Made by a program: the position numbers and the translations under genes. Positions 1 through 64,000 of a DNA stretch of 64,000 nt are shown in pieces (within the stretch, counting starts at the first letter, position 1; each line of letters opens with the position of its first letter). The notes under the pieces were generated by a model that ran no database searches, had not been told where the DNA came from, and saw nothing but the letters and a program-made list of their open reading frames with translations. This DNA is from Cenococcum geophilum 1.58. Taxonomy: Eukaryota; Ascomycota; Dothideomycetes; Gloniales; Gloniaceae. The stretch spans positions 620,001 to 684,000 of the forward strand of contig KV748208.1 in NCBI GenBank assembly GCA_001692895.1, read 5' to 3'.

Positions 1-1293
1 TCATCAATTAATTACACCACCACAACGGTTCGTAACTATATTTCTAATGGTATAGACCTTGTATAGCCTACTCAGTATCCTACTTCCAAAAGTCGGGTCA
101 CGAAAAAGCCACCGTCAGCCCCCGGACTCTACCCTCCCCTGAGGCCTTGGTTATCTGGCGGAACGATTGACCGCCTGCATATGCAGCTTCCTGATTGGTG
201 TGCACGGTGCACACTCCAAGGACGCGTTTATCAATACAAGCGATAAAAAATTCAAACGATTAATCTCAACATATGAACAACTACAACAATCCGAGAACCT
301 AAAACCGTCATCAGCCAAGGTAGTATTACGGAGAATGGCCGATTACCTGGAGATTGTTAAATATACTGCCGCATTGCTTCGGCCTTGAAAAAAGGTAGTA
401 GATAGTCAGGGATGAGAACTCCGTTCTATTGAAGGAGGCTCTTGAGCGTCAACATATACAGTCAAAAGAAGGCGGTCAAGATACCCCTAGTCTATACCCA
501 CATAGGCAACAGGACGACGATCGCAATTAGCGTGTCGTTCGAGTGAAGGTCCGCAATTATTGCTCGCTTAAAGGAAACCCAAATGGAAAAATGAGAATGT
601 TCAGCATGCGGAATATTCTAATAAACCATGCTAATAGAATGAACACGAATGGAATGCTTGCTGAAGTTACGGTGTTATCCTTTTAATGAATGTCATTTGG
701 GTATGAGCAACACTGGATGTGGAGTGCCTGCAAAACCAAGTCCATTATGATAGGGTGGCAAAGGAGAATCAAGACCTATGATCAAGTCAAATACGTTTAG
801 GCATACCAAGAGAATGTGTATACGACGTATTATTTCATTGTTACTTAGCCAATCCTTTGTGCGACGTATACCTGGAACCTCATGCAGATCACTAGCACAC
901 GGCGAATGGCTTAGAACAGGATTTATGAAGCCAGATCGCACAATTGTCAGAAAAAAACCCCCATTCAACAGCGTTCCGTTACCCCTAATACCTACGAGGT
1001 TATCGGCCACTTTCATTGATATCTACAGTGCCGATCTGTAGTCCTTAATCATTTCATACCCACTGAATAGCCGTGTCGAATGCGGAAAAACCGCGATACA
1101 AAAGAAGATATCTACCGGGATGATGCAAAACATCTACAAAATGTATAAAAAGAAAAGTGCCATGCCAATGCCACAACGCATGCTTTAGGACGTCGCAATA
1201 ACGGCCAAAAACCTGTTCATGTCGAGAGGTAAGGCTGCACCCAAGTAGGGCACGAAGAAGTGAAAATATTCAATGAATGACTGGGGTGTCATT
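1..1293. other. No convincing gene; 3' side of the ferric reductase
   Basis: Only short open frames (73-107 codons) on both strands, none with recognisable motifs or splice-linked continuations. Composition is moderately AT-rich. I see nothing I would annotate here; a small lineage-specific gene or decayed sequence cannot be excluded. Confidence 0.5.
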
Positions 1294-3126
1294 TCAATAC
1301 GTAAAGGCCTCCTCGATGAAGTCAACGCAGCCTACATCTACTCTCTTCCTTACGGCTACGCGCACACTATCAGCGAAGCCCCCGGCACCACAAACAGTGA
1401 CGGCAACGGCACCCTCACGTTCAGCAATCTCACGGTCGAGTATCGTCTGTATCGGGCAGCGACCAGGAAACATCATGACAGTCTCGCTCGGGCTACGGAT
1501 CTCGAAAGTGCTTCGTGGCTTTGTGATGAAGAGCATGATCCGAAGTACGTCTTTGCGGTGTGGTAAAGCAAGAATCTCGTCCATCCAAGGCTTGACCCAT
1601 TCTAGGCACTGTGTTTCGGTGATTGACCAGACCAGGACTACTTTGCGAGCGGCAACGGTGCCATTGGCGTAGCCTGTGACGAGTTCGCGAATGAAGGAGA
1701 CCTGGTGAGTTATCCCAACACCTGCGGCAAAGAGGACAATGGTGCCATAGGAGGCAAGAGAATCATGGCCGCCATAAGGGCCCTCGACGGCGCCCCAGGT
1801 GGTGAATGTGCTCTCTGGAGAAGCGCAGGCACGGTCGTAGAGCTTACGGGTCATGCCTGTCCTAGCACGCACAATGAGGGAGAGGGTGTTGCTTCTTGGT
1901 CGTAGACTGAGTGTATCCATGTCCTTCTCTGTCATAGGCAGCCCCGCATCCTGGGGTAAGGAATGCTTCAATGCTGTGCTCCACGCAACTGAGAAAGGGT
2001 GTGAAGCCCACAGAGAGATAGTTGGAAGGTATACGTGCACGTGACAGCCAGGACGAGGACGCCACGGTCGAACCATGTCGAAAGTAACTCGACAGGCTTC
2101 CCCAGTAAGGGCTTCCACTTTGACACGAGTGACTCGGCGGGTTGAAACGTTGTAGAAGAAAATACGGGCGACCCTGAAGAACCATTCCATTCCCCAGAGA
2201 GTGAATACAATCTTAATCCATGGGAGTTGCGGAAGGTGATGAGTATCAATGTGAACGTACACGCCAATCAGAGCGACCATGGCTGCGATCCGGTGGATGT
2301 TGAGAAAGGTCTCGTAGAAGGAATGCCGGATAGGTGCTGAAGCTTGGATGGCAATGAATATGAAAACAACTGTTGCCACCATGCCCCATTGATACGATGC
2401 TTCCATCTCCAATAGATGAGCCACTCCTTGCCACTTCCCATCGTGGTAGGTATTAACAAGCCATGCGAGAGTGTGGATAACTGACTCGATAATAACCAAC
2501 CTTGCAGCCCATCGGTGAAGGAGGTTGAAGGAATCATAGCTGACTTTTAAGAGGGGAATCAAGGGATTGTTTCGTAACGCAAATAAAACCGTTGGAATCA
2601 AGTTCAGAGCTGCTAAACTTCCGCTTCGGCCTCTCAATGCAGCCACAACAGACTCCCCCACGGGTATATTCCAAGGCAGAACCAGACAGTAGGCAATATT
2701 GCTCATAACATACACGACTAGCAACAAAGTGTGAAAGCGAGAAGGTAGTGTGCCGTTAGTGATCGCGGAGGACAGTTGAAAAGGGCGGTTGTGGCGGTGT
2801 TTCCATAGAGGGGCTAACAATAGATGTTTCTTCAGCGCAGGCCACCACTGCGTCTGGTTATTTGCCCAAAACGCTTGCCGGTCCGGATTTCCCACTGCGG
2901 CCATATGGCGGAGATGTGCAAGAAACATTTTGGTGAGCCGAAGGATAAGTGCGAGAATGCATATTGTGCCAAAGCAGATAACTAAAACGTTGACCCAAAG
3001 ATAGTTTCCGTGCTGGTCGACGCCTGCTAATCCATGTGAATATGCAAATGGGTCTTTATCTGTAATATCGGAAAGGATGCTGCGCGCCTGGACATTGATC
3101 CGTGAGGTAGTTCTAGAGGCTGTCAT
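1294..3126 (-). CDS. Ferric reductase (FRE/NOX-like transmembrane metalloreductase)
   Basis: Single-exon 610-aa membrane flavocytochrome that should move electrons from NADPH through FAD and two hemes to ferric iron (or copper) outside the cell or in the vacuole lumen. Visible: hydrophobic segments near residues 43-68, 131-151, 172-183, 207-224, 248-262 and 281-294; two heme-ligand pairs, His204/His218 and His278/His292, each spaced 14 residues as the family requires; the FAD motif HPFSVAW at 376-382; a GPYGG nucleotide-binding loop; and a C-terminal CGAGGFADSVR segment typical of the NADPH-binding lobe. No frame break. Length is normal for fungal ferric reductases. I see no signal peptide before the first membrane segment. 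Superoxide-generating NADPH oxidases share this fold, but the organisation fits ferric reductase better. The specific metal is inference. Confidence 0.92.
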   Translation of the reverse strand: MTASRTTSRINVQARSILSDITDKDPFAYSHGLAGVDQHGNYLWVNVLVICFGTICILALILRLTKMFLAHLRHMAAVGNPDRQAFWANNQTQWWPALKKHLLLAPLWKHRHNRPFQLSSAITNGTLPSRFHTLLLVVYVMSNIAYCLVLPWNIPVGESVVAALRGRSGSLAALNLIPTVLFALRNNPLIPLLKVSYDSFNLLHRWAARLVIIESVIHTLAWLVNTYHDGKWQGVAHLLEMEASYQWGMVATVVFIFIAIQASAPIRHSFYETFLNIHRIAAMVALIGVYVHIDTHHLPQLPWIKIVFTLWGMEWFFRVARIFFYNVSTRRVTRVKVEALTGEACRVTFDMVRPWRPRPGCHVHVYLPTISLWASHPFSVAWSTALKHSLPQDAGLPMTEKDMDTLSLRPRSNTLSLIVRARTGMTRKLYDRACASPESTFTTWGAVEGPYGGHDSLASYGTIVLFAAGVGITHQVSFIRELVTGYANGTVAARKVVLVWSITETQCLEWVKPWMDEILALPHRKDVLRIMLFITKPRSTFEIRSPSETVMMFPGRCPIQTILDREIAEREGAVAVTVCGAGGFADSVRVAVRKRVDVGCVDFIEEAFTY

Positions 3127-4416
3127 TTCGCGCTCCGCCCGCCGGGAGTGGAAGTGAAGAATCGATGATAGCTGTATGGCAGTTGATACCGCTATAATGA
3201 ATGACTGGTGTACTTATGATATTTGCGGTAACGAGTCCAGGTGTGAGTTCCTGGAATTGTAGGAAATTAATCGAGGGCCGAAAGATGGGATAAGCACTCC
3301 TGAGCGCTTGGTATTGAAAAGGCTCGAAAGGTTTGGAAAACGACGAGGGGGGGAGGTCAACAGGGATTTCTAGATATATAAATCTCGGTTCGTTGGTGTT
3401 GTGGCGTTGGAATGAATGAAGCGTCTCGCGAGACAAAGAGAGAACAATGAATTGTCACCGCGGTAGCATGACAATGTCTTTGTGTGAATCGGAGACTGCT
3501 TCTTTAGTGATCTGAGGAGCGTGATGGGGTATAATGCAATGTACAATGCTGGGGACAGTGTGGATGCTGGAGAGAGCCAAGTCCGATAGAAGCAGTCGAT
3601 GCTTTGTAGTGAAAGGTGCCGCAAAAAGATGCAGAATACAAGCCGGCCAAGCAGCTCTAGTGTTTATGCGATTCAAGTGAATGTTCAAACACTGGATCCA
3701 AGCCAGTGGTGAATAGCTCCAATCGGACGATCGCAGGAAGAAAGGGCCCGGGGTGAAAGAAAAAAAGTTCAGAAACGACAGTGAGGTTTCGAAACAAGAG
3801 AAGGACGGTGATACAAGCACCGGGGACGACCTCTACAGAGGGAGAGGCCACTGATGTAACTCTTTGAAAGCTGCGCTCACCGAGGGGTTCGTAATTAGTC
3901 GGCAGCCAATCAGCCGATAAGAACGCCGCAAATCTCAAGTTCAAAACTGCCCAGACCAGCCACAAATCCGGCCAACGACAGCCTATCGACGCCAGCTGGA
4001 CCCCATTGCCCTCAACCGGGAAGAGCGTGTCCACAACCGCTTGGGCGGTGTCACTCTTCGCTCATGCACAGATCATAGATCCTTGCTCCCAATCCAAGGG
4101 CCAAAGCCTTTGTTCGTTGGACGCCGGCTCTCGAATGTTGGCGCTTCCCCCAAAACCTCGGTTGTTTCATGTCCCGCTATGATAGACGGCGCGAGAGGGC
4201 ACCCGTTTGCAAACACACCGTTTCGTGAAACATCGACGATTCGGAAATGCCCGTGTGGATGCCGTCTCGCCTCTGCTTATTTGACGCCCCTATTGGGATT
4301 CCTGCGATTACGCTTTCAAGCTCACCTCGGGCCGACTTCCATCTCAACTTGGAAGTTGCCCCTGCACCCGACAGCTAAGACTTTTCGAAACATGAAACTT
4401 CGCGTCCCACTATCAT
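3127..4416. other. Intergenic region upstream of the ferric reductase
   Basis: Contains the presumed promoter of the leftward ferric reductase. Several 80-125-codon frames overlap on both strands, but none has a family motif or plausible splicing. A TGATAG (a GATA-factor type site) lies near 3163; a single such site is not evidence of iron regulation. No gene supported. Confidence 0.5.
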
Positions 4417-4680
4417 AGGTAACGTATCAGCCACCCGAACGAGCCAGCCACCCGAGCCACCCAAAATTACACCAAAATCAGCTATCTTTATACATTAATA
4501 ACTCTACCATCACTTAATATATAATTTTAAAATTTCAAACATATATACTTATACACTTATACTACTAATATAACAACCCTTTTAAGTGTAATTATTTATT
4601 AGGTGGTAGTAGAGTTATTAATATATAAAGATAGCTGATTTTGGTGCAATTTCGGGTGGCTCGCTTGGGTGGCGTTACCT
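4417..4680. mobile_element. MITE-like element with long terminal inverted repeats
   Basis: A 264-bp segment whose two ends are inverted copies of each other over roughly 80-90 bp. It begins AGGTAACG and ends CGTTACCT. The inner parts of both arms share ACCAAAATCAGCTATCTTTATA and then TTAATAACTCTA. The unpaired centre (about 4505-4605) is very AT-rich and non-coding. Small size, no coding capacity and long arms fit a miniature inverted-repeat element (or a fold-back element). I could not see an unambiguous target-site duplication. The family cannot be named from this window. Confidence 0.8.
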
Positions 4681-5298
4681 TCCAGGCACCACCATGAGCC
4701 AAGACCCGAACCTGCATCTGGCCGTTCCACCCTTGCGGCGATCCTTTTGCCTTTCCAGCTTTCTGCTTCGCGCGAAATCCGCTAGCACGATAAGTCGTTG
4801 TGGTGCCAATATATTATGGTGTCGAGGTGGATAGTATATCGAACGCGTTACTGTCTTGTCTCATACCTCAGCAAAATCTACCTCAACAATTCGATTTGTG
4901 ACGTTCCCTAAGAAATGGTGAATAGAGGTCTCAATTTCCACCAGTAACTCGATGGAGTCCATGACATCAGCGAATTTTCGACTCGTCAAACTGGTCCATG
5001 TTTTGTGGCACAATTCACATCCGGCGCAAGTTCCGACTGTTGTACAAATGACCGTGTTTGTGACGCCGAACAAGGAATGTAACATCAAGATGCAAGTATT
5101 GCGGCTTGATGATAGCCAGGCATATACCGCAAAGCTCAGTAGAGAAATTTAGAGCATGTTATCACGCACGAGTCGTATGAACCAAGTAGTTTCCAAATAT
5201 AGTCTCATTAATGCACTGCGTCGCCACCAAAATATACCTCTTATCCTTTGTTCCAATCTCATCTCACGGGAACAGATACCAGCTATGCGAAAATGCGA
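4681..5298. other. Intergenic region, no gene seen
   Basis: Lies between the MITE-like element and the 3' end of the CPS1/Dip2-like gene. Two overlapping small frames (about 66 and 75 codons, opposite strands, around 4861-5152) show no motif. The last part should be the 3' UTR of the leftward gene. Confidence 0.45.
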
Positions 5299-8200
5299 TC
5301 AATAAAATCGTCCCATGGACTCAGGCCCATCCCCTGCAAAGTTCATCTGCATAATTGCCTCTCGCGGCCACTCGTCTTCACTGTCCTCAGCCATTGATGT
5401 GCGGTTAGCAACTCTCAGGCCACCCCTTGACTGTTGCTGGGAGGGCAGTGGCCGTCGGTCACTCTCATGCAACGACTTCTCACCCCCTACGACCGTTGAC
5501 GGCAGATTCAGGAATGGTTTATTTCCGTAGCTGGGCCGAGGGGGTGCGGCATCCGGATCTTGACTGAGTGGTTGTGGAGGAGATCCTGTTCCGATTCCAG
5601 AGTTTCCATCCTGTTGGTTATGGCAATCTTGGCTGTCGTCATCAAATACACTCCTAACATTTATCGGTGAGTATGGTAGTGCGCCATCATTTCTCATCTG
5701 AATAGGGAATTCTCTGCGCGCTTCGGTGGGCGTATCATCACTGCCCCTTTCCCTCTCGTCCCGCATCGATTCCGTCACCAGTTCAGGAATAGAATTCGCG
5801 TAATCTTGTGCCGGCATTTCAGAGATACCAGTGGGGAGGGATATGTGCATCTGCATTGGCGTTTGCTGCATTCGGAGGGTTTGCATCTGGTTTGTCAGTC
5901 CTGGCATGCTACCTTCTCTCTTTAAGCTTCCCTTCACGCTTCCCGGTCTCGGCCCGCTATTCCTGAAAGTTCCAGTACTTGTTCTTCCCCCACTGACACC
6001 CATACCGGGCTCTGCTACCTCGGTGATTTGACTATCGGCGCCCTCGGGATCCCGGATGCTAAATTGGGCGATCGTACGCATTTTGCGAGTGACCCAACCC
6101 GCAAGAATCTTTCCTCGCTGCTTTTCGCCGAGCCGAGAACGATGGAAATCGCCTTTGCTAACAAAGGCCACTATATCAGTGACCAGGTGATGCTCGTTGA
6201 GAACAGCGTTAACTATTACGGGCACAATGGATGCTAAGAAGTTTTTGCGAAATATTTCGACAATGACGACAATGAGCCCGCCCGCTTGGAAGACAGCACT
6301 ACGACCAGATATCAGTTAAAATTAACTTTAGTCCAAAATCAAGACAAGAGAGCAAGGGCATCTAGGCACGATACGATATAATGAGGAGAAATACATACCA
6401 ACCACCTGGAACTATATTTCGATGGCATCGTTCAACAGAATTCTCGATATCCACAGAAAAGTGACAGAGGCCGTTAACCTCAAAAGTGTCTCCCACACTG
6501 CCCAAAACAAAGAGAATCTGCATCTCAACCTGTGCGCCTCCTGCGCCTATAGGCCTGCTGACATTGTGTAAGAAGCCGAGATCGCCGGTTCGTACATAGT
6601 GAACATTTGGATCGCCGTCCACTGTTCTCCCGTTGAATCTTTCAGCATCTAAAAGCTCCTTTGAACCATAGAAACTATGAGCGTTGGCTTCGGACTGAAC
6701 CCAGATTTCTCCATACTCGCCTACGAGGCAAAGATGGTTCGTCTCAGGGTTGACAATCGCAATTTGCGTGCTCACGGGTACCATGCCAGAATCTTGAACA
6801 AGGAGTGCGAAAGGTTCGGTATCAGGATCAACTGGTATAACTAAACCACGCCGTAACGCGTTCATATCAAGCCAGAGCTCGATTGGTTCGATGCACATGT
6901 ACGAGCGTGAAGCTACCATTGGGTTTAGAACATGTGAGTAAATAGTGTTAATGGCAGTTCGGTCAAGACCCGCTCCTGCAAAGTGCAAGCGAACCTTCTG
7001 GTCTGTAAAAGTAAGCTTGAGAGGGACTTTTTTTCAGTTTCGCTGAAATACTTACAGACATCAACTCGAGGTCTTCCGTCTGTCGCGATCATAAGGTTTT
7101 TGAGTTCGTGGAGCGTCGTTGCTTTACCGGCTCCATGGGCCATACCATGGTCCAGCATCTGACTAGTAGCATATGTGTCTTTGATCTTATATCTAGAGAG
7201 CGTCTGGAAAAGTATGTTGGGGTTTTGAGCAAAATCGACCGGGGATACAAGATACGTGGGTGCGGCTAGTGCTGATCAGTCTGATAGAACTCATCAACTA
7301 ATACAGATTACACACCTAGAAATATTCCCATCACGCAAGTATAAATAAAACCTAATCCTACAGTACTTCTAACACAACCGAGGACGGGCCTTGTGCTCGT
7401 CATCTGGCAAGTCTCCTTTTGAACCTTGCACAGCGCCATAATAGTGTCATGGCCCAATTGGACAGCAATCCGTCTTTGATCCGGTGTCCAGTAAGTCCAG
7501 ATTAGAACAGGATATCCAGGCTGCACCCAAGCAGGCCGAATGGTTAAGCCCAATTCCCGACAGCCATTCGACTGCTTCGGCGGTTTGGTGGTGTTGTAAG
7601 TATTGGGAATTGTAACTCTTAGAATCAAAGCCGACTGCTTTAGATGCTGAGAGACCGTCTTAACTTTAAGCAAGTGGTCTACGTCAGTATTCACAAGGAT
7701 CGCCTTGACTCTAAAATCTGCAATCATATGAAGCAAAGCTGGGGCGTCCTCGTTCAGGCGGTTCTGGTCAACGGGCGCCATCGGAATTGCTATGGCCCCT
7801 AAACAGAAGCAAGCGTGGACAGCGAAGACAAAATCTTCTGAATGTGTGTACATTAGGAGGAGATGGTCACCAGGTTGAATCTTAACCTTATTTTTGAGAT
7901 ACATGGCCACCGCAGCAACTTTGAGATCGAACTTTTTCCAGTTGACGCCCTTTCCTTCTCTGCCTCGACCGTCAATGGTGCAATAAGAGAGCTCTTCTGC
8001 CTGCCGTGAAACTCGCCATTGCATAAGATCGTGAATATTGGAGAACTGATTTAAGGGTGTAGAGGTGCGATCATCGATGACAACCTCCCGATAATCCACA
8101 CCAGAGTACTGTTTGTCCTGCATCATCAAAAGATTTTGCCGCGCTAGTGAGGCCATGGGAGACCAGATGCCACCGGCAGGATCATCCCCAAGTGGAAGAT

Positions 8201-11200
8201 TTTGCACTGCCCTCTCTACGCCAAATTTGACGTGGACACATGGTAACGACCCGTTATCAAATTCTTTTCGACAAAGCATGTTGCCAATTTCTCTCCTGCC
8301 GTTCTTAAATACCCTTGGTAGGGTATTCGGAGCTGTGATCATGACACAATAGACACGTAAATGATGCTCCTGGTACAGAACCTCCATGCACCGTTCGGAG
8401 AGGGAATCGAGGAACGGTATATCCAGCTGCCGCGGTGGACCTCCAGGGTTCGTCGGAGCTGTTGAAGCCGCCTGGGTTTCTATTAGAATGATTGGTAAAT
8501 ACTCTCCATTCACCTGCGAGTCAAAAGCGGAACTGCTGAAGCATTAGCTATGCAAAGACTGAGAAGCATCTCACTACCTACCAATCGTATATTTTCGGGA
8601 CAGTTTTCATGATACTGACCACCAGGTGTTGGACAAAGAAGTAACGGTGTTCCGCTTCTTGTACGCCGTGTTCAACCCATTCTACTCTTTGTCGGATACG
8701 ATCTTCATAAAGACCAAGCACAAATATCTTGCCTTCAATAATGCAGCCAAGAAGACCAGTTCGAAGGAATTCTAGTTTAATAAGAACCGGCGTGGGATTA
8801 CTTTCTACAAACCTATAAGGTTTTGCATGGAATATGCTTTCAGTGAGCTTGGGCAATGCCCAAAAGCCTCCAGACAAAGAAGGCGAATCAACCCATATCT
8901 CACCAATCGTGTATGGCGAACACAAGAGATTGGTCTCTGGGTCGACTAGAGCAAGCGTTGCATCTGGGATAGGATATCCAAACGCTCCTACCCTAAGCGT
9001 CCCGGCTTCATTCGCGCGTTTTCTTGCCTCATCGCCCATGGCGAGGACCACAACCTCATTCGTCTTAAGAGCTTCTTTGTCCAGAAGGGCCTCGGTTAAC
9101 TCCGTACGGCTCTTTTTCTGATCGGTCTTCTTCGTGGTTCCACCTCCGATCAAGCTGGCATAGCCGTTTGAAGCTCCATTATCGAAAGCTTCGGCCATTT
9201 TATCATCAGTCTCTTCTTCAAGATCATCCATGCTCAATGGGCAACCCATTCGTTCTTCACCGCTGAGCCAATCTCTTACAGAAACAATCATGCCACCGTG
9301 TTCCGGTAGGCACAACATTGGCGCGACAAGTTGTCTGGCTCGCGGGTTTCGCATTGGACGCAGCCACCGATCTGCTAGAATCTCGTGGAACTCACAGTCG
9401 ACTGTTAAGGTATCAATTAAGCATATCTTGACAGACGCGAAGTTTGGTTCCACATTTTTCTTGAAATTTCTTGTGGCCATGGGATCTTGCTGATAATTGT
9501 ACGCTGCGCGCTTGAGTCCAGGATAATCCGCAACCATTATTGTGGTTTTATACTTGGAGATCAGGTGTGCATATAAACCTGGTGTGTCTACTGTCCGAGA
9601 CTCTAGCCAGACCATTGTGTGACCCCCATAGACACCAAAGAGCACTCCTAGTATCATGCCTGCACCCTCACGAGGGTCTAGGTAACTGAGGATAACTTCG
9701 CCTGCTCCACTTTTTGGGGTCCCGGCTACAAAATTCCCATTTCTATCTCGCAGTCCGGGGTGGAAAGTGTCGACGCTTTCAGCACCGGTTGGAATGGTGG
9801 AAACAATGGCACTCAAACAAGCCATTTGGTGCATAATTGTGCGGTGGCTCAAAACGACCCCTCTGTGATCACCCGTAGGCGCTCGAGAGAATTCAATATA
9901 AGCCAAATCAGGTACTTGTAGCGGCGGTGCTTCATCGTGCTTCTTCGGATGGTAGCTTCCAAACTCATTGGTCTTCCACCACTCAACGCCTGTGGGCCAT
10001 TTGAGCCTATTTTGGCTAATGTCGCGGTGGAAAGCTTTTAGGTTGTTGTCGGTCGTCAAAGCTAGATGCGCTTGGGTAGTTGTCAGTAAGAAACTAAGCT
10101 TCTGGTAATCGTCCACGCTGTTCATTGGCACAGCTACAACGCCAGCAATAAAACAACCCAACAATGCAACAGCAAACTCGATAATCTCTGTATCACGGTA
10201 GACTAACGCTACTCGATCACCGCGGTAAAGATTGCTCTTGTCTCTAATGACCTTGGCAACTTTTTCAGCTCGACTTGCTACCTTTTCCCAGGTGATTGAA
10301 GACGTTTCTTTACCTTTCGGATCCAGTATCCAGTATGCAGGCTGCCTAGGATTTGTTCGACCACGGTGGCGGAGCACAGCACCGATGTTGTCAAATTTTG
10401 ACATAGGCACGTGACCATTATGAGGGTCATAAACGGCAAATGGTAAATCTCGCGGCTCCAGCGGGAGCTGGCATTCGACAATAGCAGCCGAAGGAAGCTC
10501 ATTCTGTGAGAGCATCGGAGGAGGAATGGCCGCGGTCGGTGAAAAGGCGTCACCGGAAGAATACCGATTTGGACCACCATAACTATCTCGATTTTCCTGC
10601 ATCTGTTGACCTGCAAAATCCGAAAAATAACCTTGCTGAGAATCTAGCATCGTGCTTAATCTACTTGCATCCCCGGATGAGCCAATTCCACCAGGGGCAT
10701 GGTCATTGTAACCAGATTGAGCATCTGGCTTAAATGCATAGTCGGAATTAACCATTGTGCCATCTCTAGAATATGGGTATGTCTCGGGGGTTTCAGGCCT
10801 TGGCGGGAAAGACTCCCGTTCATATGAAGGTTGTCTCTGCATAGAATTGTTCCGCACACTTAGCTGCTTTTCTTGGAACCGTCCAATCTGGCTAGGAGGG
10901 TATGCCATGTACTCGCTTGAAACCCTCCCACTGTTCTGACCCGACATCTGGTATGGAGATTGGGATAGAGAGGTTTCGGTAGGTTGTTGATAATTGGATG
11001 GGTTTGCGGTAAGCGCGGCGAAAGATGCAGCGCGGGACCCATCATTCAGAGAATGATCGGTATCAGCGCTTCGTGTACGAAGATGTGTTTGAACCTGTCC
11101 TTCCTGGGCTGGGCCGAGATACTGCGACAGAAGGAGTGTGCGCCGCTTCTCATACCTTTGAAAGAGGTCCTGTGTGTCAGCACGAGCTCCGCAACTTTCA

Positions 11201-11433
11201 AGCATCCCATGTCCGGAACCAAGAGTGCGCGCGAATTGACTCAGCGGGGCGGGAGGAACGAAACATACCCTTTCCTTGTGATATCTCCCTCCTGTATCAC
11301 GCGCTCATGATTAGCACTGTGGGTGAACTGTGGGGTCCTGTGGAGGGGCAGTGGAAGGGAAAGAATAAACCACCTCCAGTTCATGTTCGAGCTCCTCCAG
11401 TTTTGCTCGCAATTCGGGGTTGGTCTCCGCCAT
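5299..11433 (-). CDS. CPS1/Dip2-like protein: DMAP1-binding domain plus two adenylate-forming domains
   Basis: Seven exons, all phases closing: 11433-11374, 11291-11269, 11155-8582, 8532-7316, 7265-7056, 7002-6399, 6298-5299 (5688 nt, 1895 aa). The start has a strong GGCCGCCATGG context. Residues 1 to about 40 read as a DMAP1-binding domain (ELEHELEEGDITRKGYEKRR across two introns). A low-complexity stretch (about 40-260) is followed by two acyl-CoA-synthetase-like domains (about 260-840 and 960-1560) and a Q/P/S-rich tail. The family includes fungal CPS1 (a reported virulence-associated factor in Cochliobolus), yeast Cmr2-type proteins, S. pombe mug62 and animal DIP2, linked to lipid homeostasis. 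The usual Ser/Thr/Gly-rich ATP loop is degenerate in both domains, so catalysis on ATP is uncertain. Exon 2 is only 23 nt. No frame damage over 5.7 kb of coding sequence. Confidence 0.93.
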
Positions 11434-12130
11434 GGCGGCCCGCGTATCAGCGTGAATATTTCGGCAGTAGTTGGCGGCGTGAAGCTATAGCTATCTCATG
11501 TACGTGTTGGCAGCGGTCTTGGGAAACATGTCAAGTCCGCGCCCACACGGGGAATGGTTATGGCAAGACGTTTGGCGACGAATATATACTCGAATGAGGC
11601 AAATAGATACCATAGAAAGTTATTGAGAGTATATAAGTTGGTTGTGTGAGAGAGCTGGTCACCCTTTTTGGCTGGTTAAGGTACCGTGGATTGCAAATGA
11701 CGTTGGGGAGCGGAAGCGACTAGATTTAGCCGCTGGCCCTCCATGCTCCAATGAATTTCCCTTTCAAATACTGATATAAACAGGTGTGAAAACATCATGG
11801 CGATACTAGGAGTGCTTCAACCCAATGTTACTACAGCATATGCTCGTAAAAAATATATAGTCTTGCCTCACGTACCTAAGGTTCGAGGGCAATTTAGAGA
11901 TGCAGCCCCTCTCGTGATGCCAAGCTTAACTTGCCTCGGTATCGGCACACGTTTCGAATACGGCAGCTCTTCCTTTTGCTTGCGGCCGAACGGCTTGTCC
12001 CTGGCAAACCGTCATAATCAGATGGCAGCCATACAGGACATATTTTCTATACTAATTCTTCCATTCTCCTTCCTCCTTAACTTTTTACTCTACATGTACC
12101 ACTTTTCTTTCGAATTACTTATACCACATT
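11434..12130. promoter_or_regulatory. Bidirectional intergenic region (CPS1/Dip2-like gene and thioesterase)
   Basis: The two flanking genes are transcribed divergently, so this 697-bp segment must hold both promoters. The thioesterase side (12040-12125) is pyrimidine-rich, as is common just upstream of fungal start codons. An open frame at 11797-12147 overlaps the thioesterase start and lacks any motif. No specific operator is recognised. Confidence 0.5.
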
Positions 12131-13324
12131 ATGTCGACTCTTATTAGACCTCCGCCTGTCGATCCTTCCAAATCTGCAATCGAGAATGTCCTCGAGTTGA
12201 CCCAGCTCTCTGATATTGATCCTAACCTTTTCACCAATACCCGTCCTCTATGGCATCCTCCTGGCGCACGAGGCGTGTATGGTGGCGCCGTAATTGCGCA
12301 GTGCTTGAGTGCCGCGCAGAGAACTGTTTTGAAGAATTTCACCATCCACTCGATGCATTGCTACTTTGTCCTTGCGGGCAATTCCGAGATACCCATCGTC
12401 TATCACGTCGAGCATGTCCGGGAGGGTAAATCCTATGCTACAAGGACAGTACAAGCGCGCCAGAGGGGGAAGGTCATATTCACGACTACGATGAGTTTCG
12501 TGCGGGAGGATAGTGGAGGAAAGGTTCGGGTGGAGCACTCAACTGAAATGCCTGATGTGCCACATCCTATGGAAGGTAACGATGACTTAAGGTTCCTTCA
12601 AGGGATCGAGGGGCCTCTTCAGAGTCAGAAGATTGACATATTAAACAGTACGTATAGCCATGAACATTTGGTGCGGAGTTTTGCAGCTGATAGAGAACTA
12701 TGCTGACCTCATTCAAGATAATTCGGCGCACCCGCATATCAAGAAGACGAGGCAATGGATCAAGGCACGAGGGAAGATATCACCAGCCGGAGGCCACGAA
12801 GCACATCTCTCTGCTCTCGCATACATGTCCGACAGCTACTTCATCGGAACAATAGCACGAGTACACAAACTTTGGCGATACTCATCCGCACGAACAGGCA
12901 ATAGCAAATCTACAATAGATGAGGAAGTTCTGAAAAAACTCCTTGCCATGGATGGTGAATCGCTTAAGCGAGTGTCTGGCATCGGGGATCATGACATCCA
13001 ACGGCTTCAGCGGTCGCGGAACGGGGAGGACTTATCCCGAGAAACGAAGCCAGAAGTCGGTATGATGGTCAGTTTAGACCACACCATATACTTCCACAAT
13101 CCAAGAGAGTTTAAAGCAGATGAATGGATGTTCACCGAGATGGAGACGCCCTGGGCCGGCGATGGACGTGGTTTGGTCTTTCAGCGGATTTTCTCAAAGA
13201 ATGGCAAATTGATTGCAAGCTGCGTTCAAGAGGTAGGAGCGTTGACTCGAACTTTTGCAAATGAATCAACTGACACTTGCAGGGTGTTGTGCGACTGAAG
13301 CAACCGACAGATAGCAAGCTATAA
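12131..13324 (+). CDS. Peroxisomal acyl-CoA thioesterase (TesB/Tes1 family)
   Basis: Hydrolyses acyl-CoA to free acid and CoA, probably in peroxisomes beside beta-oxidation. Three exons: 12131-12647, 12718-13232, 13283-13324 (357 aa). Intron 1 ends after a TGCTGAC branch-like motif, and the join (ILN/NNSAHPH...KKTRQW) keeps the family spacing. The last exon is only 42 nt; it reads GVVRLKQPTDSKL and then stops, so the C-terminal tripeptide is SKL, a canonical PTS1 peroxisomal import signal. Two hot-dog domains are evident: an N-terminal one with RGVYGGAVIAQ and HCYFVLAG, and a C-terminal one with SLDHTIYFH, DEWM and a final SCVQEG carrying the expected catalytic Asp and Gln. Length is typical for fungal Tes1-like proteins. 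Substrate chain length is not predictable. Confidence 0.93.
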
Positions 13325-13792
13325 CGTGAGAGGTAGTCGCTCGTATCATTGCTTACTCGGCGCGTGTTCTGCTTGAGTTTGACAGATTAGACCTTACTTC
13401 TAGCATTATTTGGTGTTTAGCTTGCTAAATGTATGACATACGACGCGTAGAGCTTCGGAGCTGGAGCCTTTCGGAAGTGGGGATTTGGCAGACAATAATT
13501 AAATGTATATTACCACCGTAGATCTCCCCACCATTCCCAGATTTCGGGGGTTAATTGGCAGCTACATGACAAGCTAATTTGTTGCATGGCCGTTCCTGAA
13601 GCCGATTTCGGCCAATGCAGGAATACGTAGGGAAAAGGCGGGGGAGAGGCGCATGGCGGAATTTGACTCATCAGAGAAGAGAACAGGTTTAAAATCGTCA
13701 TTAAGAACACCGAATTTTCCCCTCTGTCCATGCCAATCTACCACAACTCCTCCTTCCTTTATTATTGTCATTACGAGTTGTTTCCTCCCAGG
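13325..13792. other. Intergenic region: thioesterase 3' end and leucine gene leader
   Basis: Holds the thioesterase 3' UTR and the promoter/leader of the isopropylmalate synthase locus. Antisense open frames at 13510-13861 have no motifs. An in-frame ATG at 13730 could add 21 residues to the isopropylmalate synthase N terminus, perhaps as a targeting extension. Confidence 0.45.
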
Positions 13793-15779
<1,987 letters not shown>

Positions 15780-16423
15780 CAATCTTTCACGCTTTCAACT
15801 GAACAAAAGTTAATGTCTTCGTTTCACTTTGTTTATCCGGAGTTAAAGCGAAAGGTGGTGCATATTTGAACGGGATGGCGACATTTGCATTGGCGTTTAC
15901 AAAATTTATGCCCGCTAATGAGCGAGCCCACATGCGGCGACAGACGACGCAATGCTTACTATTGCTGAAAATTACATACAGAATGAAACTATTTTCTCGC
16001 GCATATCCCACTTGGAACTAGACAAACTTATGAGACGTAGCTATTTGTCGTTGCCACACTGGACATCACCCTCTTTGATTAGGTTTCCAAGCGCCTTCAG
16101 ACCTAGAGTATCATCAAAACAATAGTATAACCCCTGATTGATTCTTAAGAGTTTGCTTTGGTAGCTCTACGGGACCTGTCTAATGTGTTTTACGGAGTTC
16201 CGCTGACTGAGCGAGAGGCTCGCAGCCCATAACCCGTATTGCTTCTGTGCCTCGGTACTGTAAACCCCCGCCTCGGTCCAATTCGGCGCGTGGTTGTTAG
16301 CAGCACTGATCATTGAATCCCGAGTCATTTTACTGAACTACCTAATGTCTACCAATTATTGCCATTCAAACCTCCTATCTTCAGGTTCGTAGTCATTCAA
16401 AGACTCCTTAATCTTCATCAATT
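15780..16423. other. Intergenic region, SDR promoter
   Basis: No gene recognised; the only frame of note (15787-16011, minus, 74 codons) has no motif. The segment should contain the 3' UTR of the leucine locus and the SDR promoter. The last 60 bp are pyrimidine-rich. Confidence 0.45.
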
Positions 16424-17400
16424 ATGGCTGAAGCAGACGTCAAACTCGAAGACTTCAAGAATATCTTTTCACTAGAAGGCAAGGTTGCTGTTGTCACTGG
16501 AGGCTCGCGAGGATTGGGTTTGCACAGTGCTTCGGGGTATGCCATGGCTTCCAGCTCGACCTTTTACAATACTTACTAAATGTCATGCTAGTCTACTACA
16601 AGCCGGCTGCTCTAAAATCTTCATAACCTCGCGGAAGGTTTCTGCCTGTGACGAAGCTGTTGCTGCCCTTAATGCCCTTCCTAATAAACGTCCTGGCGCC
16701 ATCGCCATCCCCGTCCCCGCCGACAGCTCGAAGATTAGTGAAATAGAGAGGCTAGTTAAGGAGGTGGAAAAGTATACGGACCATGTGGATATTCTATTTG
16801 CCAATGCAGGCGCGACGTGGGGCGCCTATTTTGATGAACACCCCGAAAACGCATTTAGCAAGGTCATGGATCTGAACGTTAAAAGCGTATTCTATACCAT
16901 TCAAAAGTAAGTTGAAGGTTCGCTTCTTTGAAGAACAGAGGGGGGTATGTTTCCCAGAGATATAGACTAACAGCTAGATCAGATTTGCACCATTGCTAGA
17001 GAAGAGGGCAACGGTACAAGATCCTTCTCGCGTTCTGGTTACTGGCTCTGTGTCTGGCATTGCCATTGGTTTGCTAGGACCCAATGCCACGTACTCCTAC
17101 TCTGCCTCGAAAGCTGCCGTCCTGCATCTAGCGCACAATCTAGCTGTAGAGCTAGGCCCGCGGCATATTTTAGTCAATGGCATCGCGCCAGGCTTCTTCC
17201 CGTCTAAAATGGCCAATGTATTGATGGAAAAGAGTGGTGGGACAGCAGCTCTTTCGAAGGCCAGTCCAAATCGGAGGCTAGGAAAGGCAGAGGATATCGC
17301 AGCGACAGTGGTGTTTTTGTGCAGCAGGGCAGGAGGCCATCTAAATGGAACCACAATTGTGTTGGATGGGGGAATGGTATGGGGAGCTAGTAGATTGTAA
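16424..17400 (+). CDS. Short-chain dehydrogenase/reductase (classical SDR)
   Basis: NAD(P)(H)-dependent oxidoreductase, 281 aa, three exons: 16424-16536, 16592-16906, 16983-17400, with consistent phases. Visible motifs: cofactor loop TGGSRGLGL (TGxxxGxG) near residues 28-35, LFANAGA (the NAG motif), MDLNVKSVF, the catalytic Ser in VTGSVSGIA, YSASKAA (YxxxK), and the C-terminal end LNGTTIVLDGG. Length is typical. It belongs to the group of fungal SDRs annotated as 3-oxoacyl-ACP-reductase-like or gluconate-5-dehydrogenase-like. The substrate cannot be assigned, and neighbouring genes give no pathway hint. Convergent with the DUF1989 pseudogene, whose end lies 18 bp downstream. Confidence 0.9.
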
Positions 17401-17417
17401 GTTCTGTGCACACAATT

Positions 17418-18694
17418 TCAGTCTTTAGCTTCTACTATAAGCATATCTAGTACTAGAAGATTAGGAATCACCAGTTCTGTCCAAAAAAATTCAGTTCCCA
17501 TGCCCAGAAGCATCCCTTGTGCGTCAGTCCTTACACATCTCCCTGTGCTTCCTTCATTTGGAATTCCCATCCCATGCATACCCCTGTATTCTGGACACCT
17601 CAGCAGCTCCCATCCCCTCAACACATCCACCCTCTTCTCTTCCGCAATATCCCATATGTCAACCTTGATTGATCTACAAGTCTCTTTCATTTCTTTCGAC
17701 CCCTCTGTACTACTTGCCGCTTCATCTGCCATATCCCATCCCCAAGTCGACAAATCGCCCCTGGACATGTGCTTAAGTAGGTCCTGCTCGGCAAAAAACT
17801 CGATATAGGAGTCGAGAGTTGCAGAGGGCGCTTCCATGAAGAAACATACGTCAGGGTCCAAACCGGTAACCTAGAAGACATTGAGAACGTCGTGTGCATC
17901 GAATTCGGTGAGGCCGTAAGGAATGATGACACGGACAAGGTTAGAGTGGCAATGGTAGTCATAGAAGGTAGATGTGAGCATTTGATTTACTATTTGGCGT
18001 TAACGATATGAAAAGCACTCCTCAGGTGTGGCAGAAGGAATTGAATAAACTTAAACCTTCGAAAGGCATTTAGCCCCTGCTCCTCTACTATGCTCTCCCG
18101 CTTCTCTTCTCCAAACCCCGCGCAGAGCAAGACAAAAGCAGAATCCAAATACCAAGATGGTGTGAAAGAGGCAAAAGTAGCGGTTAGGCATACCGTAAGG
18201 ATCGCACCTTGTCCCTAGTAAATCATGACACCGTCCTCCCCACCTTGTTCTCTCGCCCCTCCGTAGCCCATCCCCCCCCTCACCACCCTTTCGCCAAGCC
18301 CACATCTATCTCTAATCACTCCGCACAACGGCCTCATAAACGGTAAGCAACTCCACAACCTATCACCCTTCCTTAGATAACTCCCTACAATTGCCTTGTC
18401 CTCGCCGCCTAAACCTCTCACGCGGATCTTGCGCATTCCAGATATTAAGGTCTCCAACTTGTGGACCCAAAGGCGTTGAGAGCCGAAATATGCAAGTCGC
18501 GGGCACACGGAATGCGAGGCCGGAGCGGGGCGGGATGGTAAGAGTTTGAATAAGGGTACGGGGGCTAGAGGCGATTCGGGCATACAATGTGCTTGGGGGA
18601 TGGAGGGGTGAGTTGGCGGAGCGTCTAGATGCGCGACATCAGCAGGAATACTTCGAGGTGTTTTAAACCCGCTGTGGTAGACGAAAGGGTCCAT
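17418..18694 (-). pseudogene. DUF1989 (urea-carboxylase-associated family) gene, degenerate
   Basis: Family proteins accompany urea/urea-derivative metabolism in bacteria and fungi; their biochemical role is poorly defined. Recognisable blocks in order: PLAPVP, IPPRSGLAFRV, TPLGPQVGDLNIWN and PRERF, then DRLWSCLPFMRPL, then LLGTRCDPY, then (after an intron about 18186-17987) YDYHCHSNLVRVIIPYGLTE, DVLNVF, YIEFFAEQDLL, and a C-terminal RGMHGM block. These blocks lie in different frames, which implies at least three frameshifts (near 18550, 18410 and 18250). An in-frame TAG at 17871-17873 replaces the Gln codon expected in NVFQVTG. CAG to TAG is the C-to-T type of change that repeat-induced point mutation makes, though one site proves nothing. 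The N-terminal limit is uncertain. Confidence 0.8.
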
Positions 18695-18870
18695 AGCGCT
18701 TTCAGGCGCGCGCTGAGTTGTAAGTCGTTTCGGTTCGTGTTTTTCATGAGAAATATCGCCGATGCGGCTCTCGGGAGATTAGAAAGCCTTCACAGCAGGA
18801 GAGGCAGAAATGGGGTGACCAGTGGATCTTGTCCATGGTGGCTTACTAGAGCCCTTTACGGTAATTTCGA

Positions 18871-19490
18871 CTAGTAACATAACATTGAGAGATGAAGGAC
18901 TGTGTACACATACTTTGATGACGTATTACGATCCTCGCTGTTGGAAGAAGACACTCGTCGTCTTAGAATCTTGCGCTGAGGTGCTGAAGAATTGCTGGGA
19001 ACGGTGGGTGATTGGCGTTTAGTCTGTTGTTTGCCTAGAAGAAGACCCGCAAAGAAGGAGCCTCTATCCCCTAGAGAATCAAAGACATATTTAAGAACCC
19101 GGAACGCTCTTTCATATGCATCGTTTGGATATGGGAAACCGAAAGGCCCTCCGTCGTATTTGCAACCCTGAGCAATGTGATCAACTGTAATTATCCAATT
19201 GCGCTTGTAATCTTCGAACGTATTTGCTGGATCCAAGTGATCTTGCTCAGCGACGCTCCTAATTGCAATTTCAGCGCAGGGTTCCTTTAGCGTCACCTCG
19301 ACCCTGGAACCAAACTGTTCGACTTGCTTTTCGTCCAGGTAAAAGGCGTTCACCCATGATTGTAAGTGGGGAAGGACTCTCTCAGAAGTCACCCAATCTT
19401 GTAAATCGGATGCGGATAGATAGGGGATTGTATGGGTGTTTGACGAGTAATAATGCACCTGGTCACTAAAGTGTCCGCGGCCTTTGACGG
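18871..19490 (-). CDS. Hypothetical protein (3' exon)
   Basis: An open frame of about 205 codons running to a stop at 18871, with coding-like composition. It has no ATG at its upstream edge; the frame extends to about 19490, where an AG acceptor-like site follows, so at least one 5' exon is probably missing from this model. The frame contains HYYSSNTHTIPYL, a WVNAFYLDEKQVEQFG block, FEDYKRNWIITVDHIAQGC and a basic/Ser-rich tail. I do not recognise the family and see no membrane segment. It lies between the DUF1989 pseudogene and the deaminase on the same strand, and may itself be a fragment. Confidence 0.4.
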
Positions 19491-20006
19491 CTGTGATTGA
19501 GGACGCTGCGTTCGCCTGGAGGAGCAGCCTTTAGCCTCCGTCTGGAAACTGTGGCTGGTGGGTACTGCGCGGAAAGCGGGTTTCAAGGTCGGGATGTTGT
19601 GTTACGCGGGAGCAAGAAGGAACGAGAGATGAAGAACAAATTAAAGATTTAACCGCAGAATTTCGCAACTGGCGTCCTCCACCAACCCGCTAAAGTGGCC
19701 ATGAACAGCTCAACATACGCATCCCTAAAAAACCCTTTCATCCAAGGCCTACACTCTAGACTGTTCATAGAAATGACATCGTTGATCCCAGACACGCCTA
19801 AAACCAGGTTATGAGCTTGATTGAGACTACCATGAGAAGAGTATTTCCAACCATAACGGCGAGAGCCACTGGGGCTATGTAGTGCATGGGGGATCTAGCA
19901 CTGTTGAGAGCTAGAATCCGAGTCAACTATTCGCAAAGCCCAGGATGTATATCTAACGTGAGTAGGCAAGCAAAATCGATTTGACTACGAGAATTGTGTA
20001 AGAGGC
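19491..20006. other. Intergenic region, no gene assigned
   Basis: May contain 5' exon(s) or the promoter of the unknown gene at 18871-19490, and the 3' UTR of the deaminase. A 65-codon minus frame at 19389-19586 shows no motif. Confidence 0.4.
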
Positions 20007-21156
20007 CTACTTCATCCACTCACCCACCAAATTTTCGAGCATTGCTATCATCTCAGCTTTCCTATTTTCATCGCACCAACTCTCTTCTATGCTGGATCTA
20101 CAGATACGCTCCCAATCATCAATATCCAAATCGAAGGCCTCATGGATGGCGCAATAATTGTCTAGTACATACCCTCCAAAATATGCAGGATCATCGCTAT
20201 TTATACTGAATTTGATGCCGGCATCCAAGAATTTGCGAATAGGGATTTCTTTTAAGGATCCAACGCACCCCAGTACGACGTTACTCAATGGGCATATCGT
20301 AAGCATAATGCCGCTTGCTGCAACCTGCGCCATGAGCTCCTCATCATCCGCAAGACGAATGCCATGATCGATGCGCTCGATGCCTAAAGTTTCAAGCGCA
20401 CTTGCGATAAAGCTGGCAGGGCCTTCTTCCCCGGCGTGAGCCGTACGCCGCAGACCTTGCTTCGTTGCTTTCTCATACATATCTTTGAACAAGTGTGGCG
20501 GAAATCCGAGCTCACTAGAATCTAGCCCGATTCCCTTGATGGCGCCATTGATATAGCTGGCCTGGATTTCCTCTTGTTCAAATATCGCTAGACATTCTGG
20601 TACTGGGAGATGCCGCAGGAAACAGCATATTAATTCGGTTGTAATACCAAGTTCACGCTGAGCACGACCCCGCGCAGCATTGAACCCATCCAAAACTGTC
20701 GAGTACGATACGCCGCGGGACATGNGGGCTTGTGGATCAAAGAACACCTCGGCATGTTGGACACCATCAGAAGATGCATGCTGGAAATAGTCCCATGCTA
20801 CAGCTTCGAAATCATCTTCATGGACGAGGACGGACATGCCAATGAAGTAATAGTGAAGGAAATCGTCGAGGGACGAAAAGCTATAAAGGTCAGCCAAATA
20901 AGCTCTTTAAAGATATTCCAGCAGCTATAGGGGAGGTCAAGGCAATCCATGCTATGCTGTTATGCCGATCTTACCGTTTGTACCGGGCTAATAACGCCTC
21001 GTGAGAGTTGAAAGCCTCATCGTCTAGAGGCAAGCTAATTGCATTCCGGCTAGCAAGTTGGAAGAGAAGAGATGGCGCTAACGCACCCTCGAGATGGATA
21101 TGTTGCTCGCATTTCGGAAGTTTTTCCAAGAAACCGTGAAGCTCGGACTGGCACAT
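20007..21156 (-). CDS. Adenine deaminase (Aah1-like) of the adenosine/AMP deaminase family
   Basis: Zn-dependent hydrolytic deaminase, probably adenine to hypoxanthine plus ammonia in purine salvage. Two exons: 21156-20975 and 20880-20007 (351 aa); the intron has a GGCTGAC branch motif and the phases close. Metal-binding HIHLEG at residues 19-24, conserved DFLHYYF and VFFDPQ, catalytic HAGEEG, a later His-containing RIDHGIRL, and SINSDDPAYFGGY with the catalytic/metal Asp pair. The Aah1-type length and GMSVL/PAYFGGY context favour adenine rather than adenosine, but this is inference. One N at 20725 falls inside a codon (CNC, most simply His) and does not break the frame; the following residue is Met where family members usually have Thr. 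Confidence 0.9.
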
Positions 21157-24100
21157 GGAGGCGTCAGTTCAAAGAACATGTAGGAGAACTTTGTCCGTAT
21201 TGATTTCTCAAAGGATCATTCAGGGCCTGTCCAAAGGGGAGATCGTATTTGCGAAGGAAAAGAGCCGTGGTTAACCTTAACTTCAGAAAGCAATTACGAC
21301 GTTACCTCGACAATTGATAAGAACTACTTCAATCCGAAAAACCGCACAGCCACTTGTACAGTTAATTAGGCGTTGTCTTCCTGCACGGTTCTAGAATAGT
21401 AGTGCCTGCGTGTCATCGTGAAGCTTAGATAGCGCTACAAAAATCTCCACAGGTTTTCGGGAAAGGTACGCGGATTTTGCTGAACACTGGAATTCTCCGA
21501 AATCCGCTTGCTCCTAATTCAAGCTTAACTAAGGAAATGCGCGTGTTTTCCTGTATTGGAAACAATAACGTGACCGCCCATGCGCGATGACACGGGCCGA
21601 GGAATTCTTACGGCATTTCCCAGTTTCATCAGCAAGTTCCTCGAAGAGCTTTGCCTGATCCGACGGGAAGTTCCAGGACTAGCGCTCTTTTAAGTAGGTG
21701 GATGCCGCAAACGCCCCCACGGAGGCATCCATGATTTCTTCAAGGATGCAATCATGAAAAGCACCAAAAAAAGAACTCATTATCGCGAGTGCATGACAGA
21801 AGGATCAAAAGCATGCGTAAATCACTCACACGCTTCTCATCCAAGCTAACCGGGCATATCGGAACGAACACGTGATGCAGCCTTTTTACGCCTTTCCATC
21901 AACTTTACTTTCGGAAATAATAGTGACTTTAAGTAGCTGCTAAAATATGGGCATTCGAGTTGCATTGAGACGATCAAGCCTTCTTAAGTGATGCGCTAAG
22001 CGTAGCACCCGCTGTACACCCATCTTCTAGGCAAGTTACATCGATGAAGCTTGGGCTGCCCATCGTGTCAGAAACTTGTTTGAGCGGTGGACAGGATCTC
22101 CTCGATTTGCTGGTCCTCTGATCAGTCAAATATCAATGGGGTCTAAGAATTCACATGTCACAACAATCCATAGTGTAGATCTCAGCTACAGCAAAGTCGC
22201 TACAAGGGAGGCTCTTTTGTCTGCTTTTCGAAAGTGGACAGGCAATTTGCTCCTCTAATCATAATTTATTCAGCAGGATCAAAATCATGCCAGGATTCGT
22301 CTATTAGCCTGAAAGAGCCCGTCCTTATTGCAGTCAAAACACAATCCACACGAAAGCTTTTGCCGGTGTACGTGTAGATCGGAGCGTGTCTACTCACCTT
22401 CCCAACTTAACCTGATGTTGCTTCGGCCATGCAGCCCATTTGTATATGTGACAAGGGTCGAAACACCTCCCCCTTTTCTAGTCCCTTGTGGAACTTTTCT
22501 GAATACTGGGCGATGGTCAAGAGCGATTCCTTCTTTTGCCTATCTGCTAGTTCCTATGTAAAACCTTATAAGTGGCCGGTAGTAGCCATACATGTACTTT
22601 CCTGAAAGCCGATGACAGAAGTGGTCCGGCGATCTCAACCGAAGCAGGTGCAGATTGACAGGGAAACTGACTGCGTGCGCCGGGTCTGATCCAATAACAA
22701 ACTCGATCATTCAGCGGCAGAGCCGGGAGGCATCCGAGCGGCCGGGAGGCTCCTGCGTGTGCAAAAAAGATGCAAAGAGACGGAGATCTGCAGATCCGTC
22801 ATTGGAGATCGCCACTGACGGTGCCCTGTGTGGAAGTTGGTTGCATGCGGTGAGTGGTCTGAATATTGCAGTTATCTCAGCCAGGGACGGCGGAAGACGT
22901 GGCCAGGCGAAACGATTGTTGACTTGTCCCAGCACCTAGCAAGCCGAGGTAGCGCCGGGGTTTTTGTGGAAAAGGGCAGTTTGTGGGCGGTACGGCAGAT
23001 ACTAGGTCGCTCACCGATGTCAGACGCCCCGAAACCGTGCCTTAGCGCGACGAACGGCATTGCGCAGGGCAGGGCACGGCTCCAGCGTTGCCGGGAACGG
23101 CGATTGAGCCTCTTGAGACACGCCGCCGAAGCTTTCGCGTAGCTCTGGTTTGCAATGGTCTGCAATGGTCTGCAGTGGTCTACAGTGGTCTGCAGTGGTG
23201 TGCGACGGTCGGCCAGAGGTGCGCAAATTGTTCGCGTCGGCCCTTCAAAGTCTAGATGGGCCCCAAGTCCAACTATTGGGTCCTGACACGTCCGTCCGCA
23301 GTGCCAAATGCGGCGGAATGGGGAGGGAGGCGTGCCAAGGCGAGTCTGGCCCATTCGATTGGAACGCTAGAACGCGGCGAAGAAACTCTTTCCATGCACC
23401 CGCCCTCCAGCCCGCCGCGTTCCACCAGCGCCTGGCCAGGCGAGACATCGGGTGAACGTGGGGAAAACGTGGTCGCGTTGCTAAACGGGAGCCACAGTGG
23501 CATGATAGCTTTTGCTTGTGGCTAGCTCACGCTTACATCCCCCGGTTAGGGGCTCGGCTTCCCGTGCCGCCAAACTCTGCCTCCCGCCAAACTGTGATTG
23601 GCATCCGCCCCTGGGACGCTCGACAGACTATTAAACGTCCGCGCAGTTGTCAGCTGCAGTGCGCGGCTTGTGGGACGTTGGACGCACGCCTGCAGCAGAC
23701 TCTTGCCGACTCCAGCTTGCTTGAGACCAGCGCGGTGGAGCAGCTGGGCGCTCTCTGTGTGCTATGTAGCCGAGATGTCTGTCTTGCCCTGCGGGATGAG
23801 GGCCGAGAGGCAAGGGCACTCCCTGGTCAGTCAATCGTCTTACGCAGCCCTATCACTCCCCGAAACCGAAAAGCAAGAAATGCGCTTTCAGGTCACCGAA
23901 CACCCAAGACAACGCCTAGGCGCCCTGAAGAATTCTCGGCACCCGTGGCCAGTTCCTCGAGCCGCAGGGATAGACACAGGGATAGACGAGGCGGGAAGCA
24001 ATTATCACTTGCGCCTGTGTTCCAGCAAATCCCGTCACCTGCCAGCTACATCCCTGACCGACGGGGCCTTACCGCACGTCTGCAGGTGCATGATTGATGG

Positions 24101-25386
24101 CTCCGTCTGTTCCGCCGCCGTGGAGTATGGCGTACGCGCAAGGCGAAGGCTGGCATTTGGTAAAGGGATCTTTAGAAAAATCTGGATCGCCACTGAAGCA
24201 GCTGTCAGAACTGAAACTATCCACCCGGATCTTCATTCGGCAGTCGACCGGTTCACTCTACTCGTACTTCATGCCTAGCAGTCGCCTCCCTGCGTGTTAC
24301 TTCCACACGTACGCACCACGAGAATCATTGGGCTTCAACGGAGCACGATATGCTGTCCTACCTTGTTAATCAACATGCTGCCGACCGTTGATGGCGGCAA
24401 AATACTTTGGTGAGTCCCCTTCTGGCTGTGGCGCCGGACGCCACAGCTTCCCGTGCCGACCTCGAATGGGATTCGTGAGAAAGTGGAGTGTTTACTTGAG
24501 TAGTTTCAAATCTCCCGGATTGCCTTGAGGAGATCCCAGCAGCTTCCATCAACCGACGTTTCCCACTGTCTCTTTACAACATTGCGGCTGCGCGCATTCA
24601 AGACTAATTCCGCAGAAGGCTGCAGCGAACATTAAAGTGTGGCTCTACCATATCTGACCTGCGCTGGAGGCACCATCACCAGCATTCGGGGTCTGGGTCG
24701 ATCATCAGGCGTAACGTCGCCCAGTTTTTGACGTCAAATCCTCGTCTGAGCCTATCTCTCCTCACGCCAGCGATCAACTCTCTCTCTTTTGTAATAGGTA
24801 GGCGAGATCATCTCTCACATCTATTCGCTACACTCTCCGCCACCTTCCCTTTCATCTCACACTTCTGCATCTAACCACTCATCTCCAGAGTACAGCACCG
24901 CAAGCCTCTTCAATCCCGAATCACCTAGCCTTTCTCTTCTTTGATTTTACCAGGACGTGCGTCAGCCCTGATTCAATTTCAGCCTTTCTAGGCGGTTTCT
25001 TTGCGCGCTGATCTGGCCGCGTTGATCTGTTTTAATCAGAGCGGAGCAGCCGAACCCCGTCCAAAAACCTGGCTTGTTCGGGTCCATCGGCTGCCCAAGG
25101 GTTTGTCGCACCAAGGGCAAGCTTCCTTCAGGCAAGGCCCTTCTAGTCGGCAAGCCTGGTTGGCAAGATCAAAAGTATTCCGCCCCCTCCCCTCAAGCCT
25201 CAGTGATGCAACAGGACAGTTCGTTCCCATTGGCTTAATCAAACTCCTGGCTTCGGAAACTTTCCAGTCTGTTGGGCAAGTCAGGGAGGTTTTCGGTTGA
25301 TGCCGAGTACGACGGCGTAAATACCCCACAGTGTCCTTATTCATCTATTCAGATATAGCTGCGTCTACTTTCCTTTCTTAGCGGAT
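21157..25386. promoter_or_regulatory. 4.2-kb gene-free region ahead of the Zn(II)2Cys6 regulator
   Basis: The longest apparently gene-free stretch between two intact genes. The deaminase and the regulator diverge from it. 22.6-24.3 kb is GC-richer and has long chance frames (up to 226 codons at 23598-24278) on both strands, with no motif. 24.75-24.95 kb is strongly pyrimidine-rich, as in fungal promoters/leaders. A 10-bp tandem repeat sits at 23151-23210. A long complex promoter or long 5' leader is the simplest reading; an unrecognised or non-coding gene is possible. Confidence 0.5.
23151..23210. repeat. 10-bp tandem repeat, six units
   Basis: Six consecutive decamers of the type TGCARTGGTC: two TGCAATGGTC, then TGCAGTGGTC, TACAGTGGTC, TGCAGTGGTG and TGCGACGGTC. 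The phase is exact throughout. It lies in the gene-free region about 2.2 kb upstream of the zinc-cluster regulator. Confidence 0.85.
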
Positions 25387-28300
25387 ATGGATGGTACTGT
25401 TTCAAAACCATATCAAAGCCACTCTCATCATCATTCAGTTGGGATGCACTCTTCCTCTTCAGTCTCCTCAAATGCATCGCCGCAAAGTATGATACCACCC
25501 GCCAATATGTTTGGAACAGGAGCCCCAGGGCGCCTTCCTAGCCTATCCGTCCCGTCTCATCAACATCAACCCGGGACAGGGTCTCCAGGGGGCTACAATG
25601 CGACCACTTATAGTCAATCTTATGCCGCTTCATCGGCATCTCCTAGCACAGCCTCTGGCAGTTTACAAGACCTACCTTCAAACGAACCGACAATACCTAC
25701 TTCTAGCATCTCTCCAACACGCATTTCGGCTGATAGTCTGAGCGCACAAAAAAGAGCTTATCGCCAAAGGAGAAAGGATCCAAGCTGCGACGCATGTAGG
25801 GAGCGAAAAGTCAAGGTGAGCAATACATCTTACTCTAACTTTGTGCAGTCGATGTGCTGTTCACAAATGGTGAATATTTTCCTTTTGCAATGCGAGCCTG
25901 CTTGAGTCAACAAGTGCACGCTGAGTTCCTTCAATGCCTCATGTATAACACCAAGGGGATCGGATTGAAGTCACTCGCTGTTTGCCGAGAGCAGGGCTTG
26001 AATAATAGGACTATCGCGATAAATGTCAAAACATTAATTCCTCTGTCGTTACTGAGCGCTCGTTAACTCTCTCGGCTGGCCCTGGTATCGAGACTAGTAA
26101 TGAGAAAGGGGACAACTATTCTGTTCCGGCGCTAATTCGCTTTGCAGTGTGATGCTACAGAAACCTCACCCTGCTCCGAGTGTTCTAGTCGTAGCCATAA
26201 ATGTCAATTTACAAAGGAGACAAATCGTCGCATGGAGTGTTCTAGTCGTAGCCATAAATGTCAATTTACAAAGGAGACAAATCGTCGCATGGAGTGTTCT
26301 AGTCGTAGCCATAAATGTCAATTTACAAAGGAGACAAATCGTCGCATGGAGTGTTCTAGTCGTAGCCATAAATGTCAATTTACAAAGGAGACAAATCGTC
26401 GCATGTCTTCCATCAAGTAAGTTTCGCCATCTACATGAACGTGCATGTGAGTGCTAGAGAAATCCTGCTTACTCTAGAAAAGACAGGTACAGGATCTTCA
26501 GAGTCAGTTAGCAGAAGCCAAACATCAGATCAACCATCTGCGATCACTGCTTCACGAGAGAGGTGGGGACCTCGACCGCAGGGCAATGGAGATGCCATTG
26601 CTAAAGCTTCCCGACATCATACCGAATCTAGAACGAAGGCAAAGTCCACCAACAATGAATAACTTCGACCACGTTCGGAAGAATATACGAATATACGGTC
26701 GAGGGATATTCAAATCCCCGCCTCCGTATCGACAACTCGCTTCTCAGCCCTCTTACTCGTCCACCCCACCCCCCTTGCCTCCGAGACAAGTTACAGATCG
26801 ACTCATTTCCCAGTTCTACGATTCAACCCACAGATCATATCCCTTGATCCACTGGCCCACATTTCAACACGAAGTTGAAAAGGTATACTTGGCAGGGAGC
26901 TTTCACGCCATGCCTCAAGTATGGGTGGCGTCATTNTTCGCTGTTCTGGCTTGCGGCACTCTTCAAACTTTGGATTCTTTGCCACATTCTCCAAAGGCCG
27001 AAGTTGAAGGCATGTCATATCTTGACACATCTGCTCGGGCGTTGAACAATTGGACAGATGAAATGGTGATCGATCATGCCAGAGCGTCATTGCTAATAAG
27101 CATATTTGCCACAGAAGTAAACTTGAAGTCTGCTGGGTTAGTGTGGCTTGGTTCTGCCGTCAGAATTGCGCAAGATATAGGGCTACACTGTGAGACCGGG
27201 CCGTGGCCCGTTGTGGAAGGAGAGATACGGCGGCGGGTGTGGTGGGCTATATATGCCTGGGATAGGTAAGCAGTAAACTCAGTACCCTAATGTGTGGTCT
27301 CTAATGCAGTTTAGGCTCTTGTCCTTAGAACTCGGGCGTCCGCTATCGATAGACGATGAGGACTGCGATGTCGGATTTCCTTCTCCCGTTGACGACCGAT
27401 ACATTCAACCTCAGGGCATTATAAGGACGCCTGCTAACTATGCCCCACATACTGGTCTTGTAGCCGCTATCCCTGTTGTGCGCTTCGTTTCACACTTGAA
27501 AAGGACTCTAAAGACAGTCAGCATCGCAACCCACACGCTACAGACATACGACGACTACTTCCATGGAATCATGTCATCTTTCCCAGAGCCCTGCCACGCA
27601 ACCACTGATACGTATTTGGATCCTGTTTTGTTGTCATCTGTATTAACCTTACAAGTCGCTCGTTTTCACTTGTACCGACACAATCTCTCTGTAAGCTGTC
27701 GGCCTGCAGAACGGGCAGACGCATTACGGCGCTGTGCATCCGTGGCACAGGACACAGCAAAATATATCTCCCGCAGCCTACAGATTCCACCAGTAAAGAT
27801 TGAGCCATCTGACTTCTCTGAGTCGCCTAGTCAGGGCTGGCGAGCTCGAGTGCTTTGCTCCGCATCAAATATGTTGTGCACCCATTTGTGGCGATGCATG
27901 CTAATATTATGCCTTCGCGCCGACTATCATGCCGCCCTCACTTGTCTGCGCCTCAGTTCTGCTATAGGAGACCTACGCAAAGTAAACGTGGCATGTGGGA
28001 GGAATCTATCCTTTTTCCTTGACCGCCTGATAGATCGTATCTGCAGTGGCAACGGTAGTCATCACCAGCTCGAGCAGGACGAAGAAATACTAGCATATGT
28101 CAGCGGCGACATGCAGGGGTGTTTAGAGAACTCGTGGGTATGGACAGGCAGTGAGATCGGTCTGAAGTTGAACACACCAGTCCTCGCAGTGGGTGATCCA
28201 CATTCGAGGGAGAACGGGGAGACATTCGAGGGAGTCCATCTACCACTCCGCCCAAGCCCGTTGCTAACTGAAAAGGAGTCAAGAGAATGGGGTGGGTGGG

Positions 28301-28524
28301 AACGTATTGAACGCATGATAGGCCAGCTTATGGAGGAACAACGCACTCGACTTGCCCAGCCACCTCCGTACTATCATAGGCCGCCACACAACCCCGGAAA
28401 AAGAGTACATTTGGCGCTGGATGCGGCAGTGCCGGCTTCCGTAGCTGCGTCGATGGCACCGACTTCAACGAGCACCATGAGTTCCGTAGGCTCATCTCGC
28501 ATCAGCATTGCAAATATAATCTAG
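25387..28524 (+). CDS. Zn(II)2Cys6 transcription factor with Fungal_trans domain and expanded zinc-cluster repeat
   Basis: Four exons: 25387-25815, 26148-26416, 26483-27265, 27315-28524 (896 aa). The N-terminal region is Ser/His/Pro-rich. The zinc cluster begins at residue 134: Cys134, 137, 144, 152, 155, 162 in canonical C-x2-C-x6-C-x7-C-x2-C-x6-C spacing, split by intron 1 after Lys143. Residues 154-172 (57 bp, EC..KC..M) are then repeated three more times without change before SSIK and a coiled-coil-like linker (QVQDLQSQLAEAKHQINHL). The Fungal_trans domain spans about residues 300-560 (FYDSTHRSYPLIHWPTF; VWWAIYAWDR). Intron 1 (332 nt) is far longer than the others here. One N at 26936 is harmless. 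It should be a nuclear DNA-binding regulator; the target pathway is unknown. The repeat could be natural or an assembly artefact. Confidence 0.9.
26178..26405 (+). repeat. Four perfect 57-bp tandem copies within the zinc-cluster exon
   Basis: The unit begins GAGTGTTCTAGTCG and ends CGTCGCATG, 57 bp each, four copies with no difference that I can see. As 57 is a multiple of 3 the frame is kept, adding three 19-residue modules, each with two Cys spaced C-x6-C (positions 174/181, 193/200, 212/219). Confidence 0.95.
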
Positions 28525-29821
28525 AGTCACGTTGGTTCCAGCCCTATTTTCCTCTCGATTAGGGTCATGGCAGAGCGGCAACTCTAGAAGCTTCCACGGC
28601 AGCAAGAGGATTTCCCTTGGCCTGTCCCGACCCTTTCCATTTTCCAGGCTTGAAGCCGTGCTTTCTGTTGCTTGGTAGCTGGTACACTTAGAAAGTGTTT
28701 AGCGTAAAACGACCTTTCGTATGTTTCAAGAATTTCTTTCATGTCTTAACTACAGGAGGCTTCGAAATGGGGTAGCAATATCCTAATGAATTTTTTAGTA
28801 CGGCATCTGGATATTTTGGGCTGTTAGTCGTCTCGGTGCGGGCTGTAGTATGTTATGGAAGGGTTGAATAATGACGAGCGCCGAGTACGATAATGAGGTA
28901 TGGAGGTCACATGAAATGTAACATTAATGCATAAAGCTGCGGTATAATCATCTGATTCGTTAAACATGGGGCTCCAGCTTAAGATACTTTAGATCTAGAA
29001 ATGGCTTCGGCGTAAAACAATGAATCATTTTTACTTCCCTGTTGTCATAGCATTACCGCTCTTCTCACTGGGACCAAAATTCAACAGACCAAGACTTGAC
29101 ATTCGGCAATTCCTGTACCTACTTGTCACTGCTTGTATTATACCAGTATGGGGCGGCAATAAATAAGCGAGCCGGCCTCAGGCGGACCTGGCGGGCAGAG
29201 CGGGGCATCTCCCCTCGTTCCCATGCAGTAAAATCTCCGTGACAGATCGACGTTGTTCCAAATCGAGAAGGCGTTCCTATTATATCACGTAATCTGCCAC
29301 ACAAACGTCGTGTCATGCTGCAAGAGGCACAATGGCGGCCCTGACGTTACAATTGGCACCCGCGACGTTAAGCTCGCGAGGACGGTGTTGATACTCCTTT
29401 GCTACACGAATTACCCGCAAAGAGGGGTATGGTGGGGAGAAGCTCAAGGCCTGTGATACAGCACCATCCGATGCTCTCATTCTCATTCGACATGCGCTTG
29501 CGTTGATATATAAAAAGCACTTCGAGAAACTGCAGCGCGTGTCCGGAGCGTCCGGTATTACTCGTCCCAGGATCCCCAAAGCAGCCCCTGCTTGCTTGCA
29601 GGTGTGACGCCATGCCGATTGGCGTGCAGGATCAAGCTTCAGGCCGACTGGGTTTCGCAAAGCTTGGTTTACTTGCTCCATCTCCCCCGCAGGATTAGAA
29701 CTCTACCTCACAACGAACTTCACAAAAGCTCTCACGCTCTCCATCTCCAGCTCCATCCCCGAGCGATATTACAAGCAACAAGCTAGCTACTCAATTGGAC
29801 ATCCCTCTGCTCACTGAAATC
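28525..29821. other. Intergenic region: regulator 3' end to GAD promoter
   Basis: No gene recognised. Small frames at 29119-29316 and 29313-29681 (minus) and 29253-29456 (plus) have no motif. The 3' part, 29700-29790, is rich in CTC/CCATCTCC-type pyrimidine tracts directly ahead of the glutamate decarboxylase start, consistent with its leader. Confidence 0.5.
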
Positions 29822-31864
29822 ATGGTTCATCTCGCCAGGATCCCCACAGACAAGGATGTCACCGCCCCGCTCGTCGACGGGCTTGAGAAGATCAAATTCG
29901 ATGATGTCGGCCAGGATACCCTCACTACGTCCGTGTATGGCTCGAGGTTTGCTGCTGAGGATCTTCCTAAGTATGAAATGCCTGAGCGGGAAATGCCAAA
30001 GGAGGTGTGAGTATTACCCCTCCATACCACGCCATCCGCAGCTTCCCGCTCATTGATTGCAGCGCATATCGCATGATCAAAGACGATCTAACTCTCGACG
30101 GAACTCCTACATTGAACTTGGCAAGCTTTGTCACTACTTACATGGTACAAAATAATCCTCTTAGTTTCTATTAAGCCATAGGAAGTTAATCCTCAGTAGG
30201 AAGAAGAAGCCGAGAAGTTGATGATCGAATGCTTTTCCAAGAACTTCATCGGTCCGTATCTATTTACCCTTGACATTCAAGCACATTTGCTAAGCCGGAA
30301 TAGACTATGAGGAATATCCCGTCTCCGCAGATATCCAGAACCGCTGCGTATCTATGATAGCCAGGCTCTTTAATATTCCTAGCCACGATGAAAATACCAA
30401 TGCTATGGGCACCAGCACAGTTGGCAGCTCAGAGGCTATCATGCTTGGGGTGCTTGCTATGAAGAAACGTTGGCAGGAAAAGCGCAAGGCAGAGGGCAAA
30501 CCCATAGACCGCCCGAATATTGTTATGAATTCTGCAGTTCAGGTCTGCTGGGAAAAGGCTGCTCGATATTTTGATATCGAAGAAAAGTAAGCATTCCCTA
30601 TAAAAGAATCCACAATCCACTAACAACTAATTAGATACGTCTACTGCACTGCCGATCGATACGTCATCGACCCGAAGGAAGCAGTTGATCTCGTTGACGA
30701 AAATACAATTGGTATATGTGCTATTCTAGGGACCACGTATACCGGCGAGTATGAGGATGTCCAGGCGATCAATGACTTACTTATCGAGAGGAATATGGAC
30801 ACCCCAATTCACGGTTCGCTCTCATGGTCCTCCGATTAGTCAGTTGTTTGCTAACCTTACACAGTTGATGCTGCCAGCGGTGGCTTCGTTGCACCTTTTA
30901 TTAATCCAGGTCTTCTTTGGGACTTTCGCCTCGAAAGGGTCGTTAGCATCAATGTCTCGGGGCACAAATACGGCCTTGTTTATCCGGGCGTGGGTTGGGC
31001 CGTTTGGCGTGATCCGGAATATCTTCCTAAGGATCTCATCTTCAATATCAACTATCTTGGTGCCGACCAAGCCTCCTTTACCCTTAACTTTTCCCGCGGT
31101 GCCTCTCAGATCATTGGCCAATACTACCAAATGATCAGGTTGGGGAAGCATGGATATCGTTCCATCATGCTGTATGCCGTTGCATTTCCCCCTTTTATAC
31201 ATATTTCTGCGATTTTACTAACGATCCTAAAGCAACCTCACGCGCACAGCTGACTACCTGGCAGCTAATCTTGAACAACTTGGTTTCATAATCATGTCCA
31301 AGCGTGGAGGCAGCGGGCTTCCCCTTGTTGCATGCCGCATTGATCCCTCGAAGGGTAAGGTATACGATGAGTTCGCCATTGCACATCAGCTACGAGAGAG
31401 AGGTTGGGTTGTCCCGGCCTACACCATGGCGCCGCATAGTGAATGCCTTAAGATGATGCGTGTCGTCGTCAGAGAAGACTTTACACGTAGCAGATGTGAT
31501 GCTCTAATCGCGGATTTTAAGCTCGCATGTCAAACTCTGGACGCTATGGACAAGAAGAAGGTTGAGGAGCATCAGGAGTAAGTCATATCCTCGCCTTAAT
31601 ATATCTCTCAATTTCCTTTCTCTTGTACATCTATCGACTCGTCTTGTCTATTCAGTGTTTCTTTGTTTTGTGTTGCAAATTCCTAATACGACCGCACCCT
31701 TCGACCCCTCTTGTTTTAGCAATAGGACTAATCAATTTAGACATTCTAAACGTTCGAAACATCGTGCTACTCGCACGGGTCGCCATCACCACATCAACAA
31801 CCACTACTCGGATGAGAAACACAGCCTTCAGGGCAAGACAGGCAAGACACATGCAGTGTGTTAG
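29822..31864 (+). CDS. gad: Glutamate decarboxylase (PLP-dependent)
   Basis: Converts L-glutamate to GABA and CO2, entry to the GABA shunt, cytosolic. Eight exons with closing phases: 29822-30006, 30063-30144, 30200-30251, 30304-30586, 30635-30813, 30865-31171, 31233-31577, 31741-31864 (518 aa). Visible: [22 protein letters not shown], the cofactor-phosphate segment [22 protein letters not shown] (the Asp that contacts the PLP ring), and INVSGHKYG with the Schiff-base lysine. The C terminus, from a last exon joined by a 163-nt intron, is His/Lys-rich and ends GKTHAVC. Stopping at 31581 (reading through the last donor) would drop this tail, so two C-terminal isoforms are conceivable. Length is typical for fungal GAD. 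Confidence 0.95.
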
Positions 31865-32535
31865 AAATTTCTTGCCTCAAACTTGTAGGGCTTGTCATTT
31901 TATTACGGCCAAGACAGGATAGGTAGCAGGGCTCTGACCTACGGGGTCAACTATCTATGCGTGAGTGGTGGGAGAATTTGTTCGAAAAGTTTGTGGGTGT
32001 ATTTATGATTCAAAAGCTTGGTTGGATCTGGCCATACAACTCGTGGTGCGTTTTACACCGCATGAGGCCGGATTTGCCTTGCCTATCTTGAAGCTGCGAG
32101 TTGAACGAGCAATATCTATTTCCTCGATATCTGTGGTTACCTTGGGGGTAACAACGGAGCACTGAACGGTTGGGTGGTGAGAAATAGGTGCGAACTCCAC
32201 TTGGATAGAGTACCTTAGAATATAGCACATATCTCGTTCATGATAAAGGATCGAAATATCTCAGGCGGCAATGTCGACACAACACATTAAAGATATGCGT
32301 TTGTTTAAGTATTCGTCACCGCTTCACTTTCATAAGCATCTCAAGGGCCCAAAGACACTACGGATATTAGACAATCGCTATCCTGATGGTAGATCGACCG
32401 AACCCAATTTAGATATACTAGTGACGAAGGCCTAGAATTCATATTATCAAGCTATTGCAAGGGTACAGCGCCAAGAAACACCAATTAGTTGGCTCTCTCA
32501 AGCGTATACTAGCTCTCGATTGTGGAAAAGCGTGT
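31865..32535. other. Intergenic region between convergent GAD and amidase loci
   Basis: Contains both 3' ends. Small overlapping frames at 31965-32230 on opposite strands show no motif. Nothing else recognised. Confidence 0.45.
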
Positions 32536-34387
32536 CTACAAGTTTGCGCCCCGCCGCTTTCCTCCGCCTGCCTGCTCAGATTTCAAGGCAGCATCAACGA
32601 TTTCCATAGCATGGCATAGCCGACGCTCTTGTAGTCTCGGGGCGACAACTTGGATGGAGAGGGGGGTGTTGAGGTACGTGGAGCGGTCCACCTTTGTCCC
32701 TGTCCACGATCGTAAGCAAAAAACCCTGCGGTGCATGGTGCACGACCCCGGAATTGAGGTCAAGAGTAGTGTGGCTAGGCAAATTACAGACTCACAAGGC
32801 TTGCGATTCATCTTATCCCCGACGACAGTGGTGGCGTATCGAGCACTTCGCCCTGCATATCCTTCGCGCCAAACATTCGTACGGGGATCACGCCCGCAGG
32901 GTAGTCGAGCGGCACAAAGGAGCTAGTATAGCTGACGCTGTTCCAGCGATCGATAGGTGGGACGGGGTGCGGGGCAACTGGGCAGATAAAAGCGTCAATG
33001 CTCCGTCTCCGCCCTGACCTGTCCTTCCGTTTTTCGCGCGTGCAGCGAGCGGACTTGATCGAGCGTCTTTGGAGCCATGCGTTTCAACCGCGTGGAGAGC
33101 CAGGGTGAGAGTGGTTCGGAGGTCTGCTCGAGCAGGTCAAACATGTTGTTTCCACCGTCGATGCTGAAGAGGGCATTGGCGAGAGATTGGCATTGCGAAA
33201 AAAGCGGTGTTATGTCCATCTCGACGACTTCAATCTTAGAAGCGCGGAGGGTAGAGACAACTTCGTCCAGGAGGTGTTGAATAGGTGGGAGCGGATCGAT
33301 AACCCCATCGCGGCGAACTATACCAATAGTCGGGCAGGATTTTGATATAGTGGAGAGCGACATCCAGGGGCTGGGCAATACGTCTGGGTCTATTTCCCAT
33401 GGACTTTGGCTAGACACCGCGCTGAAGAAGAGCTCTAGGTCTCGCATGCAGTGCGCGAGTGGTCCTGCACTGGCAGGTAAGGCCATCTTGGAAGAACCTG
33501 GCAGTACTCCACTCTCTTGTCTTGCATATGGTATCCTCTGCCAACTAGGTTTGATACCGTAGAGTCCGTTGCACATTGCGGGAATTCTGATGCTGCCTCC
33601 CACATCAGTCCCGACGCTTAGCACAGAACCCCTCATAGCAATGAGAGCGCCTTCACCACCGCTACTCCCACCAACCACCGTGTTATACGGGTTTAACACC
33701 CTTCCGAATACGTTATTATGAGAATCAGGCGCCATTAGTGTTGCGGAACGTTTGTCTTGCAATAAAGCACGGCGCCAGCGTTAAGGAGGACGTCGACTAG
33801 AGCGGAGGCGGTTATGGAGGGCCGGAATGCAAGAGCAGCGATACCGATAGAGGCGTCATAGCCAGGGATCTTGAAGGTGTCTTTGAGTGATACGGGAACG
33901 CCATGGAGAGGGCCTATAGGTGGATTACCAGCCTCGAGGTGTGCGTCGAGTTAATTAGCGCGGACGAGGGCTTCGTCGAAGAGTATTTCGGCGAGACAAT
34001 TCGTCTGGATGCGTCAGCGGGCAGTACATAAATGTAAAAGTGGGTGAGATATGGCATACTAGTTGATGTGCAATGGCTGCTCTCTTCCACGGAAGACCTC
34101 AGTATCTTCCTAGAAAGTCGATTTGCGGGAGAGGTAGTATACTTTACAAAATGCCTTTACGACGTTAAAGCTCTTCAGGCGACGATTTGAGATCTCGTGA
34201 GCCAATGCGGTTGCGTCGTATTTCTCTGTAATCTCGAGTTCTTGGTCATTGAGCAAACCGCATTTGCGGGGAACTCAACGTAATTAGTCGAATCTGGCGG
34301 AGGTGAGCTCAAGAGCCAGCCTTTTGGAATTCTGGAGGCCTGCTCGTCCTTATTTTGCCAGGAGACCAGCTGCCACTTCTCCGGCAT
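32536..34387 (-). pseudogene. Amidase (acetamidase-type, amidase signature family), degenerate
   Basis: Amidase-signature enzymes hydrolyse carboxamides to acid plus ammonia. Blocks in order: ATG at 34387 (MPEKWQLVSW... EQASRIPKGWLLSSPPPDSTNYVEFP), GPLHGVPVSLKDTFKIPGYD with the catalytic Lys, NPYNTVVGGSSGGEGALIA and GTDVGGSIRIPA with the Ser-cisSer-Lys region, GLYGIKPS, then IDAFICPVAPHPVPPIDRWN and the terminal TYLNTPLSIQVVAPRLQERR. Disruptions: a one-base loss after NYVEFP (about 34266), in-frame TAA at 33951-33953 where ANELDAH is expected, one base lost at about 33740 (VPQ/LMAPDSHN), and further frame changes near 33020 and in the 32640-32830 stretch. Without these, the protein would be a typical fungal amidase of about 550 aa. 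Clearly non-functional if the sequence is right. Confidence 0.88.
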
Positions 34388-34753
34388 GATGATGGCTATC
34401 GGTGAAGAAGAGATATGGTAATTTAGCGTGTTGATGACAGTTATTGCAAACAAGGTTACAGCAAAGAGAAGCCGAGGTTGTAAGATATCTAACTTCTTCA
34501 ATCATAACAAAAGGGAAGGGTATCAAATGTTTATCTCAACACTACTACTTTATTTTCCTAAAAAGCCACAGCTTTGAATTAAGACTGTTCCTAAAATTAT
34601 GTAGAAGATTGATTTCCTAGAGCGCTGCGCAAGAAATTTACGAGACTCAATCTGGCTAGAAAAAGAACCTGGAGCAAGTCACCGTCACTAACCCCTCCTA
34701 CAGAATGCATTTATTTCCCAAATAGCCACCGCTGCGTGTTTACTACGCCCCAA
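34388..34753. other. Intergenic region, amidase promoter side
   Basis: Short AT-rich gap between the start of the amidase pseudogene and the stop of the DUF2235 gene, both on the minus strand. Nothing recognised. Confidence 0.5.
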
Positions 34754-36497
34754 TCAACCCTCAAGTACTTCAGCAGCTGCGGTGGGATCCAATCTCAGCA
34801 ACTCCAACTCAAAGTCTCCTAAAGGTTCCTCCAATATGATCTTTCCTTTCGCCTTAGGATTGTTCCCATTATAAACCCATTTTGCCGTTTTATTTGATGC
34901 ACTAATAGTGGCTCCAGCATCACTGCGTTGCTCACCATTGTCGAGCACCCACTCTTTCATCAACGACTGCGGCGCATACGCTCCTTTGTCTTCATATCCC
35001 TTTCCCCCCATGCGAAGGCGCGCACGTACAGAAGCATGCACAGTTTCGTTTGTATTCTTCAGGAGATCTGGATCCTCCTTTCCGGTAAAGTAGTTCATGC
35101 GGTGATAGATGTGCGGTGTGCGTGACTGCCGTCCCGCTATGCTCTGCGGGAAAGTGCACGAATTGTATAATCTACCCAAACCCCATCCACGTGAAAGGGG
35201 GGTTTTCTGGCTCGCATTATATTTCTGATTTAGGTGGAACTGTTTCTCAAGGTAACCAGGCTTGAAATCAATCCATTGCTTGAGGTTGGACATCATCCAG
35301 GCCAAGGAGATGTCGGCTATTCCAGTATCATCGTAGCTACCCCCCACGTTTGAATGGACCCCGGGAAACCAGACTTGCTTGAGCACAGTAGTGCAACTTT
35401 CCGGCTTTTCCCAGATAGTGGGCGAATAGGGGGCTCGTTGTTCGTCCAGGGCTAGGGCATGAAACGCGTGTTTAATGTGATTATCTATTTTAACATCAAG
35501 GAACTTCGAAAATCAGTCGCGTTCGATTAGGAGAATGGGCGACCTGCCTTGTATTCATGAAGGAAATCTGGTAAGCCCAGTTTTTTAAGAAACGGTATTG
35601 TGGGAATACCAAGAGCGCCTTCAATGAATGTAAGCAATTTTACAGACGACTGGAAAGACAACTTACCGACGGTGTCCCACACTCCAATTGCCTGTATCTC
35701 GACATCCCGAGTCAATCCTCTCTGTGTTGCTATCAGCATAGGCAATCTTAAATGAGGTGGTGGTCAAACCTTTTTGAGCTCGCTTCGGTAGCCTTCAAGG
35801 TAGCTCTTGATGTCGTGTGGAGGAGATTCGATAGAGAAGTCAGGAATATATTTTAATATCATCGGCTTGTAATTTTTTACGCCAGCATTCTCCCAATCTT
35901 TGAATATCGCATAGAACCAGGGCTAAAAAGGTATTGTTAGTCAATTTAATATAGAAAAGCAATGGTGCATTGTACCATTCCCTCTTTCTCTAGCAGCCCT
36001 ATCCCGCCAATTAGCCCCCCAATACTCCTTGCGGTAAAAGCACCTCGAGAAAAGCCAAGTAAGAAGATTGAGTCGCCTGGAGTGTAGTTGTTGGAGAGAA
36101 AACCGTACGCTTCGCGAATGTGCTCCCCTATGCCCTCGCCGGTACCGCCGCCAACAAGCCGCTCGAGAAACGTGCTGCCGTTGCCAACACCAGACTGATA
36201 ATAGACAATTTGGGGATGATGGCCCTTATCCTCCGCCAGGATGGCTCGCCCTATCCTAGTGACATTGGAAGGGGTTTGGAGATGGCCAGGTCCCCCAAAC
36301 CAGGAGCCTTTAACCCACCCATTGTCGCTGTCCTGATAGGTATTAGAAGTCAATGGCAGTATCTATATGGAAGCGCGCACCATCCATGTCCCTATCGTAA
36401 ATTAGCCTAAGTTTAGTGAGAGCGTTTTGGAATGCCATTTCCTACCGTCACAACAAGCAATGAGTTTCTTGGGTCGTTTAAGAGACTGCTCTGCCAT
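34754..36497 (-). CDS. DUF2235 alpha/beta-hydrolase (Tle1-like phospholipase domain)
   Basis: Predicted serine hydrolase related to bacterial type VI phospholipase effectors; fungal members are uncharacterised. Seven exons: 36497-36446, 36391-36381, 36332-35976, 35922-35770, 35721-35667, 35618-35548, 35503-34754 (482 aa). Motifs: KKLIACCDGTWMDSDNG at the start, the nucleophile elbow LLGFSRGAFTAR, RDVEIQAIGVWDTVG (catalytic Asp region), HIKHAFHALALDE and VWFPGVHSNVGGSYDD (catalytic His region). Exon 2 is an 11-nt micro-exon required for GTWM. The intron after HEYK must begin with GC (AAG/GCAGGT) to keep phase, a GC-AG intron. An in-frame ATG at 36680 would add 61 Ser/Arg-rich residues, perhaps an organelle leader. 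No frame damage. Confidence 0.88.
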
Positions 36498-37562
36498 GTT
36501 ATCTCCGATTGCCGTACTCGAGTATCTCGCACTTGTTAAAACGTGATGAGGAGGAATCAGGAATGCGTAAGAGGTCTGTGAACTTGGTTTGAATATACGA
36601 TTGGTGAAGCTTCTAAAGCTCTTAGAACGGGAAAGAAATGACGGAACTGTACGAAAGTATGTGCTGCAGCTATTAACCATTAATTTCCTATAAGCGTAGG
36701 ATGATATTTGATCAAGGGACGTGTATAAGCGCTAGCATATGAGAGTGGTTGGAATGGTAATCCCAACCGTAAATCACTACTATTATTATAGCAATGGCAA
36801 CTTGAACTGGGAGGGGAGGGAGCTATTAAACCAGGCTGAGCGCCCAAGATATATGGATTAGCTGGATGATCCTGGTGGGAATCGGGAGCGCTCTTGGCAC
36901 TGGAGGATTGCAAGGCGATCCAAGGCAGCCAAGGCGATTAAATGCGATTTGTGGTTCAGGTTGCTTCTTGCAAGCGCTGAGCCACCCGGATTGGTGGCAC
37001 CGGGAATGGCTTGGCAGCTAAGATCAGAGATCGACGCACGATTCGGGACTGATCTGCTCGGAGCCTGCAAAAAGCTACGCAGTGGGCCGCTTTCGGCACG
37101 CCGGCCTGGCAGCTGAGCATTGCCGGCGGCCCCATGTTACCCTCTAGCTTTGCCCACGCCCTCAGGTGCATGCATCAAGGCTGCCGTTGGCCTCTCTGAT
37201 TGACTGTGCATTGCGATGCCATCAATGAGCTTGGAGCATAGCGAGAACTCCATCAATAGCGCCGGATCTGCGCAAGCAACGCAAAGGCTAGGTGGACCGT
37301 TAAATTGGATCTGCACCTTTGTTTTCTTCTTCCATCGCCTCCCGTCTTATCCATGCCGCTGCAGGATTCGAAAAACCGAGGACAAAGGGGAGGGAGGACA
37401 GAAATCTGTGTCTTATTGCCCCGCTTTACTCTAACAAGTACACGCCAATACCCTCTACACGTACAGGCAACCTTCCTTCAGCCAGACACAAAAGATCTTC
37501 AGCTAGCCACATCTTTGTGTTCCGGACAAGTCTCGCCATAGAGCAACACCTCCCAAAATCCG
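36498..37562. other. Intergenic region upstream of the DUF2235 gene
   Basis: Minus frames at 36680-37171 and plus frames at 37216-37672 have no motif. The first 180 bp may be a 5' coding extension of the DUF2235 gene (ATG at 36680). Otherwise nothing seen. Confidence 0.45.
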
Positions 37563-38972
37563 TCATGGAACGACACTCCCGTACTCCGACATCAAGTCAA
37601 CACCCTCAACAGTCCATTGTGTTCCGTCGCAATATCCAAGCACAGGTCTTCCCCAAAGATTCCTTCCCTTAAAGGCTATAATATCTTCCAGCCATGACCA
37701 GATCTCGGCAGCAAGGCCCTGAGCTCTTCCTTTGGGAATCGGACAAGCGGGGTGATCGAAGTTTTGACCGTGAAAACAACAGCATTGGTCTTCGGCAGTC
37801 GACAAAAGGTCTGCCTCTCACGCTTAATGATAATGTCCCGAGGCCATAGATTGTTCACGTTTCCGGGAAAGAAGTCGTTCGGTTCCTGGATGAACGAAGT
37901 TTCTGCGAGGCTTTCGCCCGGTGGCCGTACTTGGACAAAAAAGGACGATCGTTCCATGAAGCTCTTTTGGTACAGCCGGCTGAAGTAGCTGAGGGCGTTA
38001 GAAACACTTTTGGGAGTCTAGTCAGAACCGGCTTACTGTTCGACGGGTTTAGAAAGCTTACCCTCCCACTGCGGCACTGAACCATAGATCTGTGACCAAA
38101 CTGCCAATCCGGTCTCGAAGATACCAGCCAGCCGGGGAGAATGTAGCGCTCGCGAGTCTGGTTTTCATTAGCCATTCTTCTCTGCCTATAGCTAAACATT
38201 TTAAAGTATTTACAGAAGATGATGACCAGTGAATTCACTTTTCATCATGATGTTAAAGTCTTCCACGACCAGCCGCGCCACCACTTCAAGCGGGTGGAGA
38301 TTGTATGGCATCTTTATGGAGAATTCTTCCCCTGTCATATTATTGCGTATCCACTCCTGCCCCAAGTGCCCTTCAAAAATCTCATGTTCCTTTGGATATT
38401 CCTTAACCAAAAACTGGATTGCCGCTCCAAGATGTTCTTCACAGGCTGCTTCACCCCCTGGAAGGCGTTGCAGCACTTCCTCTTTCGCTTCTGATGGAAG
38501 CTGCTGTCTTGCCCTATAGTATTGGTCATATTCGCTATCAATCGTCAACCAGTTTTCTGCGTCCAGCTTTCTCAAACCCATTGTCATGTAATTTGATGGA
38601 TGCTTCTTGAACGCGGAGCTAGGGTAGCTCTTCAGGTGCGACAGGTTTGAGAGCGGCATGCCTTTGAGACTCGAGCCTTCTATGGACGTCTCTGATGGCG
38701 GACTATCTCCATCTTTTGCTGTGCCACATTGGTTACGTCTTCGTTCTTGTATTTTCCTTCCCAACACTTCCTAAAACTCCACTGAGCGCTTCTCTGTCGG
38801 TTTTGTGGGTTATAAATGGTGCATTCAACGCAGGGATCCTCACTGCTTGTCTACCCCCAGGTGCTCCATATTTGATCCGCTTGTAGGGCGCTTGGATAAG
38901 CTAGATGGAGTATCCGGTGATGAAAAGAACTGTGAGGCCGAGAAGGACTAGTGGAAATGTAATATTGAACAT
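37563..38972 (-). pseudogene. DUF3445 (heme-dependent oxidative N-demethylase-like) gene, degenerate
   Basis: The DUF3445 family includes heme-dependent oxidases that demethylate alkylamines. Start ATG at 38972 (context GTCACCATGTTC) opens a single hydrophobic anchor (about 20 residues) that ends at an in-frame TAG, 38901-38903. Then come PGGRQAVRIPALNAP, MGLRKLDAENWLTID, LPGGEAACEEHLGAAIQFLV, NLHPLEVVARLVVEDFNIM, FSPAGWYLRDRIGS, (frame change) IYGSVPQWEG, then SNALSYFSRLYQKSF, RERQTFCRLPKTNAVVFTVKTSITPL and, after another frame change near 37730, AEIWSWLEDIIAFKG. At least three frame changes and one nonsense codon. Block order and spacing are otherwise those of the fungal family. Confidence 0.8.
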
Positions 38973-39847
38973 GGTGACGGCTGGTAAACTCAAGCCGCCT
39001 TTACGGGTAGGAAGGTTGGTTCGAAGACGGTGACCAACGATACCGCGGTGGGGGAGTGAGTAGTGTGAGAAGGATACGTGACTAGCCGTGGTGGCTTGTT
39101 ACTAAACGATGCCATTACGACTGTCATCACCATGGCGGTTGATGAAACTTACGAATGGCCCACATCCGTATTTACTCTCGTGCATTCCCGCGTCTCATGG
39201 GGGGATACGCGCCTCACAGAATCTCATAATTTCATTTATTTGATCACTCTAAGTAGTCTGCCACATCACATCGTCTTGTGTGGCTGATGGTTGGTCTAAA
39301 AGGTTATCATTTTCGGCGTCAAGGGTGGAGAGCTTGTATAATGTTTCTCTTCAGTGCCCCCTACGGATCCTCCAAGGCTACCCACACGGCTACGCTCCGT
39401 TTTAAGTGCCCTGGAGTGGAGAGCGTAACGCTATTCGTTGTTGATATATTTTCCTTTTTGGTGATTATCATACCGGAAATCTCACCAGATCATGGCGGTA
39501 TTAGGCCGTAATGTAGGTGATAGGGTCATGACGGCGATAGGGTTACCCACCTAGGTACAAGCCAATGAAACCAGAGTACGAGAACCCGAACTATTCCCGA
39601 TCAGGTAAATATCCCTCTTCACTCTTCGTATTCTCACCTCAAACCTCCCATTCTTACGAAAAGTTAGGAATTTGCAGGACGGGAATTCCATCTTACTTTT
39701 TAACAAAGGTTTCAATAGGTATGTAGCAATAACGAGCAGTTCGATAGGAAGGAATCTTTATATAAATTCACTTACATTCTGTTAGCAATGATCACTGTCC
39801 GAAATGCGAAACGCCGACAAACGGCAGCCGCCAAAAAATATAATTAA
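38973..39847. other. Intergenic region before the minisatellite block
   Basis: No gene recognised; frames of 69-77 codons at 39078-39287 and 39278-39511 lack motifs. Composition becomes more AT-rich toward the repeat block. Confidence 0.45.
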
Positions 39848-40868
39848 GCTCGGGCCCTTCGCAAGAACCTTCGCGGATGAGCTTAGGGGTAAGCCGTGCA
39901 CGGAGCCGTGCACGAAGCTCTGCAAAAGGTCTGCACGAAGCTCTACTCGAAGCCCTATATGGAGCTCTAAAGCTCTACTAACACGCAGCACTAATATACT
40001 AGGAAGGTTCTATAATCGGCCGTACGAACGCCCATACGATTAGTCGCCATACAATCGTCCCTACGAACGGCTCTATAAATGTCGCACGATTGCCCGTACG
40101 AACGCCTATATAATTAATTGATTGATTAATTAATTACCTATACAAACGCCCGTACGAACGCCTATACGATTAATTAATCAAACGTCTATGTAATTGCCCA
40201 TACAATCGTCTATACGAACGTCTCTACAAACGTCTCTACAAATGTCTGCACGAACGCCTGCACGAACGCCTATATAAAGCTCTGCTCAAAGCTCTATATA
40301 AAGCCCTTTATAAGGCCTTCAAAAACAAGCCTAAATACAAGGTCTATATAGAGAAGCTCTATCAAAGCTCTACTCAAAGCTCTAACCAAGCTCTGCTTGA
40401 GGCTCTGCTCGAAGCTCTGCTCGAAGCTCTACTCGAAGCTCTATCAAAACTCTGCTCGAAGCTCTATCGAAGCTCTGCTCAAAGCTCTGCACGAGGCTCT
40501 ACTCAAAGCCCTATCAAAGCTCCACTTGAAGCTCTGCTCGAAGCTCTACTAACACGCAGCACTGATATACTAGGAAGACTCTATAATCGTCTATACGAAC
40601 GGCTCTACAATTAATTAATTTATTAATTAATTGCCTACACGAACGCCTATACGAACGTCCATATAAACGCCCGTACGAACGTCTGCACGTCTAGACATCT
40701 ATACGTCTACACGCCTGCACGCCACACGTGGTTCTGCATAAGGCTCTGCGCGAACCTCTGCACAAAGCTCTACTAAAGCTCTACACGAGGCTTTGCCTAA
40801 AGCTTACCCCCCGCTGCGAAGCAGCCCCCGCAGCGCAGCACGACGGAGGGATAGGATTTGCTTCGCAA
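39848..40868 (+). repeat. Composite minisatellite element, copy 1
   Basis: About 1 kb built from two interleaved short motifs: a 12-mer of type GCTCTGCTCGAA (for example 40390-40560) and a decamer-like ACGAACGCCT/TATACGA series, with TTAATTAA islands. The phrase CACGCAGCACTRATATACTAGGAAG occurs twice (about 39980 and 40551). It closes with a GC-rich hairpin-like segment GCGAAGCAGCCCCCGCAG (about 40815-40832). The part from about 40214 to 40862 is colinear, in reverse, with 52131-53060. Confidence 0.88.
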
Positions 40869-41062
40869 ATCCCTACTAACTAGTATCTATAGGTTAAAAG
40901 TCTTTTTTTACTAACAACTCCTCTATATTAAAAAGTAATAAGTCTGCTTTAGAAGCGATAATATTTAATAATTTATCCGTATAATGCTGAAGTTAAATTT
41001 TTAAAGGGGTGCCAAGAAGATCTGTAAATATTACAAATATCGCCAATACTCGCCAATATTGA

Positions 41063-41759
41063 TTAGTAACAATATTGATCAATCTGATTGGCAATATTGA
41101 TATTGAAAACCACGCTGGCCTCATGAAGCCACCTCGTTGTTCCCTCAACGTCAGTGGTATTAGAATATTCCTTCAGAATGCTCTCTATTGATCCCGCAAC
41201 CGGGGATGGTCCCAAACCCTTCTCGATCTCACGGATGCACTTGCTGCAGAACTCGGTGAGCCCCTCGATGTGCTCCTTGCTCGCTTCCACAAAACGTAGG
41301 AGTGTAGAGTCGGGACCTTTGGCGGGAAGAGCGTCTGCTTCCCCATCCCCAAATTGAAGTTCCAACATTTCTTTCATCTCCCTTGCAAGCTGAGCCAATA
41401 AGTCACTCCCCGCATCCCCCCCGAGTTTTCGTACTTCCACAACCCAAAATGCAATGGCAGCACGGATTATGCTATATCTTATGGGTATTGACTCAGCCCT
41501 GCATGCCTTGGCCAAGCTCGTCGTTTCGAATACTGTGATACTGAGCCTGTCGAGAATCGGCCAAAGCGTCTATTTGGGAAGTCAATACCAGATTGAGCGA
41601 GGACCTCGTTGATGAAAAATAACTTACGATGGACTCATTGACGGCTGCATGGCCATCCTTGATGCTGAATGGCTGCTTCAGGCGTAGAAGGCAATGCAGA
41701 GCGACGTTTGAAGCTTCTGGTTGGTGCTTTAAGTCATCGTCAAGCTGGACAAGCTTCTG
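41063..41759 (-). CDS. Hypothetical protein, probably 5'-truncated
   Basis: Two open segments joined by a good intron (donor GTAAGT at 41627, acceptor TAG before 41569): upstream to about 41759 and 41569-41063. The join reads HAAVNESI/TLWPILDRLSITVFETTSLAKACR and on to an Ala/Leu/Glu-rich helical region and a stop at 41063. No ATG exists in the upstream segment before a stop, so the N terminus is missing or lies in a further exon. Composition is coding-like. I do not recognise the family. Its last codons run into AT-rich repeat sequence (AATATTGAT motifs), so the C terminus may be repeat-derived. Confidence 0.4.
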
Positions 41760-42546
41760 CTCAAGTGTCGATCAAGGTGGCAATGACGTAACAGTCGTCA
41801 TTGTCGACGTCAGCCTTCGCCACCTATTTCATGTATATATAGTCTCTTTTCTTCGTAGATTAATCTACACGAGTCCTTTTACGACCCATTTTTTTGCGGT
41901 CGACAGTTATGAGCCCGGGTGACTTCTTGCGCATTTTAAGAAGCACCAGTAATATTACCACATCACGACTATAACATGAGTTCGATTCCCCTCAGTTTTG
42001 GAAAGCGAGAATTCTTCACACGCCAGACTTAGCGACCGGGGGCACAAAGGTGGGCCAAGAAACGAGGCAGGTGCTGGGAGCCGGGTTAAGGCGGTGCCGG
42101 GGCCGGACACGAGGGCAGCTGGATACGATGCAGGCCGGGGGTACGGAGAAAAACTTCAAGCGCTACTAGCTACTGTCAAGCTACTAGCCCCTGGGGGGGT
42201 GTCAACCTATAAAATACGTCCTATTTGGCTTCGCCAGAAAGACCGGTCTTTTTGGGCCAATTGGGCGATCGACATCAAGGCTGTCTAAAATCCATAGCTC
42301 CCCGGTAGCTAAATACGTGGCCACGAGGGTTTTGATAGCGTTCAAATCGGTCTGCTGGTGGTTTGGAAGGAGGAGCGGCGTGGGTTGTGTGTCAACGAGC
42401 CTTCAGGTAAAGCTCGCCGTAGAATAAATTTCTTCACACGCTTTGGCCATACCTTCTGCCTGTCCAGGACGCTCGTGAGGGTATCATCCTTCCATTCTTT
42501 CAAAAAAAAAACCACCAGACCCACAGAGATCCGCTCGGGCAGGATC
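41760..42546. other. Non-coding segment left of the TIR element
   Basis: No gene recognised. A 96-codon plus frame (41998-42288) is Gly/Arg/Ala-rich without a family signature; it may be eroded repeat sequence. Confidence 0.4.
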
Positions 42547-42728
42547 CGGGCAGTAACTCTTGGCAGTAACTTTACTGCCCGAATCTCTTGCCAAGTTTCG
42601 TTCTGCCGGTGTAAAATCAGTGGCTTGGAGCTTGTTTTCAGTGTTGTAGATCTAGATTTTAGAACCATAGATCAATCGATTGGCGTACTGCAGGAAAGTC
42701 GTGATGCTTGGCGTGGTGTTGAACTTGA

Positions 42729-42760
42729 GGTGCCTCTGCCACTGCAGTGGCAGAGGCGCC
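42729..42760. repeat. Near-perfect palindrome
   Basis: The core 42732-42757 (GCCTCTGCCACTG followed by its exact reverse complement) is a perfect 26-bp palindrome with no loop. It extends two more pairs on each side after one mismatch. It lies inside the 1.19-kb TIR element. Confidence 0.92.
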
Positions 42761-42813
42761 CTAAATTTCTGACGATTAAGATTTTGGACTACAGCAGATC
42801 AACTACTCACTAA

Positions 42814-42871
42814 AATATGGGGTGTCTCTATTACTGTAGTAACAACTGCAGTGACAGAGATACCCCATATT
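42814..42871. repeat. Imperfect hairpin, 26-bp arms
   Basis: Arms 42814-42839 and 42846-42871, loop TAACAA. The arms match at 22 of 26 positions (AATATGGGGTRTCTCT core). It is adjacent to the 32-bp palindrome in the same element. Confidence 0.88.
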
Positions 42872-43737
42872 ATGAATTTAGATTTTCAATCGCAATTGCC
42901 AAAAATCCAGTTACCCAAAATCCCGTCAGGAAACGTAATCCGGAGGCAAATTGACGTGTAAACGCGATTTGTTCGGGAGTTGCAAAGGCGACTTAAACAA
43001 AGACTTGAGAGGTAGGGTCACCTAGGGAGAAGAGTAAGTCAGTGTTGGGTTAGTGGTAGATGGTAAATAAACATTCCGGGCGCTTTAATACCGAAGTACT
43101 CCGAGACATGCCACCGCACGGTTATATTATGTATTTGGTGGGTCCCAATACTAATTTGTAACTTGGATGTACTAGAAAATGCCACATTCTCTGTGCTGTC
43201 GGGAGAGGGCCGAGGGAGGCGATTTGGGGGAGGTTGTTCATTAAATGGACCCGAATCCACTGCGGCAATTTGTTCCTTTCCTATTCTTCTAAGTCTTAAG
43301 TGTCGTAGTGCTTACCAGCTTCCGGCTCGAGTAAGTGTTCAGGAGGGTTTGATTGAATAGCTGTCTGCATCGCCGCAATCGCGTTCTCATTTCCTAGCTT
43401 CTCGTGAGCTGAGTTTCCTGAGGCGTGGCGGCAGGAGTAAGTGAGGTAGAAGCGTCCATTTTGGATGAGAATCTTGGTGTAGGGAGCCATTGCCACGTAT
43501 TTATATAGAGCTTGGGTGGCGATTGAGCGGCGTTGGTTGATGTGACGTTGATCTTGGCAGTGACAAAAGTACGTGCACCTCCGTTTAACCGTGCGGCAGC
43601 TTGCGGGGCATGCCGGGGTGGGTGAACATTGCATTTGTATGTAAAATAGGTGCCCGAGTAGTGCCTTGGTTACCTGCTAAGCCGCCGCTGATCAAAAGAT
43701 TCGGGCGGTAAAGTTACTGCCAAGAGTTACTGCCCGA

Positions 43738-45396
43738 GATCCGCTAGCCCTCGCATATTCCATTATCGTCAGGGTTGACTGGAAATACGGCAAACAACGG
43801 TCAACGCATCCTCCTGGTGCGGAATCAAGGTGAAATCGGTCGTATCTTGAATGCTCAAACCCTTCTTGGACTTGCTCTTCTTATCAGCTTTCTTGCGCTT
43901 CTGAACAGAGGCGTTATTGTTGACTGGCGGGAGTGTAGTGGGCATTTCAACTATGGCATTCGGTAGCATGAATCCCACAAGGACACCGCTATCATATCGG
44001 TCATCGGGATCTAGCCGCTGAGCTAGCATATCCATCGAGGCCCTCTGTGAGGGGACTTTGTAGACAGGGGGCTATAAGGCACGATTGTAGGAACAGGATA
44101 GATTGTGGAGGAGACGAATCCTTGAGGAGGTGTGAGGCCTCTGGGATCAGAGAGACTATATACTACGTGCACGTGCCTCCGGCACGTGACCGACGGCTAT
44201 CCTAAGGGCAACCCGAGGTGACCGCAATATAACCCCTTACACCCTTGGTGTGCTCAAAACTTTAAATTTACGGTCTTTAAATTAAATTAGAGTTTTAAAT
44301 TAGAACTCTAAATCGAGGCTTAAATAAAAGGCTTATTAAGCGTAAACTTGGTCAAAACTTTCGTTGGTACCCCAATGATTTGTGTTAGTTGTACTGGTGT
44401 CCTAGTTTTACGTTAGTGCCACATTTCTGCCTGATGAGAAAAGCGACATTATTGATGTTAATGTCCTGCCCGGCTTTGGTTCTGGACAGAGCTCTTATTA
44501 TTGAAATTAGCCATCGTAGGTTTAGGAGGCGCGGCCATAATGTTGTTGTACGTTGGCATTACGAGAAAGCTGGGCTGTTCTGCCAGGGCTCACTTGCATA
44601 TTACTTTGCCGATTTCGGAACGCTGCCCAAGCTTGCCTTGTCGCGCCTTCTTACTGAAGACGGTTTCCCATTTTCCTAGACTTCTTAATATTCCGCTTGA
44701 GGGGGAAGGTGCTGAATTGGATGGGGCTGTGGGAGAAAGTTTGCAGGTTTTTGGGCAAAGATATTATAAATAGGGCAAAATATCGTTGGGCCTGAAAAAC
44801 TGTGAAGGAAAGCGAAGAACCCGTTTCTGGTCGCTCCACTTCCGGAAGTTCTCTTTTGTACAGTGGCAAATCATGTGTCTGGAACAGTGGCGGAATCATG
44901 GCTGGCGCTTTACTGGATGTATAAGGTAGGATGCCAAGACTCACGTTTGCGAGCGGGGTAGACTTCATTGGGACTACTCGAGAGGGGAAGCCGGTTTCGC
45001 TAGTGACTCATTTGCGCAATGAGCTTTTTTATAATAAACGTTTCCAGCTCTAGCAAAAATCTGATGGGTAATGAGCCGCTACCAACACAACTTCAATCGC
45101 GATGCAAAAGCTGACACGGTAATCAGGTGAGTCGCTCGATGTTTATTTATGGTTTCCGCATGGATAAACGCGATGTGGAGCGTATGGTGTCGCTGCACAA
45201 GCTCGAGGTTTGGTATTCCGGCGCGGAACAACCGGCGAGCCTAGCGCGCATGGCAGACGCTGGCACGGCAACTGCCTTGTCACAATAACAGGAGACAGAC
45301 CCATTGTCACCATATCTCTCCCATCACAAACCATCTCCAGCTCCTTCCCGACGCTTCCACTCTTGCTGAACCGCCTCCATCCTCAACGCTGCGCCC
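43738..45396. other. Gene-poor region; possible eroded LTR-like segment
   Basis: An 88-codon minus frame (43769-44035) with a Lys-rich stretch has no known motif. At 44170-44188 CACGTGCC-TCC-GGCACGTG forms an 8-bp hairpin in a stretch (about 44090-44245) whose texture recalls fungal LTR ends, but I found no partner repeat. 45290-45396 is CT-rich leader sequence for the nuclease gene. Confidence 0.4.
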
Positions 45397-46987
45397 ATGG
45401 CTCTCCCCGACGTATGGCTAATGGCGGTCCTAGATGCGGGCGGTGACTTTGAGCCGCCGCCCGACCCGCAAATCCCTACAGACTACCTGCAGAAGCCTCG
45501 AAGGCAGCGCCCCGCATCTGAGCAAACTCAACTTCCATCCTTCCACCCCCCTTCTCCGCCCGCATCCTTCTCCAGACCCAAACGAAGGCGCGCTGCGCTC
45601 GCAGAGATCGACCCCCCGAACGATCCGCGCCCGCGCAAGCGACAACGAGCGCCGAACGCACCTATACCCGTCATGTCGCATGCCCCACGATCGCCATCGA
45701 AGATATCGAGCAGAATCGCTGCAAGGGAGGCAGGGGGCGCAGGGGGCGGGGCGCCGGCGGCAGAGGATGTCATGGACCCCAATGCCACACCACGGCCAGT
45801 TCGTGCCAGGCGCAAACTCGCTCCGGCTCCGGCTGCTCCTACCATGCCTGTTCCGGTCCTGGACGAGACAGCAATGCCAGCATTGACGCCCAGCGCATCT
45901 GAGGGCGAACTAGACATCGACAGAGAAGACATGGACCGGTCAGCGTCGTCTGTCACCGAATCAACCGGCTCGAAGGCGCGATCGCGCAGCCCGACCGAAC
46001 GAATGGTCGATCTTCGGGTTGCGGAGAAGATGGTGGCCCCAAAGACGGTGAAATCGCCCGCAGACGTACCGGAGGACGTGCGGGGACTTTACAAGGCAAT
46101 CCAAAGCTTGGCTCGTGTGCCCCGTAGCGTTATTCCGCTGGGAATCGAGGTACGAGTCCGTCCGCACTCATCTCCACTCCCTTCGCTTACATTTCCACTA
46201 GGATGAGGTTAAAAATGATGCCGGTGGCGATCTTGATGATTTGGACCTTTTCGTGGACACGAAAGCAAACGGCATAACTAGGGAACAGTTGATGGACGAA
46301 TTCAAAGCCTTAAGAGGGGTTCGGGACTCGACTGCGTTTTGCAAAACCAAATACGTTCATGAGCCTACCTGGAACGAACGGGTGCACAGCCGGATGCTGG
46401 AACAAGCGGTCTGTAATCGCCCTGGTTTCGAATACCATAATATCAAGACTGCGCGCGTTATTAAGGAGCTGGTCCCCGGGAACAAGTATGGCGAGCTCTT
46501 AAAGAGCAAGATGATTGATTACGCCATTACCCTTAAACCGCCGCTCTTCGGAGAAGACCAGGTTATTACCCGGCTGGCCGCTTCTCCTCGACCACTCCAA
46601 CGGACCATCAATNCATGCGACTATTCGCCTCTCTGCTACAACCCCGTCGCCATTAGCATTGAGACTAAGTCGCCCGACGGCGGCAAGGAGAACGGCGAGG
46701 TGCAGCTGTCCGTCTGGGCAATGGCGTACTTCAACCGCCTGCGCACGCTCACCCAGGATCCCGTGCCTATCACGCTCCCACTTGTCCTAGTTTCCGACGA
46801 GCATTGGAAGCTTATGTTTGCCCGGGATCTAGAACACTCGATTGAGATCATTGATGCGGTGGATTTTGGAGATACCAGGGATATTATTGGGTGTTATAAG
46901 ATTTTGGCAGCGCTGAGGCTTTTGTGTGGGTGGGCAGAGGACACATTTCTGGGTTGGTTTTCGGATAGAGTTCTGAAGCCGGAATGA
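45397..46987 (+). CDS. Fungal PD-(D/E)XK nuclease-like domain protein
   Basis: Two exons, 45397-46149 and 46202-46987 (512 aa). Residues 1 to about 200 are low-complexity (Pro/Arg/Ala/Ser-rich, with KRRR and RPRKRQR basic runs that could act as nuclear signals). The second half matches the fungal-specific PD-(D/E)XK-like family: FEYHNIKTARVIKELVP, YGELLKSKMIDYAI (catalytic Asp), AISIETKSP (the ExK motif, Glu-Thr-Lys) and VQLSVWAMAYFNRLR. These proteins are uncharacterised; the fold is that of restriction-enzyme-like nucleases, and whether they cut DNA is unknown. One N at 46613 lies in a codon after TIN without breaking the frame. It sits inside the repeat-rich zone, between the TIR element and an AT-rich wasteland. 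Confidence 0.85.
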
Positions 46988-47687
46988 AATGAAAGATTGT
47001 TATGTCGAATTTGAAATCGCAGCTCCATGGTTTGTTCAATGTGATTATTTCGGAAGCGAGATCTAAAGACGCTCCAAGTTAACAAGAGGTCCGACACACT
47101 GACAAAGGTGACGCGCGAAGCCGCCGTTGTGTATGAAGTCCAACACCGTCTGAACAAACCCTGGAGAAGGTTCGTACTCGATCTCCACAGACTTAAGTAA
47201 TGAATCTGAGCCTTCCTCCCAGCGGACCAGAGGGTCAGCAATTAGATGGAGTGCTCGAACGCAGGACCGAAATTGATGGTGCTGGCAAACCTGCACTAAC
47301 CTTCTTTCCCTTTAATATCCGCTTAGCGGACGCTCCAGTTAGCGTTTAGGTAGGCGTCCGCCAGTTAACTAGTGCTGTGTTTATAGTAGGGGCGGGCAAT
47401 TTAATTATTAATATATTAACCGTTTGGTGGCGCTTACTGCTTAACATCCTAGGGGCTAATAGGGTAGATATATTAATTAATTATAAAGCTGCTTCTACGG
47501 ATCGATTTAATGGTATTTCTAAGATTATAGCTGCTATAGGGGTGTAGATCAATTTCGTTAAAAAAGGTAACTACTCTATATCGCGTCACTTAAGAAACGT
47601 TGGCAAAGTCTCTCAGACCGTAGAATCAACTTTTTAACAAAAAAGGTTAGCGATATCCGCTTGCGGATATACGTATGGGCCATTCCC

Positions 47688-48272
47688 TTATCGATAACGT
47701 AGTACCCTGACGGTTCAAGGGATAAGTGGATTTCCTCCACAATATAATAAAATAAGGTCCTTAGAAGTTCATAGGTAAATATTAGGGGGCTACTTTATAT
47801 ATTAAAAGCCTTTAAGTTATATTATCCCCTCCCAAATCTAAGATTAATTTCGTTAAAGTTAAAATTCCTATTATTAAAAGTATAAGCACTCTTATATATC
47901 CCTAGCAAGTTGAGAGCCTAAGAGAAGAAGGACCGTGCACGAACACCAGTATCAAAACAACGCGTATCAAATTCAGCCAATCTAAGTGGCTATTTCTTAT
48001 CGATAAGCTTAGGACCAATTTCAACGTGCTAAGGGATAGGCCCGTATAAAGGCGCAAAAGCCTAAAATCTTATAATCTATAGAGCTAGATCTCCCGAGTA
48101 ATTTAATATAATTTTTACCTTAAGAGACGTTATCCCTTCGACAGTCGAGTTGTGTCCAACGTTATCGATAAGATTTTAGCCAATAAGGAACCTTAGATTG
48201 ACGAACCTTTGGCGTTGTATGCACGGACCCATTATCTTATCGATAAGTAGGACGCCGACGGTCGAAGGGATA
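47688..48272. repeat. Four-copy family of 36-42-bp repeats carrying TTATCGATAA
   Basis: Each copy joins TTATCGATAA to AAGGGATA through a GAC/GTC-containing spacer: 47688-47724 (+), 47997-48038 (+), 48131-48171 (-), 48237-48272 (+). The spacers of the first, third and fourth share GACGGTC/GACTGTC. The repeats are diverged but clearly related; orientation is mixed. Confidence 0.75.
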
Positions 48273-48499
48273 GAGATCTTAAGAGTTTTCCTATTTAAAA
48301 AACGCCTGTGCTTTCATACAAATCTCGCCAAAGTCCCTCAGACCAAGAAATCGATCAAATATCCGAAGGAGATTAGCGCGCCAGCGCAATCGATTTCTTA
48401 GTATGAGTCCACTGAGATAAGGAGAGGGTTCTTCGACGTGATTATATCATCAGGTGCACGGTCCTTACTCTATATTTGTATGGAGGCTTGGCAAAATAT

Positions 48500-48545
48500 T
48501 CAATATTCAATATCAATACGACCTTATATTGATATTGAATATTGA
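48500..48545. repeat. Perfect 19-bp inverted repeat, 8-nt loop
   Basis: Left arm TCAATATTCAATATCAATA (48500-48518), loop CGACCTTA, right arm its exact reverse complement (48527-48545). AT-rich; could extrude as a cruciform. Similar AATATTGAT runs occur at 41030-41105. Confidence 0.93.
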
Positions 48546-48930
48546 TTAAAGCACTGCCTCAGTAGCATCTTTAATATATGAACAGCATGCTTAACTCACC
48601 AGGCTTAATCATGGAAGAGCTCTAAGCGAGGTATTTCCAACGCTACTCATCCCTAGGGTATTACAATCACACCATCTATTCGTTAGATACTAAAAAGGCC
48701 TACTGTTACAGTTCCCAGCACCATGGTCAGGATTTCTACGTTCTATAACAAACGACCTCAACGGCTTAAAGCAAAAAATCGAAAGAAAGTCCCATAATGA
48801 TACCAGATATGCAAAAACGAAGACAGACCCGCTTTTCCTTTAAGGAGAAGCCTTCCGAGATAGAAGACCGTACTGTCATAGCCGCTTTTGCATGATCGTT
48901 GAACCGCTGTCACAACATTTAAGGTTGTAT

Positions 48931-50148
48931 CTACTTCGCAATCTCCACACCTCCGGTGGCACCAAGAGCCTACTGTGGTCAGCCATAATGATATTCCGTA
49001 ATATAGGAGAAAAATCGAACATATACCTTCTTGATATCACCGTAAATAGCAAATTGACCTGCGGTCAGGGTCCCCACCATGAACAGGCGAGCGCCGATGC
49101 CAGCATAACTGCCGCGCAGTCCGAGTTCTTTGGCAATCTTAATCAGACGGCTGGTTGTCCCTTCACCGGGAAGACCTTTTGTTTTGTTGATTTTGCTAAG
49201 CATGGTATCTGCGGGCTGAGAAACCAAGGCAGCAGCGAAACCGGCAATAAGACCGGAACCAAGATTGACGGTGGTTTGCATGCCGGAGGAGAGAGAGTTC
49301 TTGTCGACAGTCTTGTAGACGAGTTCAGAGACCTTCTCGAAAACGACGAACTTGGCCATGGTGTATGGGACTCTGTAAATAGGTTAGTAGCCGATGTATG
49401 TACCATATCCCTGATCCTAGACTTACTGCTTGAACAGAATGGGGCCGAAACCGGAGTAGAAGGCACCCACACCCTCATTCTTCAGGATCTTCCCAAAGCC
49501 ACTCAGAAGGCCACTAGCGAAGGTTGGCTCGGAGACGAGACGGATACGGGTGGCTTCCAGAGGACATAGGGCAATATCTGCGAAGAACTCAGCAGCGGCA
49601 GAGGAAGCAAGGTAAACGGCCGTCCGGTTGTTAGAGGCGGTCTCGTAGCCAAGGTAGTTGATGCTCTGCTGCTTGAAGAACTCGTAACCTCCGAACTTGA
49701 ATGCGCCCTGGAGGAAATATCCTGCAGCGGTAGGACCAAAGCCAGTCCATATCGCACCGGCACCTTCACTTGAGATGACTTGTCGGAAACCTCCAATCAG
49801 ACCTTTGTTATATTTTACCGGGTCGAGTTGGATCCTGGTCTTGACGCTATTCAGGGTCCATGTTAGCCCCGGCAATTGGGCGGCGGAAAGGAAATGTATT
49901 CTTTTGGCTCGGCCATTTTATAGTTTGCCATTGAGTGTCCTGATAGTATTGAAATGAGTGAAAATAGCTTACACATCAACGGGAGTGAGAGCGCCATGGG
50001 TAACGGAGCAGCACACAGCACCAGCAAAGGCGAATCTCGAATAGAGCTGGAGGCCGCTGAGTTTTGCAGGGTCCGCAGCAGTAGCGGTCTGCTTGAGAGC
50101 ATCGAGCTTTGTGGAGCCCGTGGATGCAGGAGGAGGAGCAGCAGCCAT
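48931..50148 (-). CDS. mir1: Mitochondrial phosphate carrier (SLC25A3/Mir1-type)
   Basis: Inner-membrane carrier that imports phosphate for ATP synthesis. Four exons: 50148-49973, 49846-49427, 49372-49027, 48969-48931 (326 aa). Three mitochondrial-carrier repeats are seen through their signatures: TPVDVVKTRIQ (joined across intron 1), [11 protein letters not shown] and [11 protein letters not shown]; the last is the form specific to phosphate carriers. Other family blocks: [39 protein letters not shown], and the end ATGGVEIAK. Intron 1 is 126 nt. The N terminus is Ala/Pro-rich; the start has a good context (CCGCGATGG). Intact although the surrounding 40-53 kb is full of repeats. Confidence 0.95.
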
Positions 50149-50627
50149 CGCGGAGGTGGTAGAAGCGAAGGAATTGAAAGAGTGAGAGGAGAGGAGAGGT
50201 TGAGGTTGGAGTTGGAGTTGTGATGAAGATAGGGAGTGGGCGAAAGTTAAGGTGTTTTCAAAAGATCATCTCAGCCGTGCTAAATTTGCCCCGGGCCAAC
50301 CCGAACCCGGAAAACGCCATGCCGCCCGAACTTCAACCACTCACAACCCATATATTTTCTCGTGCTGATGCTGCCGATCAACCGAGCAACGCTGACCTAG
50401 CCCTCTATATATCCTAATCACCGCCCATGACTCGTCGCAGGCCGTACCTAGGAATAAAGTATCATCGGAATCACTAGGTTAGAAGTGCTTCTCCAGAGGT
50501 AACGAAAAGCTTAACCACATGCTAATCCCGTACTCCAACATGTCAATTGGCATGCCGGCCCCCCCAACAAAGTCAATGAGATAAGAATAAGGTCAAAATT
50601 AAAAGCAGAAACATGGAAGCCTCATCA
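50149..50627. other. Promoter of the phosphate carrier and intergenic sequence
   Basis: Directly upstream of the carrier start is a pyrimidine-rich leader (on the minus strand, 50150-50225). Nothing else recognised. Confidence 0.5.
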
Positions 50628-51338
50628 TCACCGTAATCCAGACGAATTGGAGTTCTTATTGATTGAGGCATGCGCATCGTATGCATTACTGAGCACATCG
50701 TGATACTCGCTGAATGTTCCCACCATTGCTTGTAAGGATGACCCTAACCCGTCACAGTGCTGTAGTGCAGATTGGGTGACGTCTTGGATGGTATTATTAT
50801 TATTCCTCGCTCGATGCATGAAGTCAAAGGTTCCTGGGTGGCTTAGACGCTTCATTCTCTCATCTTCCCTGGTAGCTATATCCTCCCTGTCGAGAGCAAA
50901 CATCCTCTTAGCTCATGTCAATAATTTTCGCGAGTTCGCACAAGTATCACCTATGAAGCTTCCAAGGGTTTGTTCATGCGGCTCAATGTTCTGAAATTCT
51001 TGTTGCACACTTTGTACGAATAGAGTGTACTAACCCTCGCATGATTGTATGAGTTCAGAGAACGGAGCGAGTTGCGTGGCCAAGACTGATTTTTGCGCTG
51101 CATAGAGAACTGTCAGGCCTTGCAACTCCTTTAGGCGCTTATCTTTTTCGTGCATATTTCCCTGCTCTATTTTTTCAAGTATCTTTTTCTTACACGCTTC
51201 ATAAAGAAGTCGGTTCAATAACCGCTTTTCCTTTCCGAGGTGCGCCGTTTCTTCGGTATCGTTTACAGCCATTGATGTTCCAGATGCGCTTGCAGCAAGG
51301 CATGTTTGGTTGCATAGTGACGGTTTAATTCCTTCCAC
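50628..51338 (-). CDS. Hypothetical protein, incomplete model
   Basis: Two minus-strand open segments with coding-like, charged helical content: 51338-51030 (LGKEKRLLNRLLYEACKKKILEKIEQ... LKELQGL) and 50903-50628 (MKRLSHPGTFDFMHRARNNNN... SYDAHAS-like tail). The sequence between them (for example EPHEQTLGSFIGD) is also open for 27 codons, so they are probably one gene. I could not find introns that close all phases, so either an unusual intron or a frameshift is present. No family recognised. Transcribed in the same direction as the phosphate carrier, which lies downstream. Confidence 0.4.
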
Positions 51339-52130
51339 ACTAGACTCAAGCCTTTCTTCATCGTACCTTTATCTCCCCTAGCACCAAAATGCATGTAATT
51401 CTGGCCAAGATCATCATGCGCTTGGCTATCCTATCGCACTGGAACGCAGGTGTATAATGGTAGAACGAGAATATACCCCTTACCGATACCTGCGCTTAGA
51501 ACTGTGGCCCGTGCGCACCAATCAATGAGGTGTATACACGGGCGGTAAGATGCCGATCGCGTGCACGGGCCACATCTCTAACGAAGATATCGGTGCAAGG
51601 TTATCTCAGGTGCCTCAGCCGCTTCTCCAAGGAATTTGTGGCGTTGCATGGCCCCACTCTCTTGCCACAGCCCCACTCTGCGGCGCGCACTAGCTCCTGC
51701 GGACTCCTGAGCCAATAAAACGTCGCGCTACCCCCTAGCCCCCCTGCAACCCCTAAATTCCTCTGCGAAGCGTCTGAGAGATTATGGGCGCGTGTTTGGT
51801 GCAACTCGTATGCCATTTCCAACGTGTATTAAATTCAAATAGCTATACCAGGGCCAATTTAGCAGCTATTGCCACAGTTCGCGATGTATTTACATTATAA
51901 CCTCTCCTACTAATATATTCTAATTAATTAAACTAGCTAATTAACGTATTAGGGGGCGAAGTACAGCCTTAAAGTTCAAAGACGTGTTTTTGAACCCGTA
52001 TTCACCTAACTACCCTCATCAATATGGCGACCGTACTCTACCACCACAACTCTATTTACTATTAAACTTTATAAGGTACCTCTTGTACCCTATTATAAAC
52101 AGCTCACCTAATTATACTATACCTAACTGT
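51339..52130. other. AT-rich intergenic segment
   Basis: Contains the small inverted-repeat element at 51479-51600. 51820-52130 is AT-rich and full of stops. No gene. Confidence 0.5.
51479..51600. mobile_element. Very small inverted-repeat (MITE-like) element
   Basis: Arms of about 38-42 bp (51479-51517 and 51559-51600) are inverted copies with roughly 75-80% match. The best-paired parts are GTGGCCCGTGC and ACCGATA. The loop is about 41 nt. Non-coding. It could equally be a structured RNA or a chance-conserved hairpin. Confidence 0.5.
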
Positions 52131-53090
52131 CGTGCTGCGGGGGCTGCTTCGCAGTAGGGGGGAAGCTTTTGGGCAAAGGCTCGTGCAGAGCTTCGAGCAG
52201 AGCTTCGTGCAGAGCTTCGAGCAGAGCTTCGTGCAAAGCTTCGTGCAGAGCTTCGTGCAGAGCTTTGAGCAGAGCTTCGTGCAAAGCTTCGTGCAGAGCT
52301 TCGTGCAGAGCTTCGAGCAGAGCTTCGTGCAAAGCTTCGTGCAGAGCTTCGTGCAGAGCTTCGAGCAGAGCTTCGTGCAGAGCTTCGTGCAGAGCTTCGT
52401 GCAGAGCTTCGAGCAGAGCTTCGTGCAGAGCTTCGTGCAGAGCCTTGTGCAGAGCCATGTGCAGGCGTGCAGACGTGTAGATTGCAGACGTGCAGACGTG
52501 CAGACATTCGTACGGGCGTTCGTGTGGGTGACTAATTNATTGATTAATTGTATGGACGTTTATANAGCCGTTCGTACGGGCGTTTGGTTANTTNATCGTA
52601 TAGACGTTTATAGAGCCGTTNGTGTAGACGATTATAGAGTCTTCCTAGTATATCAGTGCTGCGTATTAGGAGAGATTTGGAGCTCCGTATTAAGCTTCGA
52701 GTAGAGCTTCGAGCAGAGCCTCGCGTAGAGCTTTTAAGCAGAGCTTTTGAGCAGAGCTCCGTGCAGAGCCTTGAGTAGAGCTTCGAGCAGAGCTTTGATA
52801 GAGCTTCAAGTGGAGCTTTGATAGAGCTTTGAGTAGAGCCTCGTGCAGAGCTTCAAGCAGAGCTTCAAGCAGAGCTGAGCTTTGAGCAGAGAGCTTCTCT
52901 ATATAGACCTTGTATTTAGGCTTGTTTTTGAAGGCCTTGTGAACGGCTTTGTATAGAGCTTTGAGCAGAGCTTTGTATAGGCGTTCGTGCAGGCGTTCGT
53001 GCAGGCGTTCGTGCAGGCGTTCGTGCAGGCGTTCGTACAGGCGTTCGTACAGACGTTTGTAGAGATATTAGGGGCATAATCGGGCTCCAT
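52131..53090 (-). repeat. Composite minisatellite element, copy 2 (inverted relative to copy 1)
   Basis: Begins TCGTGCTGCGGGGGCTGC and follows copy 1 in reverse: GC-rich end, array of 12-mers, GTGCAGACGTGC segment, TTAATTAA-like island, the CCTAGTATATCAGTGCTGCG phrase, more 12-mers, and the ACCTTGTATTTAGGCTTG segment. Five N bases (52538, 52565, 52591, 52594, 52621) fall in it and one (53106) just outside. Confidence 0.88.
52180..52460 (+). repeat. 12-bp minisatellite array, about 23 units
   Basis: Near-perfect head-to-tail units AGAGCTTCGTGC / AGAGCTTCGAGC / AAAGCTTCGTGC. The units themselves show a higher-order alternation (roughly every 4 units). The matching place in copy 1 has only a few degenerate units. 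All frames are open because 12 is a multiple of 3, which gives long spurious ORFs here. Confidence 0.95.
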
Positions 53091-53247
53091 TGCGGATGGA
53101 TTCTANAGAGCAAGAGGAGGGCTTTCGAATGGAGGTATCGGCGAGTTGAGCGGTGGTATATTAGGGGGCGATATACGGCGTTGAAGGCAAAACAGCAGTC
53201 GTCTACTAGCAAGAGTGGCACACTCTTACAAAACGCGACCATAATCC

Positions 53248-53469
53248 CTCAGACCCTCGGAGAGGAATCCACCTCGGCGCTTTGTAATTGGCTGCTAAAG
53301 CTAGCGCAAGCACTAACGCCTGCGGCGTACGTTAGGCTGCGGCGCCGGCCGCTAATTGGCTTAGGAGTTTGTAGGAGTCACAGGGGTTACAGAGGTGTGG
53401 CGGTGCCAGCCGCTGATTGGCTCAGGAGTTTGCAGGAGGTGAGGTGGATTTTCTCTCCGAGGGTCTGAG
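53248..53469. mobile_element. 222-bp MITE with 28-29-bp terminal inverted repeats
   Basis: Left end 53248-53275 (CTCAGACCCTCGGAGAGGAA...) and right end 53441-53469 are inverted copies with two or three differences. Inside, a 39-bp segment (GCGGCGCCGGCCGCTAATTG...) at about 53340-53378 is directly repeated at about 53400-53438. Non-coding itself, but its right end forms the 3' end of the open frame at 53387-54025. Confidence 0.78.
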
Positions 53470-54025
53470 TCAACTGAGATAAGTGCAAGGGATACAAACA
53501 AGCGAAGTTATCACGTGATCGCAGGAAGCTCCTGTGGATGCCCACGTACCACCCCCCTACCAACATATTCCAACCCTCCAGCTCCTTAAGAACCTCGGCG
53601 TAGGACGGAATTGTAGGCCTTGGATCACAGCCTGCTGTTATTGAGCTTCCGGTTGCCTGCTTGCTATATTTAGCAGATTGGCTCCTTCCTTTTCGTAAAC
53701 TCGCTAAGAGGTCAAGGTCTTCCCGTGGACGAGGGCCACGCCCTGCACGGTATTCATCGAGCATAGCGGTATTCACACCGAGACCTGATGTCTGCATGAA
53801 GATTGGCTCAACTCCTTTGAAGCTTTCAGAGGCGCTATAATCAAGGTAGATCATGATATTCTCCGTGCTCGCTGTGCAAGTAAAGGGGCCACAGCTGTGC
53901 TCTGGTTCCCACTCTACCTTTGCCATTTCCTCCTTACGTAATTTCTCTAGGCGCAATAATATGTCTGGGAGGTCGGCTGAGTCAACTTGGGCGACTGGAG
54001 CATCTGAATATCGACACGGACTGAT
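53387..54025 (-). CDS. Hypothetical protein fragment with MITE-derived C terminus
   Basis: Open frame of about 210 codons. The frame continues upstream of the first NTG codon (VDSADLPDILLRLEKLRKEEMAKVEWEPEHSCGPF), reaching a possible AG acceptor near 54026, so a 5' exon is probably absent from the model. The last 28 residues or so are encoded by the inverted-repeat end of the 53248-53469 element, which also supplies the stop. CRYSDAP at the upstream edge faintly recalls the end of a zinc cluster, but that is not enough to classify it. A gene truncated by transposon insertion is a reasonable reading. Confidence 0.4.
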   Translation of the reverse strand: MSPCRYSDAPVAQVDSADLPDILLRLEKLRKEEMAKVEWEPEHSCGPFTCTASTENIMIYLDYSASESFKGVEPIFMQTSGLGVNTAMLDEYRAGRGPRPREDLDLLASLRKGRSQSAKYSKQATGSSITAGCDPRPTIPSYAEVLKELEGWNMLVGGWYVGIHRSFLRSRDNFACLYPLHLSQLTQTLGEKIHLTSCKLLSQSAAGTATPL

Positions 54026-55210
54026 CGGTATGTATCTGATTCATCTTCTGTAACGTCCGGGTCTTTTGAGTGGAATTTAACATGTTGGCTTGTAAATGAC
54101 ACTGGACGGCCTAGTTGGCCCGACCTCCTATAAAGTGTCTTCGTTGAGAATCTTGGAAAGCTGCATTTTTTAGCACTTAGCCTTGGCGTTAGCGGCTACG
54201 TTGGGTAGTTTAGTAGCTGGAAAATGGAAAGTCTTGTATTTGGTTTTTTTTTTGCGATAGCTTGAAAATTTCATATTTAATTCTCGGCGTAGATAAATAG
54301 TATTCCATAAATGGCCTCATTAAGTATTGATTGTCGCGTAGACGTTCTCTTTATTGGGGCCGTGGCTATGCAGATACGTGTGAGAAGTTAGAGTGACGTT
54401 AGGCCAAATTCAAGGGCATGACCTAGGGTATTTGCGGAGCGTGCATCTTTATCACTTTATGAGCTGACTAGTGATATTTGGCGATGACGGTAACGATAAA
54501 GTAGAAGGAAAACAATATGCGGCTTCTTGCAGCCTTTGAATTGATGAGTGTCTGTAAGAGGAGAGTGGAAAGTGAGAAGCAATTGGATCTAGCAACACGA
54601 AAGTGTGGATAGTTGTACACAATACAAATACATGTGGCTATCCAAGAGCACATAGGAAATCATTGGAACCTGATCCTTCTCATCTAGATGATGTTTTGAT
54701 AAAGGTGAATGAACTTCTAAATTTAGTTTCTGAACGAAGTCTTCGTGAATGGCTTGATGTATCACGCATTGAGCGCATCATTTAAGTTCTTCTGGTTATT
54801 CAGTTTTAGAGTACTTCAGGACCTCTTCCAAAACTTATACGATATGGCAAGGACTATATAACTGGCTCGTCGCGCGTATATTACGCCTTTATTAACGGCG
54901 TGTGCAGGTGGGATGATCTGCTCTGCGCGTGGCTGCAGCGCAACGAATGAAGAAAGAAGTAATCCGGAGAAATATAGAGCCAAATCACGTATGATTGTAA
55001 GCAATTGATGAAGTTTCATGAAATGCAGCACGTTGGAGACTTTGGGCTTTCCAGTGGAGCGCCGATCATTTCTCGCTTCACGTGATGCCAAGCGCACATT
55101 TGGTCTCCGCTTATCCAAAATCTCAATCTCGACTTTGCAATCCGTTGAACGACTCACGACGATACCGCGACAGCCAACTTCCAGCCAACTTCCCAGACGA
55201 GTTGCCCATC
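54026..55210. other. Intergenic region upstream of the uS13 gene
   Basis: No gene recognised; frames of 60-113 codons lack motifs. The last few hundred bases should hold the ribosomal-protein promoter. Confidence 0.45.
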
Positions 55211-55810
55211 ATGTGTACGTATTGCGCACTGCCCGGTATCAATTCCAACAATGTTGCTAACTAGGATGTAGCTCTCGTCTCCGGAGAGAAAAGCAACTTT
55301 CAGTACATCATTCGTTTGCTCAACACCAACGTCGATGGCAAGCAAAAAGTTATGTACGCCTTGACTAAGATCAAGGGTGTCGGACGCCGTTACTCAAATT
55401 TAGTTTGCAAGAAAGCCGATGTAGACTTGAACAAGCGGTACGGGAGCACATTGCCTCAGTCCTTAGTTGTGTCACCCAGAACTGGAGGCTAATTTGACAT
55501 TCTCTATCACAGTGCTGGCGACCTGACCTCTGAAGAACTCGAACGCATCGTGACCATCATCCAAAACCCCACCCAATACAAAATCCCCGAGTGGTTTCTC
55601 AACAGACAGCGCGATATCGTTGATGGCAAGAACTCACAGATCCTGGCCAACGGCGTGGACAGCAAGCTGCGTGAGGACTTGGAGCGACTGAAGAAGATCC
55701 GCGCTCACCGCGGCCTCCGCCACTACTGGGGTCTCCGCGTGCGCGGCCAGCATTCGAAGACGACTGGTCGGAGAGGACGCACTGTGGGTGTGTCGAAGAA
55801 GAAGGGTTAA
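55211..55810 (+). CDS. rps18: Cytosolic ribosomal protein uS13 (RPS18)
   Basis: Small-subunit protein at the head of the 40S subunit, contacting 60S. Three exons: 55211-55214 (just ATGT), 55272-55437, 55513-55810 (155 aa). The 4-nt first exon is needed to give [14 protein letters not shown]; its intron has a GCTAACT branch motif and GTACGT donor. Family blocks: [61 protein letters not shown] and the basic end VSKKKG. Length matches eukaryotic uS13. Tiny first exons with an intron just after the start codon are common in fungal ribosomal-protein genes. Confidence 0.97.
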
Positions 55811-56481
55811 GTCCTGCGTTGGCATGTGGAGATGGCGTGGGGAAGGAGGCTTGGGAGATGTGGGATTGTATGGAGGGTGTTATTTGCATGGCATTGATTG
55901 GTTCGATACTACGCTTCATGCGGCTCTCTGCGGGTTGAGGAAGGCCGTGGGATGGCCAGCTGTATCAAAATGGAATCCAATCCCAAAGCTCTGGAACCAC
56001 TGTAAGTCCGTTCTGACCCTGCTACGTGGAGCCTTTTAAACTTCCGACCTGCATCCGTCGGTTTTGAGAAGGATTTGTTCACGCCGCGGACCCTCTAAAG
56101 CCAAGGCTGGCATGATTCGGTCGCAGATGCGGTCAAAGTACCATCAAACACGTCACACCCCTGTAGAGCGCCTACAACCCATCGTACCCTTCCAGAAAAA
56201 AAGCCCTCTTTCTAGCACCCTCCACTATCTAATGGTTCTAAAGTGTCTCCTGACACAGACGGCCCGCCCCGGATTTGCGGAGCTTTCTTCCCATCCTGCG
56301 TTTCGCGTTTCTTCTGCTGAACGAGCTAACAATGCAACGGCTGTCCACCCATCCCAAAGCTACTGTAGGTATGGAGTACCTTAACCCCCCAGGAGTAGTG
56401 ATATAAGCCTCCAATCCCAACTTGTCTTCCTTTCGCGCCTCTCGTCTCATATTTCCTACTGTGTAAAAATTATATATCATC
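55811..56481. other. Intergenic region
   Basis: 3' UTR of the ribosomal-protein gene and promoter of the next. Small frames at 56064-56384 (+) and 56238-56501 (-) have no motif. Confidence 0.5.
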
Positions 56482-57006
56482 ATGATGAAGAGTCCAACCA
56501 CCCCGTCTCCTATGCCGCAAGTCCATAGATCTCATTCAGAGATGTTCAAGTCTGCATCACAGCTTCGCGCCTCTCCTTCTCCTTCTCTGTCCAAGCTCTC
56601 GTCTCAGGTCTTTAGACCCTCTTCGCCGGCCTGCCCGGCGCAACCGGCCATAATTGCATCAAATATCAATCAAATCATAATTCCTTCGAGTCCCAGCCCG
56701 TCTCCTTCAGCATACTCTAATGCGTCGACCATTCCCGATCATAATACGAATAATCACCCCTCATCTCGCAGCCCATCGCCTTCAAACGACTACGAGCGCC
56801 GGTCGCTCCATGAAGATGAGGACTCTGTCGCAGTTGATCCCTGGCTTGTTCGCGTCGTCCTTGACCTCTACGACATTCAGCGTTTCGACTGGATGATGAT
56901 CGCTGGGCCCATTCAGCGCATGTGGGGTGTCGAAACCTCCAGCGCCGCGGTACTCGCAATTCTCCAGCGCAACGGTCGCATCCAGAGGACTGTTTGGTGG
57001 GACTAG
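56482..57006 (+). CDS. Conserved fungal hypothetical protein
   Basis: Single-exon 174-aa frame with a clean ATG after a pyrimidine-rich leader. Residues 1-115 are Ser/Pro-rich and probably disordered. The last 56 residues (DPWLVRVVLDLYDIQRFDWMMIAGPIQRMWGVETSSAAVL...) look like a compact helical domain ending in WWD. I believe similar short proteins occur in other filamentous ascomycetes, but know no function. No signal peptide or membrane span. Confidence 0.65.
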   Translation: MMKSPTTPSPMPQVHRSHSEMFKSASQLRASPSPSLSKLSSQVFRPSSPACPAQPAIIASNINQIIIPSSPSPSPSAYSNASTIPDHNTNNHPSSRSPSPSNDYERRSLHEDEDSVAVDPWLVRVVLDLYDIQRFDWMMIAGPIQRMWGVETSSAAVLAILQRNGRIQRTVWWD

Positions 57007-59921
57007 AGTTGCTCTGGTAGACAACACTTTTACTCGAGCAACACTGCCGGAGCATCGGAGCGGCTGGTATAGTTTCCAGAGTATAAAAGCAAAAGCAAAA
57101 TTAAAAGCATCAAGAGGAGTCACTTACTTCGGTCTAGCGTAGGATTTCGTATTTTCGGCATTTTTTTTCAGTTATTTTGAGTGCTTATTGTTTGCTGTTT
57201 CCGGCTTGGGGTGGGGGCATTCCTTTGCATTTTCTTCTTTCAGCTGCATTGGGAGTCAGGCTTCCTTCCGTCTGCATCTGCGTCTCGCGAATGGTTTCCT
57301 TTGTGATTCGTGCTGATCACGATATCTAATGACTTATGGGTGGATGTAGGCTCATCCATATGACTTGACGAATAATGAATACGTTTTACGAACACTTGAA
57401 TGTATATATAATACGAGCCAATAAATCTCCTGTCTCAATTAGGGTGCTTTGATTGTTCCTGCTGCAATAAGGTAGTCCCGGAAGTAAGAATTTTGCAAAA
57501 GTGCCCTTATGAGATATAAATCAATCCAATTGAAAAGAGATTCTACGGCTTAAAAACAAGAATGAATGGCTATGAGATTATGAGATCGCAATTTTAAAGG
57601 CTTTAGGACCAGCTTTTCCCGGCGCAGAAATCTCATCAGTAATAATACCAAGATTAAGGCTCCTGGTTGACCGCATTATGAGCTACTTTCTACAATGTAG
57701 AACTGTCATGGTCTCCAAGCTGACTTTATTATAATGAATGTGCACCAAAAAGGGTAACTCTTGGAAATGCGTATTGCGAAAGCAGGTTTTCTAGCAAGAA
57801 TACAAACGCTTATTGGGAAAGTCTTATATGAGGGTCTCCAATAAGACATACCATATAAACCGTCTAGGAATCACCATAAAGTGATAACAGGGAAATTAAC
57901 AACATTCAACGTAAAGATGATTGACTGTTGATAGATGGGAACTCTAAAAACCCTGAGAATTGCGCAACAGGTCGGAGAGTGTTGGCGTGCGTCTTAGACC
58001 GAGGACACCTTACGAGGCAGAAGAAATGCCGCATTCGTTTCTGCCGGGATGAATCGCAGATCCACATATCAGGTGCTCAAGGTTAAAGATGTGTGAACAC
58101 TCATGTGCGCTGGGGTAATTGGAATGCAATTGCAGAAGCCGGTCCCAGTTCGAAGTCCAGCGAGCGGGATCCGAGATCGGCCTCGTGCAGCCAGCATCCA
58201 AGACGGAGGATATCGAAGTTGTTGGACAATCTCACAGGAGAAGCGACCAACGGTAAAATCTGTGCTGGCATTCAACTCGCTGTTCTGCTGTTGCCCACGT
58301 CCCTTGCAAAGGGAGATGGTGTTAGTTGCCAGACGGTTGGAGACTGTATCACGGCGGCACGCGGATGACACGGTCGATGTGATCTACTGCAAATGAGGGC
58401 CCAAATCGAATACAACAGCCAGTGCAGCCTAGATCGACGGTAGAGCCACAGGATGGTGTGGGGATCCGAAGGATCTATCGACATCGCATTGGTCGAGATA
58501 ATGCCGCTTTTCAAAGGATAGGGTGATGGGCCTGTCTGAGAAGTCCAGAATAGAAGGGTGCATATCTGCAGGCTGATTGCATGTTCAAAAGGTGAACGTA
58601 GGGAGGGGAATAGGGTTTCGTGCTCGTGGTAATGATGTACCCGCTCGGTAACCACCTGTCAGGACCTTAGTGGTGGATGCACGCTCGCAACCGAGCAATC
58701 GCGAACAATGTTAAGAATCATTGGAGCGACATGCATTAGTGCAGAATTTAGAAGCAAAGCTACTTCCAACGTTTGTCTTCGTGGTACCAACAGTCGCATG
58801 GTCTGAAACCGTTCGAAAATGCTCTGGTCGAGTCGTTGATGATGCGGAGATGCTCGAGGTCATCCTTGACAATCCCTATGATTTGGAAGCCCGATCTGGT
58901 GGTCTCGTAATTAGTGACCGAGAGGCGCAAAATTTCTCGGCTCCACGATGAATCGGTTTCTCTAGAACTTAAGTGGATATCGTATTAAGACGAATAACTT
59001 TCAACAGCCCAGTTATCCGGACTATGGTAAGGAAACGGAATATGCGAAATCCTCTGTAGTTTGTAACTAGGGCAAACAAGATCTCGTAGGACCCTCAAAA
59101 GCATAACTTCACCAACTGACAAACGACGCAATGAGAAGGCGAGATAACTAGTGAAGAACAATCATAAGGGACCCACCACTTGCGTTCAATGAAATAAAAT
59201 CGCAGAAAGGACGGAAATGTTTCAGGCTACCTTAACTTATTCGCAAAGAAATCATCTTCGCAGAAACTTAACACCTCAACCTTTGTCAGCAATTCTCAGT
59301 AATAGGATCAAAGGCTGTAGCTTTTGCAGTTCCTCGGTCATGCGTACGAGCGCGGTTTGTCCAGTTGTCGCCATTACATGTGTATTCCAGATAAGCGCTC
59401 GAAGAAATGTGGAGAGATTTCTATAACGCTATAACAATCTTAGGTTAGTACGGATATCCTGAAAACTTTTACAGCTTTGGTAAAACGCCCGAAGCTAGTG
59501 ATGGAGGCACAATCGAGAAAGCGACGATTGCTTAAAGAGCACTGCATCTTGGTAGCAGAAATCAGGGGTCCGAAATCAGGGATCAAGTTCTAGTCTCCAA
59601 GGACATAGTTTACCTTAGATGGTGTACGTTATGCTAGAAGATTGAGTTGGGTCTGACAACAAATTTGTTGCAATCTAGCTCTCAGGTTGGCCTCCGTGGT
59701 TGGGTGAGCAATCATCATTAGCTTTTTGTGATGAGGTGCTGGCATCTGGGTCAGTAGAAGCATCGAACTGAGTTTCACAGGCACAAGCCAGTGCTAAAGG
59801 CCAAAAGTGTCATACCTCCATCCCTATTTCGTAATGCTTTTCCATACCCGTTAGCGCTTCCGCATACACGCTAATCGTGCAGAGGCTGGTGCTGTACGTG
59901 TTAATGAAACGTGTACCCATA
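57007..59921. other. 2.9-kb region without a recognisable gene
   Basis: Only short frames on both strands (for example 58010-58655 minus, 58093-58396 plus, 58721-58951 plus), none with motifs or splice-linked extensions. 57.1-58.0 kb is AT-rich. It may contain decayed or lineage-specific sequence. Confidence 0.5.
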
Positions 59922-60979
59922 CTAGTCATCCTCATGGACCACTGCCATATCTAAGATTTCGGCCCTTCCACGCCCTTTGGTCTGGCCACCAATGAACTCC
60001 GTCAGCGCTTTGAAGGCTCCTGGTTCAACAAACCCTACAACTTCCCACTCGTCGCCCACCACATCCTGTTTTTCGACTTCCTCGACATAGCTGATAATAC
60101 GGTCCTTTACTGTCCCATGAGCTTTCTCTTCGCCGTCCGCAGCTTCCCCAGCGCTCTTTGGAGCGGATTTGACAGCTTGCTTAAGGATCGATGTAGGGCA
60201 AGTTATGCGTAACTTCATCCGCGCTCTTGCGACTGGTATCGGTTGGTGTGCAATCAGCGCTTTCATCGCATCCAATGCTTGTGACTTTGCCGATCTCGTG
60301 GTGACCACACCAGTCCATTTAGGCAGCTCTTTCCCTTTGCCTTTCGGCTCTACAGCCTCGTCGCTATTGGCTGCAGGCGCGGCGTCGCTTGAACCCTGTG
60401 TCATCTTGATATCGCCTTGCTGATTGGCTCCCTGCGAGCTAAGCTGATCCAGCGCTTTGTCTATCATGCCTGTTGTATAAACTCGTTTCGTGTTTGGGTC
60501 CACCAACTTGCTTGCAACAATATCGATGACCTCGTTGTGAACTCTCTCCAGCTGTGCATGCCTTTCTTTTTCTCCGACTTGCAACTCACCCTTGTTCAAT
60601 ATCTCGAGAATGATGTCGTTCAAGGAAGTCTTCGCACCGAATGATTTTGTGAGGTCTTGGGTTGGTGCTGCCTGGCCTTTGCTGACGGACAGGAAAACAT
60701 TCGGGATTTGGAGGACGTTGTCGAGATCTTTCTCTACACCACTACGCCATTCAAGCACTTTATTCTTGTAGCATGCTATTTCGTAGCGCTTTTTGCCTGG
60801 CTCCTACATTAGATTCTATTGATTTTAAAAAATAACAGGACCACAAGTACCTTTCTTCATGCGCACCAAGGAAACGTTCGTAAGTTTGATCTGGCCGGAC
60901 GGCTACGAACATGTTAGGTGGGCTCGGGCTGAGTATCGTAGTGGCTTCGTGTACGTACCTGGTTGATCCCAACAGGCAT
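59922..60979 (-). CDS. sdo1: SBDS family ribosome maturation protein (Sdo1)
   Basis: With the GTPase Efl1, releases eIF6/Tif6 from pre-60S ribosomes. Three exons: 60979-60959 (MPVGINQ), 60902-60851, 60796-59922 (315 aa). The joins give [47 protein letters not shown], the classic SBDS N-terminal domain, then GELQVGEKERHAQLE (the central helical domain) and the C-terminal ferredoxin-like part, PIPVARARMKLRI... WEVVGFVEPGAFKAL. An acidic/Gln-Ala-rich insert lies at about 155-185 and a Lys/Ala/Glu insert further on, making it longer than human SBDS (250 aa); such inserts are plausible in fungi. No frame damage. Confidence 0.95.
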
Positions 60980-61402
60980 TTTAGAGGTTGCTGGGGATTT
61001 ACAGGGCAAGTTTATGTTTTGTAGAACAATTGTCTCTGGTGCCACTTCAAGTGCGGAGAATATTTGGGGTATCTAGCTTTCCTGGGCAGAAGGCCGTGTC
61101 ACATGGGCGCTAGCAATAAGCGTGTGGCTGGGGGTTTGACACTAAGGCTGGTGGGTACCTGGTAAGCCGCTACTCGGCGAGCGTCATCCGCTTCGTTGCC
61201 TTTGACAACCCTCCCTATCTCCATCCCCAACTCCTCGCGTGCTCATTCTCATCTCTGCCATCACCTCCATCACTGAATTGATATTTCTTGCGTCGTCTCT
61301 TTGATATTCATCCTCTCTCAAGCCTTCCGAGGGAGACACCTGCTGTCGTCTCCTAGCTACAATAGCGGCTAGAGCTCTAGAAGCTCCATTGGCGCCATCA
61401 CC
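60980..61402. promoter_or_regulatory. Divergent promoter region of SBDS and carboxypeptidase Y genes
   Basis: The two genes diverge from this 423-bp segment. 61205-61330 on the plus strand is CT-rich (leader of the carboxypeptidase gene). No operator recognised. Confidence 0.55.
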
Positions 61403-63129
61403 ATGAAGGTTGTAGCATCAACACTGCTCTTCGGAGCAGCTTCTGCGGCCATTATGCCGCAGCAGCAAGTCCTGAAGCTTCCCAAGGGAGCTTCTGATAT
61501 GTGGATGAAACCACTTCACAATCTGGAAGAGTCTTTGAAGTCTCTCTCCGCGGAAGCTCGCCAAGTGTGGGACGAAGTCGCAATGATGTTCCCAGAGTCA
61601 TTTGACAAGGCGAATTTCTTCTCTACTCCGAAGCCACATACCCGTAAAGCCGATCACGAATGGGATCACATCATCAAAGGTGCTGATGTCCAAGGTGTTT
61701 GGGTCGAGAATGCAAAGGGCGAGAAGGAGAGAGAGCTTGACGGGAAGCTCGAGAACTATCGCCTGCGAGCAAAGAAGGTTGACCCGAGCTCACTCGGAGT
61801 TGACAAGGTAAAACAATACAGTGGTTATCTTGATGACGAAGAGAATGACAAGCACTTGTTTTACTGTAAGTTTCCTATCAGGGTCCCCCCTCCCTTGATT
61901 CTGACAGTACTTCTTAGGGTTCTTTGAATCCCGAAACGATCCCGAGAACGATCCTGTCGTCCTCTGGCTTAATGGCGGTCCCGGCTGCTCCTCCTTGACT
62001 GGCCTCTTTATGGAGCTTGGACCATCTTCTGTCAACAAGAAGCTTGAGTTAGAGTACAATCCGTATTCTTGGAACAGTAACGCATCGGTCATTTTCCTTG
62101 ACCAGCCGGTCAACGTGGGTTTCTCCTACAGTGGCAGCTCCGTTAGCAACACAGTAGCTGCCAGCAAGGATGTTTACGCACTCCTTACCCTATTCTTCAA
62201 GCAGTTCCCAGAGTATGCGAAGCAGGACTTCCATATCTCAGGAGAATCATACGCTGGCCACTATATTCCCGTCTTTGCCTCGGAAATCCTGTCCCACAAG
62301 AAGACAAACATCAACCTCAAGTCTGTTCTCATCGGCAATGGCCTCACTGATGGCCTGACTCAATATCAATACTATAAACCCATGGCATGTGGTGAGGGAG
62401 GCTGGCCCGCCGTGCTTGATTCTGGTGAATGCCAGGCTATGGAGAACGCCTACCCTCGCTGTGCTAGCCTCATCGAGAACTGTTACAACACCGAAAGCGT
62501 CTGGTCCTGTGTACCTGCTTCAATCTACTGCAATAACGCCATGATTGGCCCCTATCAACGCACAGGCCAGAACGTGTATGACGTCCGTGGAAAATGCGAG
62601 GATTCAAGTAACTTGTGCTACTCTGAACTTGGTTGGATCAGTGATTACCTCAACCAAGACAGCGTGCAGGAGGCCCTGGGAGTTGAAGTTTCGTCATATG
62701 ACAGCTGCAACTTCGACATTAACCGCAACTTCCTCTTCCAAGGAGACTGGATGCAGCCTTTCCACCGATTAGTTCCGGGCATCCTCGAGAAGATTCCCGT
62801 TCTCATCTATGCTGTAAGTTCTCCATATTACCTTAATCTTCCCTTCCTCTCTGACCGCGTTTTAGGGTGATGCCGACTATATTTGCAACTGGCTCGGAAA
62901 CCAGGCTTGGGCCGAGGCCCTCGAATGGCCTGGCCAGAAGGCTTACAACAAGGTCAAGATGAGCGACCTCCTACTCAGTGATGACCACTCTAAGATCGGA
63001 GAGGTCAAGTCGAGCGGCAATTTCACCTTTTTGAGGCTTCACGCCGCTGGCCACATGGTTCCCCATGACCAACCTGTTGCTAGCTTGGATATGCTTAACA
63101 GGTGGTTATCCGGCGAGTGGTTCGAGTAG
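61403..63129 (+). CDS. cpyA: Vacuolar carboxypeptidase Y (serine carboxypeptidase, S10)
   Basis: Removes C-terminal residues from peptides in the vacuole. Three exons: 61403-61865, 61918-62813, 62866-63129 (540 aa). Signal peptide at residues 1 to about 17 ([17 protein letters not shown]), then a propeptide to about residue 130, then the mature enzyme from about [12 protein letters not shown]. Catalytic triad: Ser in [10 protein letters not shown] (about residue 265), Asp in [12 protein letters not shown], His in [24 protein letters not shown] (substrate carboxylate binding) and many Cys (disulfides) are as expected. NFTF near the end is a possible N-glycosylation site. Length and domain order match fungal CpyA. 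Confidence 0.97.
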
Positions 63130-64000
63130 GGAATAGAACTTCGGAGTGTGTTGGAGTAAATTGATCATAGAAGGATTGAAGGTGGCGAACATGAATATAT
63201 ATATATATATATATGCAGGGTTGGATAAGTAAATTGACAGCAGTCTTCCAGTATTCTCGTATCTGTATTATATCTAGACGAGGCTTAGCTTACAATGAAA
63301 CATAACTGCCTTTAAACTTTAGAAATCCATCCTGACCAGTTTTTGCTGCTGAATCGAATCATACAGCTTATTATTTTGGAATTTTGTATTAAATTCTTTT
63401 AGCTTTTATATCCTAAGATGCTTACGTTGAGTATATAAATACTACCCCTATAGAACGTATATAACTATATATCGTAAGGGCCAACAGTTTTATCATGCAA
63501 TCATCTTCTGGGCATCAAGCATCAAAGCGGATTGCAGAGTCGTTCAGACCATGATTAACAACGTCAACACATTACCAATCCTCCCAGCAGGCAGCAACCC
63601 AGCTAAGAGATACATTTGAGGGATCGAACGCGAACCAAGGGATAGCAAATCCCCATATCCTATGCGGCTTTACTAAATATGTATCCGCAAGAGACTGTCT
63701 GGTTAGCCCCTATCACACCATGTGGACTATGGGTGGGTGTCCAAAGGGCTTTTCAATGGAATTTACAAAAGGCTTTTATAAGCTTCTTAGGTACCTAAAG
63801 CTGTTCTCAAAGGCGTAATAGGGAGAATAAATTCTAAATTTTATATGCTTTAACGGCATATGGGATAGATAATACATAATCAAGGAGCGGCCAAAGCCGT
63901 CCTGACGTTTGGTAGAAACGAATGAGTTTAAAATGATTAGGCAATAGGGCTTCTGCGATACAAATTTTGAGGTGGCCTTTAAAAAGACCATCTTATATAA
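63130..64000. other. 3' flank of carboxypeptidase Y, no gene
   Basis: AT-rich; contains the (AT)10 run. Small minus frame at 63776-63991 (71 codons) without motif. Confidence 0.5.
63195..63214. repeat. (AT)10 microsatellite
   Basis: Uninterrupted alternating A and T, 20 nt, 66 bp after the carboxypeptidase Y stop codon, probably in its 3' UTR. Confidence 0.95.

What the first reader, a model, noticed from the sequence alone, without database searches (positions are those of the whole stretch)
26178..26405. Four-fold in-frame duplication of half a Zn(II)2Cys6 cluster
Seen: the last two cysteines of a canonical zinc cluster and the following basic linker (19 residues) are repeated four times without change, adding three extra C-x6-C modules directly after the DNA-contact domain. 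Known: Zn(II)2Cys6 domains need exactly six Cys; extra half-clusters in tandem are not a standard arrangement. Inference: this could change metal binding, linker length and thus half-site spacing, or be a recent slippage allele. Identical copies mean it is very young or an assembly error.
Basis: partly seen in the sequence, partly recalled or inferred. Interest (0 to 1): 0.8.

Follow-up and report, generated by a model that had tools for sequence, protein, structure and literature searches.

The report
Stretched linker in fungal zinc-cluster regulator
A gene-control protein of a fungus carries, right after its zinc-containing DNA-reading domain, a 19-residue stretch repeated four times without change, most likely a recent in-frame repeat expansion that leaves the zinc domain intact but makes the tether behind it much longer.

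Summary
In detail: 26178-26405 is four identical 57-bp units, in frame, in exon 2 of a modelled four-exon gene (25387-28524, 896 aa) with Zn_clus and Fungal_trans domains. No second copy was found in its 177-Mb genome. Each unit repeats Cys5 and Cys6 plus the basic linker; Cys4 lies outside. The first unit completes a normal six-Cys cluster; the other three add six cysteines and 57 residues before a heptad-like helix seen by eye (72 residues instead of 15). Of 83 fetched Zn_clus loci, 62 were readable in one frame; one has a single downstream Cys-x6-Cys, none more. Another zinc-cluster gene has an in-frame 132-bp x3 array, with 7 of its 10 Ns where two other copies differ; the 57-bp array has no N. 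Best reading: a young coding minisatellite in the linker, probably real (about 0.85), copy number four less certain. Likely effect: DNA contact kept, longer and more basic linker, changed or relaxed half-site spacing. Metal binding by the extra cysteines is speculative. No reads, transcript, orthologue or structure could be checked.

The parts
25387..28524 (+). Zn(II)2Cys6 / Fungal_trans transcription factor gene, modelled with 4 exons, 896 aa (839 aa if only one repeat unit is counted)
   Evidence: Spliced model without internal stops; PF00172 30.0 bits over cut-off 21, PF04082 60.3 bits over cut-off 23. Exon borders inferred from GT-AG sites and reading frame; no transcript seen.
25387..25815 (+). 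exon 1: N-terminus and the first cluster half up to the residue before Cys3 (CDACRERKVK)
25816..26147 (+). intron 1 (332 bp, GTGAGC...CAG); splits the zinc cluster just before Cys3
26148..26416 (+). exon 2 (269 bp; 98 bp without the three extra units): Cys3-Cys6, the repeat array and the end of the linker
26178..26234 (+). repeat unit 1 (Cys5 and Cys6 of the intact canonical cluster plus basic linker)
26235..26291 (+). repeat unit 2 (extra Cys-x6-Cys module)
26292..26348 (+). repeat unit 3 (extra Cys-x6-Cys module)
26349..26405 (+). repeat unit 4 (extra Cys-x6-Cys module; its linker end is the one next to the heptad-like helix)
26417..26482 (+). intron 2 (66 bp)
26483..27265 (+). exon 3: heptad-like stretch VQDLQSQLAEAKHQINHLRSLL (judged by eye) and the start of the Fungal_trans domain; one N at 26936
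27266..27314 (+). intron 3 (49 bp)
27315..28524 (+). exon 4: rest of the Fungal_trans domain and C-terminus

Best explanation
A coding minisatellite. A 57-bp piece of exon 2 was duplicated in tandem in frame and then grew to four copies by replication slippage or unequal exchange. Shown by the sequence: four identical in-frame copies; a complete cluster motif with the first copy; 72 residues instead of 15 from that copy's Cys6 to the heptad-like stretch. Inferred: the protein still folds one normal Zn2Cys6 cluster from Cys1-Cys6 and contacts its DNA triplet as before, while the 57 extra residues (net charge +3 per unit) form a long, flexible, basic tether with six spare cysteines. A dimer would then tolerate wider or more variable half-site spacing, or bind half-sites more independently. 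Near-neutrality is as likely as adaptation.
For: Exact array and frame; canonical Cys spacing 2-6-7-2-6 kept in copy 1 and Zn_clus matched at residues 133-170; weak phmmer matches to the solved DNA-binding domains of GAL4, CYP1/HAP1, LEU3 and PUT3 (best E 0.0026, run with limit 1). Splicing away the extra units looks unlikely: no GT in exon 2 fits 2 or more of the 3 scored donor positions, no CTRAY branch motif there, no AGGT in the doubled unit. Another zinc-cluster gene of the genome carries an in-frame 132-bp x3 array. That the linker generally determines half-site spacing, and that S. pombe Mca1 has a linker of residues 52-116 and CGG triplets 16 bp apart, is from passages of PMC6080790.
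Against: No reads, transcript, orthologue or second strain could be examined; exon borders are modelled; no structure prediction was possible; the coiled coil is judged by eye. The splice test is weak: one of the three modelled introns (intron 2) also lacks a CTRAY motif, and two true donors score only 2 of 3. DNA folding of the unit is no better than shuffles (z 0.26, 0.60, -0.08), and no microhomology marks the borders, so the first duplication has no explained trigger.
Confidence: 0.65

Rival explanations
1. Assembly artefact: the genome holds one unit, or another number of units, and the assembler miscounted a short repeat.
For: The assembly holds isolated Ns (10 in the window), five of them at 52538-52621, between two TRF arrays, and L017's array holds 10 Ns: repeats were hard for it. 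The 57-bp array without Ns is what identical copies would give, but also what one copy would give. If the organism is Cenococcum geophilum (a guess from genome size), the assembly was AllPathsLG on Illumina, fragment reads 2x150, with PacBio gap filling (PMC5023957, passages and section 15 part 1); 228 bp is longer than one such read.
Against: A repeat path in an assembly needs at least two adjacent copies in the reads, so a one-unit genome should not give one (general knowledge, not tested). In L017, 7 of 10 Ns fall on the 14 of 132 sites where copies 2 and 3 differ (hypergeometric P 3e-6), though 3 Ns do not and 7 of the 14 sites carry no N. The only perfect long-period array in about 207 kb is this one, so such arrays are not a habit of this assembly. 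The copy number may still be off by one or more.
Confidence: 0.15
2. An adaptive or regulated arrangement: the spare Cys-x6-Cys pairs bind metal or form disulfides, making a linker that responds to zinc or redox state.
For: Six extra cysteines in regular spacing 6-11-6-11-6; no such pair behind 61 of 62 readable clusters of this genome (41 of 62 readable over the full 76 residues).
Against: No Cys-x2-Cys in the extra units; identical copies show no sign of divergence towards a new function; no biochemical data.
Confidence: 0.1
3. A broken allele: the stretched linker spoils the dimer geometry and the gene is on its way to loss.
For: The expansion sits in the segment tied to dimer geometry in this family (passages).
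Against: The whole 896-aa frame is open in the model and the repeat keeps the frame; a long linker is found in a working protein, Mca1.
Confidence: 0.1

Closest known systems
Zn(II)2Cys6 (Gal4-type) zinc cluster transcription factors with Fungal_trans domain
   Same: Complete six-Cys motif of spacing 2-6-7-2-6, linker, heptad-like stretch (by eye), Fungal_trans domain
   Different: Three extra in-frame copies of the Cys5-Cys6-linker segment; 72 residues from Cys6 to the heptad-like stretch
S. pombe Mca1 (long-linker zinc cluster protein)
   Same: Unusually large linker (residues 52-116) after the cluster; the authors suggest it may explain binding to CGG triplets 16 bp apart (PMC6080790, passages)
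   Different: The passages seen do not describe its linker as a tandem repeat of cluster residues
S. cerevisiae Sut1/Sut2
   Same: More than 60 extra residues in a zinc cluster region (PMC5412356, passages)
   Different: There they lie between Cys3 and Cys4, inside the cluster; here behind Cys6 of the intact cluster
Coding minisatellites (variable intragenic tandem repeats)
   Same: In-frame head-to-tail units; slippage or recombination are the usual models (PMC3899988, passages)
   Different: That review calls minisatellites prevalent in genes of extracellular or cell-surface products; here one sits in the DNA-binding region of a regulator. Variation between strains not tested.

Membership tests
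Zn(II)2Cys6 cluster domain | Cys-x2-Cys-x6-Cys-x5-12-Cys-x2-Cys-x6-8-Cys | tested here: met
   Spacing 2-6-7-2-6 for the first six Cys; PF00172 30.0 bits over cut-off 21; formula from PMC5412356
Zn(II)2Cys6 cluster domain | six Cys bind two zinc ions | not testable with these tools
   needs metal analysis; twelve Cys are present from Cys1 to the end of the array
Gal4-type dimeric regulator | linker followed by a coiled-coil dimerisation helix | tested here: inconclusive
Fungal_trans (PF04082) regulators | match over the curated cut-off | tested here: met
   60.3 bits over cut-off 23, residues 341-521
Coding minisatellite | head-to-tail units, whole number of codons, inside an exon | tested here: met
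   4 x 57 bp = 4 x 19 codons inside modelled exon 2
Coding minisatellite / VNTR | copy number varies between strains | not tested
   no other strain or species of this fungus was reachable here

The most novel reading that the evidence does not exclude
A sliding zinc cluster. Cys1-Cys4 could in principle pair with the Cys5-Cys6 of any of the four units. Using unit 1 leaves a 72-residue linker, units 2, 3 and 4 leave 53, 34 and 15, with the skipped units looped out inside the cluster; the spacer of over 60 residues inside the Sut1/Sut2 cluster hints that such loops can exist. One protein would then have four registers and could span several half-site spacings, and changes of repeat number would tune its set of targets.
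Probability: 0.06. Interest if true: 0.8.

Novelty: new variant of a known kind. Interest (0 to 1): 0.4.

Why it matters
If real and expressed, it is a natural test of an old question about zinc-cluster proteins: how far the linker between cluster and dimerisation helix sets half-site spacing. A repeat whose copy number can change by slippage would alter that length in 19-residue steps, so strains with different unit numbers, if they exist, would form a ready-made allelic series. It would also show that part of a zinc-binding motif can be multiplied without breaking it.

Tried and rejected
Chance: rejected. Paralogues as an outgroup: the exon 3 and exon 2 queries hit only this locus (only best candidates are scored there), so no ancestral state could be inferred. 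Relatives in viral contigs: the six peptide patterns of an exon 3 query found nothing (not a fungal collection). The prokaryote genome collection was not scanned. Extra units spliced out: judged unlikely, but the test is weak, as told in the Against line. Hairpin-driven slippage: the DNA folds no better than shuffles. Bacterial promoter/terminator scan (0 promoter-like, 1 terminator-like site): not meaningful for a fungus, ignored. Literature on a duplicated or extra half cluster: searches list 15 of 161, 15 of 162 and 10 of 15 papers; no title or abstract start listed there names one. Searches (5 of 5; 12 of 6,241; 10 of 195) served for linker and repeat background. Passages of PMC8396895 use 'internal duplication' of gene clusters, not of domains; my terms were not found in the held text of PMC2447501. 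'Not in print' is not claimed. A peptide text search gave 0 papers. The species guess (Cenococcum geophilum, 178 Mb in PMC5023957) rests on genome size alone; the rRNA search meant to test it did not complete.

An earlier count gave gene end 28527 and 897/840 aa, and the script gives 897 and 840; the lengths count the stop sign. The right figures are end 28524 and 896 aa, 839 aa with one unit.

Full report
What is there. The window is G000:C33:620001-684000 of a 177.19-Mb genome in 162 contigs. TRF reports 26178-26405 as 4.0 copies of 57 bp with 100% matches; the four units are one string. They lie in exon 2 of a gene that I model as four exons, 25387-25815, 26148-26416, 26483-27265 and 27315-28524, with introns of 332, 66 and 49 bp. 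The model has an open frame of 896 residues with PF00172 (30.0 bits, residues 133-170) and PF04082 (60.3 bits, residues 341-521), both over their cut-offs. Intron borders are inferred from splice signals and frame; no transcript was seen.

Anatomy. Counted from the model, the cluster has Cys134, 137, 144, 152, 155 and 162. The unit ECSSRSHKCQFTKETNRRM begins two residues after Cys4, so it holds Cys5, Cys6 and the basic linker. The first copy completes a normal cluster motif of spacing 2-6-7-2-6; the next three add three Cys-x6-Cys pairs at intervals of 11. From Cys6 of the first copy to the start of the heptad-like stretch (judged by eye) there are 72 residues; from the last copy 15, which is what a one-unit protein would have. 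Each unit carries five K/R and two E (net +3). Solved relatives by sequence are distant: GAL4 at E 0.0026, CYP1 at 0.009, LEU3 at 0.037, PUT3 at 0.076.

Is it unusual here? The own-genome search with PF00172 gave 83 matches over the cut-off, from 150 scored of 152 candidates; this is a lower bound. I fetched all 83 places: 30 with 1.5 kb on each side and 53 with about 0.4 kb on each side. In 62 of 83 a full six-Cys pattern could be read in one frame; the other 21 were dropped, for reasons I did not examine (an intron in the cluster or a spacing outside my pattern are likely). Of the 62, 41 could be read for the full 76 residues downstream and 21 only to an earlier stop; one (L009) has a single Cys-x6-Cys there, none has more. 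Where several matches occurred in a locus the script kept the one with most K/R between Cys2 and Cys3, and the frames may run into introns. This window's gene is not among the 83; an intron splits its cluster.

Is it real? In about 207 kb of this genome (window, 30 loci, five 10-kb stretches) it is the only TRF array of period 15 or more with 100% matches, so perfect long-unit arrays are not a habit of this assembly. Another zinc-cluster gene, L017, has a 132-bp x3 array in frame behind its cluster, whose copy 1 has 10 Ns; 7 of these 10 fall on the 14 sites of 132 where copies 2 and 3 differ (P 3e-6), 3 do not, and 7 of the 14 sites carry no N. I infer that this assembly often writes N where reads of unlike copies mix. 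Single Ns also occur away from arrays, for instance at window 14179, 20725, 26936 and 46613, so they have other causes too. The 57-bp array has no N, as expected of identical copies, but also of a single one. I judge at least two copies very likely and four likely; reads would settle it. Of the 83 loci, three hold a TRF array of period 24 or more (L017, L026, L029); only L017's was checked for frame, and the 53 short stretches would miss arrays further off.

Age. Zero differences in 171 compared sites bounds divergence below about 1.7%. That fits a recent origin but is a loose bound, and exchange between copies resets it.

How it works. From passages read: zinc-cluster proteins typically bind CGG pairs as homodimers, with a downstream helix forming a coiled coil (PMC5559640; PMC5412356); the linker is involved in dimerisation and protein-DNA geometry (PMC4634231) and generally determines half-site spacing, with Mca1 as a case of a linker of residues 52-116 and triplets 16 bp apart (PMC6080790). 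By analogy, the four-unit protein keeps its DNA contact and gains reach. The extra cysteines lack a Cys-x2-Cys and need not bind metal. That is inference; no structure model could be made. Slippage and recombination are the general models for such repeats (PMC3899988, passages); I found no hairpin and no microhomology at the borders that would explain the first duplication.

Surroundings. Of 15 other open frames of 220 aa or more in the window (17 listed, two of them exons of this gene), I scanned ten; eight match metabolic or housekeeping families and two match nothing. No transposon family was among these; I did not search for mobile elements otherwise.

Verdict. A correct and unusual observation, best read as a coding minisatellite in a zinc-cluster linker; a new variant of a known kind. 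The bold reading, a cluster that can choose among four Cys5-Cys6 pairs, is not excluded and is testable.

Noticed in passing
L017:322-717 (G000:C16:2136396-2139503): A second zinc-cluster gene carries an in-frame 132-bp (44-aa) x3 array, 90% alike, with 10 Ns in one copy, 7 of them at sites where the other two copies differ.
   Followed up: partly
window 40201-40550 and 52181-53057: Arrays of mostly 12-bp units, which by eye read as reverse complements of each other at the two places (GAAGCTC and GAGCTTC cores); five of the window's ten single Ns lie between the second set's arrays, at 52538-52621.
   Followed up: no
window 26936: A single N in exon 3 of the same gene leaves one residue undetermined.
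   Followed up: no
window 1294-11304, 14578-15567, 20007-20906, 32995-33780, 59922-60803, 61905-62870: Open frames here match ferric reductase, DIP2-like and Mug62-like AMP-binding proteins, isopropylmalate synthase, adenosine deaminase, amidase, SBDS and serine carboxypeptidase families.
   Followed up: no
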